Of a DNA stretch of 64,000 nt, positions 1 to 64,000 are shown piece by piece. A model generated the notes under the pieces. It had not been told where the DNA came from and searched no databases. It worked only from the letters and a program-made list of their open reading frames with translations. Source of the stretch: Candidatus Woesearchaeota archaeon. Its GTDB lineage: Archaea; Nanobdellota; Nanobdellia; Woesearchaeales; UBA9989. The DNA lies in contig DUKZ01000004.1 in assembly GCA_013329045.1 (NCBI GenBank), positions 1 to 64,000 on the forward strand, read 5' to 3'. Both the position numbers and the translations under genes were made by a program. The first letter of the stretch is position 1. Each line of letters starts with the position of its first letter.

Positions 1-200
1 TCTAGCAGTTTCGGGATAACAGAGCGAAAATGATCCATGGATAATGGAAAAATAGCGGAATAACAGGATTATATCAAAATTTCTCCGCCCAGCTCGAGAG
101 AAGCATCCACCCCCCGGTATTCTGCCGAAGATTTTAGGGAAGGGGTTATGAATCTTCTTATGCCTGAATAGATCTTATGTTTGAGTATATCTTATACTTG

Positions 201-230
201 AATCGAATAACACAAAATCGAATAACACAA
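201..230. repeat. 15-bp perfect tandem duplication before kinase-like gene
   Basis: Two exact adjacent copies of a 15-bp unit (aatcgaataacacaa) lie just before the AGAGGT ribosome-binding-like sequence and ATG of the kinase-like gene. It is one of a set of short tandem duplications found at gene boundaries in this window. The rest of bases 1-200 shows no gene that I can support. Confidence 0.85.
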
Positions 231-240
231 AAGAGAGGTA

Positions 241-1485
241 ATGCCTATGATAACGATTCCAGGATGCGAGGATCTGCACCTTATTGCTCGAACCCCCAAT
301 AGCACAATGTATGAAGGCCTCCGGGATGGAATTGAGGTCATCATCAAAGTCCCAGACATGGATGAAAAGGAACAATCCAGATTTATCTCTCAAGGGAAAA
401 AACTGCTGAGACTCAAACATCCAAACATCGCTGAGACACTTGGCTATGGGATTGACCCGCTCCCTTTTCTTGTCACCAGACGGGTAGATGGAGAAAGCTT
501 GGATCAAAAGTTAATCTCCCCCCTCCCAGTAAAAGAATCAGCAAGATACATCCTGGACGCCTGCTTGGCACTCCAATACCTGTATCGCTGTGGTTTTTCC
601 TGCCATGGGGACCTCCATCCAGAAAATATCCTCATCGCGGGAGACCATGCAATCATCATTGATTTGCCGCTTACTCAGCCGGAACATATCATAGGGAGCA
701 GAGCACGGTATCTTCCCCCCGAAGGCCCAATTGACCAAAGAAGCGATGTCTTTTGTCTTGGAGCATTAGCATATGAGATGATCACCGGGGGACATATCCC
801 AGTCAACCATAGAAGCGACCTCTCTGGAGTGATGTATGGGGTCCCGAAAGCATTGGATGAAGTAATCACCAGAAGCATTGCCATTGACCCAAAGAAGAGA
901 TATAGAAGCGTTCAAGCATTCAAGGCAGCCTTTACTCACGCAACAAGGCAATTATCCCTGAAAAGGAGAAGATCACCATCCTATCGAACGCTGACATGCG
1001 GGATACTCCTTGCCCTTTCAGCAAGCTACCTTGTGGGAGATGTACAAGGACAATTAGAAACACGGAACTTTTTTTACCATCAACTCAATCAGGGAATAGT
1101 TATACGGCAAGAAGGGGTCATCCCTGAAGGGCTGCCGGGTGAAGGCAGCCATATCCATATGGCATATCTTGCAGATTGGTACCGGAAAGATATAGCCCAA
1201 AGGAGCAGAGAAGAACAAGAGGGGTTTGGGATAGTTCTCTATATGAAACTAAATCATCCTGATGTCACGGTAGATCATGGATTCCTTGTCCACGCAACAG
1301 AGCAGCCATATTATGAAGAGATGCTTGGCGCAGTAGAACAGTTTCGAGGTTATATCAATGACCCGCGCCAGTATGATGCAGCACTGCTTTCCAGGTCACG
1401 GATTCCAAGGATACTAGAACATGCGTTTCCCCCGCCAAGATTAGATCATCCACTCAGGAGGAATCAACAAGGCCAGGGGGTATGA
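241..1485 (+). CDS. Membrane-anchored Ser/Thr protein kinase-like protein, partly degenerate
   Basis: The N-terminal ~235 residues have the eukaryotic-type kinase fold: a candidate beta-3 lysine (K36 in VIIKV), a catalytic loop HGDLHPEN (residues 122-129), and a YLPPE segment standing for the APE motif. The magnesium-binding DFG is replaced by DLP (141-143) and no clear glycine-rich loop is visible, so activity is uncertain; it could be a pseudokinase. A basic stretch and one membrane helix (about 249-267) lead to a ~145-residue C-terminal part, probably outside the cell, that I do not recognise. The ATG follows AGAGGT at good spacing. The gene converges on an ECF sigma factor gene, ending 5 nt from its stop, which hints at a signalling link but does not prove one. 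Confidence 0.8.
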   Translation: MPMITIPGCEDLHLIARTPNSTMYEGLRDGIEVIIKVPDMDEKEQSRFISQGKKLLRLKHPNIAETLGYGIDPLPFLVTRRVDGESLDQKLISPLPVKESARYILDACLALQYLYRCGFSCHGDLHPENILIAGDHAIIIDLPLTQPEHIIGSRARYLPPEGPIDQRSDVFCLGALAYEMITGGHIPVNHRSDLSGVMYGVPKALDEVITRSIAIDPKKRYRSVQAFKAAFTHATRQLSLKRRRSPSYRTLTCGILLALSASYLVGDVQGQLETRNFFYHQLNQGIVIRQEGVIPEGLPGEGSHIHMAYLADWYRKDIAQRSREEQEGFGIVLYMKLNHPDVTVDHGFLVHATEQPYYEEMLGAVEQFRGYINDPRQYDAALLSRSRIPRILEHAFPPPRLDHPLRRNQQGQGV

Positions 1486-1490
1486 GGAGA

Positions 1491-2051
1491 TTATACTTCC
1501 TGCAAGCGATATTTAACCAGCAGGTCTGGAGCTTTTTCTCCCATTTGTCTTCTCATATATGCTCTTGCGCGAAATAACCGAGATCTTACCGTCCCTAATG
1601 GAATGCCAAGGGCACTTGCTATCATCTCATAAGTATAATCTTCTATGTCTGCTAAAACCAATACCTGCCTGTACTCATCAGGTAAATCGAGGACCATGTC
1701 ATGCAAACGATCATCCAATGATTGATTGGTCAATGCATTCATAGCTCTTATCGCCTGGTGATCCGGCACTTCAAGGACATCTTCTTCCTGATCAACTGGC
1801 ACATTTTTTTCTTTCCTTCGATACTGCGAGCTAAATAGATTCCTTTGGATGCGCAATAGCCAATTGTAGAGGTTCCCCTCATGATACTTATCCAGATTTT
1901 TTAGTGCTCTGACCATCGTCTCCTGCACGAGATCATGTGCATTATCAGGGTCACTGGTCAATCTTAAGGCATTATTATAGAGATACCCCCGCATTCCCGC
2001 AATCCTTTCAGAGAGAGATTGCTGATGAGAGGATGCCATGATATAGACCAT
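1491..2051 (-). CDS. ECF-type RNA polymerase sigma factor (sigma-70 family) in an archaeal context
   Basis: The 186-residue length suits ECF sigma factors. Region 2 spans about 20-82, with the core AHDLVQETMVRAL (residues 38-50) and a tryptophan/arginine-rich end (NWLLRIQRN). Region 4 spans about 112-172, with a helix-turn-helix centred on MIASALGIPLGTVRSRLFRAR. The linker between them is short and acidic, and region 1.1 and region 3 are absent, as is usual for the class. In bacteria such proteins direct RNA polymerase to extracytoplasmic-stress promoters. Archaeal RNA polymerase normally uses TBP/TFB, so the target here is unclear. No anti-sigma gene is adjacent; the converging kinase-like membrane protein is the only nearby candidate partner. 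Start could be residue 1 or Met5. Confidence 0.9.
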   Translation of the reverse strand: MVYIMASSHQQSLSERIAGMRGYLYNNALRLTSDPDNAHDLVQETMVRALKNLDKYHEGNLYNWLLRIQRNLFSSQYRRKEKNVPVDQEEDVLEVPDHQAIRAMNALTNQSLDDRLHDMVLDLPDEYRQVLVLADIEDYTYEMIASALGIPLGTVRSRLFRARAYMRRQMGEKAPDLLVKYRLQEV

Positions 2052-2066
2052 AAAGAGTGAATAGTT

Positions 2067-2082
2067 GTTTATACTATAAAAA
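2067..2082 (-). promoter_or_regulatory. TATA-like promoter of the sigma factor gene
   Basis: Read on the minus strand, TTTATAGTATAAAC is centred about 25 nt before the ATG at 2051. This is the archaeal spacing for a transcript starting at or near the start codon. The sigma gene therefore appears to be read from an ordinary TBP/TFB promoter. Confidence 0.55.
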
Positions 2083-2171
2083 GTTTACGTAATTATTACC
2101 ACTAATAAGTCGTAATATTCAAAGAATGTTTTAATCGACCACTCAAAATCAACCATTCAAGGGAAAAAGGC

Positions 2172-3662
2172 TTATCCGTTGATCTTGAATACTGTTCCCC
2201 TCGCCACCATCTCTTTTACAAATTTTTGTTTTTCAGCTGAACCGGCATAGACCGTAAACAAGACTTCGCCTTTCCAGACAGGATCCTTCTCATGCTTGAA
2301 CAAATAAAGACCAGCCGCCTTGTCATCAGGAGCGCCAGCAATGCTAGCTACCCTCGAGAGGGCGAAATTATCAATATTCACAAGTCTTCCTGATTTTTCC
2401 GCCCGCACATGGAAAGAATGCTGCGCTGGTCTTAGCTCATCTGGAGAAATATTCGGATTGCCTCCTTGCTCCTTGATGATCTCCTTCATCTTTTCATATG
2501 CCTTGCCAGAATCAAGGAGCTTCCTTGCATGGGAGATGCCTTCCGGGAACCCATTTTCCCGCAGCATCTTGCCTGCCATCCGAAGACATTTGCGCTCTAA
2601 GTCTATTGGCGCCCGAGGATCCCTTCTCAAGAGGTATAACACATCACGGGCTTCTAGGGTTGGCCCAATGCCATTCCCAATTGGACCATTGCCATTCGTA
2701 AAGATCACATGGATCTCCATTCCCAGCTTGCCCCCCACTATCTTAAATTTCCTTTTCAGATGCTGGGCATGCCTCAATGACTTGATCTTTGTCTCTTTTC
2801 CGACGGGGATGTCGATTAGTACATAGGTTGCACCAACGCTGTGCTTCTTCGCAAGGATTGATGCCAGGAGCATCCCTTCTGGATCCAAGCTTAAGGGGTG
2901 GCGGATCTTGATCAATTTATCATCTGCCGCAGCAAGATTGACCCCTCCACCCCACACAATGCACCCTCCTGTCTTTTCAACAATCTTCTTGATCTTTGCA
3001 GCGGGCACTGTGACGGGTGCTAGCACTTCCATCGTATCAGCAGTGCCTGCAGGGCTAGTAATTGAACGGGAAGAGGTTTTTGGGACACAGAGGCCAGCTG
3101 CAGCGAGTATAGGAACAATGACCATCGTTGTCCGGTTTCCGGGAACCCCTCCTGTGCAGTGCTTATCAACGATGCGTTTGTTTTTCAGGTTGAGGGACTC
3201 GCCATTTGAGACAATCGATCTTGTCAGGGAAATAGTCTCATCGAGTGAGAGCCGGTTTGGATAGCAAGAAGACACAAAGAATGCAAGCTCGATCTGGGAG
3301 AGCTCGTTATTCACAGTCGATTTGACTATCTCATTCATCTCCTTGGCATTCAAGCGGCCGCCGCCAAGCTTCTTTTTAATATGGCGAACAGCATCAGGCT
3401 TTTTTGCGAGCAGAATACCTACCTTATCTCCTTCCTTTGCCCCAAGGTCGCGGAGGGGCTCATCAAAAAAGCCAATCTCCCCTTGCTTGATGGTTCTTGA
3501 AGATTCAGCAATATCAGCTATTGAAATGATCTGACGCTTTCCTTTTTTTAGGATCACCCGGTCCATCGGCCGGATATCTATCAGCTTTGCGTCTTTGTGA
3601 TGCAATAGGACAACACGAGTTGTTCCCGCTTCCACGTCCATATCCTTGATCTTCAGTTTCAT
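2172..3662 (-). CDS. deoA: AMP phosphorylase (archaeal thymidine phosphorylase family)
   Basis: This 496-residue protein has the extra ~80-residue N-terminal domain typical of archaeal AMP phosphorylases, then the thymidine phosphorylase core. Visible motifs are KHCTGGVPGNRTT, where the phosphate is bound, and SSRSITSPAGTADTMEVL. The enzyme converts AMP and phosphate to adenine and ribose 1,5-bisphosphate. In archaea that product feeds an isomerase and type III RuBisCO; neither is in this window. The ATG at 3662 overlaps the TGA of the upstream transporter gene (ATGA), so the two are probably co-transcribed. Confidence 0.93.
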   Translation of the reverse strand: MKLKIKDMDVEAGTTRVVLLHHKDAKLIDIRPMDRVILKKGKRQIISIADIAESSRTIKQGEIGFFDEPLRDLGAKEGDKVGILLAKKPDAVRHIKKKLGGGRLNAKEMNEIVKSTVNNELSQIELAFFVSSCYPNRLSLDETISLTRSIVSNGESLNLKNKRIVDKHCTGGVPGNRTTMVIVPILAAAGLCVPKTSSRSITSPAGTADTMEVLAPVTVPAAKIKKIVEKTGGCIVWGGGVNLAAADDKLIKIRHPLSLDPEGMLLASILAKKHSVGATYVLIDIPVGKETKIKSLRHAQHLKRKFKIVGGKLGMEIHVIFTNGNGPIGNGIGPTLEARDVLYLLRRDPRAPIDLERKCLRMAGKMLRENGFPEGISHARKLLDSGKAYEKMKEIIKEQGGNPNISPDELRPAQHSFHVRAEKSGRLVNIDNFALSRVASIAGAPDDKAAGLYLFKHEKDPVWKGEVLFTVYAGSAEKQKFVKEMVARGTVFKING

Positions 3663-4753
3663 ATGAATACCTGCTTATAGTAAATATGAAGGAAGGTGAA
3701 ACATAATGAGAGAACTACTGGCCCGATAAAGAATCCTATCGCGCCAAAGACAGAGATGCCACCCATCACCCCAAGAAAGATGACTGCCGGATGCACATTT
3801 GCTTTATCGCCGATGATCTTTGGCTTGAGCACATTGTCGATGCTGCTAATGACAAGGCCGCCATAGATAAGCATCCCAATGCCCTGCCAGAGAAGGGCTG
3901 GGTTGCCCATGCCAAATCCCAATCCAAGACTAATGACTCCAGCTGGCACCCAGATGATTGGTGGACCAACAAAGGGAATCAACGAGGCAATCATCATGAC
4001 AAGGCCCCAGAGAAATGGATTCTTGTATCCGAGAATGAAAAAACCAAACATGCCAAAAGAGCCCTGGATGATAGCAGTGACGATATTGCCGTAGATGACA
4101 GCAAAAGATATCTCGGAGAACCTTTTTGAGAGCACCCTTCGCTCCTTTTTCTTCATGGGAATATAGTCCTCCATCCTCTTGATAAGCTCTGGACCGTCCT
4201 TAAACAAGTAAAAGAGGAGGAATAAGATAACGAAGATATATACCACGAATTCTATTGACCGGAAGAAGAAATTTGAGAGATGCCCAGAAAGACTATCACC
4301 AGTCGACCGGAGAGTTGAGATAAGATAATACTGCACTTCAGGATTGCTCAAATAGTGCTGGACCCAGTTGCTGGCCTTGCACACGGGCGATCCGGTAATG
4401 CATTGAAAGAGGGAGGTATTAGCGAATTCATCCTTCATCATCCGGGTGGTAGAATAGAGCTCTTTTGTGACGGTATTAACAGCAACAATCAGCGGTATTG
4501 CCAGGAGCAAGATTATCAGAAAGGAGCTGGTTATTGCTGCTAGAGTCTTGTTCTTTACTATCCTTTGCATCTGGAGATGGAACGGATAAAAGATATATGC
4601 AATGATGACTGATGTCAGGATCGCGGTGAGGAACGGCTTGATGAGGATGAAGGTTACCGCTAGGACTATGATAAACATCAACAGATGAACCGACCTTCGA
4701 TAATGTTCCTTGTTAATCGCAATCCCCTGCCGTTTCGATGTGCTTTTGGACAT
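3659..4753 (-). CDS. AI-2E family transporter (PF01594-type membrane protein)
   Basis: A polytopic membrane protein of about 364 residues with around eight hydrophobic segments. The C-terminal half carries features of the AI-2E exporter family: GxxxLIPFVGPPIIWVPAG, then PKIIGDKANVHPAVIFLG. Known members export autoinducer-2 or serve as Na+/H+ antiporters; the substrate here is unknown. I chose the third in-frame ATG (MSKSTSKRQG) because the ones at 4774 and 4798 increase the overlap with the preceding gene; even so about 40 nt overlap. It shares ATGA with the AMP phosphorylase gene downstream. Confidence 0.85.
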   Translation of the reverse strand: MSKSTSKRQGIAINKEHYRRSVHLLMFIIVLAVTFILIKPFLTAILTSVIIAYIFYPFHLQMQRIVKNKTLAAITSSFLIILLLAIPLIVAVNTVTKELYSTTRMMKDEFANTSLFQCITGSPVCKASNWVQHYLSNPEVQYYLISTLRSTGDSLSGHLSNFFFRSIEFVVYIFVILFLLFYLFKDGPELIKRMEDYIPMKKKERRVLSKRFSEISFAVIYGNIVTAIIQGSFGMFGFFILGYKNPFLWGLVMMIASLIPFVGPPIIWVPAGVISLGLGFGMGNPALLWQGIGMLIYGGLVISSIDNVLKPKIIGDKANVHPAVIFLGVMGGISVFGAIGFFIGPVVLSLCFTFLHIYYKQVFI

Positions 4754-5144
4754 GGAACAACACTGTTGCTTCATTGTCAAGAGAAGGTATCCTTTCATTC
4801 CCGATGTGCATGGTGATGGTGTTGCATAACTTGTCTAGATGATTCCTTGTGAATGCGACCTTTCCAAACGGCAGCTTTTTTCCATCAACGATGAAATGAT
4901 CCTGGTAAAAGTGATATGCCCGGCTCTCGTGACGAAGGTAGATGAGAATAAAGTCAAGGGTGACTAGTGCCAATGAGAAGAGGACTGCTGCTATGAGCCA
5001 GCCAGAGGAGATATTCCTCTCCACGAGCTTCACGTTGAGCAGCATTCCAACAGAGAGGAGAGCTGCTAACGCTGCTGCCTTGAGCGCTTCGGGAATAATA
5101 ACCCTCCTGAGTGCCGGTCTTAAGATAAAATGCGGGTGATCCAT
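4713..5144 (-). CDS. Small membrane protein of unknown function, possible PH-like cytosolic part
   Basis: A 143-residue protein with two hydrophobic helices at about 20-40 and 48-70. It is followed by a soluble ~75-residue part with alternating beta-like segments (YHFYQDHFIVDGKKLPFGKV), reminiscent of bacterial PH-like domains, a weak comparison. A TATA-like TTTATATAA lies about 35 nt upstream. It leads a three-gene unit with the AI-2E transporter and AMP phosphorylase. Confidence 0.65.
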   Translation of the reverse strand: MDHPHFILRPALRRVIIPEALKAAALAALLSVGMLLNVKLVERNISSGWLIAAVLFSLALVTLDFILIYLRHESRAYHFYQDHFIVDGKKLPFGKVAFTRNHLDKLCNTITMHIGNERIPSLDNEATVLFHVQKHIETAGDCD

Positions 5145-5260
5145 CTTCCTCTTTTCTCTCTTTTAGAAGAAACGGGTTATATAAAGGTTATGGTGAAAAA
5201 AAGAAAAAAATGCCCACCCGGATACACCGCGAGCAAGGCTCATGTGTGCAAGAAATGCAA

Positions 5261-5335
5261 TGGGCCTGTCCGGATTTGAACCGGAGACCTCCGCCGTGTG
5301 AAGGCGACGTCATAGCCGAACTAGACCACAGGCCC
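5261..5335 (-). tRNA. tRNA-Val (anticodon CAC)
   Basis: On the minus strand the cloverleaf closes fully. The acceptor stem is GGGCCTG/CAGGCCC and the anticodon stem TCGCC/GGCGG encloses the loop TTCACAC (anticodon CAC, reading GTG). The T stem is TCCGG/CCGGA with loop TTCAAAT. Discriminator A is at 5261. CCA is not encoded and no intron is seen. Confidence 0.95.
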
Positions 5336-5426
5336 CTTATTGTGCATTTCTTTGCCTCATACCGAGCTAGACAATATGCCCACTATTCAAGCTATAGACA
5401 AAGAATTGTTTAAAAATGTTTTTACT

Positions 5427-6884
5427 TTAAGAGGATTCTCTCCTGCAACAAAAGTCATAGACCACTTGGAGGGCACGCTCGGCATTTATCCCATGAATAC
5501 CATAAAGATAATGAGTCCTGCTGTCTGGACGTGTGCTAAAGACCCTGCCAACACCTGCTTCCTGAAGTACCCTTGTAATCTGTGGTGACATTGTCACATC
5601 ATCTACCATATCCTTACCGACAAGGGTGAGTATCCCAACATCACCGATAAACTTGACAACATCATCACCATCATAAGGAACTGCTGGCGATGGAAGAAGC
5701 CCAAAGATTGCAGTATAAGCGTCATTGCTCCTGTCCTGATCTGTTTTTGGTACAGCAGCATATCCAACCTCATCTACCCCGGTGGTTGTATGATGGATAG
5801 TATACCCACATCCCCGAATTGTTGCTGCTAACCTTTCAAGGATGCCATCAATGTCATCAAGACCAATAAATTTGACCCTAAAATAATGCAAGCCTCCCTT
5901 ATACGAAACGCCAACAACAGGGTGCTCTGGATCACTTGATCTTATGCTCGTCACGACAGTTCCTTGTTCTGGGTATTGGAACGTGCTGCGGATATGAATT
6001 GGAACCCTCGCACCCATACCAGGCTCAATTGCCTTCGCATCTAAAATTGTCGCACCAGTGTAAGAAAGGTAACGCATTTCCTCGTATGTTAAGCGAGGGA
6101 TAACATGCGCGCCAGGAACAAGCCTTGGATCAGCAGCAAAAACACCCACCCTATCAGTGAAATTTTCATAAATTCCGGCGTGGAGAGCAGCAGCAATATG
6201 AGCAGCTGTTGTATCAGATGCACCCCTTCCCATGATCGCTATTCCTCCAGAGGTATGTCGGCCATAAAAGCCAGGAATGATGATCGAGCGATCACGCAGA
6301 TTTAGTTCTTGAATGCGCCTGTACGTTTCTTCCCTGTTCACATCAGCCTGGAGAAAATTCTCCCCTTCAAGAACGAAAAGGTCTGCAGCATCCACAAACT
6401 GGAAACCATTCATCACAGCAATAATTCTTGCAGATGCCTCTTCACCAAAAGCCATCACCCTTGCAAAATAGGATGCAGTGTTTTCTTCAGCAGATGGTAT
6501 CTCATGCAGCCTTTCTTCTAGTGTTGCTGGAAGGTCCCATCCATCGATATCCTCTAAATCCATACTATCTGATCCCCTACTAGATGATAGTCTCTTGAAC
6601 CGGTGCAAAACATCTGCAAATAAGGTTCTATCTGAGGGAGAAGAAGATTGTTCATTAACACATTCTCTTGCAAGAGACTTTAACATGTCAGTGACTTTTT
6701 TTCCTAAAGAATCATCACTTTTATATCCAGGAGGAATTCCAGGGGCAGAGACAACAATAACCCCACGTCGATATTGGTTGTCACCTAGCACTGCTGGGTC
6801 GCCCATTATTCCTGCTATTCTTGCAACATCCTCAGGGTCGACTAAAGAACTCCCCCCAAATTTTACTACTGCTAAGTTATCCAT
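5427..6884 (-). CDS. lysC: Aspartate kinase
   Basis: This 485-residue protein starts with the aspartokinase signature KFGGSS (8-13). It has the substrate and ATP segments GFYGRHTSGGIAIMGRGASD and FTDRVGVFAADPR, then C-terminal ACT-like regulatory domains from about residue 310 on. It phosphorylates aspartate, the first step toward lysine, threonine and methionine. No other gene of that pathway is next to it. The full length with ACT domains suggests feedback control by an amino acid. Transcription is away from tRNA-Val on the same strand. Confidence 0.92.
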   Translation of the reverse strand: MDNLAVVKFGGSSLVDPEDVARIAGIMGDPAVLGDNQYRRGVIVVSAPGIPPGYKSDDSLGKKVTDMLKSLARECVNEQSSSPSDRTLFADVLHRFKRLSSSRGSDSMDLEDIDGWDLPATLEERLHEIPSAEENTASYFARVMAFGEEASARIIAVMNGFQFVDAADLFVLEGENFLQADVNREETYRRIQELNLRDRSIIIPGFYGRHTSGGIAIMGRGASDTTAAHIAAALHAGIYENFTDRVGVFAADPRLVPGAHVIPRLTYEEMRYLSYTGATILDAKAIEPGMGARVPIHIRSTFQYPEQGTVVTSIRSSDPEHPVVGVSYKGGLHYFRVKFIGLDDIDGILERLAATIRGCGYTIHHTTTGVDEVGYAAVPKTDQDRSNDAYTAIFGLLPSPAVPYDGDDVVKFIGDVGILTLVGKDMVDDVTMSPQITRVLQEAGVGRVFSTRPDSRTHYLYGIHGINAERALQVVYDFCCRRESS

Positions 6885-6904
6885 AATTTAAGAGGAGTGG
6901 GAGG

Positions 6905-8035
6905 TTATTCAAATAGTTTTCGTTGAATGCATACGAGAAACGTATTTCCGACAAAAACAGTAAAAGTTTTTGATCCCGACAGCTGTTTTTCTATCGTCGT
7001 TCTCCTTTTCCAGTACTGGTCTTCTGGAATCTTTCCCCTGAGAATGACCTTCCCAGCGTCCAGTTTTTTGAGGTGTTCAATGAGGTCTTTTTCGCTTGCA
7101 CATTCGCATAGAAATTCATAGGCATGGACAAAAAAAGAGCTTTTCATGAATTGATTACCAGTTACATAGGTATTATCAGCAACTAATACCTTTTTGACAT
7201 CCTTTATCTTGAGAGAATCTATGAGCCCGGCTTTTTTTATTGCTGGATTGATTTCAAAAATATACTTTTCAACGTTTTTTGCCTCTGGAAGGACGTTATC
7301 AATAAGCTCTAACCTTTTCTTCTCGGGGAGGAGGAGGGCATTTTTCTTATATCTTGCAAGAGAGCCTGTGTAAAGATTAAGACGGTTTAGCTTGTTATCA
7401 ACACTCAGATACTCAAGCTCTCCTTCAATCGGGATAGACTGCATCTGCGGAGGAAGCTCAATGCAAAAATTCTTTGTCAACCCTCCAAATTTTTCTAAAA
7501 GAAGAGTGATTGAAGGCTGGATTGTTGAAAATGACCTTTCTTTTTCCTCCGGCTTCCTTTCCGGATCGCAAAAGACAATATCTGCACTTTTGATTTCACT
7601 GACCACCTTTAATGCATCGCCATGAATAAACGCGATGTTTTTTTGTTTCTTGCAGTTTTCCTTTGCATAGGATATCTTTCGCTCATCCTTTTCTATCGCA
7701 ATCACCTGCTTGCAGGTCTTTGCGAAAGCGATGGTTTGGGCGCCAATGCCACAGCCAACCTCAATGAGAGTATTACATTTGAGCCGTTCTGCGCGGTACC
7801 TTGCCACGATCTCGTTTGTCGCAAAACGGTGATCATCCACATTCATAAACAAAAAATCAGCGATCTTCTCTTTTTTCAGGTTTGCTCTTGCAATGGAGAT
7901 GATCTCGTCGATATGCTGCCAATGCCTCTCTTTCTTTATCTGGCTGGGGGATCTTGATGAAGAAAGGTCTTTCATGATCATCTTGATTCTCTGCTCTGCT
8001 TCTTTATGAGAATATACATCGAAGAGGAAGGCCAT
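6905..8035 (-). CDS. Class I SAM-dependent methyltransferase with C-terminal THUMP-like domain
   Basis: A 376-residue protein. The SAM-binding motif I is LIEVGCGIGAQTIAF (about 90-104), with IAIEKDE as motif II and a VFCDPERK segment as the motif IV-type catalytic site. The C-terminal ~130 residues (KKVLVADNTYVTGNQF...GKVILRGKIPEDQYWKRR) match the THUMP-like tail seen in a bacterial/archaeal family of putative RNA methyltransferases. RNA as substrate is inferred from that domain. It is divergent from the Sfm1-like gene, with 51 nt between the two starts. Confidence 0.8.
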   Translation of the reverse strand: MAFLFDVYSHKEAEQRIKMIMKDLSSSRSPSQIKKERHWQHIDEIISIARANLKKEKIADFLFMNVDDHRFATNEIVARYRAERLKCNTLIEVGCGIGAQTIAFAKTCKQVIAIEKDERKISYAKENCKKQKNIAFIHGDALKVVSEIKSADIVFCDPERKPEEKERSFSTIQPSITLLLEKFGGLTKNFCIELPPQMQSIPIEGELEYLSVDNKLNRLNLYTGSLARYKKNALLLPEKKRLELIDNVLPEAKNVEKYIFEINPAIKKAGLIDSLKIKDVKKVLVADNTYVTGNQFMKSSFFVHAYEFLCECASEKDLIEHLKKLDAGKVILRGKIPEDQYWKRRTTIEKQLSGSKTFTVFVGNTFLVCIQRKLFE

Positions 8036-8086
8036 GTATCAAAGATATAACGAAGATTTATAAAACCCTATTGTTTTTTTGCAAAG

Positions 8087-8638
8087 ATGAAATACATCAT
8101 CGAGCACCTCGAGCCTGAACTGTATGAGTGGTGCGTTATAGAGTACAAGCATATTGCAGAGATAATTGGGAAAGATAACCTGATCATCACGAATCTTCCA
8201 GCATCATTGCATCAAAACGTCAGCGAGTTCGCCACCCCACATAAAGAATCTGTTTGTGCACTGCAGCTTGGAAACCTCTGCCTGCTGGAATTGGATGCTG
8301 CACAGGAGTTATCATCTGATGATCAGTTTGATGGGATCATCCTTGGAGGCATCCTTGGAGATGACCCGCCAACAGGAAGGACAAAAGTCCTGAAAAAGCT
8401 TGGGGTACCAGAGCGCAATCTTGGACCAAGACAGATGAGCACGGACAACGCAGTATTTGTCGCAAAACAGATTATTGAGGGGAAAAAACTCTCCGACATC
8501 ACATTCCAGGATGGGGTGGAGCTAGAGCTGGAAGATGGGGAATCAGTCAAGTTTCCGTTCAGGTATGTCCTCGTCTATGGGAAACCATTTGTTTCTGATG
8601 CGTTGATAGAACATCTGAAGCATAGGGAAGATTTCTGA
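8087..8638 (+). CDS. Sfm1/DUF431-type SPOUT methyltransferase
   Basis: A 183-residue SPOUT-fold protein similar to the DUF431 family, whose yeast member Sfm1 methylates an arginine of ribosomal protein S3. Typical segments are FDGIILGGILGDDPP, forming the knotted SAM site, and LGPRQMSTDNAVFVAKQI. A TATA-like box (TTTATAAA at about 8056-8063) is about 27 nt before the ATG, implying a leaderless transcript. The substrate in archaea is not established from sequence alone. Confidence 0.85.
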   Translation: MKYIIEHLEPELYEWCVIEYKHIAEIIGKDNLIITNLPASLHQNVSEFATPHKESVCALQLGNLCLLELDAAQELSSDDQFDGIILGGILGDDPPTGRTKVLKKLGVPERNLGPRQMSTDNAVFVAKQIIEGKKLSDITFQDGVELELEDGESVKFPFRYVLVYGKPFVSDALIEHLKHREDF

Positions 8639-8719
8639 TGGAGAGGGTTTTAGAGCGTTCTCTCTTATGCCCAGCTTTTTCGTCGGTCTCTTCTATTGTT
8701 TTTAGAAGGGTCTTTGAAC

Positions 8720-9430
8720 TTAATCGATCAGCTTAGCTATTCGCAAGAAATTTTTCAGGATTTGTGTTCCTGTTGCTTCATATTTTTTTCTCAATCTTGC
8801 ATAATCGGCCTGCAATGCTTCCTGATCCAGCGGTGTTAAATCCGGATCTTGTGTTCTCCACTCGTCAAACATGTGAGGCGTTAACTCAAAATGTCCTTGA
8901 ATCCCATAAGCATTATCCCCAATCTTGACAATTTGGTTTTTACAATATTTCCCTGTGGCCAAGAGTCTCATTCCCCTTGTCAATCTAACCGTTTCACCAT
9001 GAAGATGGAAAATGTTTAATGGAGAGGTTATTCCAGCAAATAATGGATCTGATGTTCCCCGATCTGTTAAATCAACTACGAGGTATATTCCTTCAGGATC
9101 TCTCCATCCAACTTCTTTAATGTCATTTCTGTAGACTTCTCCACCATTTGCTTTTACCAATGTTTGCATTCCCAAACACACACCGAGATAGGGGATTTTA
9201 GCATCCGTTGCCTCTTTGATTCTTTTTAGTTCTTCTCGCATTTTTGGTGTTGTATCATTTGCAGAATCTGGACCACCCATTACAATAACAGCAGAATAAT
9301 CACTCGGATCAGGAAAACTTTCTCCTTTATCCAAATCAACAATATCGTATCCAAAATTATAAGAGTCCAATAATTCCTCCAATAATCCTGGACCTTCTCT
9401 TGTTATATTTTTTACAATTAAAAATTTCAT
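8720..9430 (-). CDS. Class I glutamine amidotransferase (GMP synthase-like)
   Basis: A stand-alone type 1 glutamine amidotransferase domain of 236 residues. The nucleophile elbow is GVCLGMQ with C85, and the distal motif is QGHFELTP, supplying the His and Glu. There is no synthase domain. Similar lone proteins include GuaA-like amidotransferases of uncertain acceptor. Because archaeal GMP synthetase is often split, it could be the GuaA glutaminase subunit, but its ~50-residue C-terminal extension argues for another role. Confidence 0.8.
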   Translation of the reverse strand: MKFLIVKNITREGPGLLEELLDSYNFGYDIVDLDKGESFPDPSDYSAVIVMGGPDSANDTTPKMREELKRIKEATDAKIPYLGVCLGMQTLVKANGGEVYRNDIKEVGWRDPEGIYLVVDLTDRGTSDPLFAGITSPLNIFHLHGETVRLTRGMRLLATGKYCKNQIVKIGDNAYGIQGHFELTPHMFDEWRTQDPDLTPLDQEALQADYARLRKKYEATGTQILKNFLRIAKLID

Positions 9431-9633
9431 CTTATCAGAGAAAGATAGGGAGTTTAAATAAGTATCTCAAAAAGTCCAAAGCCATTAATGTTAATATTTT
9501 ATTTGCCTTTATCTGCCTTCGGTCGTTGGAGAGGCAAAACAGCTATAAAGTCTGCGCTCGGTTTTACCTCGATACTGACACATTATTAACATACCATACC
9601 TTCACTAAACAAAGTATTATAAATTTTAACAAT

Positions 9634-9882
9634 ATGATTTCAGGCAAGAACATGATCTGCACACTCTGCCATCAGGAAATCCATGAATATCATCCCGAAT
9701 TACACCAATTAGTAATTGATGAAACCCATACAGCGCATGTCTGCTCAGACTGCATCACCAAGTTTTTCAAGTGGCAGCAGAAACTCTATGCAAAACTATT
9801 CCCAACAACAGCTATGAAAAAGATGTTTGGTCAGGACATTCCACAGGATAAAAAAGAGTATCATAAGAAGAGAATATCATGA
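9634..9882 (+). CDS. Small zinc-ribbon-like protein, function unknown
   Basis: An 82-residue protein (76 if Met7 at 9652 is used) with two CxxC pairs, CTLC and CSDC, about 25 residues apart. This suggests one bound zinc. The tail is basic with KKEYHKKR. In-frame sequence continues upstream but has no conserved look and overlaps the promoter region of the divergent amidotransferase gene, so I took the internal ATG. Confidence 0.6.
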   Translation: MISGKNMICTLCHQEIHEYHPELHQLVIDETHTAHVCSDCITKFFKWQQKLYAKLFPTTAMKKMFGQDIPQDKKEYHKKRIS

Positions 9883-9964
9883 GAAGACACACTGATAAAA
9901 AAACCTGAAACCTTTAGAGCCATTTTACTCCCCAGGTCTCAGGATCATTCAAGGAAATAATATA

Positions 9965-10150
9965 CTAATGCTGTTTTCCGGAGGCAGACATCGCTCCCCA
10001 GAGTATCAAGTAGAGTCCAACAATGGTCCATGGCGTGAACCATGCCGGAGCATTTGTCGACAATGCTGAAAGGATCAGCAATATCCCTGCCACCACATTG
10101 ACATACCCGCATTTTTTGCAAATCAACATACCACAAGAATTCGCTGCCAT
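9965..10150 (-). CDS. Small two-helix membrane protein with a CxxC pair
   Basis: A 61-residue protein. An N-terminal CGMLICKKCG, possibly binding a metal ion, leads into two membrane helices (VNVVAGILLILSALS and WTIVGLYLILWGAMSA). The ATG at 10150 is preceded by GGGGTGA at 5 nt, a strong archaeal Shine-Dalgarno, which decides the start over two upstream candidates. A GC hairpin (CCCCGA/TCGGGG, 10165-10181) lies further upstream. Function unknown. Confidence 0.6.
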   Translation of the reverse strand: MAANSCGMLICKKCGYVNVVAGILLILSALSTNAPAWFTPWTIVGLYLILWGAMSASGKQH

Positions 10151-10337
10151 ATTCATCACCCCTCCCCCGAAGCTATCGGGGATACACCTTAAGAATTAGA
10201 ATTCATAAACCTTTTGGTATGCTTCTACCTTGTATGCATCCACTCATCAATTATCGGAATGGCACACCGGAGAGCTTCGCTTAATCGCGATAGTTTCTAA
10301 CGCTACTTTTATATACTCTTATCCTCTTGGACAGACA

Positions 10338-11705
10338 ATGAAAAAAGAGGAAGATCTGGAGCTTTGGCGCACGTATGAGATCAGGGGCCTTTCGCCAGCT
10401 GTGCTCACTGAAGACGCAGCATATCGAGTGGGGAAAGCATGCGTGAAGTTCTTTCGATCAAAAAGATATGTTATTGGAAGGGACATGCGGGAGACTTCGC
10501 TTCCCTTGAGCCTTGCCCTGATGAAAGGGATAAAGGAGATGGGAGCAGATGTGATGACTATTGGCATTTGCACAACTCCCCTCCTCTACTATGCAGCAGA
10601 ATATCTCATGATACCCGGCCTGATGATTTCAGCCTCTCATTCTCCAAAGCAGTATAACGGAATAAAGATAGTTAATGGGAGAGGTGATAGGGTATTTCAA
10701 AGCACCGGCCTTCCAAAAATCAGGGAACTTTCAGAAAAAGACTTCAAGTCTGCAAAAAAACCAGGAAACGGCATCTCTAGGGATATGCTTGGAAAATACG
10801 AGCAGGATATCATGAAACGGTTTGGTGAGAAGATCGAAGGGATCTCTGTTGTTGTTGATCCTCTTTACTGTGCTGGAACAATTTATCGTGGGATATTTGA
10901 GGCATTGCCTATCCGGTTTTTCCCCTTGCATTTCACCCTCAAATCGACGATGCCAATTGTTCCAAATACTGTCGATAAGGATTCATTGAAAGATCTCCGT
11001 GAAACGGTTACTCGGTGCGATGCAGATATAGGGATTGCGTTTGATGGGGACGCAGACAGGCTGGGCGTTGTTGATGAGAAAGGACGGATCATACCGCCAG
11101 ATGACATCTTTGCCCTCCTTGCTGTCCATGAATTAAAGAAGCATCCCAGAAAGATGGTTGGCTTTGACCTTCGCATGTCACGGGCAGTCAAGAAAGCGAT
11201 CATAGCATCTGGCGGGAGGCCAAAACTCATGAAGGTTGGCAATCCTTACTATAAAGAATTCCTTCGGAAAAGACATGGGCTTCTAGCAGGGGAATTATCA
11301 GGGCATTTCATGTATGCAGAATTCCATCGGAATGATGATGGGCTCTATGCGGCAATGAAACTCCTCGAGATCCTAAGCGATGAGAAGAAAAAAGACCCTT
11401 CAATCACTATATCCAAGCTTGTTTTGCCCTTTGAGACATACTATGATAGCGGAGAGATCAATATCCACCTGGCAACACGAAAAGACATCAAGAAAGCCTA
11501 TGATGGTCTCAAGAAAGCTTTTCCAAGAGGGGAAGAGCATCATCTTGATGGGCTCTCCATCGAGTTCGAAGACTGGTGGTTCAATGTGAGACCCTCGAAC
11601 ACCGAACCATTGCTTAGGCTGATTATTGAAGGGCTGACAAAGAGTTTTGTGAGCAAAAAGAAAAAGCTCATTCTCGCGGTGCTGAAGAAGGCTATCAGCA
11701 CATAG
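10338..11705 (+). CDS. Phosphomannomutase/phosphoglucomutase family enzyme
   Basis: A 455-residue alpha-D-phosphohexomutase. The phosphoserine loop is SASHSP (S100), the metal loop is DGDADR (about 236-241), the sugar loop is GELSGH, and the C-terminal phosphate site is RPSNTEP. It interconverts hexose 6- and 1-phosphates, supplying precursors for glycogen and glycosyl donors; both fit the nearby glycogen and glycosyltransferase genes. The start is the ATG at 10338; a TTTATATA box at about 10311 gives leaderless spacing, and the longer frame upstream would run through that promoter. Confidence 0.92.
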   Translation: MKKEEDLELWRTYEIRGLSPAVLTEDAAYRVGKACVKFFRSKRYVIGRDMRETSLPLSLALMKGIKEMGADVMTIGICTTPLLYYAAEYLMIPGLMISASHSPKQYNGIKIVNGRGDRVFQSTGLPKIRELSEKDFKSAKKPGNGISRDMLGKYEQDIMKRFGEKIEGISVVVDPLYCAGTIYRGIFEALPIRFFPLHFTLKSTMPIVPNTVDKDSLKDLRETVTRCDADIGIAFDGDADRLGVVDEKGRIIPPDDIFALLAVHELKKHPRKMVGFDLRMSRAVKKAIIASGGRPKLMKVGNPYYKEFLRKRHGLLAGELSGHFMYAEFHRNDDGLYAAMKLLEILSDEKKKDPSITISKLVLPFETYYDSGEINIHLATRKDIKKAYDGLKKAFPRGEEHHLDGLSIEFEDWWFNVRPSNTEPLLRLIIEGLTKSFVSKKKKLILAVLKKAIST

Positions 11706-11732
11706 CTACTTTGCAAGACAGAAATCCTTAAA

Positions 11733-12344
11733 ATGGAGCAGGGAATCCTCTTTGAGATGGATTTGAATGGGATTGTGGATGATGATGTGCTCTTAGCCCT
11801 TCAATTGGAAAATCGGGCAAGAGCAGTATTCAATCATTCCATTGCTGCCATGAGGGAGCTAGGTGACTTCTGCGGTACACAATATTTCCGAGAGGGCATA
11901 ACAATAAAGGCATATGACCTCCTCTCAACTCCAAGAGTAGATAAATACCCCTGGCAATGGGATCTGCAGGTCAGGCTCAAGAGAGTTACCGGATATGAGG
12001 TTGCAGTTTTTGATGTGTCAGCGTTTGACCGGCATGAGAATCCTTTGAGCTACCTTTTCTATCTCCATTATTTCAAGAAGGAGGGACACTATCAATTAAG
12101 CGGCCGCAGCCCGGGCAGTGACAATTTTTTCATGATCGACCCATTTCATGGCATGATACGAGGGTTTAGATCAGATGGTGAGACACTCCAGCCAGAGCAG
12201 GGATTATCATTTGTCAATGACCTCTTCATCCTTGGGCCTCACCTCTATGCCTGCTCACCTTCATTTGCAGCACTTGTTGTCCCGGGCATTCTTGACAGAA
12301 TAAACCGGAATGGCCACCAGAATGGACTGACTGATTATCGATAG
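11733..12344 (+). CDS. Hypothetical protein, 203 residues
   Basis: I do not recognise this protein. It is soluble, with no signal peptide or membrane helix, moderately acidic, and has several aromatic-rich stretches (YLFYLHYFKKEGHY). It starts 28 nt after the phosphohexomutase gene on the same strand, so it is probably in that operon. The stop codon forms the beginning of a 14-bp tandem repeat. Confidence 0.6.
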   Translation: MEQGILFEMDLNGIVDDDVLLALQLENRARAVFNHSIAAMRELGDFCGTQYFREGITIKAYDLLSTPRVDKYPWQWDLQVRLKRVTGYEVAVFDVSAFDRHENPLSYLFYLHYFKKEGHYQLSGRSPGSDNFFMIDPFHGMIRGFRSDGETLQPEQGLSFVNDLFILGPHLYACSPSFAALVVPGILDRINRNGHQNGLTDYR

Positions 12345-12394
12345 ATTAAGATAGAGTTTATAGATAGATTAAGATAGTAAATAGATTAAGATAG
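12341..12394. repeat. 14-bp repeat, three copies, at a gene 3' end
   Basis: Three exact copies of atagattaagatag start at 12341, 12364 and 12381, with a decayed fourth near 12400. The first copy contains the TAG stop of the 203-residue gene. The array fills the gap between two convergent genes. Confidence 0.85.
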
Positions 12395-12408
12395 CTTTTA
12401 TAGATAAA

Positions 12409-14109
12409 TTATAGAGAGGGTTCATCGAGAAGTTCCAGCAGCATTGCTGCGCTCCATGCCTGGCAAACACAACCATCAGATGTCATCTCTTTTGCTGAAG
12501 ATACCTCTGCTGCATGGCCAAGCGCCCCTTGGCAGAGCATCTCATTTGCTGATGCTTCAAGGATCTTTTTAATGTACTCCCTGTAGCGCTCATGGTCTAT
12601 CCTTGCCAGGCACACAGCAGTGAGGTTATTGACCCAAAACCAGGAGTCTCCACGATGATAGCTCACATCAGATTGGCCGGTGTGGATGGGGGAGAAGTAC
12701 TTATGGGATTTTTCGATGGTGGCCAGGCCTCCCCAGGGAAGCCATAACGATTCGATGGCCTTGTCAAAAAACCCTGCCCATTCAGCCTTTGAAAAGAGAT
12801 CTGGAAAGACATAATAGGCAATAAAGAGATTTGGCCTTTGCGTCCTATCACCAGCGCCATCACAGAGCAGGGATCCTGCCACAAATGATTCTTTGACCTT
12901 TCTTTTCAGCTGCTTGATCTTCTTTTGATACAATGGATCATTAGTCAAGGAGAATAGCAAACGAAGCATTGCTCCATACAATGCCTGGATCTCTATTCGC
13001 AGGCCACCCCTCACATCATCCATGTACCTTGTGTCCATCCATGTCTCCAAGGGATAATTCTTTATGAGACCATCTTCACCATACCTTTGGACAAGATTCT
13101 GTTCAGCTGTGATGAGCGCTTTTTTGATGATCGCCAAGTCTTTTCTTGCAAAAATATCCTTATGCTGCTCAATCCTCAGGCAGAGCCATCCAATGGCATC
13201 AGCGTTCCCAAGCGTTGTTGCCGGCACTCGATTTGGCACTCTTCCATCAGGCTGCAGTGTGGAGATGAGGTCCATCATGATCCTTCTTGCACTCTCCCGT
13301 TCTCCACAGAGAACTAATCCTCTTAAAGATATCAAGGAGTCCCTTGCCCATGACTGAAAAAACCAAGGAAGGCCGGCATAGAGCGAATTGTTGAGGATGA
13401 GCCCCTTCAAAGAGGATGCAGCCTGCAACCCTAGCGCATCTCTCTGATCATCCACCTGTTTTAATGGAAAAGAGAATGAGAGCTTTGGGATGGTGAGGGG
13501 GACAGCGCTCCCTAAAGTGAGACCTGCGCTGAGCTCAACTTTCTGGCAGGCAATATCACCTAAGTAATATACATATCTTGAGAAGGGCGGTGAATCCCTC
13601 TTCTTGTCCGCTGGATATTTCTTTTCCACCCACATACCTGCTGCCTTGAACGCGCCATGGTGCCTGATGAGGATATGCATCTGAAACACGTCCTTTCCTC
13701 TTTTTTCGTAGAGCACCTTTAGGCTGCCTGGCTTTTCCTCAACAGAAAAATACCGGTCAAACTCACCAAGATCATAAGGATGGCGAGGATCCAGGTACAG
13801 AGGGATGATTGATTCCCTGTCGAACATGGCCGCATAACAGTTCCCTTTTATCGAAGAAACTTCCTTTATATTAGCAAACTCCCGTATGATCATCCCCGGC
13901 TTGATGATAACAGTGCTCAGGTCCCCTGCATCTTTTGCAGCTAAGGGCTCTGCAACCTTGAAGATGGTATCCTTCAAAAAAAAATGTATGCCTGCATATC
14001 GAGATTCTTTCCCCACGAGGGAGAATGACCCTTGATCTGCCTGCAGCGTGCAAGAGTCTTCACGTGCAGCGCAGGAATAAGTGCTCGTCCCTGCATATGT
14101 CACTTTCAT
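12409..14109 (-). CDS. Glycogen debranching enzyme (amylo-alpha-1,6-glucosidase type)
   Basis: About 566 residues. The N-terminal ~220 residues form the beta-rich archaeal/bacterial GDE N domain; the rest is the (alpha/alpha)6 barrel. Recognisable barrel motifs are WFQSWARDSLISLRG, PDGRVPNRV and ETWMDTR, which carries a catalytic acid. It hydrolyses alpha-1,6 branches in glycogen. Its ATG overlaps the TGA of glycogen synthase (ATGA at 14106-14109), which decides this start and indicates translational coupling. Confidence 0.92.
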   Translation of the reverse strand: MKVTYAGTSTYSCAAREDSCTLQADQGSFSLVGKESRYAGIHFFLKDTIFKVAEPLAAKDAGDLSTVIIKPGMIIREFANIKEVSSIKGNCYAAMFDRESIIPLYLDPRHPYDLGEFDRYFSVEEKPGSLKVLYEKRGKDVFQMHILIRHHGAFKAAGMWVEKKYPADKKRDSPPFSRYVYYLGDIACQKVELSAGLTLGSAVPLTIPKLSFSFPLKQVDDQRDALGLQAASSLKGLILNNSLYAGLPWFFQSWARDSLISLRGLVLCGERESARRIMMDLISTLQPDGRVPNRVPATTLGNADAIGWLCLRIEQHKDIFARKDLAIIKKALITAEQNLVQRYGEDGLIKNYPLETWMDTRYMDDVRGGLRIEIQALYGAMLRLLFSLTNDPLYQKKIKQLKRKVKESFVAGSLLCDGAGDRTQRPNLFIAYYVFPDLFSKAEWAGFFDKAIESLWLPWGGLATIEKSHKYFSPIHTGQSDVSYHRGDSWFWVNNLTAVCLARIDHERYREYIKKILEASANEMLCQGALGHAAEVSSAKEMTSDGCVCQAWSAAMLLELLDEPSL

Positions 14110-15872
14110 CGTTTCAGTGCAATCTGGTGGGCTTTCACATACATGGCAATGAGCTGTTTCCAATCAGCATATCTTGCCACCTCATGCGCATGTATCTTCT
14201 CTTCAATGCGATCGGTTTTTGACATCATGGAGAACTTGAGCATGATCTTTGCCATGGACTTGACCGCTTCATCATCGCTTTTGCCCTCACGCTTCAAGAT
14301 ATAGATGCCGGGATTTTTCTGGGGGACCTTATCGGCGATATACTTGCCAAACCCTGATAAGTCAGATGTGATTGCAGCAACACTCAGAGCAGCAGATTCT
14401 AAGGGGGTATAGCCATAGGGCTCATAGAAGGAAGGAAAGACTCCCAGATGACAGGCATGGATTGTCTCATAATAGCCAAGATCAAGGAGGCCATCTACCC
14501 CAGTTAAGTATGAAGGGTAAAATATCATTTTCACCTTGTTCTCTTTCCTGTTGTCTAGCCCATTTTCCAGAAGCATATGGAGGATGGAATCATTCATATC
14601 GATCAGGTGTGTGGCAATCCTTGGGTTTCCAGCCTTCTTGAATGCCAACAGTTTCCTCTTTAGCTCAGGGGAAACCTTCTCAGGGATGAGCTGGTCATAG
14701 CAGACATTCTTTTCAAGGATAGAAGAGATCAGAAGGTTATGGAGGACATCATCCTGCACATCATACACACTGCTCCTGATATCATTGAATTTGAGCTTCT
14801 TATCGATAACCTCAGGATCAATCCCCCTATGGCCTGCTGGGACAAAGATGAGGGCGACGATGGTAGGAGACTGCGGATCTGCCATCAATTGATCATTGAG
14901 TATCTTGAGTGAAGAGATGAATGTATCGATCCCCTTGACATGCATCTCATAGCGTCCCAGGATAAAATAAAAGAGCGTGTTCTCAATATCGAAGGTGTAA
15001 TGAGGGAAAAACTGGCTCATGACAAATTCCTTGAGCTTTTCCTTGTATCTCTTATGATATGATGCAGATTCCTCAAACGTAGGAAACCTGCTCAGATGCA
15101 GGCCATTTGGCAGGACAACATCAACCTCTTTGCCCAGCAATATTTTTGCCTCCTGGGCCGTCGTCTCACTTACTGTCGTAAAGACATGCGCATTTATTGC
15201 ACAGGCTTTCTCTGTTGTGTGCTTTTCCTGGATGTGAGATTCGTATGCTTTTCCAGTGGGGTTTAATCTTGCGAGTTCATCTTGTGATAACTGAGCGACA
15301 TTGATGTTCTGGCTCCCGAGAACCCGCCCGAGCATTGTTGCATGGGTTGTGAATATGGTCTTGACAGGAGAATTGACCGACCGCAGGTACAGGAGGCCAG
15401 CCCCAGATATCCACTCATGGAATTGTGCTGTAATCTGGTCTGTGGTGGTCGTTGCAAACTGCTCTAAAAACATCCCTGCACCCCATGCCCAGGTGATTAC
15501 CTCATTAAAGTCATAGCCTGCACCAAGGGAATCGATCTTATACATCTCCCAAAGGCGTTTCTTTATGTAGTCTGTTGCCTCTTTTAACTGATCAAAATCA
15601 AGGAGGATCGTCTTTGGCGTCCCTTCAATGAGCCAGCTGCCGAAATGAGGGGTCACCTCTTTCTTCCTCATCGCGTCAAATACTGGCTTTAAATTTGCAG
15701 GGACTTTTTCCTCAACAAATTGTCCGATTACCTTGTCCTTGAAATACGGCCCGATGAGATAATAATCATCAAAAGAATGCTCCATCAATTCCGCTTTAGA
15801 TGAGATAACAGTAAATATCCCGCCAACCTTGTTGCATACTTCCCAGCATATCTCGAATGCAGTATGTGCCAT
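14106..15872 (-). CDS. Glycogen synthase, GT3 (eukaryotic/archaeal-type) family
   Basis: A 588-residue protein. The N-terminal EICWEVCNKVGGIFTV holds the sugar-nucleotide site, and the C-terminal YEPYGYTPLE is the acid pair typical of retaining GT-B enzymes. Length and motifs match GT3 rather than the shorter bacterial GlgA (GT5). It elongates alpha-1,4-glucan from a nucleotide-glucose donor, probably UDP-glucose. Its ATG shares a base with the TAA of the upstream small gene (TAATG). A second, GT4 glucosyltransferase lies 1.2 kb away on the other strand. Confidence 0.92.
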   Translation of the reverse strand: MAHTAFEICWEVCNKVGGIFTVISSKAELMEHSFDDYYLIGPYFKDKVIGQFVEEKVPANLKPVFDAMRKKEVTPHFGSWLIEGTPKTILLDFDQLKEATDYIKKRLWEMYKIDSLGAGYDFNEVITWAWGAGMFLEQFATTTTDQITAQFHEWISGAGLLYLRSVNSPVKTIFTTHATMLGRVLGSQNINVAQLSQDELARLNPTGKAYESHIQEKHTTEKACAINAHVFTTVSETTAQEAKILLGKEVDVVLPNGLHLSRFPTFEESASYHKRYKEKLKEFVMSQFFPHYTFDIENTLFYFILGRYEMHVKGIDTFISSLKILNDQLMADPQSPTIVALIFVPAGHRGIDPEVIDKKLKFNDIRSSVYDVQDDVLHNLLISSILEKNVCYDQLIPEKVSPELKRKLLAFKKAGNPRIATHLIDMNDSILHMLLENGLDNRKENKVKMIFYPSYLTGVDGLLDLGYYETIHACHLGVFPSFYEPYGYTPLESAALSVAAITSDLSGFGKYIADKVPQKNPGIYILKREGKSDDEAVKSMAKIMLKFSMMSKTDRIEEKIHAHEVARYADWKQLIAMYVKAHQIALKR

Positions 15873-16222
15873 TATGCCTGTTTCTCCAGGTTGGCAATCC
15901 TTTCTTTCACTACTTTTGCCATCTCTTTTGGTGTCTTTGCCTTCTCAATTCGCTTTGCCAGTCCCGCGTCCTTGAAACAATCAGCGACCCAGTTCCTGAA
16001 ATCATTTTTTTGCTGGTTTACATGAAAACTGAATATTGTTATATGCATGGCATCGAGCGTTTTTGCCAGCTCTTTATAGGAAGAGATATATGTGCCATCA
16101 GTCACATAGAAACGAAGGTCACCCTCAACATATTGTGGCATTGCCAGAGCAGGTACTGTGGTCTTTGCATGTCTCTTCATTGGAGCATTCTTAGAAGTTG
16201 CACCCTTACCCCCTTTTTTCAT
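15872..16222 (-). CDS. Small protein resembling DUF5752, first gene of glycogen operon
   Basis: A 116-residue protein with a basic N-terminal tail, then a ~90-residue domain. The pattern (RFYVTDG; FSFHVNQQKNDFRNWV; DAGLAKRI) looks like the DUF5752 family, which I recall near archaeal carbohydrate genes; this is from memory. GAGGTGA lies just upstream of the ATG. The coupling to glycogen synthase suggests a regulatory or targeting role in glycogen turnover. Confidence 0.65.
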   Translation of the reverse strand: MKKGGKGATSKNAPMKRHAKTTVPALAMPQYVEGDLRFYVTDGTYISSYKELAKTLDAMHITIFSFHVNQQKNDFRNWVADCFKDAGLAKRIEKAKTPKEMAKVVKERIANLEKQA

Positions 16223-16279
16223 GAAATCACCTCTTAATGGACAAACTTTGTTTTGAGAGGTATTTAAATGTTGTGGTTG

Positions 16280-16945
16280 CTATTTCCCAAAATTTCTTTT
16301 CCTCTGGTCAAACTCAGCGATGATAGCATGAAATTCCTGATTGGAAAAGTCAGGCCAATAGGTGTCCACAAAGAACCATTCTGCATATGCTGTCTGCCAG
16401 GGCAGGAAGTTTGATGTCCTCACCGCACCGCCAGTCCTGATGACAATGTCTGGCTGGTCTTCCATATATAACAATTTTTCAAATCCCTCTTCAGTGAGTT
16501 CATTCCCATTCCTGATCGCTTTGTTTACCGCATCAAGGATTTCCTGCCTGCCGCCATACCCAAAACAAAACCTTAAAGGAAAGGAACCGTCAATCGTGTC
16601 CTGCTCAATCTTTTTTGCCATATTCTGGATGTCCCTTGGAAAGAGGGCAAGACGGCCAAGGAAGATTATACGAAGACCTAGCTCCTTTGCCTTTTTTGCG
16701 AGCCTGACGAAAAATTCCCTGAACAGGTCAAAGAGGTTTTTTAGTTCTATTGGGGCCCGGCGGAAGTTTTCCGTCGAGAAAGCATAGAGCGTGAGCGCCC
16801 TTGCCTTCGCATCACGGCACCATTCCACCAGCTCTTCGAGCTTTTTTGCCCCATGGCGATGCCCTTCTAATCTATTGAGATGGTTTGCTTCTGCCCACCG
16901 GCGATTCCCATCCATGATTATTGCGATGTGAAGATTCTCTGACAT
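16280..16945 (-). CDS. uppS: Polyprenyl diphosphate synthase, cis-type (UppS family)
   Basis: About 221 residues. The cis-prenyltransferase signature is IAIIMDGNRRWA (Asp12, Arg15/16), with YAFSTENF, FGYGGRQEI and the C-terminal FVDTYWPDF. It makes the long-chain cis-polyprenyl phosphate that carries glycans for N-glycosylation or surface polymers. A TATA-like TTTTATAAAC 27 nt before the ATG at 16945 supports this start over longer in-frame ones. Confidence 0.93.
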   Translation of the reverse strand: MSENLHIAIIMDGNRRWAEANHLNRLEGHRHGAKKLEELVEWCRDAKARALTLYAFSTENFRRAPIELKNLFDLFREFFVRLAKKAKELGLRIIFLGRLALFPRDIQNMAKKIEQDTIDGSFPLRFCFGYGGRQEILDAVNKAIRNGNELTEEGFEKLLYMEDQPDIVIRTGGAVRTSNFLPWQTAYAEWFFVDTYWPDFSNQEFHAIIAEFDQRKRNFGK

Positions 16946-16966
16946 GTGAGCAAGCGAAGCATCCCT

Positions 16967-16976
16967 GTTTATAAAA
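16967..16976 (-). promoter_or_regulatory. TATA box of uppS
   Basis: Minus-strand TTTTATAAAC centred 27 nt upstream of the chosen uppS ATG, placing the expected transcription start on or beside the start codon. Confidence 0.55.
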
Positions 16977-17074
16977 GTAGTGCTCACATCATTCTCTACA
17001 AACAGCATACATCCGAAACATTTATAAGGTACTAATTTAAGAAACAAAGTATCTTTTGAAAAAAGGGGAACTGA

Positions 17075-18334
17075 ATGAAAGTGCTAATGATGGGATGGGA
17101 GTTCCCCCCGTATAACATAGGGGGCCTTGGCACAGCGTGCCATGGGATAGTCAAAGGACTCTCAAAACACGACGTTGATGTGCTTTTTCTTCTCCCTCAA
17201 ATCCCTTATTATAAAGAAAGCTGCATCAAGGGATTATCCCTGATAGGAGTCAATAATATTGATCTTGCTCCAGGAAAGGTCAAGGTGAAGCGGATGGATG
17301 CGATACTCGTGCCATACTTTGACCCTTCTACCTGGGAAGAAGAAAAACACAAGTATTTCATCTATGAAAAAGACAATACCCTCAAGCCATTGACGCTGTA
17401 TGGCAAAGACATCTTTAACCAGATCCAAAAGTATGCAGAACAATGCGAAAAGGTCGCTCTCGCAGAAGATTTTGATATTATCCATGCACACGACTGGATG
17501 ACATTTGCCGCCGGCGTTCGGGCAAAAGAGGCATCAGGAAAACCATTAGTAATCCATGTCCATGCGACTGAATTCGACCGGACAGGCGGGCATCCAAACC
17601 AACAAATCTATGATACTGAACGATGGGGCATGCATACAGCAGACAAGATCATCTCCGTCTCCAATTTCACGAAAGGGATGATTGTCCAGCATTATGGCAT
17701 TGACCCTGCTAAAGTGGAAGTTGTCCATAATGCGGTCGATAAGGACAACTATGTTGAAACAGTGTATGAATTCAATCGCCTCCGGGAAAAATTCAAGATC
17801 GTCTTGTTCCTCGGCAGGATCACCATCCAAAAAGGGCCAGACTGGTTCTTGCATATCGCTGCCCGGATCCTGCATGAAAGGAAAGACGTGATGTTTGTCT
17901 TTGTTGGCACTGGTGACATGGAGAACCGCATCATAGAGCAGGCAGCGACGATGGGCATTGCCAACCATATCATCTTTGCAGGGCATATCCCCTATAATTT
18001 TATCGATAAGGTGTATCAGGTCGCAGATATCTATATCATGCCATCCATCTCTGAACCATTTGGAATCACCCCATTGGAGGCGATGAAGAACAAGATCCCA
18101 ACAATCATCTCAAAACAAAGCGGGGTTGCCGAAGTGGTAAACAACTGCGTGAAGCTGGACTTTTGGGACTGCGAGAAGATCGCGAAGGAAGCAATCAAAA
18201 TCCTCAATAACCCTGAGCTCAAGGAGAGGCTGGTGAATGGTGCGCTCGAAGAAGTGAATAATCTCAACTGGGACGATTCCGCAGCAAAGTGCATTACTGT
18301 CTATAATAATGTGCTCAGGGACAGTTCATGGTAG
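17075..18334 (+). CDS. GT4-family glycosyltransferase (glycogen/starch synthase-like)
   Basis: A 419-residue GT-B enzyme. The N-terminal MGWEFPPYNIGGLGTA holds the donor/acceptor glycine loop, and HAHDWMT lies near residue 143. The C-terminal Rossmann half has LGRITIQKGPDWFL and the EX7E motif SEPFGITPLE. These fit the archaeal GT4 enzymes often paired with GH57 amylases for alpha-glucan metabolism. GGGGAA precedes the ATG. Its last bases overlap the GH57 gene, so they are one operon. Confidence 0.9.
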   Translation: MKVLMMGWEFPPYNIGGLGTACHGIVKGLSKHDVDVLFLLPQIPYYKESCIKGLSLIGVNNIDLAPGKVKVKRMDAILVPYFDPSTWEEEKHKYFIYEKDNTLKPLTLYGKDIFNQIQKYAEQCEKVALAEDFDIIHAHDWMTFAAGVRAKEASGKPLVIHVHATEFDRTGGHPNQQIYDTERWGMHTADKIISVSNFTKGMIVQHYGIDPAKVEVVHNAVDKDNYVETVYEFNRLREKFKIVLFLGRITIQKGPDWFLHIAARILHERKDVMFVFVGTGDMENRIIEQAATMGIANHIIFAGHIPYNFIDKVYQVADIYIMPSISEPFGITPLEAMKNKIPTIISKQSGVAEVVNNCVKLDFWDCEKIAKEAIKILNNPELKERLVNGALEEVNNLNWDDSAAKCITVYNNVLRDSSW

Positions 18335-19503
18335 CTATCTGCTTCTATTTCCAGGTACACCAGCCCTATCGGCTCCGCCAATATTCACTCTTTGACATAG
18401 GGAACAATGACCACTATGAGGACGAGGCAAAGAACAAGGCAATCATGGAAAAGGTTGCCCATAAATGCTACATCCCTGCAAACAAGCTCTTCTTATCCAT
18501 GCTCCATTCCCATCCAGACCTCAAGATCAGCTATTCGATCTCCGGCACCGCCCTGGAACAAATGGAGAAATATTCCCCAGAGACGCTCTCACTTTTCCAG
18601 CAGCTCGTTGCCACCGGACGGGTAGAACTCCTGAATGAGACGTATTATCACTCGCTCTCGTCTATCTTTTCTCCCCAGGAATTCAAAGAGCAAGTGCAGA
18701 TGCACCGGGACATCATCAAAAGGCTCTTTGGGGTCACTCCAAGCGTGTTTCGAAATACTGAACTGATCTACAGCAACCACATCGCGATGCTGGCAGAGGA
18801 GATGGGATACAAGGCAATCCTCGCGGAGGGAGCAGACCATATCCTTGGATGGAGGAGCCCGAATTTTGTCTATAAGCCAACGACAGCAAACATCAAGCTC
18901 TTGCTGAAGAATTATCGGTTATCAGATGATATCGCTTTTCGGTTCTCGAATCGGGACTGGGCAGGCTGGCCGCTCACTGCAGAAAAATTCACTGATTGGG
19001 TCAACCAGGCAAATGGGTCTGGCGAAGTGATCAATCTTTTTATGGACTATGAAACAATAGGCGAACACCAATGGGCAGAGACAGGGATTTTCCATTTCTT
19101 CCATCACCTTCCAGAAAAAGTATTGTCCCATCCTGACAATTTGTTCATGACCCCTTCTGAAGTCGCTGAAAAGTTTGATCCTGTAGGAGAACTCGACATC
19201 CATCATCCGATCTCCTGGGCAGACATCGAGCGGGACCTTTCTGCCTGGGCATCAAACAGCATGCAATTGCATGCATTGCATTCATTGTACAATCTTGAAG
19301 GGGCAGTCAAGAAAAAAGGCGACCTTCGGATGATCGAGAATTGGAGAAAGCTCCAAACATCAGACAATTTTTATTACATGTGCACAAAATGGTTTTCTGA
19401 CGGTGACGTGCACAAATATTTCAATCCTTTCGACAAACCGCATAATGCATTTACCTCTTTTATCAACGCGTATCATGATATGGTTTTACGGCTGAAGGAT
19501 TAG
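18328..19503 (+). CDS. GH57 family alpha-amylase/glucanotransferase
   Basis: A 391-residue glycoside hydrolase of family 57. It has FQVHQPYRLR at the N-terminus, the nucleophile motif FRNTELIYSN (E145) and the acid/base region MDYETIGEH (D240). This family degrades or rearranges alpha-1,4-glucans and starts here without a signal peptide, so it acts inside the cell on stored glycogen. The ATG lies inside the last codons of the GT4 gene. Confidence 0.92.
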   Translation: MVAICFYFQVHQPYRLRQYSLFDIGNNDHYEDEAKNKAIMEKVAHKCYIPANKLFLSMLHSHPDLKISYSISGTALEQMEKYSPETLSLFQQLVATGRVELLNETYYHSLSSIFSPQEFKEQVQMHRDIIKRLFGVTPSVFRNTELIYSNHIAMLAEEMGYKAILAEGADHILGWRSPNFVYKPTTANIKLLLKNYRLSDDIAFRFSNRDWAGWPLTAEKFTDWVNQANGSGEVINLFMDYETIGEHQWAETGIFHFFHHLPEKVLSHPDNLFMTPSEVAEKFDPVGELDIHHPISWADIERDLSAWASNSMQLHALHSLYNLEGAVKKKGDLRMIENWRKLQTSDNFYYMCTKWFSDGDVHKYFNPFDKPHNAFTSFINAYHDMVLRLKD

Positions 19504-19554
19504 TGTGCATTATTCATGAGCAGACAGACGATTCCAGCATGGTCGAGTACATGA

Positions 19555-19580
19555 TTTCTTATATCACTTTCTTATATCAA
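19555..19580. repeat. 13-bp tandem duplication across a stop codon
   Basis: tttcttatatcac and tttcttatatcaa lie end to end; the first copy contains the minus-strand TGA stop of the 755-residue gene. The gene's final codons (Val-Asp-Ile-Arg-Lys) come from these repeats. Confidence 0.8.
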
Positions 19581-21831
19581 CACCAGTCCTCAAGAATGCG
19601 CTATTCAGCATGGTATATGCCCTTCGCTCAGGAATTTCCAGCTCTCTTGCCATTTGTTTTATGGTCATTGGTTCATGGCAGATCCCAAGATAATGCGAAA
19701 GCACCCCCTGGTCCACCGTAGACCTTTGTGGAATCATTGGGGAAAAGAATGTGGCAAGATACGGTTTCATGAGATGTCCATCTTCGACATCCTCAAAGGG
19801 CCTAAATACGCTCATTGCCCGAGCACCCAGGTCTCTCATCCTCTTCAATATGCCAAGGACCATCATTTGGGTGATGGTGCTTCCCACCGGATCGCCGCAC
19901 TCCATGATATGATTGGTGAAAAATTTTTGGATCGGGGAGATCAATGATTGCGATAGGTTGAGCACTGCTGAAAATTGGTGGACAGCTCCCATTGGGTCAT
20001 TCGCAAGTGCTGCTAGCAGATCCTCCAGATGCTCTTGAGAATTGTAAAGAGATCCATCCTCAACCAGCCTCCTTACATTCTCCACTGAGTAGGTACGATC
20101 AACCTCGAGGAGAGCATACCCATGGCGATCCATATACTGAAGGATATGAGATAAGGTTTCGCGTGTTTGGGCAAGTCTTGGTGTTTCGATTGCCTCTTGG
20201 GAATTTCTTAGCTGGGAGAGATACTCGAATGCGACACTGAGAGGCATGCCCGGTTCCCATGGTGTTATTGGCAAGGATAATCCATACATGACCTGAATTG
20301 GCAACCTCGCCTGATGAACATCCCATTCTGCCAGCGCTTCATATCCTTCCTGCGTAAAAAAGACCCGCTGCCTTCCCTCAGGTGATTTTCGTAATCGAAA
20401 ACAGGATGTTGGATCCTCTGCTACTAATGTTTCAATACGCTTTTCAGTCTCACCCCTTGGCAGCCTGAGAGCATAAGAAATGTCTGCCCTTGAATAGAGA
20501 TCAGGATTTCCTTCTATAAATGGCATGAACCCCTGAAAGATCATCCCTTCGGGATACTGCTCATCCAGATATGCAATCATCTCTATACCTAAAATATGGG
20601 AAGAATCTTCGAATCTACCAGCCTTTCTTGCCTGATTAATGATTGAGAGGGGAAGGCCTGTTCGCTCAAGGCTATTAGTGGTGTAGGACTTAGAGGGATC
20701 AATCCTTTCTTTCAGTCCTGCCATTGCTTTCTTTTCAAACCGGACCATCTCCCTCAAACGCCTTCGTTCAAGGGGAGACAAACGATGCTTGTTTTCTCCG
20801 GTAGATGATCCAAGATTAAAACGGCTTGCGAGAGAATATGCATATGAGTCAGATATGCCAAGTTTTCTTGCGATGACAAAGAGCCCTGTTTCACTTTGCC
20901 GCTGGTCTCTTCTTAGATGGGCAATGACGCTCCTATGGTAGAGATGACCACAGCTACCCCCATTGACAGCAACCAGATCAGAATATAACCTGAGCACCTT
21001 CGCCCGAGTATGGGTCTCAGAAAGACCTATTTTATCCACAGCCTCATTTACCGGCAGCCAAGCAGAAGATGCAAGAAGAGCATCCCATAACTGGTCGCCA
21101 TAAACAATGCCATCAAGACCGCTCTCTCTTAAGATTGAGGCTTGGTAGCAACGGTTAGGGATGATGGTCATCGTGCCTGGGTGTGGAGAGAGTCTGGTGA
21201 GAAGGTACTGCATTACTTCATAATAGCTTTGAGAAGGAAAAAGATATTTATGATCATTCTCGCCAGGCCCAGTCCTCTCGATGACTTCCCGCTCAAGGAC
21301 AAGACCTGGAAACTGGTCCAGCAGGATACCCCTCACATAATCCCTATCTAAGTGAAGTCGGTGCGCAAGATCTGTTGAAGATGCCCATTCTGGAGATTCT
21401 TTTAGTAAGTCCCACAAGGCATTCCCTGAAACTCTCTCAGGACTGGCATCACGGATAAATGCATCTGCAGGATATCCCTCACCCCCTCGGATGAGGTGGA
21501 CAGGTGGAAGGTTGATTCCCTGCACACCACTATTTCGAATAGAATTGTAATGGATAAGATACTTTCTGTGTCCTAGGTCGTCTCTACAAAGCATAGAATA
21601 GGGTGTTGTTTTCTGAAAGTATTCCTTGATATACTTTGGATTCCCAAATGCTAGCTCCTCATCAGCTTGCGGCATCGTCAGCCAAACAGGAGACCTTTTT
21701 GCCAAGTCCCACAGCCTTGTACCATCAACTTGCCCAGAAACACCTATCCCAAGAACCATCGAAGCATCATAGAGACCAGAGGAGGTGATATGAAACATAC
21801 CCTCGCTACCGGGCTCCCATTTACTTGCCAT
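19564..21831 (-). CDS. Large multi-winged-helix-like protein with three tandem ~105-residue repeats
   Basis: I do not recognise this 755-residue soluble protein. Its first ~305 residues are three diverged repeats, each with an LWDLL-type core followed by SPxW and a helix-turn-helix-like stretch. The cores are at about 40-50, 139-149 and 248-258. Further helix-turn-helix-like segments appear later, such as IARKLGISDSYAYSL, ISYALRLPRGETEKRI and, near the C-terminus, IKQMARELEIPERRAY. This suggests several DNA- or RNA-contacting modules in one chain. A TATA-like TTTTTATAAG 29 nt before the ATG supports the start. It interrupts the carbohydrate gene block. Confidence 0.75.
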   Translation of the reverse strand: MASKWEPGSEGMFHITSSGLYDASMVLGIGVSGQVDGTRLWDLAKRSPVWLTMPQADEELAFGNPKYIKEYFQKTTPYSMLCRDDLGHRKYLIHYNSIRNSGVQGINLPPVHLIRGGEGYPADAFIRDASPERVSGNALWDLLKESPEWASSTDLAHRLHLDRDYVRGILLDQFPGLVLEREVIERTGPGENDHKYLFPSQSYYEVMQYLLTRLSPHPGTMTIIPNRCYQASILRESGLDGIVYGDQLWDALLASSAWLPVNEAVDKIGLSETHTRAKVLRLYSDLVAVNGGSCGHLYHRSVIAHLRRDQRQSETGLFVIARKLGISDSYAYSLASRFNLGSSTGENKHRLSPLERRRLREMVRFEKKAMAGLKERIDPSKSYTTNSLERTGLPLSIINQARKAGRFEDSSHILGIEMIAYLDEQYPEGMIFQGFMPFIEGNPDLYSRADISYALRLPRGETEKRIETLVAEDPTSCFRLRKSPEGRQRVFFTQEGYEALAEWDVHQARLPIQVMYGLSLPITPWEPGMPLSVAFEYLSQLRNSQEAIETPRLAQTRETLSHILQYMDRHGYALLEVDRTYSVENVRRLVEDGSLYNSQEHLEDLLAALANDPMGAVHQFSAVLNLSQSLISPIQKFFTNHIMECGDPVGSTITQMMVLGILKRMRDLGARAMSVFRPFEDVEDGHLMKPYLATFFSPMIPQRSTVDQGVLSHYLGICHEPMTIKQMARELEIPERRAYTMLNSAFLRTGVDIRK

Positions 21832-21897
21832 ACAGAAGAGAGGGTTATTTTGCTTATAAAAATTGTTATTCCTCAGTGATTATTACGTCTTTTCCCG

Positions 21898-22836
21898 TTA
21901 TCTCTCTCCCCGGTAGAACTTCGCCGCGGACTCTGGAGCTACAGGGTTGACAAGGTAATTTGTTCCAAACTCGAATCCTGCGGGAGTAGTCGTCCTCGGA
22001 AGGAATTCTATGTGGAAATGGATGTTTGCCCCTTTTGTTCCATAAAAAAAGATAAAGTTGAAGGGAATATCTGCCTTATGAAGCTTACTCAAGATGACAT
22101 GCATCGCCTCCGCGAGGCTCCCGAGATTTGAGCTGGTCATCTTTGAGAGGGATGTCTTATGAGTCCTTGGCATGATCCATGCCTCCCAGGGGACTCTTGA
22201 AGCATATGGCGCGAAAACACAAAATTGCTTGTTTGAAAAAATTGCCCTTGTGGACTTGCTTTCCCTCTTTGCAATGACGCAATAGGGGCACTTCTTGTAT
22301 TTTTTTACTTCCCTTGCCTTGTCTTCTACGAGCTGAGGAATCCTTGTCATGCCAATGATCTGAGTATGGGAATGAGCAAGTGAGGCGCCAGCCTCTTTTC
22401 CTTCATTCTTGAATAAAACAACGTATTTGATGCCTTTCTTTTTTTGGATTGCCACCATGCGTTTCTTGTACTGCTGGAGGACTTCGGTGAGCCTTTTTTC
22501 TGAGAATGATGAGAGCTGTTCAGTCTCGCTTGGCGTTTCCACCAGGATCTCATGATGACCCTGGAGTGCTATTTCCCGGTACAGGCGATGGCTATGAAGA
22601 GGATGCTTTTGCATGTCAAGGATTGGGAACTTGTTCTCAAACCAGCGCATCTGCCATGACTTTCCCTTGCTGATCCTCCCTATCTCCTCTGGGGTGAGGT
22701 GTTCATTTCCTGGAGCGAAGAAATCGACTTTTGCCTTCACTATTGGAGCTCTGGAGAAGTCAGAGGGCCGAAGGGAGCGCTTCTCATTTATGATCACATA
22801 ATGGTCAAGAAGATAATCTTTTCTCAGTTCTGACAT
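21898..22836 (-). CDS. galT: Galactose-1-phosphate uridylyltransferase
   Basis: About 312 residues of the HIT-superfamily GalT. ASLAHSHTQIIG carries the nucleophile histidine (HSH in place of the usual HPH), and the C-terminal NIHFHIEFLPR supplies metal/phosphate histidines; CPYC may bind zinc. It moves UMP between glucose-1-phosphate and galactose-1-phosphate; archaeal members may act on other sugars. The ATG at 22836 has AGAGGTGG upstream, deciding against a longer frame. It could feed UDP-sugars to the nearby glycogen and glycosylation enzymes. Confidence 0.88.
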   Translation of the reverse strand: MSELRKDYLLDHYVIINEKRSLRPSDFSRAPIVKAKVDFFAPGNEHLTPEEIGRISKGKSWQMRWFENKFPILDMQKHPLHSHRLYREIALQGHHEILVETPSETEQLSSFSEKRLTEVLQQYKKRMVAIQKKKGIKYVVLFKNEGKEAGASLAHSHTQIIGMTRIPQLVEDKAREVKKYKKCPYCVIAKRESKSTRAIFSNKQFCVFAPYASRVPWEAWIMPRTHKTSLSKMTSSNLGSLAEAMHVILSKLHKADIPFNFIFFYGTKGANIHFHIEFLPRTTTPAGFEFGTNYLVNPVAPESAAKFYRGER

Positions 22837-22997
22837 GCTCCACCTCTTTTTGATTTCCTTGAGTTTGAGATTATAAAAAGGTTGTGGAAAAGATGAGTGG
22901 CAGCCGTCTTTTCTCTTATGCTGAAACATTGGTTATTTTCGTCTACCCTACCACTCCACAGCCTTAAGTAGATGGAAACTGGATTGTGAAACCACAA

Positions 22998-23007
22998 TAT
23001 TTAAATA
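22998..23007 (+). promoter_or_regulatory. TATA box of the toxin-antitoxin operon
   Basis: TATTTAAATA lies about 38 nt before the toxin ATG; the expected start of transcription, about 25 nt downstream of its centre, falls inside the palindrome at 23012-23032. Confidence 0.55.
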
Positions 23008-23011
23008 ATAA

Positions 23012-23032
23012 AGTAAACATTATATGTTTACT
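23012..23032. promoter_or_regulatory. Palindromic operator candidate of the toxin-antitoxin operon
   Basis: Perfect 9-bp arms, AGTAAACAT and ATGTTTACT, flank a 3-nt spacer. The site sits between the TATA box and the toxin ATG, 8 nt before the latter. Its position over the expected transcription start is what an autorepressor would use; the antitoxin gene encodes a winged helix-turn-helix. Confidence 0.6.
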
Positions 23033-23040
23033 ATGAAACG

Positions 23041-23355
23041 ATGGCTCCAGTGCAAAAGAGATTCAAGATCAGACTGTCCGCTGTTGACATCATTGATGTC
23101 ATGTTCATCAAAGACAATATGACCCTCATCAAGTTTGCTTTAAACTATCGAGGGTTCATAGGAGACGAATGGCATGAAATATATCGGGTTGACAACTTCC
23201 ATGGATTTTTACATGAACAGAAATTTTGGATCTCCCCTGAGCCCATACCGTTAGACTGCATTGGAGACCTCATGGACATTATGACAGATTATTTGATAGT
23301 TATTAAAGAGAATTATAAAAGATACAGAGGCTATTATGAGAACAAAGCAACATAA
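23041..23355 (+). CDS. TumE-family (DUF6516-like) toxin
   Basis: A 104-residue protein whose core EIYRVDNFHGFLHEQKFW matches the conserved "YRxDNxHG...HxxxF" pattern I know from TumE/DUF6516 toxins. Those act with a helix-turn-helix antitoxin. The stop overlaps the start of the next gene by 20 nt. The molecular target is not evident from sequence. A perfect palindrome precedes the start. Confidence 0.75.
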   Translation: MAPVQKRFKIRLSAVDIIDVMFIKDNMTLIKFALNYRGFIGDEWHEIYRVDNFHGFLHEQKFWISPEPIPLDCIGDLMDIMTDYLIVIKENYKRYRGYYENKAT

Positions 23356-23662
23356 AGACATGAAAAAACTAGTTGAGAATATGCTCAGCGGGAGCATCCC
23401 TGAGAATGCAATGATATTCCTTAATGCAGATGATATCCCTGAAGTATTTACAAAGCAGCGTTTAGCATTGATTAGAAAGATTCACGAGGGCCATCCAGAA
23501 TCTATCCAAGCATTGGCAGATGCCCTCGGGAGAAAAAAACAAGCTGTGCACAGGGACCTTAAGCTGCTCCTTGGACATAATGTTGTGGGTCTTGAAAAAA
23601 AGGGAAGAGAAGTGGTCCCAACAGTCACGAAAGAATATATTTATGTGCCTTTGATGACATGA
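23336..23662 (+). CDS. Winged helix-turn-helix antitoxin (HVO_A0114/TumA-like)
   Basis: A 108-residue protein. Its wHTH (IQALADALGRKKQAVHRDLKLL, residues about 58-80) resembles the HVO_A0114-type MarR-like domain usually encoded beside TumE/DUF6516. The likely role is to neutralise the toxin and repress the operon at the palindrome 23012-23032. The overlap with the toxin gene implies translational coupling. Confidence 0.78.
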   Translation: MRTKQHKDMKKLVENMLSGSIPENAMIFLNADDIPEVFTKQRLALIRKIHEGHPESIQALADALGRKKQAVHRDLKLLLGHNVVGLEKKGREVVPTVTKEYIYVPLMT

Positions 23663-23707
23663 AGAATAGTATAAGAAAAGAAAAAAAAATTCGCGGGACG
23701 AGTTTAC

Positions 23708-24310
23708 TTATTTTGTCCCGCAATAGAAGAACTTTTCGACAGATACATCCGCCGGCGTGAAGCTTCCAGTCCTTGGCGCAAATTGCTTTGGCGCTTCTGG
23801 CCTGGGAATTTGTGCCATTGGCTGCTCTATCAATTCTTTTATTGGTTGTTCCAACCTTTCCTGCACCGCTACCTGGGCAGCTATTGTCGGCTCTTTTGGT
23901 GAAACCTGCCGAAGCTCTCTTTTGATTTCCTGCTCTACTGCACTCGACCGCGAAAATGGTGCTGCTGCCACGAGTTTTTTTAGCTCTGCAACTTCGGTCT
24001 GGTGCTGCGAGATGAATTCAGTGAGCTGCTCGCCAAGCTTCATCAATGCTGCCTCAAAGAGCTGCTGCTGTTCTGCCAAAGCGAACCGCAGTTTTCGATC
24101 AACTAAACTGAGGGTTGCGTAATCCCCTTGATATTCTTCCTTATATGCAGCGGGCGCTGGGTGCTCATCCTCTAGGACGAGCGAGGGGGACAAGTCGCCG
24201 TACATTTTTTTCACATAGTCGACACAGTCATCATGGCCTCCAAACACACTTCTGTGCTGGGAGAGCTCCTTGATCATCGTGTTCATCTTTTTTGCCCTCT
24301 CTATATCCAT
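23708..24310 (-). CDS. Coiled-coil protein downstream of ftsZ
   Basis: A 200-residue soluble protein: a helical N-terminus, an Asp/Cys-containing segment (FGGHDDCVDYVKKM), a coiled-coil-like middle (ALAEQQQLFEAALMKLGEQL), a Pro-rich linker, and a short aromatic/Cys tail ending FFYCGTK. The ATG at 24310 has GAGGTGG upstream and is only 10 nt past the ftsZ stop. A role in cell division is inferred from this spacing alone. I know no named family for it. Confidence 0.65.
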   Translation of the reverse strand: MDIERAKKMNTMIKELSQHRSVFGGHDDCVDYVKKMYGDLSPSLVLEDEHPAPAAYKEEYQGDYATLSLVDRKLRFALAEQQQLFEAALMKLGEQLTEFISQHQTEVAELKKLVAAAPFSRSSAVEQEIKRELRQVSPKEPTIAAQVAVQERLEQPIKELIEQPMAQIPRPEAPKQFAPRTGSFTPADVSVEKFFYCGTK

Positions 24311-24320
24311 CGATCCCACC

Positions 24321-25340
24321 TCATACAAAGCTGATACCAAGCTCGTCTTGCAACTGGGTCCTTTTTGACTCAGCGTGTTGTCTTTTCTTGCCGCCAACAA
24401 TCCAGGGAGAGGCAACTCCGGTAATTATTGTCATGACACAGATCTTTCCTTTCATTGAGGGATTGACTCTTGCTCCCCAGATGACATTAGCTTCACTATC
24501 TAATGTTCCGGTGGCAAGCTCTCCAATTCTCTCAATCTCTTCTAGTGTCATGTCGGGGCCGCCCTCGACATGGATCATGGCGCCATGGGCACCATCGTAG
24601 CTGATGTCTAGGAGTGGATTTGATAATGCGCCCCTGACAGCTTCTTCTGCCCGGTTTGCCGTATCACTAAAGCCAACGCCAATTGCTGCGACATGGCCAT
24701 CGCTCATGATGGCTTTTACGTCAGCAAAATCCAGGTTGACGAGGCTTGGAGTGGAGATTGTCTCAACAATTCCCCGGATCATTGTCGCGATTAGCTCATT
24801 TGCGACGGCGAATGCCTGCTGGACGGGGAGATTGCCTGCAATCTTGACTAAGCGATTGTTATCAATGACAACGACAGTATCGGAACTAGCTGATAGTTGC
24901 TGCAGGCCAAATTCTGCCTTGTCAATCCTTGCACGCTCTATTGCAAATGGCATTGTCGTTGTGCCAATCACGATAGCACCCGCCTCTTTTGCCATCTTGG
25001 CAACAACGGGCGCAGCGCCAGTTCCGGTGCCACCGCCCATGCCTGCACAGATAAAGACCATATCAGTCTTGTGGAGGAGGCTTTTGAGCTCATTCATCGT
25101 CTCTTGCGCTGCTGCTGCTCCTTTTTCCGGAAAGCCGCCGCAGCCAAGGCCTCTTGTAATGCTCGCGCCGATGAGCACTTTGTGGTCTGCATTGACCAGA
25201 TCTAAATGCTGTTTGTCCGTGTTGAGTGCAAGAATGTCTGCACCCTGGACTCCTTTCTTATATAACCAATCTACCATGTTGGAGCCGGCACCGCCGATCC
25301 CAAGCACTTTGATGTTGACTTGCCCAGGAGATAGTTCCAT
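24321..25340 (-). CDS. ftsZ: Cell division GTPase FtsZ
   Basis: About 339 residues. The tubulin/FtsZ signature GGGTGTG is at 102-108, the early GTP loop is GIGGAGSN, and the T7 catalytic loop is NLDFADVKA. FtsZ polymerises into the division ring on GTP binding. The ATG at 25340 has GAGGTGA 5 nt upstream, which favours it over the GTG three codons earlier. secE and nusG, often next to archaeal ftsZ, are absent here; a coiled-coil gene follows instead. Confidence 0.96.
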   Translation of the reverse strand: MELSPGQVNIKVLGIGGAGSNMVDWLYKKGVQGADILALNTDKQHLDLVNADHKVLIGASITRGLGCGGFPEKGAAAAQETMNELKSLLHKTDMVFICAGMGGGTGTGAAPVVAKMAKEAGAIVIGTTTMPFAIERARIDKAEFGLQQLSASSDTVVVIDNNRLVKIAGNLPVQQAFAVANELIATMIRGIVETISTPSLVNLDFADVKAIMSDGHVAAIGVGFSDTANRAEEAVRGALSNPLLDISYDGAHGAMIHVEGGPDMTLEEIERIGELATGTLDSEANVIWGARVNPSMKGKICVMTIITGVASPWIVGGKKRQHAESKRTQLQDELGISFV

Positions 25341-25345
25341 ATTAT

Positions 25346-25352
25346 TCACCTC
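25346..25352 (-). promoter_or_regulatory. Strong Shine-Dalgarno of ftsZ
   Basis: GAGGTGA on the minus strand, 5 nt before the ATG at 25340. It fixes the ftsZ start and shows that this transcript has a leader, unlike many neighbours. Confidence 0.7.
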
Positions 25353-25487
25353 AGTTTTACAGCACTTATATGGAGAGGGTAATATATAAATGTTACGTTT
25401 TTGTATACTGGCATAGAGAATTAGTCAAAATGTATATTAGTTGTGTAATTGATAATTATTATATATGCTTAAAAGTTTTAGGTTCAT

Positions 25488-25507
25488 AGATTGGTTTAGA
25501 TTGATTT
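25488..25507. repeat. 10-bp tandem duplication next to a stop codon
   Basis: agattggttt followed directly by agattgattt, ending 2 nt from the minus-strand TAA of the 193-residue gene. Confidence 0.65.
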
Positions 25508-25509
25508 CT

Positions 25510-26091
25510 TTATCGGATATCAGCAGGCATTGCACCATGAGTCATACGATAAAGCTGGTATGCACCATCGAGAATCTGGATGCTGGTGAGAAAGGTGTGA
25601 TATACTGGCCGTGACCTGCTGCTTTGGGGCAGGTTATTCAATGTTTCCCTAAATTGATCCCTCGTCCGCAAATATGATTCAAACAGGCCGGCTAGCTCTG
25701 GATCCTGGTGAAGGTCATCCAGGACAGGGTCTGTTAGTTGAAGAATACATTCAGGATCAAACCTCTTGCCCCTCCGTATCTGGAGAGCCCTTGCCAGTTG
25801 GGGAATAGCTTTCCTGACTGGATGATCCTCAGGAGAATAATGGCCATTCGATGCACCCGATGCATTCTGGCGGTAATCCTGAGCCATGGTGTAGAGGAAG
25901 ATTCCCCCTTCTATAGAGAAGTCAAACCGATGAGTTCTCCTCCTCTGCGCTCGTCCAAGAGCATAGCCAAAGAGTATATCCTGACGGTCAAGAGAGAAAA
26001 GATGTTCCCAGAGCAGGTCTAATTCTTCGAGCGCCGCAGAAGAGGGAATCACATCCCTTAGAGGGAGAATGTCTCCAGGCAGATCGTCCAT
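25510..26091 (-). CDS. Hypothetical protein, 193 residues
   Basis: I do not recognise this soluble, mostly helical protein (DDLPGDILPLRDVIPSS at the start; RRGKRF and many Asp/Glu-Leu pairs later). The ATG at 26091 is used; two codons upstream is only a TTG. It stands alone between ftsZ and the exported RlpA-like gene. Confidence 0.55.
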   Translation of the reverse strand: MDDLPGDILPLRDVIPSSAALEELDLLWEHLFSLDRQDILFGYALGRAQRRRTHRFDFSIEGGIFLYTMAQDYRQNASGASNGHYSPEDHPVRKAIPQLARALQIRRGKRFDPECILQLTDPVLDDLHQDPELAGLFESYLRTRDQFRETLNNLPQSSRSRPVYHTFLTSIQILDGAYQLYRMTHGAMPADIR

Positions 26092-26294
26092 GAACAAAGA
26101 GAAGCCCCCCCTTATTTAAATATTTTTAGGTTTGTAATGTTACCAGATAGTAGTAAATTTAATTTGTTTTTTTATTAAATTTCTCAAAGAAAAATGGAGA
26201 TAAATAAAAATTTCTCACCAAAAGGCTTTAGAATTATTCCGTAATTTATACGTATTGTGGTTCTGAGGCGGCACCTCTCCCACACCCTGGAACG

Positions 26295-27425
26295 ATGAAA
26301 AGAAATTTATATGTACAATTTGTAGGGCTGGCAGCTGTTGCAAGCGCACTTGTTGCTGCTGCACCGGAAAAAGGATACACGCCAGAAATACTTCCAAGAG
26401 AAACACCCTCTCTTATTGAGCATAGAGCAGTTATTCCTCATGAACAGCAGCCTGAATCATTCTTTTTGCCATCTGCACCATATACTCCAGATATAACTAT
26501 TCTTTATCCACGGCCAGCACCAGAGCCAGCTCCTGCACCAGAACCTGCCCTGAGAGTCCCGGAAACAGTGTCCTATACGTTCACCATCAATGGCCGATGG
26601 AGCCAAATGGTTGATGGATTATCAGAAAACATCCCTGAAGGATATGCTCCTGTTGTCGTTGAATTATATAAAGAACTCAATGCTCCTGTATCGCCTTTTC
26701 CCGTCGGGGAACATACAATTAATATCCCCCGATCAGCATTAGAAGAACGACTGGAAGAGAGAGGATATCTGCCTCCAGAACAAAGAGGAGGGCAACGAGC
26801 AATTTATATCCAACAACCAGTGAATCAACGAAACCTTCGACAGCAAATCAATCGCCAGACTGGTTATACCGGATTTTTGCTCGCAAGAGCGCTCTTTGAG
26901 ATTGAAACAGAGCAGGGAGAACTGCAGGATAGCAGGTTTGTCTATGTCGATGAAACCCGGATCAATCAAGAGTATGAACAAATGGTACAGCCAATCGTTG
27001 ATGTAAATATTGGTGGAAGCCAGCTCATCAGAAATGGCATGACCACTGCTAGCAATTATAATTCTGGAAGCATCACGTCAAGCGGCAGAAGGTTTAACTG
27101 GAGAGAAGCCACCTGCGCATTAAATATGGCACTTCGCATCAGAGGGGAAAACGGAAACCCGAGACGAATGCCGTTTGGATCGCTCGTTTTAGTGACAAAT
27201 ATGGACGAAGGATCCTCTACCTATTTACAATCAATGGTTGCAGAATATACTGATAATGGCCCATTTCATGTCGGGCTCTGGAACAACAGAAGGCAGCTTG
27301 CACCGCATCCAACAAGGGGCATTGATGTTTCGACCGGATTTAAGCGAATGCTTGGACTTGACGACCTTGCAAGAGTCCATCTTGAGATCATCAGACCTGA
27401 AGGCAGAAGAACATTACAACGCTGA
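26295..27425 (+). CDS. Exported RlpA-like double-psi beta-barrel protein
   Basis: A 376-residue protein with an N-terminal signal peptide (hydrophobic 7-23, Ala-rich end), then a Pro/Glu-rich linker (APEPAPAPEPA). A ~130-residue middle region follows, then a C-terminal domain (about 249-366) matching the RlpA/DPBB pattern. In order these are TASNYNSG, TSSGRRFN, MPFGSLVLVTN, YTDNGPF and RGIDVSTGFKRMLG. The acidic residues D320 and D344 fall where RlpA needs them. Bacterial RlpA cleaves peptidoglycan glycan strands lacking stem peptides. Archaea lack murein, so this protein might act on another cell's wall or on a different glycan. Confidence 0.75.
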   Translation: MKRNLYVQFVGLAAVASALVAAAPEKGYTPEILPRETPSLIEHRAVIPHEQQPESFFLPSAPYTPDITILYPRPAPEPAPAPEPALRVPETVSYTFTINGRWSQMVDGLSENIPEGYAPVVVELYKELNAPVSPFPVGEHTINIPRSALEERLEERGYLPPEQRGGQRAIYIQQPVNQRNLRQQINRQTGYTGFLLARALFEIETEQGELQDSRFVYVDETRINQEYEQMVQPIVDVNIGGSQLIRNGMTTASNYNSGSITSSGRRFNWREATCALNMALRIRGENGNPRRMPFGSLVLVTNMDEGSSTYLQSMVAEYTDNGPFHVGLWNNRRQLAPHPTRGIDVSTGFKRMLGLDDLARVHLEIIRPEGRRTLQR

Positions 27426-27863
27426 TTTCTTTCCTTTCCCATTCTTCCTGAAGGGAGAATGCTCTTTTGAGACTGAAGGAATTCTTGGGACAGCAGCTGC
27501 AAAGATGATGCCTATCAAGGCCATGAAATAAAGGCCATACCCTATCGCGATACCAATCGAACACCCAAACCATACGCTTGCTGCAGTCGTCAAATTAGTT
27601 ATGGTGCCATGTTCACCTTTTATAATGACACCAGCGCCAAGAAAGCCGATGCCGGAGATTATTGCTGCAGCAATCCTTGCTGAAGGGTCGATCAATGAAG
27701 AGAGGAAGGCAAACATCATCGAGCCGCCGATGACGAGTGAATGTGTGGCGATACCTGCTGGTTTTTCTCTTGATTCTCTCTCTGCACCGATGATAAGGCC
27801 AGCTAACAAAGAGAATAAAAGATTGAAGAGGAAAGGGAGTTCATAACCGGATGTCAGCATCAT
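27414..27863 (-). CDS. mgtC: MgtC/SapB family membrane protein
   Basis: A 149-residue protein with four to five membrane helices and the MgtC signature GLIIGAERESREKPAG and GIGFLGAGVIIK. MgtC proteins modulate ion transport and ATP synthase under magnesium limitation in bacteria. Its last codons overlap the convergent RlpA-like gene by 12 nt. An A/T-rich AATATATTTTTAAAG lies about 30 nt before the ATG. Confidence 0.88.
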   Translation of the reverse strand: MMLTSGYELPFLFNLLFSLLAGLIIGAERESREKPAGIATHSLVIGGSMMFAFLSSLIDPSARIAAAIISGIGFLGAGVIIKGEHGTITNLTTAASVWFGCSIGIAIGYGLYFMALIGIIFAAAVPRIPSVSKEHSPFRKNGKGKKSAL

Positions 27864-27906
27864 CTTCTCTTATTGAACATTTCCCTTTAAAAATATATTG
27901 TTCTCT

Positions 27907-28121
27907 ATGGCTTTGTAGAAAATCTCGCTTCGCGAGTGAGCATCAGCCTCGGTTCCGTGCCAATATCATTAGAATGCGGGTCCCTCCCGAAGTCCACCAA
28001 AAGCAAAGCTTTTGGGTCGCGAAAACTATATTTTCGCAGGTCCAACCCCTCCCGCAGACTTACATTTCATCTTTAAGAGAACCTCGGAAGATGATGCTCA
28101 CCACTATTTTCTACAAACCCA
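27907..28121. other. 215-bp inverted-repeat element, candidate structured RNA or MITE
   Basis: Distal arms TTTGTAGAAAAT (27912-27923) and ATTTTCTACAAA (28106-28117) are perfect complements. Inside them GTGAGCATCA (27936-27945) pairs with TGATGCTCAC (28092-28101), and a 9-bp segment pairs at 7 of 9. Within lie GCGGG/CCCGC closing a branched part, a 7-bp hairpin GCGAAAA/TTTTCGC (28019-28037), a 6-bp hairpin AAAAGC/GCTTTT, and a side hairpin CTCGC/GCGAG. It fills the gap between mgtC and the FabV-like gene. No protein is encoded. I saw no SRP or RNase P signature. Confidence 0.6.
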
Positions 28122-28125
28122 TTCT

Positions 28126-29241
28126 CTATAATCCAACAGCACTCGACAGAGAGAGAATCCTCTCGATCACTTCCTTATCTATTGCTGCCTCATGATGATC
28201 TAATCTTGGAAAAGGATCAACAACACCATCTAATGACCTTCCGATAGCATCCAGCATCCCAAGCGCGAGCTCTGGACTATCAACTGCCCTGATACCTTGA
28301 TCCCCCATTATCTGATGGTACACCTGATATGTCAGTTTTCCTCCAGGGATGAATGCCAAAGCGCGCGTATCCATCGTCGGGAAAAAGACATCGATCATTC
28401 TCTGATCAGTTCCAAATGCTCGCTGCACCGCATCCTGTATGACTAATTTTGGCAGATATAAACTTGTTGAGTATGCGCCCTGCCTGCCAAAAACATCAGA
28501 TGAAGGATCCCTCCCTTCAACATCCAAGCTTCCTCGCCAATCAGCAAAAGCCAAAACCGATACACTGAAACCAGCAGCTCTTAGTGTTTGAGGGAACTGG
28601 ACAGCCATCGTCCCCATAATATTTATTGTTGCCTCAACCTGCCGTTCTTCCAATGGAGTGAGCCGCCATTGGAACAGTTCCGGTCTGCCACCCACAACCC
28701 TGACATCCTTTGAATAGACAGTTGGTTGACCTTCTAATAGTCCACAGCTGGCCGCTGCGACAGTGTTGATATAGATAATATCCGTTGCCCCAATATCATG
28801 GAGGCCCTGCTGGATTGCGGCGAATTGATTGCCCTCCACCGTCATCCCTCGATAGTTCTGGAAAAAATGATTGGCCCTCTTTGCCTCCTCGACTTTTTCC
28901 CGGTAGGCTTCAGTTGTGAAATAACCAAGCGTCAAACCTCTCATATCTCTTGAGAGAATGGTGATACTGCCAATTGTATCAAGATAAGGAAGGAGTGCAG
29001 TTGCAACGGCAAATCCTAGCCCTTGCCCAGAAGCACCTGCGAGAAGAAGATGCCTGCCTGCCAGCCAACCAAGATTGTATGAAGACGCATGACGCGCTTG
29101 TTCCTGCAGATTGCGTTCGAGCAACGATGCTGCTTCACCTGGATATGAAGCGATCTCTTCTTCATTTGGCCTTGATGGTGCCGGTGCCCCCTCGACAATT
29201 TCTAGTCCGGGGAATGGTCTTGTGTAAGGTGAATTTGCCAT
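28126..29241 (-). CDS. Rossmann-fold protein resembling FabV-type enoyl reductases
   Basis: A 371-residue protein. LLLAGASGQGLGFAVA (starting near residue 70) is a nucleotide-binding loop like that of FabV/TER. A FTTEAYREKVEEAK-type helix and an MTVEGNQF segment stand where FabV has its longer substrate helix. IIYINTVAAA replaces the FabV "IYSLASP". The FabV Tyr-x8-Lys is not clearly conserved, so the activity is uncertain. The ATG at 29241 has a TTATAAG box about 27 nt upstream; a longer frame would run into tRNA-Arg and is rejected. Confidence 0.6.
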   Translation of the reverse strand: MANSPYTRPFPGLEIVEGAPAPSRPNEEEIASYPGEAASLLERNLQEQARHASSYNLGWLAGRHLLLAGASGQGLGFAVATALLPYLDTIGSITILSRDMRGLTLGYFTTEAYREKVEEAKRANHFFQNYRGMTVEGNQFAAIQQGLHDIGATDIIYINTVAAASCGLLEGQPTVYSKDVRVVGGRPELFQWRLTPLEERQVEATINIMGTMAVQFPQTLRAAGFSVSVLAFADWRGSLDVEGRDPSSDVFGRQGAYSTSLYLPKLVIQDAVQRAFGTDQRMIDVFFPTMDTRALAFIPGGKLTYQVYHQIMGDQGIRAVDSPELALGMLDAIGRSLDGVVDPFPRLDHHEAAIDKEVIERILSLSSAVGL

Positions 29242-29385
29242 AACGCAGAATTGGGGCTCTGACTTATAATAATTATTGAGATGAAGACGTGGTGATAAAA
29301 GCGGGAAAAGAGATAAACCTGCGAGGTAGACAAAAACAAAGTTTTTGAGCCTCGCATGCCCAGTTATATAGTAAATATTACTGGA

Positions 29386-29459
29386 TGAGCCTGCGAGGAT
29401 TTGAACCCCGGTCAATCGGTCCGAAGCCGACCGCACTATCCAAGCTATGCTACAGGCCC
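29386..29459 (-). tRNA. tRNA-Arg (anticodon TCG)
   Basis: Minus-strand cloverleaf. The acceptor is GGGCCTG/CAGGCTC with one G-U pair, and the anticodon stem GTCGG/CCGAT encloses CTTCGGA (anticodon TCG, reading CGA). The T stem is CGGGG/CCTCG with loop TTCAAAT. The discriminator base A is at 29386; CCA is not encoded. Confidence 0.94.
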
Positions 29460-29540
29460 ATAAAAGAAAGTGGAGAGAGGGAGTTTATAAATGTTACAGA
29501 AAATGAATCTCTTTTCTTTGGAAATGAAAAAATAATTCAT

Positions 29541-29822
29541 TCACTTCTTTGCGAGCAAAATCTCAATCGTGCTCACACGAACATCTCTTCCTTCCTTGTT
29601 CTTGAAATCTTCAGAATCTATGGTTATGCCCTTGATGACAATCTGGTCCGCAAGGAAGCGCTTGACGGCAACCTGGGCAACATCAACTGCCCTGGAAATA
29701 AACTTTCCTCTGGCTTTTATAGTTACTTCGTGTGCATTCTTTGTCGTAAACTGCATCACCACACTAGTTACATAATTCATAAAAGGCTTATTGCCTATAA
29801 ATACAGAACTGTCGTCACCCAT
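29541..29822 (-). CDS. albA: DNA/RNA-binding chromatin protein Alba
   Basis: A 93-residue Alba-fold protein. It has the N-terminal VFIGNKPFMNYV carrying the DNA-contacting lysine, KARGKFISRAVDVAQV in the helix, and a beta-hairpin with RDVRVSTIEILLAKK at the end. It packages DNA and binds RNA in archaea. It is 17 nt downstream of the S17e gene on the same strand. Confidence 0.94.
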   Translation of the reverse strand: MGDDSSVFIGNKPFMNYVTSVVMQFTTKNAHEVTIKARGKFISRAVDVAQVAVKRFLADQIVIKGITIDSEDFKNKEGRDVRVSTIEILLAKK

Positions 29823-29839
29823 AGTTTCCCCCCAATGAT

Positions 29840-30028
29840 TTACGATGAGTGTTTGGTGCGCCTGGTCAAAAATCCTGCCACGGCATTCCTAATCTTCTTT
29901 GAAGTCACGTTCGTATGTTTATTAACAAGTATCTTGTTCTCTTCGTAATTCTTCTTAAAGGCGCCAGGGTGCTGGGCCATGAGCTCACTCGTGAGCCTCT
30001 TTGTCAATACTGTTTTTATCCTTCCCAT
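29840..30028 (-). CDS. rps17e: Ribosomal protein S17e
   Basis: A 62-residue protein with the S17e pattern: MGRIKTVLTKRL start, NKILVNKHTNVTSKKIRN, AGFLTRR. It is a small-subunit protein shared by archaea and eukaryotes. TTTATATAGA lies about 26 nt before the ATG, fitting a leaderless promoter that also serves Alba. Confidence 0.95.
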   Translation of the reverse strand: MGRIKTVLTKRLTSELMAQHPGAFKKNYEENKILVNKHTNVTSKKIRNAVAGFLTRRTKHSS

Positions 30029-30180
30029 ACCTACTCTGGAGGAAGGTTTCTATATAAAGGTTTTGGAAAGGTCTCGAGAGAGAAGGGAGGTGATGGTGAT
30101 ATTTTGGATAGTAGTATAGTTTTTTGGATATTATCTTTTTTTAATGATCTTTTTTTAGAGGCTAATCACTCCAGATAGTA

Positions 30181-30210
30181 TAATAGGAGATAATAGAAGA
30201 TAATAAAATA
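30181..30210. repeat. 10-bp tandem repeat, three copies
   Basis: taataggaga, taatagaaga and taataaaata follow one another just before the small exported protein gene. The preceding 60 bp hold further T-rich repeats (atctttttttaatg/atctttttttagag near 30133). Confidence 0.6.
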
Positions 30211-30237
30211 TTAGAACAAATGACCATTCATGATTGC

Positions 30238-30501
30238 ATGAGAAAGGCAACCCTTCTTGGTATTCTTGCTGCTCTTGGAGCAGTCTATGGACGAGAGCCT
30301 GAAGCAGCCCAACCAGAGTTTATGACACCGCCAAGCGAGAGCGCACCTGCCCCTGCCCTCCCGCCCCTCCGGCCGCAACTGACAGTTCCCCTCCCCCATA
30401 TCCCAGAGCCAGAACCATCAATCATTAAACCTCGGATGGACCCCTATCAGGCGCCTTCTCACGAACAAGAAAGGTATTATGGCATCGTTAGATATTGTTG
30501 A
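30238..30501 (+). CDS. Small exported Pro-rich protein
   Basis: An 87-residue protein (93 if the ATG at 30220 is used). MRKATLLGILAALGAVYG is a compact signal peptide; the rest is Pro-rich (PAPALPPLRP, IPEPEPSI) with no cysteine pair or domain. Its layout resembles the signal and linker part of the RlpA-like protein. Function unknown; a truncated remnant of such a gene is possible. Confidence 0.5.
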   Translation: MRKATLLGILAALGAVYGREPEAAQPEFMTPPSESAPAPALPPLRPQLTVPLPHIPEPEPSIIKPRMDPYQAPSHEQERYYGIVRYC

Positions 30502-30516
30502 ATTTTAAGGATATAC

Positions 30517-30608
30517 CTCTGTTATACGCAATTCAAAGAATATTTTTCTAAAATGAATAATGAAGATAGGCTTTCTGAAAGGCGAATAAATTTGATTTTT
30601 CTTTTATT
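30517..30608. repeat. Left copy of inverted repeat flanking the PEP-swivel gene
   Basis: Its reverse complement shares AAAAATCAAATTTAT, GAAAGCCTATC, GAAAAATATT and GCGTATAACA, in the same order, with the right copy at 32123-32264. Confidence 0.65.
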
Positions 30609-30655
30609 TATAGAGGGGGATAAAATGGTACTTTCTCCACTCCGTTCCGAAAAAT

Positions 30656-30662
30656 CTATAAA
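30656..30662 (+). promoter_or_regulatory. TATA box of PEP-swivel gene
   Basis: CTATAAA centred 27-28 nt before the ATG at 30687, fitting leaderless transcription and favouring the ATG over the GTG at 30681. Confidence 0.5.
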
Positions 30663-30686
30663 GAAAATAGTTTAAGAAATGTGATT

Positions 30687-32069
30687 ATGAGTATTAAACC
30701 AAGCATCTACACAACAAGAGCTCGTTACCCAGCCCTGCTTTTCCCAACAGCATGGTACTATTATTATCTCGCTACTGATAAATTCTATAATGACTTCGGT
30801 GTCAAGTTTGAAAAAGTTGGAACAATTATCGAAGATAATATGCGTAAAGATATGTATTATCCGATAAACACCGCAATTCGTTTCCAAAAGAAATTCATTC
30901 AAAAAATTCTTACCTCACCCCATTTTCTTGAAAATCTCAAGGAGCAATTATTTATCGACAGGGCAAAATTTTTAAAATTTTTACAACAACATGAGACCGT
31001 AGATTCATGCACTTTATCAGATAATAAACTGATGTCCTTGTACAAAGAGTATACTCTCCTCTACACTACCTTCAATTACCCAGCTGTTGTTATTGTTGTG
31101 CTTGGAATTGAAGAGCTTGTTCGGGAAGTACAGAAGATTTTACATGACCAATCCGAGTTTGACATTTTCCTAAAATCGTCTACACTTCCCTATTTATTGC
31201 AATACGAACTAGATATACTAGAGGGAAGTATAGAAGATCTAGACACAATTCTCAAAAAATGGTACTGGATTCCATTTGATTATTACGGTGCTGATGAGTG
31301 GGATAAAAATCATTTTCTATTAGAACTGAAAAAAACAAAAGATGCAGAGAGGACGACCTATTTAAAAAACTATCAAACAATTACTTTGAGGAAACAAAAA
31401 GAAATTTTAGAAAACAAAAAATTGACCTCGAGTGAAAAGAGGCTTGTCAAAGCATTACCAACACTCATTTACATTCAAGATGAAAGAAAAAGAGTAACAA
31501 ATCTATCATATCCTTTTCTTCACAAGAAGATATTTAATGAATTTGCCAGACGATTGGGTATCCAAAAAGAGATTGTCTGGCTTATGACTCCAAATGAAAT
31601 ACAAAGAGGATTTGCTGGAGAAAAAAAAGATTTTTCTTATAGAAAAAAAGAGTGCGTACTAGAAGTTTCTGAAGACAATTTTACTATACATGATAAACTC
31701 CCTTCATATATCTCCTATGAGATGGTTGATGAAGACAAAGAATTCATCAAAGGTGTGGTAGCGTCAGGCGGTAAAACAAGAGGGATGGTTAGAATATGTA
31801 TCTCTTCAAAAGAGGTTTCTCAAATGCGAAAAGGCGAAATTTTGGTAGCGCCAGCTACTACACCCGATTACATTCTCGGTTTTAAAAAAGCCATCGCTGT
31901 AATAACTGATGAGGGTGGATTGAGCAGTCATGCTGCCGTTGTATCTCGAGAAATGAACCTACCGTGCGTTATAGGAACAAAAATTGCTTCTAAGATTTTG
32001 AAAAATGGAGATCTCGTGGAAGTAGACGCGAATAAAGGGATAATTAAAATTCTAAAAAAGAACCAATAA
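30687..32069 (+). CDS. PEP-utilising enzyme swivel-domain protein without ATP-grasp domain
   Basis: A 460-residue protein. The C-terminal ~95 residues form the swivelling phosphohistidine domain of PEP synthase/PPDK enzymes: KGEILVAPATTPDY, then DEGGLSSHAAVVSREMNLP with the phosphohistidine, then a GDLVEVDANKG end. The N-terminal ~360 residues are helical, rich in Lys/Tyr, and carry neither an ATP-grasp nor a PEP-binding barrel. Similar lone proteins are known in archaea; their partners are unknown. The gene is visibly more A+T-rich than its neighbours and lies between inverted repeats, which suggests transfer. Confidence 0.8.
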   Translation: MSIKPSIYTTRARYPALLFPTAWYYYYLATDKFYNDFGVKFEKVGTIIEDNMRKDMYYPINTAIRFQKKFIQKILTSPHFLENLKEQLFIDRAKFLKFLQQHETVDSCTLSDNKLMSLYKEYTLLYTTFNYPAVVIVVLGIEELVREVQKILHDQSEFDIFLKSSTLPYLLQYELDILEGSIEDLDTILKKWYWIPFDYYGADEWDKNHFLLELKKTKDAERTTYLKNYQTITLRKQKEILENKKLTSSEKRLVKALPTLIYIQDERKRVTNLSYPFLHKKIFNEFARRLGIQKEIVWLMTPNEIQRGFAGEKKDFSYRKKECVLEVSEDNFTIHDKLPSYISYEMVDEDKEFIKGVVASGGKTRGMVRICISSKEVSQMRKGEILVAPATTPDYILGFKKAIAVITDEGGLSSHAAVVSREMNLPCVIGTKIASKILKNGDLVEVDANKGIIKILKKNQ

Positions 32070-32074
32070 TTTGT

Positions 32075-32119
32075 TTTGAAAAATGAAAGAGGGGTTAGGG
32101 GTGAATTTCATTTTTCAAA
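32075..32119 (+). terminator. Hairpin after the PEP-swivel gene
   Basis: Perfect 14-bp arms, TTTGAAAAATGAAA and TTTCATTTTTCAAA, with a 17-nt G-rich loop, starting 6 nt past the stop codon. It may terminate or stabilise the transcript. A classical T-run does not follow it. Confidence 0.6.
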
Positions 32120-32122
32120 GCG

Positions 32123-32264
32123 AAAAAAATCAAATTTATAAGTATTGAGGAAAGCCTATCATAATGAGTAAGAACGAAAAATATTTTTTTGAACTCTCTC
32201 CGCTTCGCTCCGAGCCACGCTGCACTCTCGCTACACTTCGTTTCGCTCGGGGCGTATAACAAGG
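32123..32264. repeat. Right copy of inverted repeat flanking the PEP-swivel gene
   Basis: Matches the reverse complement of 30517-30608 in four blocks, but with a ~57-bp insertion (about 32194-32251) rich in cttcg-type motifs between the third and fourth blocks. Confidence 0.6.
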
Positions 32265-32277
32265 GACCCTAACGTTA

Positions 32278-32318
32278 AATTTAAGAATATAACTCTATTG
32301 AATTTAAGAATATAATTC
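32278..32318. repeat. 23-bp-period duplication across a stop codon
   Basis: aatttaagaatataactc (32278) and aatttaagaatataattc (32301) are spaced 23 bp; the second includes the TAA stop and last codons of the agmatinase-like gene. Confidence 0.8.
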
Positions 32319-33098
32319 CCATAAGATCTTTGCCGCAACCTTTGTTGTGAGATTATCAACATCTTTTTCCGGATTGACTTCGACAATATCAAATGCCCGG
32401 ACGTTCTTCAACAATTTTATCCTCTGGATAAAGGTGAGGAGTTCCCTTGTCGAAAGCCCCCCCGGTTCTCGATACCCAGTGCCTGGAGCAAACGCCGGAT
32501 CAAGCACATCAATATCTATCGATACATACGCATGAGGCCATTCTCTCATGGATTCCGTGATGCCGTTGATGACCTCAGAAATTCCGTTTTGCATGATCTG
32601 CTTCATTGTCACATGAGGTATCTTTTTTTCCTTAATGAACGCTATCTCGTTTCTGTCCCAGTTGCGCAGGCCGACAAGGAGGATTCGTTCAGGAGCGATA
32701 ATGCCTTGGTTAATGAGTCCATTGATGATATCCTCCTGTGATGGAGGGGCAAAATCATTCTCGCAATCGGGATGAGCATCGAAGACAAGAAGGCCGATCC
32801 CGGGGTATTTTTTTGCTGCTGCTTTGACGATCGGGAAAGTGATTGAATGATCACCACCAAGGAAGATGGCTCTTGATGAGGAGGAGAACGCTTCGGTTGC
32901 CTTTTTCATAATTGATTCGTTTGTCTCTGAAAAGTTATTTGGGATAATGTGAGCTTGCTCTACCTCAAAGATTGGTTGGAGCTTATCTTCGTTGAGGAAG
33001 AGCTCTTTTGTCTGCTCCATGATCATATCCGGCGCTTTTGCTGCGCCATTGCCATGCCCAAGACCGCCCTGGCCTGATGGGATCTTGATGAGTTTCAT
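32304..33098 (-). CDS. Arginase/agmatinase family hydrolase
   Basis: About 264 residues of the ureohydrolase family. The manganese-binding motifs are all present: GGDHS, DAHPD and SIDIDVLDPAFAPGTG. Agmatinase makes putrescine and urea; arginase, formiminoglutamase and other amidinohydrolases share these motifs, so the substrate is not settled. The ATG at 33098 has TTTTTATACC about 26 nt upstream. Confidence 0.88.
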   Translation of the reverse strand: MKLIKIPSGQGGLGHGNGAAKAPDMIMEQTKELFLNEDKLQPIFEVEQAHIIPNNFSETNESIMKKATEAFSSSSRAIFLGGDHSITFPIVKAAAKKYPGIGLLVFDAHPDCENDFAPPSQEDIINGLINQGIIAPERILLVGLRNWDRNEIAFIKEKKIPHVTMKQIMQNGISEVINGITESMREWPHAYVSIDIDVLDPAFAPGTGYREPGGLSTRELLTFIQRIKLLKNVRAFDIVEVNPEKDVDNLTTKVAAKILWELYS

Positions 33099-33166
33099 GT
33101 CAGAAGCTGAATGAGGAAGGGTATAAAAAGATGGTGGGTACCCCTTGATAGGGGATGGACCGAGTG

Positions 33167-33490
33167 TCAAGGAGTATAAAAGGTAAAGATATATCCCCTT
33201 TGTTGCAATTTTTCAACATCAGCCGCAATAATCCTTTGCGCCTTTTCTGCTTCTATTCCAACAGTGTAGAAAAGCAGGGGAGTTCCCTGCTCTGAGACTG
33301 GCCCTATCTTTTCCACTAAACAATTCGTTGCTTCCTGGATGCCTATTACTGTTGCTGGAAACCTTGGATGGACCCCGAGCATAGAGATTTCGAAGCGGTG
33401 GCGCCCATTTGCGCTAGCATCATGGATGGGCACAACAATCCCGCCCAAAGTGAGTGTACCTATCCTGGTTCTTTTGGATGTGTCTTCCAT
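33167..33490 (-). CDS. Hypothetical protein, 107 residues
   Basis: An unrecognised soluble protein with beta-rich segments (TLTLGGIVVPIHD, FEISMLGVHPRFPATVIG) and a helical end. TTTTTATTTG is about 26 nt before the ATG. It is divergent from the AbrB-like gene, and both share the repeat-bearing spacer 33491-33614. Confidence 0.55.
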   Translation of the reverse strand: MEDTSKRTRIGTLTLGGIVVPIHDASANGRHRFEISMLGVHPRFPATVIGIQEATNCLVEKIGPVSEQGTPLLFYTVGIEAEKAQRIIAADVEKLQQRGYIFTFYTP

Positions 33491-33550
33491 AGACTAAGGG
33501 AATGGGCCAGCAAATAAAAATATTCTGGACTTAGATTAAGTAACATTTAT

Positions 33551-33587
33551 ATATAAGTAATTTTATAACGTATAATATAAGTAATTT
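33551..33587. promoter_or_regulatory. Paired 13-bp direct repeats in a divergent promoter region
   Basis: ATATAAGTAATTT occurs exactly at 33551-33563 and 33575-33587, 24 bp apart, between two divergent genes, one encoding an AbrB-like protein. Two-turn spacing on the same DNA face suits binding sites of a dimeric regulator, though both copies also look like TATA boxes. Confidence 0.5.
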
Positions 33588-33614
33588 ATTGGTGTTATTC
33601 ATCGGTAAAAGATC

Positions 33615-33770
33615 ATGAGGATCAAGCGAAAACTCTACAAGCGGGGCCCCAGCATGGAGACGACAATCCCAAAGCCACTGCTCTTTGCCCTCGACGAGAA
33701 GAAAAAACACAACATCATCTTTGTCTTTGAAAAAGGCCGATGGTATATCGAGTTTGAGGAGAGGACATGA
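33615..33770 (+). CDS. AbrB/SpoVT-like small DNA-binding protein
   Basis: A 51-residue protein: RKLYKRGPSMETTIPKPLLF followed by FVFEKGRWYIEFEE. The TTIPKPL core and beta-strand ends match swapped-hairpin AbrB/MazE proteins. The next gene's start overlaps its stop (ATGATGG), so it heads an operon with two membrane proteins and a P-type ATPase. It may regulate that operon through the direct repeats upstream. Confidence 0.65.
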   Translation: MRIKRKLYKRGPSMETTIPKPLLFALDEKKKHNIIFVFEKGRWYIEFEERT

Positions 33771-34603
33771 TGGCCAGAGAAGACCTTGTTGACTACATCC
33801 AGCACCGCCTCGACAAAGGCCATGATATCCTGGCGATACGCGAGTTCCTCCTCAACCACCACCCGGCAAAAGATGTCCATGAAGCGATCGATGCAGTCTA
33901 TCAGCACGCATTGCGTGAAGAAGGAGAACAGCAAGAAAAGGATGCATTCAGGAAATCGCTCTTTACACCAACACCGGGAAAAATGATCCTTCCCCTCCTT
34001 ATTATCATCGCACTCTTCCTCCATTTCCTCGGCAATGCATGGCTCCTCCCAGCACTCAGCAGCGACCTTTGCAGCATTGCTAAATCCCAGGAGGGAATAA
34101 AAGAACAGCTAGCATCCCAGGAGCTAACAGATGAAGAGAGCCTCGGACTCAGCGCGCTTGCGCGAGTAGAACTTGCCCAAAACATCGCCCTTGCATCAAG
34201 CGTACAAAACATTCTGACATTCAATTACCCATTTATCCTGCTTGGCCTCTCATATGCAGATCCCCTCTTTCCAGCCGCGTGCGAGACCCAGCTGATTGTA
34301 CCCTCGCTCAACTGCAAGTATTACATGCCAAAAGAGGACTATGATTGCATAGCTGGACAAACAATCCCCTTCATCGACCAAACAAAGCCATATCGGCGCA
34401 TCAGCCCAATAGAAATATTTTTAAATGCATTTTTCCTGATAGGACTGGGGTACGTGATCAACTGCTGGTTTATCCATATCCTGCAGAAAAAAAAGGGGGA
34501 ACATCATGTCCGAATCATCATTGCCATTAGTTTTATCATCCTCATCAGTTTTGTTATCCTGTTCTATATCTATCTCCTTCGAACTATTGGTGCTCGCCTA
34601 TGA
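33767..34603 (+). CDS. Membrane protein with N-terminal helical module, operon gene 2
   Basis: A 278-residue protein. Residues 5-45 form a small helical module (DLVDYIQHRLDKGHD..., ending DVHEAIDAVY), then come a membrane helix at about 73-92, a ~110-residue loop with several cysteines, and two C-terminal helices. The same N-terminal module recurs in the next gene. Function unknown. Start overlaps the AbrB-like gene; its stop overlaps the next gene (ATGA). Confidence 0.65.
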   Translation: MMAREDLVDYIQHRLDKGHDILAIREFLLNHHPAKDVHEAIDAVYQHALREEGEQQEKDAFRKSLFTPTPGKMILPLLIIIALFLHFLGNAWLLPALSSDLCSIAKSQEGIKEQLASQELTDEESLGLSALARVELAQNIALASSVQNILTFNYPFILLGLSYADPLFPAACETQLIVPSLNCKYYMPKEDYDCIAGQTIPFIDQTKPYRRISPIEIFLNAFFLIGLGYVINCWFIHILQKKKGEHHVRIIIAISFIILISFVILFYIYLLRTIGARL

Positions 34604-35082
34604 ATAAAGATCTTATTGCCTATATTAATAAGGAAATTGCAAAAGGATTCTCCCTCCATACTATTAAGAGAGCGCTGCTTGATCATGGATATGAAGAGGG
34701 AATTATCAGTGAAGCATTCTCCTCGGTCATGCAGAAACAACATGATATCCCCCACATTCATGAGAGGGACTCACGAAGGCTGAAGGAATGGGTGAGAGAA
34801 ACATTCGCCCCTCAAGGATCAACCGGCATCCTGCCAGTGAAAAAAGGAATACTCGGCGGAATGATCATAGGCATTTGCTTTTTTCTCTATCTTGGCATAC
34901 TCTCCTTGATACACACCAAGAGGATTACCTGCTATTACCCAGGCATCATCACCAGCTGTTCTGGCGGTTCCATGCTGGCAGGCTTTTACCTTTTCTCATC
35001 TCTTGGCGTCTTTATCGCTTTTAGCGCGATCTTTGCTGTTCTTGCTGGAATAATCAGACTCATCTTGCACTATCAACAATGA
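34600..35082 (+). CDS. Membrane protein with N-terminal helical module, operon gene 3
   Basis: A 160-residue protein. The N-terminal module DLIAYINKEIAKGFS...IKRALLDHGY is paralogous to that in the preceding protein. Two membrane segments flank a short loop with two cysteines (ITCYYPGIITSCSGG). It overlaps both neighbours by ATGA, so the four-gene operon is tightly coupled. Confidence 0.65.
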   Translation: MNKDLIAYINKEIAKGFSLHTIKRALLDHGYEEGIISEAFSSVMQKQHDIPHIHERDSRRLKEWVRETFAPQGSTGILPVKKGILGGMIIGICFFLYLGILSLIHTKRITCYYPGIITSCSGGSMLAGFYLFSSLGVFIAFSAIFAVLAGIIRLILHYQQ

Positions 35083-37712
35083 AAGACGAACACACACTCT
35101 CTGCACCCGAACTCTACAAGCTATTGCATACAAGCAGGCAGGGGCTGTCTTCTCTAGAAGCAATGCACCGGCTAAAAGAACATGGGCCAAATGTCCTCAA
35201 GCAAGAATCACCTATCAGCATTTTCAGGCTCATCGCCGAGCAATGCGCAAGCCCTCTTGTCTGGATTCTGATCATCGCGGCGGTCATCTCCATTGTGGAA
35301 CGCCAGGTACTGGAAGCTGAAGTGATCGTGGCTGTACTCATTATCAATGGAGCAATAGGATTCTTCCAGTCATATAAGGCAGAAAAAGCAATTGATGCCC
35401 TCCAGAAGATGACAAAAGTGAATGTAAAAGTCCTTCGTGATGGCAGAGAGGTGATCATCACCAGTGAAGAGGTTGTGCCGGGCGATTGCATCATCATCAC
35501 TGAAGGAGATAAGATCCCTGCAGATGGGAGAATAGTTGGAGAGATCAACCTCGAATGCCAGGAGGCAGCTCTCACTGGGGAATCAATGCCGGTAAAAAAA
35601 CATTCAAAGGAACTCCCTCCAGAAACAATGCTGGGCGATCGCAAGAACATGGTCTTTGCGGGAACAATTGCCACAAAAGGAAAAGGAAGTGTGGTGATTA
35701 CCAGGACGGGCATGGAAACAGAGCTTGGATCTATTGCCAAGATGGTGACAAGAGAAAATCCAGAGCCAACCCCCCTGCAACAAGAGCTCGATAAGCTTGG
35801 AAAGCTCATCGGCATCATCGTCATCGTCATCTGCATCATCATCTTTGCCTTTAGCATCCTAAAGAACGGGACAACATCAAGGACAGAGCTTCTCATCACT
35901 GCTATCGCCCTTGCCGTTGCAGCCATCCCTGAAGGCCTGCCAGCGATCGTTACCATCTCGCTCTCTATTGGCATGCAAAAAATGGTCAAGAAAAATGCAT
36001 TGATCAGGAAACTGCCTTCGGTAGAGACGCTTGGCTGCACGACAGTCATCTGCAGCGACAAGACCGGGACACTCACGAAGAATGAGATGACTGTCTCTTC
36101 CATTTATGTGAACAACACAATTGTCAATGTGACAGGTGCCGGGTATCATGCACAAGGCACATTCTCTGATCAGCCTGAGGGAATAGGGCTCCTCCTCCAG
36201 GCAGGAGTGCTTTGCAATGATGCCCGATTCGATGGAAACAATGTCATTGGGGACCCAACGGAAGCTGCTTTACTCATCTCAGCCAAAAAAAGAAGGATAG
36301 AACAGGAGGAAGAGAACCTTCGTTCACCGCGCATCAATGAGCTCCTCTTCGATTCGCAGCGAAAACGCATGAGCACGGTCCACAAAGAGAAGAAAAGGAT
36401 ACGCCAATATACGAAAGGCGCTGTTGATATGATGCTTCCCTGCTGCACGCATATCCTTATCGATGGAAAGCCAGCAAAGATGAGCATCTCCCAGAAGAAA
36501 AAAATCCTTGAGATGAACCACCACTTTGCCAGCCAAGCCCTTCGTGTCCTGGGTTTTGCCTATAAGGATATCAAAGAAAAAGACGGCCCTTCAGAAGACG
36601 CCCTCTGCTTTATCGGCATGCAGGCGATGATTGACCCACCGAGGCAAGAAGTCCTCAATGCTCTCGAAAAATGCAAAGCTGCAGGCATCAGCGTAAAGAT
36701 GGTGACGGGCGATCATGCAGCAACGGCCAGCGCCATTGCATCGCACCTCTCCATTGAAGGGGAGATTCTCACAGGCCAGGAACTCGAAGAGATAACCGAT
36801 CAGGAACTAGAAGAGAAGGTTGAAAAAACAGGGATCTTTGCCCGCGTGAATCCTGAGCATAAGCTTCGGATCGTAAAAGCGCTCCAAAAGAAAGGCCATG
36901 TCGTTGCCATGACCGGCGATGGGGTAAATGATGCACCAGCCCTCAAACGGGCAGATATTGGCATTGCCATGAACCTATCAGGAACAGATGTTGCAAAGGA
37001 AGCATCAGAGATGGTCCTGCTCGATGATAATTTCACCTCCATCGTCAATGCGGTTGAAGAAGGACGGTATATCTTTGACAACATCCGGAAATTCGTCTTT
37101 TTCATGCTCTCATGCAATTTTGGAGAGGTGATCACAATCTTCCTTTCAATCATGATCGGACTTCCCCTGCCTTTGATCGCCGTCCAGATCTTATGGATGA
37201 ACATGCTCACTGACAGCCTGCCAGCACTCGCACTGGGCATGGAGCCAGGAGACCCTTCTGCGATGCAGGATAAGCCAAGAAAAAAGGATTCAGGCATCAT
37301 CACGTTTGCCGGCATGGCTGGAATGATCAGCATTGGGATATTCATGGCGATTGGGACATTGCTCGTCTTTTCTTTCTTTATCCCAAGAGGCATCGCTTAT
37401 GCGAGAACTATGGCATTTACCCTGCTCGTCCTCTTCCAACTCGTCCATGTCTTCAATGCAAAATTCCATGGAACAATCCTTCGAAAAGAATTCTTCAACA
37501 ACCCCTGGCTCTTCCTTGCAATCAGCTTATCAGTGCTCCTCCAGGCAGTAGTCATCTATTCACCACTCAGTACGTATTTTGGCACTGTTCCCTTGTCTCT
37601 TGCAGACTGGGGGATATTGCTCATGACCTCATTTTCCATTGTTGTGCTCATGGAAACTACGAAGGGTATTTGGACCTGGAGGGGCACAGCACATCAGCCT
37701 TCCCACCACTAG
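35079..37712 (+). CDS. Cation-transporting P-type ATPase, Ca2+-ATPase subtype
   Basis: An 877-residue P2-type ATPase. It has the actuator loop LTGES (near 166), the membrane motif AAIPEGLPAIV (near 284) typical of Ca2+ pumps, the phosphorylation site SDKTGTLTKNEM (Asp near 327) and the hinge TGDGVNDAPALKRADIGIAM (near 611). Six C-terminal membrane helices include NMLTDSLPALALG. It probably exports Ca2+ (or Mn2+) using ATP. Calcium export could matter for the Ca2+-binding-like repeats in nearby surface proteins, but that is speculation. Confidence 0.93.
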   Translation: MKDEHTLSAPELYKLLHTSRQGLSSLEAMHRLKEHGPNVLKQESPISIFRLIAEQCASPLVWILIIAAVISIVERQVLEAEVIVAVLIINGAIGFFQSYKAEKAIDALQKMTKVNVKVLRDGREVIITSEEVVPGDCIIITEGDKIPADGRIVGEINLECQEAALTGESMPVKKHSKELPPETMLGDRKNMVFAGTIATKGKGSVVITRTGMETELGSIAKMVTRENPEPTPLQQELDKLGKLIGIIVIVICIIIFAFSILKNGTTSRTELLITAIALAVAAIPEGLPAIVTISLSIGMQKMVKKNALIRKLPSVETLGCTTVICSDKTGTLTKNEMTVSSIYVNNTIVNVTGAGYHAQGTFSDQPEGIGLLLQAGVLCNDARFDGNNVIGDPTEAALLISAKKRRIEQEEENLRSPRINELLFDSQRKRMSTVHKEKKRIRQYTKGAVDMMLPCCTHILIDGKPAKMSISQKKKILEMNHHFASQALRVLGFAYKDIKEKDGPSEDALCFIGMQAMIDPPRQEVLNALEKCKAAGISVKMVTGDHAATASAIASHLSIEGEILTGQELEEITDQELEEKVEKTGIFARVNPEHKLRIVKALQKKGHVVAMTGDGVNDAPALKRADIGIAMNLSGTDVAKEASEMVLLDDNFTSIVNAVEEGRYIFDNIRKFVFFMLSCNFGEVITIFLSIMIGLPLPLIAVQILWMNMLTDSLPALALGMEPGDPSAMQDKPRKKDSGIITFAGMAGMISIGIFMAIGTLLVFSFFIPRGIAYARTMAFTLLVLFQLVHVFNAKFHGTILRKEFFNNPWLFLAISLSVLLQAVVIYSPLSTYFGTVPLSLADWGILLMTSFSIVVLMETTKGIWTWRGTAHQPSHH

Positions 37713-37743
37713 AACCCTCCTCAACCACTAGAACCATCCTCAG
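37706..37743. repeat. 19-bp tandem duplication across a stop codon
   Basis: ccactagaaccctcctcaa and ccactagaaccatcctcag lie end to end; the first contains the TAG stop of the P-type ATPase gene. Confidence 0.85.
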
Positions 37744-37745
37744 AA

Positions 37746-38303
37746 TTACTTTTTCGCCTTCTTTTTTAGCTTTCTCTTTATCAGCTTGATTCTGGTTGGC
37801 AAGCCCCTGTCGACACAGAGATTCTTGATGAGGATCTTGATCTCATCCAAGTCCTGCTGCATATTCTCTACCTCCCACTCTGCCCGCCTATTAATGACAT
37901 AATCCAAAATTGCCCTCGCGCGGTCCCGCTCTGCCTCACGATTCTGGCTCATCAAGATGATTGGCGCCTGGAGGGCAGCGAGGCAACTGAGCATGAGGTT
38001 GAGGAGGATAAAAGGGAAAGGGTCATGAACGATCATGTCACTATATGTTCTTGTGATCCACACGTTGATAATGATCCATACGATGAGGAAGACCGCAAAC
38101 AGGGAGATGAATGTCCAGCTCCCACCAAATTTTGTGACAAGATCAGCTAGCGCCTGGCCTCTTGTCAGATTTTTAGAAGATTGGCCCATCGACGCTAGAG
38201 TTGGTTGCTTTGCAGAAAAGGAATGGGGCTCGATGTAATGGATCATCTGGGGCTTTTTCAGGATGGATGGTTCCTCGCTTGATTTTGGTTTTTCTTGTTT
38301 CAT
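37746..38303 (-). CDS. DUF1003 membrane protein
   Basis: A 185-residue protein with the DUF1003 layout. A polar N-terminus leads to two membrane helices (SWTFISLFAVFLIVWIIINV and FPFILLNLMLSCLAALQAP) with the conserved DPFPFILLN and QNREAERDR, then a helical tail. Function of the family is unknown. Its ATG overlaps the stop of the secretion membrane gene, making it the last gene of that operon. Confidence 0.88.
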   Translation of the reverse strand: MKQEKPKSSEEPSILKKPQMIHYIEPHSFSAKQPTLASMGQSSKNLTRGQALADLVTKFGGSWTFISLFAVFLIVWIIINVWITRTYSDMIVHDPFPFILLNLMLSCLAALQAPIILMSQNREAERDRARAILDYVINRRAEWEVENMQQDLDEIKILIKNLCVDRGLPTRIKLIKRKLKKKAKK

Positions 38304-39319
38304 ACTTTGGGCATAAATCCCGCGATGAAGTGGCTCACCACCAGGAAGACTGAAAGCGAGCCAAGGACGAAGATCGGGATGTATTTTATCCCTCCTTTGA
38401 TGTCTCCCTTCTCAATGATGGAGACAATCATTGAAGAAAAGAGAGAGATTGTCCCGAGCGCATACATCGCAAATACCTTGAATTCATCAGGGTTGATTGA
38501 CACTTTGGAGAAATTCAACGGCACATTGACAACGGTTGAATAGGAATTAGCGCCAACCTTTGCCCCGATCTTACTGATAATAGACAAGAGAAGGTGAGAG
38601 ACGGCAAACAAGAAAGGGGCGATAAAGACAACGATGATAGAGACGAAGATGATATAGGAAACAACGCTTGCCACCATCTCATTTTTTAGCGCCTTTACCT
38701 CCCGCAGATCATCAGTTATGCTGTCGAGAAGGTCTGCTACTCTTCCTCCTGATCCCACCTCGCTGATGATAAGAGCGATGACCCGCTTTAGTGTTGGGCT
38801 GTCATAACTATCAGCGAATATTTGGAGGGATTCTGCCAGGTCCTGGCCAGTCATCACTTTCTTTGCCACCCGATCAATCTCAACTGAGAGCGTGGAAAAC
38901 TGCGGCTGGATCGCCTGCCAGAGCGCATTTTCAAAAGACAGCCCGCCCCTCAGGTTGATAGACACCACCTGCAGGAAGTCAGGGAGCACCTCCTCCATGG
39001 CCCTGGTTCTCTGATAGATGACCATATCAAAATAAAACATCAGGCCAAACATCACAAAGACGGCAAGGGCAAGCTGGACACCAAACCAAGCAAGGAATGA
39101 GAATAAAGCAGCCTTTATTGGAGAAAACCCCTGCATCAAGGGTTGGAGATACATGACGAACGAAATGCCGGTGAGGACAAGGGTTAAGTAAAAGAAATTG
39201 CCAAACATGCCATAAGGGATATCCACATACCCAGCCTTCAACAGATATGACCGCAAGTTCGGCCGAACCTTTTCTGGAATGAATGCCTTTCCAAAGACCT
39301 CAGAGAAAATCAGCTTCAT
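38300..39319 (-). CDS. Type II/IV secretion membrane protein, TadC/FlaJ-like (second copy)
   Basis: A 339-residue T2SF-domain protein: about three hydrophobic helices, then a T2SF fold with LPDFLQVVSINLRGGLSFENAL and the later GSGGRVADLLDSI, then C-terminal helices. It forms the inner-membrane platform for pilus assembly with the ATPase. It overlaps the neighbouring T2SF gene and the DUF1003 gene by 4 nt each. Confidence 0.88.
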   Translation of the reverse strand: MKLIFSEVFGKAFIPEKVRPNLRSYLLKAGYVDIPYGMFGNFFYLTLVLTGISFVMYLQPLMQGFSPIKAALFSFLAWFGVQLALAVFVMFGLMFYFDMVIYQRTRAMEEVLPDFLQVVSINLRGGLSFENALWQAIQPQFSTLSVEIDRVAKKVMTGQDLAESLQIFADSYDSPTLKRVIALIISEVGSGGRVADLLDSITDDLREVKALKNEMVASVVSYIIFVSIIVVFIAPFLFAVSHLLLSIISKIGAKVGANSYSTVVNVPLNFSKVSINPDEFKVFAMYALGTISLFSSMIVSIIEKGDIKGGIKYIPIFVLGSLSVFLVVSHFIAGFMPKV

Positions 39320-40125
39320 AGATTCACCGCCGGCCGAATGTTCCTGAAGATGGATATGAAAACCAGCTGGATAAATGCAATCATGCCGATGATGAGAACA
39401 TACACGACACTATCAATCCTTAAGTTAGTGAGTCCTACCATCACCATCGCAAAAGTGACCCCAATCGACGGCACAAGAATAGCCATCAGCATATAGATCA
39501 ACGAAACAGAGTTGAGCTTCTTGGAATAAGCCTGAATCTCTGAGAATTGCTCTGCTGTCAGCTCTTTTAGGACTGATTCCAATGGTCCAGAAACATCGAT
39601 TCCCAGGCGAAGAGCATTATTGACCTGCGTGAGGATTTTCCTCAATTTCCTTGACGCACAATATTTTATCGCCCGATCCATTGCCTTCTCAATCGGCATG
39701 CCCGTATTCACGTCATCTACGATCTCCTTAAAATATTTCGCCCCAACACCATATGTCTTTGACGCCTCTATAAAAGTGTTAAAGATGGGGATGCCAGAGC
39801 GAAGCTTTATGAGCAAGAACCTGCCGGCAAAGAGCACCTCCCGATCGATGTCCCTTTGCCTTCTCCTGATATAAACAACAGGGAGGTTCATGAAAAACCG
39901 GAAGAAAAACAAGAACAAGAGGACAAAGACAAGAGGGTATCCCCAGAGAGGCATGACCTTGCTGAATAAGAAAAAACCAACAAGCGTGAGCATCAGAGCA
40001 AAAACAAGGGTGTTTGAAAGGCATTGCTGGACGAAACGTCTTGGACTCAATGGCAGGTGAGCGATCTCTAATTGATCCTTGAGGAGGGGATATTTCCTGA
40101 GGATCATGTCAACGATCTTTGTCAT
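39316..40125 (-). CDS. Type II/IV secretion membrane protein, TadB/FlaJ-like (first copy)
   Basis: A 269-residue T2SF-domain protein with FAGRFLLIKLRSGIPIFNTFIEA and LGIDVSGPLESVLKEL, and hydrophobic segments at both ends. Two half-size T2SF proteins together would form the platform that a single FlaJ/PilC provides elsewhere. Overlaps the ATPase stop by 4 nt (ATGA). Confidence 0.87.
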   Translation of the reverse strand: MTKIVDMILRKYPLLKDQLEIAHLPLSPRRFVQQCLSNTLVFALMLTLVGFFLFSKVMPLWGYPLVFVLLFLFFFRFFMNLPVVYIRRRQRDIDREVLFAGRFLLIKLRSGIPIFNTFIEASKTYGVGAKYFKEIVDDVNTGMPIEKAMDRAIKYCASRKLRKILTQVNNALRLGIDVSGPLESVLKELTAEQFSEIQAYSKKLNSVSLIYMLMAILVPSIGVTFAMVMVGLTNLRIDSVVYVLIIGMIAFIQLVFISIFRNIRPAVNL

Positions 40126-41582
40126 ACCCTCCCCCGCAGCGCCTGCTCAAAGTCAGAGATAGATTTCCCCTGATAATACAATGAAACGACAAGCCCGATA
40201 TCATGCACGTTCTTTATCTTTTTCTGGACAATCCATGCCAATATCTTTTTTTTCTCTGCGAGATTCTTGTTCACCTGCTCCTTTGACATCCCGGTATACA
40301 ACCCCAGCGTTTCGTAGAGAACATTTGGCTCTTTTACCTTCTTGAGCTTGTCCGTCTTGATGTCATACTGCATAATCACCTGGGCATCACCTGCCGAGGT
40401 GACCTGAGCTACCTGAAACGTCCTTCTTTTCCCTGTCTTCCTGTCACGGTTCTGGACAATAATCATAGACAAGGATGCCAGCATCAGCTTTGGCACATCG
40501 ATTGGCGGATTGGTGAGCCTGGCTACTGTCTCTGGCGCAGTATTTGCGTGGATGGTCGCGTAGACGGAATGGCCGGTGTGCATTGCTTCGAAGAGCACCT
40601 CCGCTTCCTTCTTCCTCCTAATCTCCCCTACAACAATACGGTCTGGGCGCATCCTAAGAGAATTGACGAGCAGGTCGAGCATGGATACTTCCCCTTTTCC
40701 CTCAGGGTTTGGAAGCCTTGTTTCAAGAGGCACCCAGTGGAGCATATTTGGAAGGGTGAGCTCCCGCGTATCTTCGATAGAGATGACGCGGTGATTTGGA
40801 GGCAGGAAATTGGCGATGACATTGAGCATGCTTGTCTTTCCAGAACCGGTGCCTCCCGCAATGAGGATAGATAATTCATGCTCGATCCCAAGCCAGATCA
40901 ATGCGGCGGCATCAGCATCTATTGTCCCGGAATTGAGGAAATCGGTGATCGTCCAGGGATCAGCCGCAAACTTCCTGATGGTGATCGTGTTGCCCTTTGT
41001 GGAGATAGGATACAACGTTGCATTCACCCTATCCCCCGTCTTTAAATGAGCATCCATCAATGGACTGAGGAGTGTTATTTCCTTGTTTATGTCACGGCCA
41101 ATGAGCGTTGAATAATGCCGGATCCTATCCTCATCAGGGATGGTGATGTTTGTCTTGCACCACCCATGCTTGCGATGATAGACCCAGACTGGATCAGAAG
41201 AATTATTGATGACAATCTCTTCTAGCGCTGGATCCCTCAGAAGCACTTCAACATGGCCAAGGCCAAGATTCTGCTCAATCACATAATTTACGAGCAATTC
41301 GATCTTATGGTTATCCAGGTCTGGAAAATATTCATTGAGGATCGAGCGAATCTCATTCTTGAACCGATCCTTTATACCAGCCACGGCCTTCTGGGTGGAA
41401 AGTTTAGACTTATTGATGAACTCTTCCCGGATATTATCCAGGATAAGGAGAGTTGGTTTTGATACATTCGTCACCTCAGCGATATAATGGGGAACAAAAT
41501 CCTCATCTGTCCGCTCTATTGCAATGCCTACCTCAATCTGCTCGAACTTGATTGTGTATGATTCAATAGCCACCTTACCCAT
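40122..41582 (-). CDS. Type II/IV secretion system ATPase (TadA/FlaI/VirB11 family)
   Basis: A 486-residue hexameric secretion ATPase. It has Walker A GGTGSGKT (243-250), the Asp box ISIEDTREL, a Walker B region RIVVGEIRRKKE and the His box MHTGHSVYATIHAN. Archaeal relatives drive pilus and archaellum assembly. It is the engine of the putative surface apparatus encoded here; the archaellum genes flaH and flaG are absent, so this is a pilus- rather than archaellum-type system. Confidence 0.94.
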   Translation of the reverse strand: MGKVAIESYTIKFEQIEVGIAIERTDEDFVPHYIAEVTNVSKPTLLILDNIREEFINKSKLSTQKAVAGIKDRFKNEIRSILNEYFPDLDNHKIELLVNYVIEQNLGLGHVEVLLRDPALEEIVINNSSDPVWVYHRKHGWCKTNITIPDEDRIRHYSTLIGRDINKEITLLSPLMDAHLKTGDRVNATLYPISTKGNTITIRKFAADPWTITDFLNSGTIDADAAALIWLGIEHELSILIAGGTGSGKTSMLNVIANFLPPNHRVISIEDTRELTLPNMLHWVPLETRLPNPEGKGEVSMLDLLVNSLRMRPDRIVVGEIRRKKEAEVLFEAMHTGHSVYATIHANTAPETVARLTNPPIDVPKLMLASLSMIIVQNRDRKTGKRRTFQVAQVTSAGDAQVIMQYDIKTDKLKKVKEPNVLYETLGLYTGMSKEQVNKNLAEKKKILAWIVQKKIKNVHDIGLVVSLYYQGKSISDFEQALRGRV

Positions 41583-41590
41583 TTGCCACC

Positions 41591-42208
41591 TTACCCATTT
41601 TCGTATGCTCTCAGCTTCTCTTGCATCACCTGGATATCAACATGCAGGCTCACTTCCTCAGTTACCTTCTTTACCTTCTTATACAGATCAATGCGCTGCT
41701 TGACATCATCTGATGGCACCCTATTGAACAGTTCATGGAGATCTCCTAGCGTCTTTTTGGCCAAATCATATCTCTTGGATGAGAGTTGCAGCTCAATCTT
41801 GCTAGAGAGCTTGCCAATCTCCATTCGCAATTTGCCATTCCTCTCTTTGACACTTTGATACAAAGCGGTTGTGAGCTCCCGATAGCAGGAGATGAGCTCT
41901 TGCTGGAGGGTATATTTCTCCTCTAAGAACCCATGAGGGAACTTGGAAAAGAGGTCATTTGCCCCCTGGTAATGATCAGAAGCACTCTTCACGCCGCCAG
42001 ATTTGAGGGCATTCTTTGCGCTTTTTATTCTTGCAAGGATCATTGCCATCATCTCTTTCATCTTGGGGTAGTTCTGAAGGTATATATCCTCATCAGTTGT
42101 CGCGCTAAAAGGCGGCAGCTTAGCCATTCCTCCTGCCGGCTTTGCGCTTTGCTGATTTGGAGCGTCTTTCTTCCCAACCTGCTCATCTAAAAATTTGTCT
42201 ATATCCAT
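41591..42208 (-). CDS. Coiled-coil protein of the pilus operon
   Basis: A 205-residue soluble, helical protein: a short N-terminus, a Pro-rich stretch, then long helices (MIKNAL-type, LQQELISCYRELTTALYQSV) over about 50-200. No known domain is seen. It lies 8 nt upstream of the ATPase gene, so it is probably a cytosolic partner of the assembly ATPase. Confidence 0.65.
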   Translation of the reverse strand: MDIDKFLDEQVGKKDAPNQQSAKPAGGMAKLPPFSATTDEDIYLQNYPKMKEMMAMILARIKSAKNALKSGGVKSASDHYQGANDLFSKFPHGFLEEKYTLQQELISCYRELTTALYQSVKERNGKLRMEIGKLSSKIELQLSSKRYDLAKKTLGDLHELFNRVPSDDVKQRIDLYKKVKKVTEEVSLHVDIQVMQEKLRAYENG

Positions 42209-42211
42209 GTT

Positions 42212-42619
42212 CTATAAGTGGGCTGCCTCAAATTTTTTCCACTCCTCACCAACATTTTTTAATTTTTTTGCCCTTGCATGCTCAAAAAATGACCTCCTGA
42301 TGAGGTCCTTATTCTCGTTGAGATACCGCTGCCAGAGAATGGCAGCCTGCGGCTCTTCTACTCCCCGCATTTTCGCTTTTTTAAAAAACTCCTCTTTAGA
42401 GATGAAAGAGAACGTGTCCCGGATAAGGAAGATATAGGGCGTTGTCAGATGATACTCAACACCGATCTTCTTTTCCTGAACCATAAAATCTACCCATTTC
42501 TGGACAACTGCCTCTGACATATTGATCCGCCTTGCAGCATCAGAAAGGGGAATCTTTTCCACTGATTCCAATAAGGCCATGAGCTCATCGACTTTTGTAG
42601 TGATCTGTGTGTCAGCCAT
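42212..42619 (-). CDS. Winged-helix-like small protein, first gene of the assembly operon
   Basis: A 135-residue protein. Its N-terminal half (ALLESVEKIPLSDAARRIN, then SEAVVQKWVDFM) looks like a winged helix; the C-terminal half is helical and basic. The ATG at 42619 is chosen. A TATTTATAAAC-like box lies near 42665. It may regulate the operon or be a structural adaptor; similar wHTH proteins head archaeal pilus operons, but I cannot name one. Confidence 0.6.
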   Translation of the reverse strand: MADTQITTKVDELMALLESVEKIPLSDAARRINMSEAVVQKWVDFMVQEKKIGVEYHLTTPYIFLIRDTFSFISKEEFFKKAKMRGVEEPQAAILWQRYLNENKDLIRRSFFEHARAKKLKNVGEEWKKFEAAHL

Positions 42620-42812
42620 AAGATATGCAAACTCCCTCTTTTTCACTAATCCTATCTTTAGAGGTTTATAAATGTTGCGGAGCTGATATGACCCCATCAG
42701 ACATTATCAATACAAGAATTCTTTCACGGCAACATTCAACGATGAGGCGTCATAAAGGCCAGGAATAGCCTATAAGAGATCCTCTGTAGCCTATGTCGGT
42801 GGTGGATTGCTT

Positions 42813-42850
42813 TTTGTGATGCCGGGACAATTTTGTGATACCTGGACAAT
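42813..42850. repeat. 19-bp tandem duplication just after a stop codon
   Basis: tttgtgatgccgggacaat and tttgtgatacctggacaat (two mismatches) lie end to end, 8 nt downstream of the pilin-like gene's stop on the minus strand. The rest of the 42620-42858 gap holds the assembly-operon promoter and no gene I can support. Confidence 0.8.
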
Positions 42851-42858
42851 CGAGATAC

Positions 42859-43845
42859 TCACACTGGGCATGCTGGCTCTGATTCATAAATCGAATAAGA
42901 GAGGATATGCTCCTCATCAAGGTATACTGGCTCTGTGACAAAAGGAATCCTGTTAGGATATACCATATATACCTTATCACAGCCTCTGCACGATGGATCA
43001 CCGATGCCACACGTGAAGTAGATGTAATCTGCATAGCTGACAAAGTCCTGTGAAAGGCCAAATTTCGCCGGACGGATAATTGATTCTATCCCAAAGGGGC
43101 TAGGGGAAGTGCTGCCATAATATCTTCCCAAGAATGAAGGGGCAGCAGGGTAGCTCCTATAAGTAGTATCAAGATAATGCTGAGTCACAGCAGCTCTTGT
43201 GTCCTGGCTCCAGTCAACAACAACTGATTTCTTGATCGGATGAGCCAGCCCATGAGCGCTATATAATGGATCATCAAAGCCTTCAATTGAGATGTTTGAA
43301 GCGATAATCGACTCTTTTTGCCAGAGCCCAAGACCCGGAGATTCTGCATGGTAAGATAGCTTCCCTGTCACAGTAATTATCCAAGGGGAGGCCTGAGAAA
43401 TAGTAATGTCACTCATTGACAGATCAAGGCTAATACTGAGAAGGTCTTCTCCAATCATCCTGAGCTCATTGAATCTGGCATCAAGCGTATTGCCATCCAT
43501 GATTGGATGCAGAGTTGATGAACCGGGGGCATAACCATCACGCATCATTTCAACGAGAAAAGTGGAAAATTCCCCCTCAACATGAGTAGGGTATGGATCC
43601 TGGCCAGTCCCTTCCCTGCTGAGAATGACCTGATCATACGCCCTGAGCGCCTTGACCGCGGAGATCTCCAGATATTCTTTTGCATAGCTTTGCTCTGTTG
43701 CCGCAAGAAAATCATGCACGAGCTGGATGCGAATCTGCTGGACATCATCTACCGGAACCTGGTTATTTCGAATTGTCAACAGGAAAAATGCAGTGATAAG
43801 TATTGCTGTCAAGGTAAAGAATATGCCTTTCCTGCTCTTCCTCAT
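42859..43845 (-). CDS. Pilin-like exported protein, 328 residues
   Basis: The N-terminus is a short basic stretch and a hydrophobic helix, KGIFFTLTAILITAFFLLTI, with the look of archaeal pilin-like proteins. The ~300-residue exported part has a coiled start and a C-terminal Cys cluster (TCGIGDPSCRGC). The ATG at 43845 shares ATGA with the upstream stop. I infer a minor pilin or tip protein of the apparatus. Confidence 0.65.
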   Translation of the reverse strand: MRKSRKGIFFTLTAILITAFFLLTIRNNQVPVDDVQQIRIQLVHDFLAATEQSYAKEYLEISAVKALRAYDQVILSREGTGQDPYPTHVEGEFSTFLVEMMRDGYAPGSSTLHPIMDGNTLDARFNELRMIGEDLLSISLDLSMSDITISQASPWIITVTGKLSYHAESPGLGLWQKESIIASNISIEGFDDPLYSAHGLAHPIKKSVVVDWSQDTRAAVTQHYLDTTYRSYPAAPSFLGRYYGSTSPSPFGIESIIRPAKFGLSQDFVSYADYIYFTCGIGDPSCRGCDKVYMVYPNRIPFVTEPVYLDEEHILSYSIYESEPACPV

Positions 43846-44414
43846 TTCTCCCATACAAACACCTTCATGATATATGGCCCGATGATGTCCTGGTTCTGAT
43901 AGTCAGCAATCACGATCTGAGAAGACACGATCACCTGCTGGCTCTTGCTATATGATCCTTCCACGCCTTCGCTAGAATAGATGAAAAGAGGGTCAGCATA
44001 CACGACCTCATCGTTTTCTTCATTGCTCTCTATATGCGCTTCCTGGAAATAGAGCTCTACCCCATATGTGGGGTTGCTTATCTGGCTCATGACATCATCC
44101 ACAAGGAACGCCATATCCTCTTTGCATTCTGGACAAGACCCCTCGTCAAACAGGAACTGCCAAATACCCAGCTGCTGGGCAATGGTGTGCTGCTGGTCGC
44201 TTATCTTCCCATCTAGTACCATCTGATGCTTCACATCAGAGTTATATTTTATCAAGTCAGTACCAAGGAACGTGAGCAGATCCTGTGCATATGACTGGGA
44301 CTGCACTGAGGATGGAGCAGAGATATAATTAGTAAAAATGAGGGATATCCCGACAAGCAGGATGGTGACTCCAAAGAGCATGTCTAGCACGAAGAAATAT
44401 CCTTTCTTTCCCAT
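43842..44414 (-). CDS. Pilin-like exported protein, 190 residues
   Basis: The N-terminus KKGYFFVLDMLFGVTILLVG is a hydrophobic pilin-like helix after two lysines. The remaining ~155 residues include a Cys pair (CPECKEDM) and a beta-rich end. It begins where the 1700-residue gene ends (TGATG) and couples to the 328-residue pilin-like gene. Probable subunit or adaptor linking the large surface protein to the assembly machine. Confidence 0.65.
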   Translation of the reverse strand: MGKKGYFFVLDMLFGVTILLVGISLIFTNYISAPSSVQSQSYAQDLLTFLGTDLIKYNSDVKHQMVLDGKISDQQHTIAQQLGIWQFLFDEGSCPECKEDMAFLVDDVMSQISNPTYGVELYFQEAHIESNEENDEVVYADPLFIYSSEGVEGSYSKSQQVIVSSQIVIADYQNQDIIGPYIMKVFVWEK

Positions 44415-47400
44415 CAGGGACCCTCATAGCTGACAATGACCAATTCCACTGGCTTGCCTTTACGATAAACAACTTGTTTTTTGGTGATTAGATGAGGAAT
44501 ATCATTGAGGGTGAGGTCAATTTTATACAAATCCTTTTGAACAAGTGGCCCAGTGCAGCATTCCACAATACTGCCATTTGACTCCATCTCAAAGCCTTGC
44601 AGCTGTTCATCACATAGGCTTTGGGCTGCTGGCGTTGCAAACTGGCAGCTGCTTTGTCCCTGGCACTCAGCATGGCAGATATCATCTGTTGCGAACGTGC
44701 AGTCAGGCTGGCATTCATAGCCAACAGGGGGGCCAATCTCCCAGCAAATCTCATCTCCCGAAAGCACCTTTGAAAATATCTTTACCTGGTCCAGGGAAGC
44801 ATTCGCGCTCTTTGTCCCTTCATGAGTAGACCCAATGCTCAAGAAACTGTCGATTGCTGACATGGAGAGTGATGCTGGAGAGATTTCTGCTTCCAGGTTG
44901 CAATCAATGTAGAGTTTGATAGCATCATTCTCTGTGTCCCAAGTGAGGGCGATATGAGACCATACTTCACTATCCCAGGGAACTGCTGCCTGGAGGGTAT
45001 TGCCATCCACCTCCGCTAACACCAGATCATTTTTCTGCCAAATTCTGACTGCAGCAGCACTATCCTCATCAAATAGGTATTTCTCGTCAAGCCCTATGCT
45101 GCCGGGCTTGACAAACATCATGATGGTGCCTTGAGACTGATTCATGTTCAAGCCTGTCTTATATCGCAGCGTATCGTTTCCATCCATCTGGATGGCCCTG
45201 CCAACCCGTCCACCTCCCTGAGTGATATCCTGCTGGGTTGTCATGTTATAGAGCGGCCATTCCCCGCCCATCCCGACAAGAGGCCAAGTTGTGCTCTCAA
45301 AAGGAAGAATAAGGTCGTCTGGAGAGGAATCATTGTAGTCCAGATAAAACAAGTTACTGGAGGTAAGAGGCCCTGATTCTGTCTCGATTACCAGCCCGCC
45401 TGCATCAATGAAAGAGACGGTCACATTATACATCCCCGGATACAGTGCCATCTTATATTGGACAATGTTGAATAGCTCTGCCAGCGAGAGGGTCTCATTT
45501 GGCTGGATGGTCCGCTCGCTTGCCTCTAGCAAGGGAACATCAATTGCGAAATCATGGAAATTCCGATCGACCTCAACTTTTAACCTTCCCGTCAGGTTCA
45601 CATTGCCAACATTTGTGATAATAGAATCAGGGGTGAAGGCTATTGGCTCATTGAAGAGGAAGAGATCACTTGTTGTATTGAGGAAGATCTGCGCCTTTGG
45701 GTGAGGGCTTTTCCAATACTCATCGCAAATATCCCCTTCTGTGAGCCTTGACCCAAATATCTTGAGCTCATCGATTGCAACCAAGGCAGGATTCAATCCA
45801 TCATCCGTGTTGCCTATTGTCATCTCCTGACTCAAGGACAGGGAAGATGCTGGTGAAGTGGTATGATTCTCAGATAAGCAGTCGATGACGAGCTGATATT
45901 CCCCAATGCCCACATCATATGATGCTGCCACATGATGCCAGTACCCCATAGGGTTGCTGAGCGGCTGGGACAGGATGATAGTTCCATCCTTGATAAGGTT
46001 CACTTTGCCATTTGAAGCAGTGATGCCTAGATTATTTTCTTCATCGAGGACCATAGAAAATAGCCCGCACTCAGGGCATGCTGATGTAGAGTTCCATGAG
46101 GGAAGCATGTAAAACATGATCGTTCCTGCCGCATCATCCAGATTCTTTATCCGATCATCGATCAGGTTGATATCAAGGGTTCCTGGGCCTGCCGACGTGA
46201 TGAACTCTTTGCCCATAAAATAGGGTATTGTTGCGCCTGGGGAACCTGAATCAATCATTACATCTGCAAATCTGCCAGCGTCTCCTATTTCGATATCAAA
46301 CCCCTTTGGGGAAGATGCTTGGAATGAATAAGAGAATGACTTGTTCATAGGGAACCATACATCATTATCTGAACCTGTCAGCGTTTGCGCGCCGATGTTT
46401 ATAACATCTCCGGGGCCAAGATTCATTGGCCGGATGCGAAAGGCGCCCGCCCGCCTCAGCAGGAGAGAACCATCAAAAGTATCAACACCCATCGCTTGTC
46501 CCCTGATGCTGAGGAGCAAAGAATAATTTCCCTCAGAATCCTGCATATACTCTGAACGTCTCAGGGTCATCATCGTCCCGTTGGCATTGAGAAGAGCATC
46601 GCCCCTTGTGGGATATGAAAGAGATGAGGAACCATCAAACAAGACAGATTGCCCAACTTTGCCATGCTGGTATTGGATAAGAGAATCCAGCCAAGCATAT
46701 TCACCTGCATTTCCCCTCGTTGTACCTTCAAATGGAACATCCAGAAGGATAGTCTGCCAGCAGTCATTATCAGTGATCTCATCACACCCAACCGGGCAGA
46801 TGGTGTCATTATCAATGCACGCTGCCGGACCAGGCTGACCACAGTCATTGTCAGTTGCTGCATCACACCCAACCGGGCACTCACTATCATCAGAAACGCA
46901 AGGTGGGATCAACCCGCAATCCATATCCATGTTCTCATTGCACATGATCGGGCAGCGATAGTCAATTGCTTCATTGGTGCATACCGGCCAGCTGCAATCA
47001 ACATCAACGGTTGAATCACATCCTTCCAGGCAAAGTCCATCTGCAAACGTGCCAGAACACTGATCAGGGAGGCAATCATTATCCAACCGGGTATTGCACC
47101 AGATCGGGCAGAGATCATCATTATCAGCACATATGGGACCTTTGCAATCAACTTCACTCATTGAAGTGCAGGAAGGGGTACACACATTGTCTGGAGTCAT
47201 ACCGGAACAGGAGAACAAGCAATCATCATCCATCGCATCATTGCAGCCAAGAGGGCATGAGTCATCACCACTAATACAGGAAGCCTCAGTGGTATAAAGC
47301 GATTTTACTTCGCTTGCATCAAGTGCACGCCTCATAATCAGGACCTGGTCGATGAGTCCTGTAAAAGGGGATGATAAAGAATTATCAGCACCGATCGTGA

Positions 47401-49516
47401 GCTGCCCACCTGCCAGGGCATAGATACCAGAGACTGTTTGAGAGAGCAGAGGCTCGCCATTGACAAAGAACCAAGACTCATTTTTCTCCTGATCATATGT
47501 ATACGCGACCATGGTCCATACACCCATCGGGATGACTCCCTGCCCGGTCTGGAACATGCTCTCAGAGAGTCCTGGTTGATTCATCCGAAGAGAGCCATCA
47601 ACCAGCAAAGAAAGCCTCCAGGAGCCATCAAGATCGATGAGAACCTGGTCTGCTTGCATGAGCGGTTTTATCCAAAGTTTTATTGTGGCAGAGCCAAGCT
47701 CAAGGCTCCTCTCATAAGGAATGGTGATATGGTCACCAGCAGACAATCCGATGCCAGCGAGCAGCTGGCCTTTTGCCCTTCCCCCAACAAGGTCGCCATG
47801 ATTCTCATAAGGAGAATGATCCTGGACAAAGCTGCCAGGGTCAGTACATTCATAAAAACCAGTCTCAAACGATAAGTCTCCGATCGTCACCGGCTCATTG
47901 ATAAATGAGCATGAACCCTCCTCCAGAGGCATATCAAGCACGGTATGAGAATAGCAATCATTGTCTGTGAGCTCTGTGCAGCCAATCGGACAGACCCCAT
48001 CAAAATCCTGGCAGGGCTCATCCCTCATTATACAATCAATATCATTGCTCTCATCACAGCAGGCTGGACAGGTATCATCTGATAATATACCAGAACAACT
48101 GCCTGGCATGCAATCATTATCATTCCCTGCAGTGCAGCCAATCGGGCAGATATGATCATTATTGACGCATGCAGGCGCATCACAGTCTGCATCATTTGAG
48201 GACGTGCAGCCAGGATTGCAAACAGCATCCTTTATTATCCCGGAGCAACTATCAGGAAGAGCGCAATCGTAATCATTGCCTGCATGATACCCTATTGGAC
48301 AAAACAAGTCACCTGGAGGGCAGGAGGATTGAGCGCAATCAATATCATTCGTGCTATCACATCCAGCAGGGCAAAGATCATCTGAGATAATTCCAGAACA
48401 CTCACCTGGCGCGCAATCATTATCGGTCCCTGCATTGCAGCCGATTGGACAAAGAAAATCATCATCAACACATCCCCTCTCCCTGCAGTCAATATCGTTT
48501 GAGGGGGTGCAGGCGAGCGGACAATTATTGTCAGATATCACCCCAGAACAATCACTGGGATCACAGTCTGGATCATTCATGATCGAGCATGTTACCGGAC
48601 AATTGTTATCAGGGAGACATTCTGGCGGCGGGCAATCCAGATCAGCTGAAAAATCACATGACGCAGGACAGATCCCATCACGCCAGGGGCCAGAACAGGA
48701 AGTATCACAATCTGGATCAAAGGAAAAACAATCCCTGCATTCAAAGTCAACATCGCCGCAGCAGCCAGGAGTGGAGGCTTGAGCGCATAAGCTCGGACGG
48801 CAATCAATGTCGTTGTTTGCAGTGCACGCAGCTGGGCAATTCCCATCCGCGGAGACATTATTGCAGGCCCAGACACAATCGACATCATTTTGGACAGAGC
48901 ACCAAGGGGGGCAGATACCATCATTTGTTGATGAGCAGGGGGGAGGGCCCATGCAATCAGGATCGTTTGGCGCATTACAGCCAATCTGACAGATACCATC
49001 ATCAAAGCAATTTCTTGCTGAGCTCAGAGAAGTTTGATAGACGCAGACAAACCCGAGGCAAAGAGAAGGAAGACCTGACTGGTTGAACACACCAACAGGC
49101 TCATAGCCCATGCTAAAGACTATGTTTACTGAATCTGTTTGGTTTTGAAAGAGGAGAAGGTTTGGAGAATAATATTCCGTCGGGAGAATAGGAAGATTTA
49201 GGTGCTGGGGTCCTGGCGGCGAAGATCCCTGCTGCTGTCCGCTCAGATAACAAACACCACCAAGGCAAATCTCATACTGGCCAGCCTGGCCCTGCCCGAC
49301 TATATCCTCCGTGATAACCTGGAGGAGAGGCGTGGATCCCTGAGAGAGTGATGTTGTTTCACTCTGTTTTTGTCCAATTTTTCCAAAAACACCAGAAGGA
49401 AAAGCGCTCTGTGAGATCACAGCACTCTCTGTTTGCGGCAGGGAAAATCCCTGAGGGAGAAGAAGGATAACAATAACGTAGAGTACTAAGACTGCTTGAA
49501 ACCCCTTTTTATACAT
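44414..49516 (-). CDS. Giant exported Cys-repeat and LamG-domain surface protein
   Basis: A 1700-residue protein. An N-terminal signal helix (about 8-25) is followed by a ~150-residue region. Next comes a long array (about 170-520) of short repeats of the form DxxCPxGCxxxxDxDC, and a LamG/concanavalin-like domain (about 525-740). A second Cys-repeat cluster (to about 920) leads to two further LamG-like domains. LamG domains often bind glycans or proteins; the acidic Cys repeats may bind Ca2+ and be held by disulfides. Lack of a C-terminal membrane anchor fits pilus association. Adhesion is inferred. Confidence 0.8.
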   Translation of the reverse strand: MYKKGFQAVLVLYVIVILLLPQGFSLPQTESAVISQSAFPSGVFGKIGQKQSETTSLSQGSTPLLQVITEDIVGQGQAGQYEICLGGVCYLSGQQQGSSPPGPQHLNLPILPTEYYSPNLLLFQNQTDSVNIVFSMGYEPVGVFNQSGLPSLCLGFVCVYQTSLSSARNCFDDGICQIGCNAPNDPDCMGPPPCSSTNDGICPPWCSVQNDVDCVWACNNVSADGNCPAACTANNDIDCRPSLCAQASTPGCCGDVDFECRDCFSFDPDCDTSCSGPWRDGICPASCDFSADLDCPPPECLPDNNCPVTCSIMNDPDCDPSDCSGVISDNNCPLACTPSNDIDCRERGCVDDDFLCPIGCNAGTDNDCAPGECSGIISDDLCPAGCDSTNDIDCAQSSCPPGDLFCPIGYHAGNDYDCALPDSCSGIIKDAVCNPGCTSSNDADCDAPACVNNDHICPIGCTAGNDNDCMPGSCSGILSDDTCPACCDESNDIDCIMRDEPCQDFDGVCPIGCTELTDNDCYSHTVLDMPLEEGSCSFINEPVTIGDLSFETGFYECTDPGSFVQDHSPYENHGDLVGGRAKGQLLAGIGLSAGDHITIPYERSLELGSATIKLWIKPLMQADQVLIDLDGSWRLSLLVDGSLRMNQPGLSESMFQTGQGVIPMGVWTMVAYTYDQEKNESWFFVNGEPLLSQTVSGIYALAGGQLTIGADNSLSSPFTGLIDQVLIMRRALDASEVKSLYTTEASCISGDDSCPLGCNDAMDDDCLFSCSGMTPDNVCTPSCTSMSEVDCKGPICADNDDLCPIWCNTRLDNDCLPDQCSGTFADGLCLEGCDSTVDVDCSWPVCTNEAIDYRCPIMCNENMDMDCGLIPPCVSDDSECPVGCDAATDNDCGQPGPAACIDNDTICPVGCDEITDNDCWQTILLDVPFEGTTRGNAGEYAWLDSLIQYQHGKVGQSVLFDGSSSLSYPTRGDALLNANGTMMTLRRSEYMQDSEGNYSLLLSIRGQAMGVDTFDGSLLLRRAGAFRIRPMNLGPGDVINIGAQTLTGSDNDVWFPMNKSFSYSFQASSPKGFDIEIGDAGRFADVMIDSGSPGATIPYFMGKEFITSAGPGTLDINLIDDRIKNLDDAAGTIMFYMLPSWNSTSACPECGLFSMVLDEENNLGITASNGKVNLIKDGTIILSQPLSNPMGYWHHVAASYDVGIGEYQLVIDCLSENHTTSPASSLSLSQEMTIGNTDDGLNPALVAIDELKIFGSRLTEGDICDEYWKSPHPKAQIFLNTTSDLFLFNEPIAFTPDSIITNVGNVNLTGRLKVEVDRNFHDFAIDVPLLEASERTIQPNETLSLAELFNIVQYKMALYPGMYNVTVSFIDAGGLVIETESGPLTSSNLFYLDYNDSSPDDLILPFESTTWPLVGMGGEWPLYNMTTQQDITQGGGRVGRAIQMDGNDTLRYKTGLNMNQSQGTIMMFVKPGSIGLDEKYLFDEDSAAAVRIWQKNDLVLAEVDGNTLQAAVPWDSEVWSHIALTWDTENDAIKLYIDCNLEAEISPASLSMSAIDSFLSIGSTHEGTKSANASLDQVKIFSKVLSGDEICWEIGPPVGYECQPDCTFATDDICHAECQGQSSCQFATPAAQSLCDEQLQGFEMESNGSIVECCTGPLVQKDLYKIDLTLNDIPHLITKKQVVYRKGKPVELVIVSYEGP

Positions 49517-49630
49517 TTTCCGAGAAACAACAGGATTTAAGGTTTAAAAAGTTATGGATTTTCTCTGATACCTCTGCCTGCTTATCATCATGTCGTTTTT
49601 GCTCGTCAAAAATCAGGATTTTTAAGAATC

Positions 49631-49722
49631 TTTTATTCCTTCAGGATTATACCTAAAGAAACAGGAATTTTTTATCCCTTCAGAATTATACTTTCAGAAA
49701 AAGGAATTTTTTATTCCTTCAG
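49631..49722. repeat. 39-bp tandem repeat reaching across a stop codon
   Basis: Copies begin at 49631, 49670 and 49709, each starting ttttat(t/c)c(c/t)cttcag in outline; the third contains the TAA and last codons of the 110-residue gene. The copies look like duplicated gene ends. The gap 49517-49630 shows no gene. Confidence 0.75.
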
Positions 49723-50043
49723 TATCCTATTGACCTTTCTGATCAGTTTTTCATACTTATCCATGACAGGAGCTGCTTTTTGCTGAAGCCTCACACCGAG
49801 AAAAATGACAACGAGCATCAAGATAAAGCAGATGGCAAGGAGAACATTATTCGCTTTTTTTAATGCTACAACCTCAGGATTTTCAGTCTGGACAGATCTT
49901 GTGATTACTGCCTGCTGTGAGAGCGGAACCTGTCTTGGCTGGGAGACAGTATTACTGGGATCATAGACAATCCTCTCGTATGCATGCACCATGAAGAATG
50001 TCGTCAAGAACACTACTAAGAGAATCACCAGTTTTTTCCTCAT
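49711..50043 (-). CDS. Small exported membrane protein
   Basis: A 110-residue protein: an N-terminal signal helix (about 3-20), a ~45-residue loop, a second helix (NNVLLAICFILMLVVIFLG) and a charged cytosolic end. It lies between the giant surface-protein genes. A CTTAAATAC box lies about 25 nt before the ATG. Function unknown; a small accessory of the surface apparatus is plausible. Confidence 0.6.
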   Translation of the reverse strand: MRKKLVILLVVFLTTFFMVHAYERIVYDPSNTVSQPRQVPLSQQAVITRSVQTENPEVVALKKANNVLLAICFILMLVVIFLGVRLQQKAAPVMDKYEKLIRKVNRILKE

Positions 50044-50093
50044 ATGTTATCTAGAGATAGAGAGTATTTAAGTGTTTCGGGATAACAGAAAAA

Positions 50094-50675
50094 TTATTTG
50101 TGTTTGATATTTGAGAGCCGCAAGAGGAGGAGGATGATGACGAGGCCAAAGACAAAGTTCATCACGGGAAAGAAGGGAAAAGATTGCTTTGGGATGCATT
50201 TAAAATTACTGCATGCTGCAGATTGGCCGCATGTCGCATTCTGGACACATTCCACTTCGGTGAGAGGCATGACCACCAATGACCTTGGAGACTGGTCACA
50301 ACTAATCTTGCCATCCACAAGAGCGCAGAATTGGTAATATAATGTAGAGCCTCTTGTTGGCGGAGGAACGATCCCCTTTAATTGAGCATCTGCAGTCTGC
50401 TCTGGAGGAATGATCCCCTCAACCTGGTCACCGGCAAGCAAGATATTTGCAGTATCCATGATGAACATGCCAGAGATGTTGATTGGCGAATCATCAAGGT
50501 TTGAAATTTGCACATTCCAGATGATGGGGGCGGATTCGACACAAAGGTTTTCAGTGATATTCGCTGAACACTGAGCAATAACCGTTGCCTGGAATGGCGG
50601 TTGGTTTGCAGATTGGCCCAGGACAACACTTACCATTCCCAAAAAGACCATGATCAAAAGAAACTTTTTTACCAT
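50094..50675 (-). CDS. Exported protein with C-terminal membrane anchor
   Basis: A 193-residue protein: a signal peptide (2-20), a ~135-residue exported domain with several Cys pairs and a C-rich end (CVQNATCGQSAACSNFKC), then a C-terminal membrane helix (VMNFVFGLVIILLLLRL). The Cys pattern recalls the larger neighbours. It might serve as a membrane-anchored receptor or chaperone of the apparatus. Confidence 0.6.
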   Translation of the reverse strand: MVKKFLLIMVFLGMVSVVLGQSANQPPFQATVIAQCSANITENLCVESAPIIWNVQISNLDDSPINISGMFIMDTANILLAGDQVEGIIPPEQTADAQLKGIVPPPTRGSTLYYQFCALVDGKISCDQSPRSLVVMPLTEVECVQNATCGQSAACSNFKCIPKQSFPFFPVMNFVFGLVIILLLLRLSNIKHK

Positions 50676-50721
50676 GCTAACCCCAGCAGTTTTGGGCGGT
50701 GGTAGTTTAAATAATTATTGG

Positions 50722-53610
50722 TTATCTGCCAATAAAAATGCGGCCATCACTCAACAAGAGACCGATATACTGGCCATCGACCGTTGAGACGACCCGGCCA
50801 TTGAGCACTGCCTGTTCTAAATTTGCATCAACCTGTCCAAGAAGGCTCACGAGCGTGTGGGTCTTTTCCATATCTGCATCATCCTCTGCAAGACGATTGC
50901 CGACAATACCTGGCGAGGAAGCATGGATGCCAAGGAACTTGTCTCCTGATTGGAATTTTCTCACTTTTCCCGTTGCAAGGTTTATACCGATACTGTCACC
51001 GGGCACAGAGGGCTCCTCTTTCTCAAACCATTCTGCATAATCAGCATCAGTTGTCTGCCAGCCACCAGAGGAATATGCACGTCCCCGAACATCCAGCTTA
51101 TCATTGCCAGGAGCAGCTGTCCCGATCCCAACATTTGCTCCAGGAGCTGCGCTCACAAACACTCCTATCGTGTCACCATTGTTTGTGATGGCCAGACCAG
51201 TATCAGTCCCATAGGGCCTTATCCTGATGAAATTTGGCAGGTCTGAATCTGTACCAATAAGCAATTTGTGGTTGTGCAGTGTATCTTCGAGAAGCAACAA
51301 TGCATCCCCTTGTCCAGCAGGGGAGGAAACAGTGAGCTTTGCCCCAGGCGAGGTTGTCCCAACACCCATATTCCCCTGCCTGGTCACAAACACAAGATCA
51401 TTCCACCCGGTTCCAGCATCATTGCTTCCCTGGATAGCAAAGCCATCACGATTCTCATCCCCTGACCGGATGGCCATCTTATTGACCCCTGCTCCTGCAG
51501 AGTCTTTGTCTTTTAGGATTATCCTTGGCAGGGCCGTTTCAATGATGAAGCTTTCTCCCCGGTAGGTGATATTATCAGCAGTAATATGGAGGAGGGCTTT
51601 TGGAGATGGCGTGCCAATCCCTACCGCGCCACTCTCGTTAAACCTCACTGCCAATTTTAAGGGGGCGTTAGGGTCATTCTCTTTTGTATAAAAATCTAGG
51701 TTTCCTCCTGTACCTTCACTATACCCCTGCAGCACTATTTTTGTACTAACAATATTTGGGTTGGATCTTTTCACAAGACGAATCTCAGCATCATCCGACC
51801 CTGCCGGTTCTGTCTGGCTGATATAAAGAAGATTGAAGGGATGCTGTGACATAACGATTGATCCATTGACATCAAAGGGAGAAAGCGGCGTTGTTGTTCC
51901 AATACCGACATTACCTAAAGAATCAATGCGAACCCTCTCCCCCGAATTAGTAAAAAATCCCATAGACTGAGAAACCGGAGCAGAAATAAACACACCAACA
52001 GAAGAGTTACCCTGCTGAACAGCAGAAAAACCAAAAACACGATCAGTGAGAACAGCACCACCCTTCACATCAAGCTTTGCTGAAGGAGAAGACGTGCCAA
52101 TACCTACATTACCGCTTGTTGTATTCAATACAAGACCCCACCCGGCACCATTAATCCCATAAAGACCAAGATTGTTCTCATTCGTCAAACCAACAAACCC
52201 CTGACCATGCGCCTCACCTTGAGTCTTGGCAAACCACAATCCAGCAGTACTATCAGAACCCTCAGTAATCCGAGACCTACCCACAACATCCAAGGCAAAA
52301 CCAGGAGTAGATCGCTTAATACCAACATTGCCACCAGTATAATAAATCGCACCGGCCGGGCTTGCCGACTGATTCCATACCTGAAGAGGAAGAGCATTCA
52401 GGCAATTACCAGAACCATCACAGATAGCACCCGAAGACCTGAAATCCCCACCGATAGTAAGATTGCCTTTATGCCACGCATTGCCGTTTGACTGGAAATA
52501 ATGAGTCTTTTCACCTGGGCCAAGACATCCACCAGGAGCTGCGCAGTTATTCCCCCAAATCTCAAAAGACTCATTATTATTATCCTCAATATGCAACTGG
52601 AGAGCATTAGTATCATCCCCACTATTTGTTTTCAACAAGTAATACGGATCAGACTGGGCATCACCCGTCGAATCAAAAAAAGATATCCTGCCACCCCAAA
52701 GGGAAAGATCACCACCTACAGTCAGACGCGCATTAGGAACAGGGGTGCCAATACCAACATTGCCACCAGTATAATAAATCGCACCAGCCGGGCTTGCTGA
52801 CTGATTCCATAAAGAGGTGGTATCACCAACACACCTTCCAGACCCATCACAGATGAGTCCTGTCGCATTAATGCTTCCCCTTCCCAGGATGTTCCCGTTC
52901 ACATCAAGGCGCTCGCCAGGTGTCGAGAGGCCAATGCCCACAAACCCATCATTATAATATATTTGGGAATTGTTCATGGCGCTCTTGTTCCACATCGCGC
53001 TTGTTGCAGGTATGATTGTACTGATGCATTTTCCAGAACCATCACAGACAGTTCCTCCCGCCTGCACATTGCCAATGACATTCAGGTTGCCGGCCATCGA
53101 AGCATCAAGCTGGACGGAGAGGCCTTTTGTTGCAATGCCACCGCCACAGGCAAGGAAGTTTTGTGAGAACAACTGTTGTTCAACATCTCCTCCTGCGGTG
53201 AGGAGCGAAATGATGATCGTGTAGTTCTGGCCGCACGTGAGATCCGAAGGAACGAGTGAGTTGAAGATGCCTGCGTTGACTGGAATATCTGATGAAGCAA
53301 TGGGGGTTCCTGCCTGGTCCCCGATGATGACTCTTAAGTTTCTGTTGTTCATCAGGTTCCCTGCAGCATCACGGACAATGCCCTGGATGGTTAATTCCTG
53401 TACAGTTAGAAGAGAGGTATGCTCATTGGCAGCGAGCGAAGGATTGTTGATTGCCGCGATCCTGCCAAAAGAACCAGTTGATGGTGAAGTTGAAAATGAA
53501 GTTGTTGAAACAACATTTTGGTCTGCAATAGCTACAGGCAACAGGATCATGATAAACAGTATATAGAAGATGGATAAGTTCAAAGCACCTTTTCTCATAG
53601 CATGTATCAT
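50722..53610 (-). CDS. Giant phage-tail-like exported protein with possible self-cleaving C-terminus
   Basis: A 962-residue protein. A signal helix (about 10-30) and an Ig-like start are followed by eight or so repeats of the type GNVGIGT(x)xPxAKLDVxG, as in phage tail fibres and large bacterial surface proteins. The last ~110 residues (DADYAEWFEKEE, GDSIGINLATGKVRKF, FLGIHASSPGIVGN) resemble the Peptidase_G2 intramolecular chaperone domain of such fibres. That domain cleaves itself off after trimer assembly. This family assignment is by pattern, not search. The gene lies between the poly-serine protein and the small exported proteins. Confidence 0.75.
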   Translation of the reverse strand: MIHAMRKGALNLSIFYILFIMILLPVAIADQNVVSTTSFSTSPSTGSFGRIAAINNPSLAANEHTSLLTVQELTIQGIVRDAAGNLMNNRNLRVIIGDQAGTPIASSDIPVNAGIFNSLVPSDLTCGQNYTIIISLLTAGGDVEQQLFSQNFLACGGGIATKGLSVQLDASMAGNLNVIGNVQAGGTVCDGSGKCISTIIPATSAMWNKSAMNNSQIYYNDGFVGIGLSTPGERLDVNGNILGRGSINATGLICDGSGRCVGDTTSLWNQSASPAGAIYYTGGNVGIGTPVPNARLTVGGDLSLWGGRISFFDSTGDAQSDPYYLLKTNSGDDTNALQLHIEDNNNESFEIWGNNCAAPGGCLGPGEKTHYFQSNGNAWHKGNLTIGGDFRSSGAICDGSGNCLNALPLQVWNQSASPAGAIYYTGGNVGIKRSTPGFALDVVGRSRITEGSDSTAGLWFAKTQGEAHGQGFVGLTNENNLGLYGINGAGWGLVLNTTSGNVGIGTSSPSAKLDVKGGAVLTDRVFGFSAVQQGNSSVGVFISAPVSQSMGFFTNSGERVRIDSLGNVGIGTTTPLSPFDVNGSIVMSQHPFNLLYISQTEPAGSDDAEIRLVKRSNPNIVSTKIVLQGYSEGTGGNLDFYTKENDPNAPLKLAVRFNESGAVGIGTPSPKALLHITADNITYRGESFIIETALPRIILKDKDSAGAGVNKMAIRSGDENRDGFAIQGSNDAGTGWNDLVFVTRQGNMGVGTTSPGAKLTVSSPAGQGDALLLLEDTLHNHKLLIGTDSDLPNFIRIRPYGTDTGLAITNNGDTIGVFVSAAPGANVGIGTAAPGNDKLDVRGRAYSSGGWQTTDADYAEWFEKEEPSVPGDSIGINLATGKVRKFQSGDKFLGIHASSPGIVGNRLAEDDADMEKTHTLVSLLGQVDANLEQAVLNGRVVSTVDGQYIGLLLSDGRIFIGR

Positions 53611-53684
53611 CTCTTTTAATTCTCTTTTGGATTTAGGATATTTAAAGGTGTTGGTTGGTGATTTTGGAATTTAAACATCTCTGC

Positions 53685-56600
53685 CTAAATTTCTGCATGA
53701 GGTGGTATTTCTATGCAGGCAACGTCGCCTGGAATATCTTGGTTTGAACATGAATTCATTTGGAAGCATTGAGGGGAACCTGGTATTGGTGGACAGGGTC
53801 CGTCCTGAGGATGATTCTGGTAAAAAGCATTTAAGCAATTTGATGCACATTCACCCGCAGTTTTACCCATGAATGGGTAAGGGTCAGGGGGGAGGGCTGG
53901 TTGATAATTACAACCACCGCCCTGTTGTCCAGAACCCATTCCAATTGAATAACTGATTGAACATCCAAACTGAACATGAACCACACAAGTAGCTTTGCAA
54001 GCACCATTATCCCCCACATATTGACAGGATGCACCCTCACCCGAACAAGACCCCTTTTGAGTACCGGGGTAGTCCCACTGATACATATGATCGTTATAAC
54101 AATCCCCGGGACAATTATCATGACAGTCTGATTGAGTACCATAAGGCCAACCAGATCCGTCAGGGCATGCCCAATACTCTCCCCCATCATTACAATATTC
54201 AATATTAACTGTGTTGTAATCACCGCAGACATATCTATAATTCCCAACATCAGCTTTAGATGAACAAGTATCTGATGGTGAATTCCTCCTGGTCACTGAA
54301 CACCCATTAGCATCACCGCCAATCCAATTAGTGTACATCGAGCAGTATGTACTAAGGCAAGCATCATTGTTTTGGTTTAGATAATTACAATACCCTGATA
54401 TTGCATCATGTCGGCATAAACCACTCGTACCAGGAAGGAGAATCACACATGTATCCTGCATGCAAGCAGATGTTTCACAATCACCATCCGAGTAACATTC
54501 ACCCCATGTACCACCAGAAGAGGAGGAAGAACTACTTGAAGATGAGCTTGAACCTCCTGAAGAAGAACTAGATGAGCTACTAGAAGAACCTCCTGAAGAG
54601 GAAGTAGATGATGAAGAGCTGGAAGAACTGCTCGAACTTGATGATGAGGAGGAACCTCCTGAAGAACTTGAAGACGACGAGCTGCTTGAGCTAGATGAGC
54701 TCCCCGAGGAACTTGAAGATGAACTTGAACTGGAAGAAGAGGAGCTACTCGATGAGCTAGAAGAACTAGAAGAAGAGGAACTAGAAGAACCACCAGAAGA
54801 AGAACTAGAACCGCTAGAAGAAGAACTAGAAGAAGAAGAGGAACTACTACTAGAACTAGAAGAAGAGCTCGAACTAGAAGAACCACCAGAAGAACTACTA
54901 GAACTAGAAGAGGAAGAGCTAGAACTGCTTGATGATGAACTGGAAGAAGAGCTGCTAGAAGAAGAACTAGATGATCCGCCAGAAGAACTCGATGAGGAAG
55001 AGGTTGATGAACTACTCGATGATGAACTAGAAGAGCTCGATGAGCCACCAGAGGAACTGCTCGAAGATGAACTTGATGAGGAACTGCTTGATCCGGAACA
55101 CTGGCTCGTGTCTTCTGACAAGTAATCATATTCATAAGGACAATCCTTGTAGCAATAGATATCAGGCCTCTGCCAGGAATAGGCTTGCATCTCATTTGGC
55201 TGACAGGTGCCATCGCCACAATATTCCTGAGCACAATCAATCGAACAAGTAATGGGGCTTTCATCCGGTGCACAGTATGTATCCCCGCACCTGCCGCAGT
55301 CCTGCCAGCACAGCTCGCCGCTGCCCCACATGAAGCTTTCTAGCTCGAGGAAACTGCAGAATCCATTCCCGCAATCGCTTGGAACAAGCCTGTCCCAACA
55401 ATAATCAGGACAACGGTAGTAATTCGCCGGGTCATCGCACCATTCAGGGAAATAACTAGAAGCGCCATACCAGCAATCCTGGCAATCAGAGCAGGAGGGA
55501 GAGCTTTCATGAGCGCCGCACAATCCATCTCCACACTCATCGCAATCAAAGGGGCAATTTGCATGCGACTCACCATAACCACAGGTCCTATCGCCACAAT
55601 AGCCGCAATCCTGGCTGCACGTAATGGTGTTTTCATTTCCTCTGCAATACCCATCACCGCACACATTGCAATCATCGGGGCAATTGACCATTGATTCGCT
55701 TGCATCACACTCATCATCACCGCAGACAGTCTCGCTATCAATGAACCGTGACATGCAGGCAGGATCGAACCGGTCAATCAATACATCTGCATCATTATCA
55801 ATGCTGTCGCTGCACTGCGTCGTGCCGCCATCTTCAGAATTATCAGAGCGGCTCTCACAACCAAAATCACATGGATAATCAATATCGCCATCCTCATCAT
55901 TATCAATGCCATCAGCGCATTCGGGCATTATGACCGGATGAGACTCGAGATCATCATAGTATCCAGAACAATCAGGATCTTCAAGATCAATGAACCCGTC
56001 GAGGTCATCATCAATAAAATTAGAACATTGGGTCTCACGGACAAGGACATACGCTGTTGCCTTAGCACAATTCGCCACGTCCTCTACCTGGATAGTGCAT
56101 GATCCTGGCGCCTCTGCAGTCACAGTCATTACCGAGTAAGGGTCTTGAGTTTCCTTGTTGCCAAGAGAGCAGGCATTTCGCTGGCCATAGATATTATACT
56201 CATTCGAAAGGAACGTCCATACATAGTCAGGATAATTAGGCGTGCCGGATGCATAGATATGGGCAAATTCCTCCCTGATGAGCTCAAAATAATCCTGGAG
56301 GATAGTAATTTGACCGGATTCTATCTGGCAGTTTGCATTGCAGCCATCGCAGCCGACATTATTGCCATCATCACATTCCTCTTCGATCCCCAACACGTTT
56401 GGCTGATTCAGCTGGCCATCACCACAATAGCCAAGGCAAGCGAGGCTGTCAGATAGGAGACAGATATCTTGTCCAGCCTCTTGGATCCGCTGACAAGCCT
56501 GGTTCACACAAGTATATCTCCAGTCTGAACAATCGATTGCGCAATTGCTTTGGTCTTCCCATACCTCACAGATGTCATCTCCGCAAGAGCAATCAGTTGG

Positions 56601-57986
56601 ATTATTGCAGGAAGGAACACCGCCAGCATACCACTCCTGCACGCACGTATTCTGGCTGCATCCAAGACGATACGTCTCTGTCTGGCAGACAGAAGAGCAT
56701 CCATCACTCGATGCGGTGTTGCCATCATCGCACTGTTCTGCTATACCCTGGCCATCGGGCGATTGAATGATGTTATCGCCGCAGGATGTGAGCTGGCAGG
56801 TCGTCGAGCACATATCTGAGTTGATCGTATTTGCATCATCGCACTGCTCTTGGATGCCCTCACCATCAGGCGACTGGACAAGGCCATCACCGCAGGCAGT
56901 GAGAATACATTGATTCGAACAGGTATCAGTCTCAACTATGTTCCCATCATCACACTCTTCCCCACTATCAAGAGCGCCATCACCGCAGATAGCAGGTCCT
57001 CCAGATGATGAACTAGAACTGCTAGAAGAAGAACCACCAGAAGAACTAGAAGAAGAACTTGAACCTGAAGAAGAGCTAGAAGAAGAGGAACTACTACTAG
57101 AACTAGAAGAAGAGCTCGAACTAGAAGAACTAGAAGAACCACCAGAAGAACTAGAAGAAGAACTTGAACCAGAAGAAGAAGTAGAAGAACTTGAAGAAGA
57201 AGAACCACCAGAAGAACTGCTAGAACTAGAAGAAGAAGTAGAAGAACTTGAAGAAGAACTCGATGAGCCTCCAGAAGAGGAGGAAGAAGAACTAGAAGAA
57301 CCACCAGAAGAACTGGAAGAAGAACTTGAACCAGAAGAAGAAGTAGAAGAAGAACTGCTAGAACTAGAAGAACCACCAGAAGAACTACTAGAACTAGAAG
57401 AAGAAGTAGAAGAACTTGAAGAAGAACTCGATGAGCCTCCAGAAGAGGAGGAAGAAGAACTAGAAGAACCACCAGAAGAACTAGAAGAAGAACTTGAACC
57501 AGAAGAAGAAGTAGAAGAAGAACTGCTAGAACTAGAAGAACCACCAGAAGATGAACCCCCACCACTCAGTGCCTGGCCGCAAAAGAGATCCTGAGTCAAC
57601 TGGAGTGAGGGGCTGCCAATACCTGTTACTTGCTCATCACCCATCGGGATAAGATACCCGTTCTGATCCTGAAGGAAAATGCAGAAATCGCCCTTGATGT
57701 TCAATTGGCGGCGAATCTTCTCATATGCAATTTCCGGATCTGGCTCTGCAGCGATGAGGGGATACACTTTCTCCTCTGCTATCTGATTACCTGGTGCAAT
57801 ATTGATCTGTGTCGATGATTCTTTTGCAGTCACTTCCTCCCCAATATGCGTTGCCTCAGTCTCTAACTGCTGCAATGGCGGCGGGGAAAACCAGGTCATG
57901 AGCACAATGAAACCAACAACAATAACAAAGAAGATAGTGAGCGCTACGAGCAACTCTACTGATAGTACCTGACCCCTCTTTTTCAT
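53685..57986 (-). CDS. Giant poly-serine, Cys-rich surface protein with pilin-like N-terminus
   Basis: A 1433-residue protein. The N-terminus MKKRGQVLSVELLVALTIF fits an archaeal class III (pilin-type) signal: basic residues, then GQxxSxE and a hydrophobic helix (about 11-33). After a ~105-residue domain come two long Ser tracts with Gly/Thr interruptions (about 140-330 and 967-1155). Between them lie Cys repeats of the CGDGxxxxxEECDDGN (DUF4215) type, CxDGIDNDxDGxID acidic repeats like metal-binding MopE motifs, and CGDGxCxxxE repeats. A final ~280-residue Cys-rich region follows. A CTTATAAAC box lies about 26 nt before the ATG. Confidence 0.8.
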   Translation of the reverse strand: MKKRGQVLSVELLVALTIFFVIVVGFIVLMTWFSPPPLQQLETEATHIGEEVTAKESSTQINIAPGNQIAEEKVYPLIAAEPDPEIAYEKIRRQLNIKGDFCIFLQDQNGYLIPMGDEQVTGIGSPSLQLTQDLFCGQALSGGGSSSGGSSSSSSSSSTSSSGSSSSSSSSGGSSSSSSSSSGGSSSSSSSSSTSSSSSSSSSGGSSSSSSSSSTSSSGSSSSSSSSGGSSSSSSSSSGGSSSSSSSSSTSSSSSSSSSGGSSSSSSSTSSSGSSSSSSSSGGSSSSSSSSSSSSSSSSSSSSSSSSGSSSSSSSSGGSSSSSSSSSSGGPAICGDGALDSGEECDDGNIVETDTCSNQCILTACGDGLVQSPDGEGIQEQCDDANTINSDMCSTTCQLTSCGDNIIQSPDGQGIAEQCDDGNTASSDGCSSVCQTETYRLGCSQNTCVQEWYAGGVPSCNNPTDCSCGDDICEVWEDQSNCAIDCSDWRYTCVNQACQRIQEAGQDICLLSDSLACLGYCGDGQLNQPNVLGIEEECDDGNNVGCDGCNANCQIESGQITILQDYFELIREEFAHIYASGTPNYPDYVWTFLSNEYNIYGQRNACSLGNKETQDPYSVMTVTAEAPGSCTIQVEDVANCAKATAYVLVRETQCSNFIDDDLDGFIDLEDPDCSGYYDDLESHPVIMPECADGIDNDEDGDIDYPCDFGCESRSDNSEDGGTTQCSDSIDNDADVLIDRFDPACMSRFIDSETVCGDDECDASESMVNCPDDCNVCGDGYCRGNENTITCSQDCGYCGDRTCGYGESHANCPFDCDECGDGLCGAHESSPSCSDCQDCWYGASSYFPEWCDDPANYYRCPDYCWDRLVPSDCGNGFCSFLELESFMWGSGELCWQDCGRCGDTYCAPDESPITCSIDCAQEYCGDGTCQPNEMQAYSWQRPDIYCYKDCPYEYDYLSEDTSQCSGSSSSSSSSSSSSSSGGSSSSSSSSSSSSSTSSSSSSSGGSSSSSSSSSSSSSSSSSSSSSSSSSSSSSGGSSSSSSSSSSSSSSSSSSSSSSSGSSSSSGGSSSSSSSSSSSSSSSSSSSSSSSSSSSSGSSSSSSSSSSSSSSGGSSSSSSSSSSSSSSSSTSSSGGSSSSSSSSSSGGSSSSSSSSSSSSGGTWGECYSDGDCETSACMQDTCVILLPGTSGLCRHDAISGYCNYLNQNNDACLSTYCSMYTNWIGGDANGCSVTRRNSPSDTCSSKADVGNYRYVCGDYNTVNIEYCNDGGEYWACPDGSGWPYGTQSDCHDNCPGDCYNDHMYQWDYPGTQKGSCSGEGASCQYVGDNGACKATCVVHVQFGCSISYSIGMGSGQQGGGCNYQPALPPDPYPFMGKTAGECASNCLNAFYQNHPQDGPCPPIPGSPQCFQMNSCSNQDIPGDVACIEIPPHAEI
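57197..57546. repeat. 168-bp near-identical tandem duplication within poly-serine region
   Basis: The same sequence, for example at cgatgagcct (57261 and 57429), recurs 168 bp apart with only a few changes over about 170 bp per copy. 168 bp is 56 codons, so it lengthens the Ser tract in frame. Recent expansion is likely. Confidence 0.85.
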
Positions 57987-58010
57987 TACAGACGATCCAG
58001 AATTTTATAG

Positions 58011-58018
58011 TTTATAAG
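58011..58018 (-). promoter_or_regulatory. TATA box of the giant poly-serine protein gene
   Basis: Minus-strand CTTATAAA centred 28 nt before the ATG at 57986, the likely main promoter of the surface-protein genes. Confidence 0.55.
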
Positions 58019-58105
58019 TGTTGCGACAATAACCCGGCATGGTGAATCTGCTTGGCTTATTCGATTCACAGAAATCAATAAAAAGGGGAATACCAGGCAG
58101 AGGGT

Positions 58106-59389
58106 ATGAATAAAGAGAAAAATATGGATAAAGAGAAGGATAAAGAGAAAAAACTGCTCCTCCTTATTGTCATCCTCTCCTTGCTTGTCCGCATCGGGTA
58201 TATCTTCCTCTTCACTACACCGCAGAATTATATCAACTCAGACATGTCGTTCTATGACCAATACGCAGATGCACTTGTCAATGGAAAACAAATGACCATG
58301 TGGACCGCGTGGGCGCCGTTCTATTACATCTATCTTGCCGGATGGTACTGGATCTTCAAGCTCCTTGGGATCTATCACCTGAAGTACTATCTCCTGCCGA
58401 TCATCCATTCCCTCATTTTTGCTTTGTGCACTTATCTTATTTTTGAAACGACAAAAAAACTCTCCAACGCACGAGCAGCCCTGATTGCATCCATGATCTA
58501 TGCATTCTACTACCCTTATATCTACCTGAACATCTTCGTGATGAGTGAAAACCTCTTCTTCCCACTGATCATCATCAGCCTCTACCTGATCACGTGCAAA
58601 CTTGAGAAGAGAAGGACATACTACCTGCTCGGATTCCTCATTGCACTGGCAAGCCTGGCCAGGCCAGTCCTCCTTCTCTTTATACCGGCATTCATGCTCT
58701 GGACTCTGCTCTATCAAGAAAAGCCGACCTTCAAGATATTCCTTTTCCTTGTGCCAATCCTGCTGCTCTTTTGCGCCCAGGCAGCATTCAATTACTCAAT
58801 GACAGAAGGGAAGGTGAAAGGGCCGTTTTCCAACGGCGCCCTTAACATGGCATTTGCCTGGTGCGACCTGCGAGGCATTATCTATAATGGAGATTACCAT
58901 TGGGAGTTTGGGCCACCAGCAGCAATTTACTACCCAGAGTCAAAGATCATCAACACAACAGTAGAGTTTACTAATCAGCCATATTATTATTCCATGGCAT
59001 TTGAATGCCTCAAGAAAGATCCAAAACAGCTCCTCTACCGTTTCAAAGGGATTACCCGCTTGTTTCAAAGCCAATTATTTCCCTGGTATCAGAACATAGC
59101 CGGGTGGAGAGTGCTCATCCTTATCTTTAAAATCATCACCGCGGTATTGCTCATCCCTTTTTCGTTCTATTCCATCAGCAAGATCAAAAGGAAAGACATC
59201 CTCATCCTTTTCGGGCTGCTGCTGCTCTCCGTCTTTGCCATCGAATACCTCGCGAATGCAGGGGAAGAGAGGCACTTTATCCCGTTCACGATCGTGTTTA
59301 TCATCCTTGGCAGCATAGGCATGGAATCTTTTTTGCACAACCATTTTATAGAGGAAAGAAAAAAGAAGGACAATGCTCACCCGCGATGA
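58106..59389 (+). CDS. GT-C family membrane glycosyltransferase (PMT/ArnT-like)
   Basis: A 427-residue protein with about ten to eleven membrane helices after a Lys-rich start. The first loop NYINSDMSFYDQYADAL carries the acidic residue used by lipid-linked sugar transferases, and GEERHFIPF lies near the end. Such enzymes use polyprenyl-phosphate sugars on the outer face of the membrane. It is next to the surface-protein locus and may glycosylate it, perhaps on the Ser tracts (inference). It overlaps the next gene by 17 nt. Confidence 0.78.
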   Translation: MNKEKNMDKEKDKEKKLLLLIVILSLLVRIGYIFLFTTPQNYINSDMSFYDQYADALVNGKQMTMWTAWAPFYYIYLAGWYWIFKLLGIYHLKYYLLPIIHSLIFALCTYLIFETTKKLSNARAALIASMIYAFYYPYIYLNIFVMSENLFFPLIIISLYLITCKLEKRRTYYLLGFLIALASLARPVLLLFIPAFMLWTLLYQEKPTFKIFLFLVPILLLFCAQAAFNYSMTEGKVKGPFSNGALNMAFAWCDLRGIIYNGDYHWEFGPPAAIYYPESKIINTTVEFTNQPYYYSMAFECLKKDPKQLLYRFKGITRLFQSQLFPWYQNIAGWRVLILIFKIITAVLLIPFSFYSISKIKRKDILILFGLLLLSVFAIEYLANAGEERHFIPFTIVFIILGSIGMESFLHNHFIEERKKKDNAHPR

Positions 59390-60404
59390 CCTCAAAGATG
59401 CACTCTGGCATTATTATGCAAACCTCTTCCTGATCTGGCTTGCCATTCTCTTCTATAAGACAAATGCCTACTACAAAGGGTTCATCCGGGCGGAGGCAAT
59501 GCAGGTGCTCCTTTTCATGGCGATTGGCTATACCATCTTTGCGTTTCCTTATTACCTTGTCTTGCCGGTAGCTGGAAAGGGAAGCAAAGGATCCATCCTT
59601 CTTCGCGCAATGAAACGAGTATGGATCGAAGGACGGGTATACCTTCGAGCATTTGTATCAAAACCAGAGCATCCCCTCCCAAGACTAGAGCAGCATGAGA
59701 AGACCGCGTTATTGTTTGTCTTGGTGAAAATCTTCTTTTTGCCGATCATGCTCACGTTCTTCTTCAACAACTATTTCCACATCAAGGGCCTGCTTGTGGG
59801 GCTCAATAATACACCGCTTGCATTTACTGCAGATATGTTCTTTTCAAAGCTTTATCCAGCCATCATCCCGCTCATCTTTCTGCTCGATACCCTCTGGTTC
59901 TCTTTTGGGTACGCATTTGAATTTTCCTGGCTGAAAAATACAGTAAAATCAGTAGAACCCACCGTTTTTGGATGGATTGTTGCCCTCATGTGCTATCCGC
60001 CATTCAATTCGGTGACGGCACAATATGCACCATTTTACACAAATGAACTGGTGGAGTGGGGTTCCCGGACGATGTATATCAGATTTGGCATACTGATCGC
60101 ATTGCTCATCTACCTCTGGGCAACATTTGCCCTTGGGGCAAAATGCTCAAACCTGACAAACCGAGGGATTGTCACTCGGGGACCTTATGGCATTGTCCGC
60201 CACCCCGCATACATCGCAAAGAACATCTCCTGGTGGATCATGATCCTGCCGATACTAAGCTGGCAGCTCTTCTTTTCTGCGATCTTCTGGATCGTTGTAT
60301 ACACGCTCCGGGCAATAACAGAGGAGAGGCACCTGATTAAGGATCCAGACTATGTGGAATATTGCAAGAACGTAAAGTGGCGATTTATTCCTTATGTGAT
60401 TTAA
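59373..60404 (+). CDS. Membrane protein with C-terminal isoprenylcysteine methyltransferase-like domain
   Basis: A 343-residue protein with about six to eight helices. The C-terminus has the ICMT/PEMT pattern TRGPYGIVRHPAYIAKN, then EERHLIKDPDYVEY, then WRFIP. These methylate isoprenoid, lipid or cysteine groups with SAM. Translationally overlapped with the GT-C gene, so a joint role in modifying a membrane lipid or surface glycan is likely. Its end overlaps the convergent hepT-like gene by 20 nt. Confidence 0.78.
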   Translation: MLTRDDLKDALWHYYANLFLIWLAILFYKTNAYYKGFIRAEAMQVLLFMAIGYTIFAFPYYLVLPVAGKGSKGSILLRAMKRVWIEGRVYLRAFVSKPEHPLPRLEQHEKTALLFVLVKIFFLPIMLTFFFNNYFHIKGLLVGLNNTPLAFTADMFFSKLYPAIIPLIFLLDTLWFSFGYAFEFSWLKNTVKSVEPTVFGWIVALMCYPPFNSVTAQYAPFYTNELVEWGSRTMYIRFGILIALLIYLWATFALGAKCSNLTNRGIVTRGPYGIVRHPAYIAKNISWWIMILPILSWQLFFSAIFWIVVYTLRAITEERHLIKDPDYVEYCKNVKWRFIPYVI

Positions 60405-60807
60405 TAATGTTCTTTGCTGAGTCAACGAACTCTTTGATAACAACAACCTGCTGAAGAATCTCCCACACCTCTTCTTCTCCAAAGTCCTGATACTCATGAG
60501 CTAATAAATTCCTTGCGTGCACCAAATCAATCAATTTTGTTGCTTGTGATTGAGAGATGATTTTTCCTCTCGCCAGGAGGGTAAAAATCATTTTATAGGA
60601 ATCTGGTATGCTGAGTTTTTTCATGAACACCAGTTCTTCCCCCAGGTCAATCATACGATTAAGCAGAGAAAAAAGAAGCATAGAAGCAGCATAAAAGTTC
60701 CTTTTTTCTGAAAGGTCCTGCCTCCGAAGATCGAGAACCTCAAGATCAGCAAAGTATTTTTCTATATCCCCAATGATCTTTGCTAAACGTTCTCTGTCAG
60801 CTTTCAT
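60385..60807 (-). CDS. hepT: HepT-like HEPN toxin
   Basis: A 140-residue helical HEPN protein. It has the nuclease motif RNLLAHEY (R99, H104, Y106), the RX4HXY pattern of HepT. In known systems the partner MntA adds AMP to the tyrosine and silences the RNase. The ATG overlaps the stop of the nucleotidyltransferase gene (ATGA), deciding the start. Confidence 0.85.
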   Translation of the reverse strand: MKADRERLAKIIGDIEKYFADLEVLDLRRQDLSEKRNFYAASMLLFSLLNRMIDLGEELVFMKKLSIPDSYKMIFTLLARGKIISQSQATKLIDLVHARNLLAHEYQDFGEEEVWEILQQVVVIKEFVDSAKNIIKSHKE

Positions 60808-61190
60808 GCCAACACCCTCCTTGCCACCCTTTCGAGCATTGACTTGCAATCAAGGTATTCTTTTACCGTTCTGATCATCACCCATCTCAAGTAATGCTTG
60901 TCCTTGATAAACAGGGGCTTTCCCTCCTTGAATACACGAAACTTTATTGTTGGTGGCAAATCCGAGAGCACTGTCATATCAACATATTTTGAAGAAAGGC
61001 TGAGCAGTTCTTTTCGTTTCTTTCTAGTAATATCTGTTTTAGTGATGATACAATAATCATAATCAGAATATGGCCTCGCAGTACCCTTTACTTGAGAGCC
61101 AAAAAGAAAAACGGCAATGACATCTGAATCACGCTTCAATTGCTGAATTAACCTGTCTGAAAGCATAAAGCAGGGAAGTTCTTCAGACAT
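60804..61190 (-). CDS. mntA: MntA-like minimal nucleotidyltransferase antitoxin
   Basis: A 128-residue minimal nucleotidyltransferase. It has the motif GSQVKGTARPYSDYD (G31-S32...D43-x-D45), the GSX10DXD used by MntA to AMPylate HepT. Encoded just before hepT with a 4-nt overlap, the gene order common for MntA/HepT modules. Other antibiotic nucleotidyltransferases share the fold, but the pairing favours a TA module. Confidence 0.87.
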   Translation of the reverse strand: MSEELPCFMLSDRLIQQLKRDSDVIAVFLFGSQVKGTARPYSDYDYCIITKTDITRKKRKELLSLSSKYVDMTVLSDLPPTIKFRVFKEGKPLFIKDKHYLRWVMIRTVKEYLDCKSMLERVARRVLA

Positions 61191-61217
61191 TTAAATCTTC
61201 TGGTGTTTTCCTATCAT

Positions 61218-61277
61218 CATCTCATGATGATTCACCTCATGATGACCCATCTCATAATAATGCACCTCACGAGGATT
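61218..61277. repeat. 15-bp tandem repeat, four copies
   Basis: Four consecutive 15-bp units begin cayctca (61218, 61233, 61248, 61263), the last more diverged. They fill the gap between the MntA start and the bacilliredoxin stop. Confidence 0.75.
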
Positions 61278-61288
61278 ATTCGCATTAT

Positions 61289-61612
61289 CTACAGGTGCGC
61301 TTTGATTGCCTCTTTTTTTATCTCGTAATGCGAAGCTGAATAGACAACTTTTCCATCTTTTAGGACGATGACCTGCGGCGATTCATGTTTTACTAGCAGG
61401 TCGTCTGCGATTTTCAGTGAGACATCGCGTTGCTCAATAACGAGAACTCTTGTTAGGATGATGCCTTTTGGCAAATCTTCCTCCAGTGCAGCGACTTCTC
61501 TTGCGGCAGCCGCACTGATTGGGCATCTCGTGCTGTGCTTGAAGATGACCACAACCGGCTGATTGTACAACTCCTTCAGATCATCAATGCTTGTCAATTC
61601 TTTCATTTTCAT
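61289..61612 (-). CDS. YtxJ/BrxC-type monothiol bacilliredoxin-like protein
   Basis: A 107-residue thioredoxin-fold protein. It has the YtxJ/BrxC signature FKHSTRCPIS with a single active cysteine, and SPQVIVLKDGKV near the cis-Pro loop. Bacillithiol-using bacteria employ this to remove bacillithiol from proteins. Whether this archaeon makes bacillithiol or another thiol is unknown. The start overlaps the ABC permease stop (ATGA). Confidence 0.85.
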   Translation of the reverse strand: MKMKELTSIDDLKELYNQPVVVIFKHSTRCPISAAAAREVAALEEDLPKGIILTRVLVIEQRDVSLKIADDLLVKHESPQVIVLKDGKVVYSASHYEIKKEAIKAHL

Positions 61613-62370
61613 GTCCTCATGCGATAGCCGATCCTGAACAGGTGGAGGCAGATGGATGTGATGAGGATAGAAAGAATGACCAGGTAGAGCACACCGGCAT
61701 AGATCGATGCGTCATGAAAACCGATCATCGCATACCTTGTCCCATCGATCATCGCAAAGAGAGGATTCCACCTCGTGAGCGCTGCGAGGAGGGGCGGGAC
61801 CATATCCAGCGAATAGAACACTCCGCCCAGGAATGTGAGGGGAGTGACGACAAAGTTGATGAAGATATTGAGCTCTTGCCATTCCTTTGCAACAAGGCCG
61901 ATGATGATGCCAAGGCCTGCAAAAACGTATGCGATCAAGGTGAGATACAAGAGGAGGAGGAAGGGATGGGCGATGTGAACCTTTATGAAAAATAACGCGA
62001 TGATCAATGTTCCAATACCAAGAAAAAATCCCCTCAGGATGCCTGCGAGCAAGTACCCAGTAATCATTTCTGCATAAGACAAAGGAGCCAATAAGATGTC
62101 AGTGATAAACCCCATGCTTCTTGCGACAAAAAGGCTTCCGGAAGGATTTGAGTAAGAGCCGTTGATGATGTTTTGCACCAAAAGGCCTGGAAGGATAAAC
62201 AAGAGATATCCATAACCATGCACTTCCCTAATCCTTGATCCGATAGCTATGCCGAAGATAAGCATGTAGAAAAAAACGACGAGGAGCTGGGGATAAATTG
62301 TTGTATGGGGGACTGTAAAGAAACGCTGGAATTCTCTCTTGAAATGCGTTGAAAAACTGATCCAGTTCAT
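61609..62370 (-). CDS. ABC-2 type exporter permease
   Basis: A 253-residue permease with six membrane helices and the ABC-2 features FVVTPLTFLGGVFYSLDMVP and LPGLLVQNIINGSY. It pairs with the ATPase encoded immediately upstream; substrates of this family include lipids, polysaccharides and drugs. It is coupled by 4-nt overlaps on both sides. Confidence 0.9.
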   Translation of the reverse strand: MNWISFSTHFKREFQRFFTVPHTTIYPQLLVVFFYMLIFGIAIGSRIREVHGYGYLLFILPGLLVQNIINGSYSNPSGSLFVARSMGFITDILLAPLSYAEMITGYLLAGILRGFFLGIGTLIIALFFIKVHIAHPFLLLLYLTLIAYVFAGLGIIIGLVAKEWQELNIFINFVVTPLTFLGGVFYSLDMVPPLLAALTRWNPLFAMIDGTRYAMIGFHDASIYAGVLYLVILSILITSICLHLFRIGYRMRT

Positions 62371-63248
62371 CGTGTCAGCCTCACAAAGATGTCCTCTAGG
62401 TCTTCCTTCTCGGTTGAGATGTCAAGGACCGGGTTTTTCTCTTTCTGGAATGCCTTAATAATGGCCTCGACAGGGAGATTGGAAAAAAGAATTGAGTCAT
62501 GCTCAATTTTCCCCTTTATCCCGGGGGGGATGGCGAGCTTCTTTGGGCGCACCCTGATAGTGGCATTGCCAAGCTCCTTAATGATCTCCCCTGTGTTTCT
62601 TATCATGATAATCCTGCCGTGATGAATGATGCCAACCCGATCAGCCAGCCGCTCGGCCTCATCAATGTAATGGGTAGTAAGGAGGATGGTTTTCCCCTGC
62701 CCTTTGAGCTTATTGAGGTAATCCCACATCTCAAGCCTCAAGTCAACATCCAATGCAGCGGTAGGCTCATCTAGGATAAGCAGCTTGGGATCATGGACCA
62801 TTGCCTTTGCGATGGAGAGACGACGTTTCATCCCGCCGGAGAGCTGACGGACCTTCACCTTCGCCTTTTTCTCCAAGTCAAACAGCTCGAGAAGCTCCCT
62901 GATCCGCGGAAGAGAGTGATTTTTCGGAATGCCCATATACCCTGCCTGGAACTCCATAATCTCCTGAACAGTGAAATAGACATCAAAAGAATATTCCTGA
63001 GGAGAGAGGCCGATGCATTTCCTTGCCTGAACATACTCCCTGACCACATCAAAGCCAAAGACAGCTATCGCTCCACTGGTGATTGTAGAAAGGCCAGTGA
63101 TGCAATTAATCGTTGTTGTCTTCCCAGCACCATTTGGTCCAAGAAAGCCAAAGATCTCACCCTCCTGTATAGTAAAAGATATACGGTCGAGAGCACGATC
63201 GCCATCATATGTTTTTACCAGATCCTTTATCTCAACAGCTGGTCTCAT
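62367..63248 (-). CDS. ABC transporter ATP-binding protein
   Basis: A 293-residue ATPase: Walker A GPNGAGKTT, Q-loop region, signature LSGGMKRRL, Walker B LLILDEPTAALD and H-loop TTHY. The C-terminal ~70 residues (GKIEHDSILF...ILDISTEKEDLEDIF) are the DrrA-type regulatory tail, so an exporter. It forms one operon with the upstream membrane protein and the permease. Confidence 0.93.
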   Translation of the reverse strand: MRPAVEIKDLVKTYDGDRALDRISFTIQEGEIFGFLGPNGAGKTTTINCITGLSTITSGAIAVFGFDVVREYVQARKCIGLSPQEYSFDVYFTVQEIMEFQAGYMGIPKNHSLPRIRELLELFDLEKKAKVKVRQLSGGMKRRLSIAKAMVHDPKLLILDEPTAALDVDLRLEMWDYLNKLKGQGKTILLTTHYIDEAERLADRVGIIHHGRIIMIRNTGEIIKELGNATIRVRPKKLAIPPGIKGKIEHDSILFSNLPVEAIIKAFQKEKNPVLDISTEKEDLEDIFVRLTR

Positions 63249-63832
63249 GGGAACATTGCAAGGAACACCTCACCAAAACGTGCGAAAATGATCGTATTAA
63301 AGAGGAGGTTGCCAACCAGGGGCGGAAGAGAAACACTCACCGGGTACTGGAAGATAAACACATAAAAAAACTGGAGGATGATATTATAAAGGATCGTGAT
63401 GATGAATCCAATGGTAGCAATATCAAGTCCTTTGATGATCGGCAGGATGACTGCAAGCAGGAGGTATGTCAATGGGGTAATCATTGAAGAAGGCTGGAAA
63501 TTCATCGAGATGATCAGGCCAAGGAGGATGGCAAGAAGGGTGAGGGTAATGGCGGGGACTATGCCAAGCTTGATGCCGGTGATGACAAACAAGAGGGTTC
63601 TGAGCTCAAACCCGATCGAGAAATGGGTAAACTTTGTGTAGAACGTGGAGAATACAGCAAGGATGAACAAAAATGCCGTTGCCAGGAGTGTTTGGAGGGA
63701 ATGGAAAAAGATGATGATGAGCAGGATGAGGATTGCGATGCCGATGAGCTTTTCTGGTCCATGATCCTTGAGGAGTTTTTTTAGGGGGGAGAATATCTTT
63801 TTGCAGCAACGCTCGATAAAAGACTGTTTCAT
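63245..63832 (-). CDS. Polytopic membrane protein of the ABC operon
   Basis: About 195 residues with five to six hydrophobic helices (for example LIGIAILILLIIIFFHSLQ and LLAVILPIIKGLDIATIG). It is not a clear ECF transporter S-component, though its size and layout would fit one. The ATG at 63832 has a palindrome-embedded TATAA about 26 nt upstream, favouring it over a TTG further up. The stop overlaps the ATPase gene start. Confidence 0.65.
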   Translation of the reverse strand: MKQSFIERCCKKIFSPLKKLLKDHGPEKLIGIAILILLIIIFFHSLQTLLATAFLFILAVFSTFYTKFTHFSIGFELRTLLFVITGIKLGIVPAITLTLLAILLGLIISMNFQPSSMITPLTYLLLAVILPIIKGLDIATIGFIITILYNIILQFFYVFIFQYPVSVSLPPLVGNLLFNTIIFARFGEVFLAMFP

Positions 63833-63848
63833 GGAATATGGGAGAATC

Positions 63849-63867
63849 AATCATTTATAAAATGATT
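63849..63867 (-). promoter_or_regulatory. Palindromic promoter of the ABC operon
   Basis: AATCATT and AATGATT flank TATAA (one extra pair, C48/G68, extends each arm). TATAA is about 26 nt before the ATG, so a protein bound to the arms would compete with TBP. Confidence 0.5.
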
Positions 63868-63878
63868 GTTGAAGGGAG

Positions 63879-64000
63879 TTATGAGATGATTGCAGGTGCA
63901 TCATGGCCCTCATCCACCATTGCCTGGATCTCATCTTGCGTGAGCACTTTATCCCACACCCTCACGCGATCGATAGAACCATCAAAAAAATTGCTCATGC
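63879..64000 (-). CDS. C-terminal end of a LamG-domain protein (partial, runs off the window)
   Basis: The visible 39 codons end in NFFDGSIDRVRVWDKVLTQDE then ...AMVDEG, the usual last strands of a LamG/concanavalin-like domain (FxGxIDxVRxWxxxLxxxE). The stop is TAA at 63879-63881. The 5' part lies beyond base 64000. It is probably another surface protein like the 1700-residue one. Confidence 0.75.
   Translation of the reverse strand, partial: MSNFFDGSIDRVRVWDKVLTQDEIQAMVDEGHDAPAIIS

Follow-up and report, generated by a model that had tools for sequence, protein, structure and literature searches.

A bacterial-type ECF sigma factor gene resident in the genome of a Woesearchaeota archaeon

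The ECF sigma factor gene and its neighbors

The window analyzed here is the whole 64,000 nucleotide stretch that begins at base 1 of a Candidatus Woesearchaeota contig of 105,536 bp (contig C17). Near its left end lie two convergent genes, encoding a PknB-like protein kinase and an ECF sigma factor (Table 1), whose stop codons are 5 bp apart. The ECF reading frame begins with ATG and encodes 186 amino acids with no internal stop codon. Its product scores far above the Pfam cut-offs for Sigma70_r2 and Sigma70_r4_2 (48.9 and 59.9 bits, respectively), with additional overlapping matches to Sigma70_r4 and Sigma70_ECF, and it reaches 79.4 bits against the NCBIfam sigma70-ECF superfamily model (cut-off 42.9). 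The top solved relatives are Mycobacterium tuberculosis SigH and SigE (E 2.9e-22), which it resembles in its two domains, sequence and fold; it is about 30–34% identical to them, and unlike them it has no evident anti-sigma gene and belongs to a cell with an archaeal polymerase. In an AlphaFold2 model (pLDDT 82.6) compared by Foldseek, sigma2 superposes on the SigR sigma2 fragment at 1.0–1.1 Å and sigma4 on solved sigma4 fragments at 1.4–1.6 Å; TM-scores over the whole chain are low, since the linker sets the two domains in another arrangement. The protein consists of sigma2 and sigma4 only, as is typical of the ECF class (sigma70 group 4), whose members are about 200 amino acids long and lack sigma1.1 and sigma3, and the sigma2 and sigma4 residues listed in Table 1 match those of its bacterial relatives. 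Profiles, PDB matches and model all agree with the original prediction of a bacterial-type ECF sigma factor with intact regions 2 and 4 and an intact helix-turn-helix.

Table 1. Features at the left end of the window
Feature	Position	Strand	Remarks
PknB-like protein kinase gene	241–1485	+	Pfam kinase families over cut-off; convergent with the ECF gene
ECF sigma factor gene	1491–2051	-	186 aa; Pfam, NCBIfam and PDB matches; AlphaFold2 model and Foldseek
Sigma4 domain with helix-turn-helix	1533–1718	-	About residues 112–173; Pfam Sigma70_r4_2 on residues 114–164
Key residues of sigma4			G153, T154, S157, R158, R161
Sigma2 domain	1806–2051	-	Residues 1–82; Pfam Sigma70_r2 on residues 22–81
Core-binding helix of sigma2			A38, D40, Q43, E44; further sigma2 residues W64, N71
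TATA box TTTTTATA	2075–2082	-	Archaeal, leaderless type; starts 31 bp upstream of the ATG
Palindrome TTATTA-CCAC-TAATAA (TTATTACCACTAATAA)	2093–2108		Perfect; 10 bp upstream of the ECF TATA box

In alignment with PknB (E 6.4e-14) the kinase retains the lysine, the aspartates of HGD and DFG and the N, and it has one likely membrane segment at about residues 250–268, where hydropathy is moderate (1.55 over 19 residues). Upstream of the ECF gene, on the same strand, lies a nucleoside/AMP phosphorylase gene that exceeds the cut-offs of two NCBIfam models; it had been predicted to encode an archaeal AMP phosphorylase, and NCBIfam indicates that it is of archaeal type, with the AMP phosphorylase equivalog model itself 0.7 bits under its cut-off. 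A cognate anti-sigma gene adjoining the ECF gene is usual, if not universal, and none is found beside this one, whose neighbors are the kinase and phosphorylase genes. The kinase is a possible partner of the ECF protein.

Hanks-type kinase genes adjoin ECF genes in group ECF43 (EcfP/PknT and EcfK/PknS), where uncharged residues and a phospho-threonine take the place of the DxxD motif of sigma2.2 (PMC13147305). The locus in the window is like ECF43 in that its kinase gene adjoins the ECF gene, but the two genes are convergent, and the motif, aligned by eye, is not replaced in that way; it reads N37-A38-H39-D40, so that D40 is retained and a histidine, H39, stands at the position aligned with T51 of EcfK. 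Because of this motif, assignment of the pair to ECF43 was rejected. The pairing was also not seen in the other archaea sampled, and an ECF match and a kinase match occur together in only two genomes besides the window's own (G028 and G076).

Promoters of the ECF gene and of the genome

A TATA motif learned from 195 genes of the same genome peaks 29–32 bp ahead of the ATG, in accord with the predicted use of TATA-type promoters; a peak at this distance is the signature of leaderless genes. The TTTTTATA box of the ECF gene lies at the 91st percentile of scores for this motif and was matched by 40 of 5000 shuffles, and the kinase gene has no TATA box at the leaderless position. The palindrome TTATTACCACTAATAA, which was noticed post hoc, has its sole copy within the window here and is a possible operator. 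As a regulon motif it was rejected, since the only copies in 255 loci are overlapping copies of the same site.

Genome-wide, all three sigma-plus genomes examined in this way (the window's own, G062 and G122) have TATA promoters that peak at about −30, the leaderless distance, and the same three genomes display no consistent excess of sigma70-type promoter pairs; G122 has 20 against an expected 13.3 ± 3.4 at two mismatches and no excess at three. ECF-type pairs are not enriched in the window's own genome. A check for shared −35/−10-like motifs had been proposed with the original prediction, and these promoter pairs offer no evidence that bacterial-type initiation operates across the genome, but a small regulon would escape such tests. 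ECF sigma factors in general bind core polymerase and start transcription at −35/−10 promoters; for the window's protein, the promoter pairs and the differing clamp contacts described below bear on this activity only indirectly.

Residence of the gene in the archaeal genome

The ECF gene lies near the very start of its contig, and a join was therefore tested for; the composition and promoter tests span about 0.4 Mb of the 1.74 Mb genome. Bases 61–2052 are at the 54th percentile of tetranucleotide distance among 2-kb pieces of the same genome. None of 10 GC-matched pieces from other genomes of the phylum equals their correlation with the genome mean, and one of the 10 lies nearer that mean by tetranucleotide distance. 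Codon use is ordinary in the kinase gene (43rd percentile of the genome's own genes) and unusual yet in range in the ECF gene (9th percentile). An assembly chimera or contamination, in which the contig would be bacterial up to 2.05 kb, might be suspected from the position of the kinase and ECF genes at the extreme contig start and from the bacterial type of both. It is nonetheless extremely unlikely, as the composition is typical of the genome, an archaeal leaderless TATA box is at the expected position and other ECF genes lie inside archaeal contigs. The chimeric join that the original prediction would have regarded as fatal was rejected on these grounds, there being no break in composition and a native promoter. 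The strongest tetranucleotide outlier among the own-genome pieces compared lies elsewhere, at 54,001–58,000 of the window.

Distribution among related genomes

Sigma70 region 2 matches are present in 128 of 371 sampled genomes of the phylum, or about a third, some of them on very long contigs (a single contig of 1.3 Mb in G004 and one of 1.47 Mb in G062). The original prediction rightly stated that sigma factors have been reported before in archaea, but its "a few" genomes understates their number. BLAST with the window's ECF protein finds ECF-like genes in 28 of the 371 genomes, its own included, and several of them lie inside long contigs; one (L041) has GatB/GatE and CDC48 genes as its neighbors. 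The closest archaeal match is 38% identical, and no close ortholog was found among the 371 genomes. Absence from all related genomes had been named as another refuting result, and the 27 other genomes remove it for this kind of gene, but not for this particular gene. No anti-sigma neighbor is evident beside 26 archaeal ECF genes, as judged by lists of open reading frames and counts of membrane segments rather than by profiles.

Sigma-70 family proteins of Woesearchaeota were reportedly described by Rinke et al. in 2013. Sigma-70 has since been documented in Woesearchaeota with mis-binning excluded and no anti-sigma factor found (Castelle et al. 2021, PMC8204110). Likened by description, that family (fam00359) resembles the ECF gene of the window as a bacterial-type sigma70 resident beside TBP and TFB and with no anti-sigma found; mis-binning was ruled out there and is disfavored here, and the sigma-70 family was reported whole there, whereas here the two-domain ECF type is separated from it and its promoter, its origin and the polymerase clamp are analyzed. 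The ECF gene is thus a real, resident gene of bacterial origin and a further member of a class already reported in Woesearchaeota; there is good support for its identity, residence and bacterial ancestry, all of which are very probable.

Bacterial relatives and origin

A quick tree of 108 ECF proteins, which has long branches and a pattern-limited sample, places the window's protein where the original prediction had suggested looking for it, among bacterial ECF proteins. It forms a long branch there, nearest by path to Planctomycetota and with no well-supported sister. Other Woesearchaeota ECF proteins (L034 and L244) are nested among Rokubacteria (SH-aLRT 99), and a further archaeal pair from one genus (L043 and L051) are sisters. 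It fits best with these sequences that the archaeal ECF genes represent separate transfers from bacteria, the exact source being unsure. The window's protein alone, used as query against genome contigs, found no relative, and bacterial relatives were found with a two-sequence alignment as query; the closest are ECF proteins of Planctomycetota, Ignavibacteriota and Balneolota (L181, L183 and L176; 39–43% identity). Their relative L189 has a zf-HC2 (zinc-finger) anti-sigma gene downstream, unlike the gene in the window, and the genes downstream of L183 and L202 have no Pfam match. The orthologs L043 and L051, which represent an archaeal ECF gene other than that of the window, have kept their neighbors, their frame and a TATTTATA box at −32, with pN 0.34 versus pS 0.86.

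The sigma contact face and the archaeal clamp

The genome that contains the window has one archaeal Rpo1′, one TBP and one TFB, and no second beta′ type was found in it. Among 27 archaeal ECF proteins the best conserved columns are D40 (the top column), W64 and N71; next come sigma4 residues, R158 and R161 being among the best kept, and Q43. D40 and Q43 sit in the core-binding helix of sigma2, and their conservation may in part be inherited from the bacterial donors. In the EcfK holoenzyme as modeled by AF3, beta′ residues R275, N294, E295, R297 and E301 are close to sigma2.2 (PMC13147305). The Escherichia coli beta′ sequence and numbering at these contact positions were confirmed. At E. coli positions 275, 294, 295, 297, 301 and 302 (we take A302 to be a further sigma contact) the Rpo1′ clamp of the window's genome has I, D, L, D, Y and H, respectively. 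Clamps of 62 sigma-plus and 72 sigma-minus genomes were compared, and none of the 62 sigma-plus clamps has the bacterial residue at these positions. At position 297 an acidic residue (D or E) stands in place of the bacterial R, and an acidic sigma face would therefore meet an acidic clamp. The same clamp coiled coil is bound by TFE and Spt5 (PMC3382729). As to the puzzle raised by the original prediction, a sigma factor beside a TBP/TFB-driven polymerase, the sigma contact face is kept and the clamp is without the bacterial residues.

On 104 clamps, the presence of sigma was apparently linked to the consensus residues at 275, 280, 284 and 308 (p down to 4.8e-6). Co-adaptation of the clamp at 275 and 280 was rejected when this link vanished upon addition of the initially unsampled family f81, in which sigma genes are numerous and the clamp tip is different (A/S/V275, W280). 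D308 is present in 62/62 sigma-plus and 51/72 sigma-minus clamps, and N284 in 62/62 and 57/72. Independent tree pairs give 2.4 for and 0 against this residual link, of 8, which is too few to separate the link from kinship, and the universality of the two residues in sigma-plus genomes may only reflect kinship.

Possible roles of the ECF protein

The explanation that we tentatively prefer as a whole is that this resident, bacterial-derived ECF protein is an accessory regulator that acts on the cell's own transcription; the mode of action within it is at best equally tentative. A Woesearchaeota lineage would have acquired the gene from a bacterium long ago, in keeping with its long branch, and an anti-sigma partner would never have been present or would since have been lost. 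The cell's own TBP/TFB polymerase would transcribe the gene from its putative leaderless archaeal promoter, and the product would act at few promoters, with sigma4 reading DNA and the core-binding face of sigma2 touching the archaeal polymerase clamp or competing there with TFE or Spt4/5. Since it would work at few promoters through sigma4 and a clamp contact, it would be an accessory regulator and not a general initiation factor. The intact domains, the residence of the gene, the single archaeal Rpo1′, TBP and TFB, its bacterial ancestry and the constraint on the contact residues argue for this explanation, as do the conserved L043 and L051; the polymerase, which shows no adaptation to sigma, the lack of enrichment of promoter pairs, the absence of an ortholog of the gene and its codon use argue against it.

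The archaeal clamps without bacterial sigma contacts, the lack of enriched bacterial promoter pairs and the well kept sigma4 could be explained by a protein that only binds DNA, in which sigma4, with or without sigma2, would repress or activate TBP/TFB promoters with no clamp contact. This seems rather unlikely, because such a protein would not need D40, the top column, or the highly conserved Q43. It is also unlikely that the gene, with its intact frame on a long branch and its native promoter, is a bacterial acquisition, expressed but with little or no role and heading for loss; patchy spread (28/371 genomes), separate transfers, the absence of a close relative and the codon use would suit such a gene, but another archaeal ECF gene has the conserved orthologs described above. 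A bacterial-type core-binding face kept while the cell's own clamp is archaeal might instead reflect action on a foreign RNA polymerase of bacterial type, that of a partner cell or of an infecting phage. The N terminus of the protein lacks a hydrophobic stretch of the kind that would point to export, no viral relative was found with the patterns used, and we know of no bacterial host for this archaeon; action on a foreign enzyme is very unlikely, and nothing was found to support the earlier suggestion that a host's bacterial polymerase is recruited.

Bacterial and archaeal transcription differ most sharply in their initiation factors. The new observation here is that the sigma contact side (D40 and Q43) is kept in archaeal ECF proteins and the Rpo1′ clamp lacks its bacterial counterpart. 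If sigma does dock on the archaeal clamp, the bacterial contact residues are not involved. It is conceivable, though doubtful, that archaeal ECF proteins engage polymerase in an undescribed way, either with sigma2 on an unadapted clamp against TFE and Spt4/5, which would amount to hybrid sigma/TBP/TFB initiation, or with a foreign bacterial polymerase. The presence of sigma, TBP/TFB and a single archaeal polymerase in one genome makes the sharing of one enzyme testable.

Other sigma genes

The same genome carries a second sigma gene (contig C42; L063:2153–2995), whose 281 amino acid product is RpoD/RpoS-like with regions 1.2, 2 and 4; this contig also contains the TFB gene, about 14 kb away, and a gene for an archaeal CCA enzyme. 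In several genomes of the phylum region 2 matches are paired about 0.9–1.7 kb apart on one strand (G189:C22, G069:C42, G058:C31, G115:C55, G061:C20 and G042:C9), as if they were tandem sigma genes. Two longer frames were noted by eye. The 758 amino acid frame of L006 comprises an RpoD-like sigma and, downstream in the same frame, an apparent C-terminal Cro/C1-type helix-turn-helix, and the 541 amino acid frame of L030 has extra region 4-like stretches beyond the C-terminal domain of its sigma.
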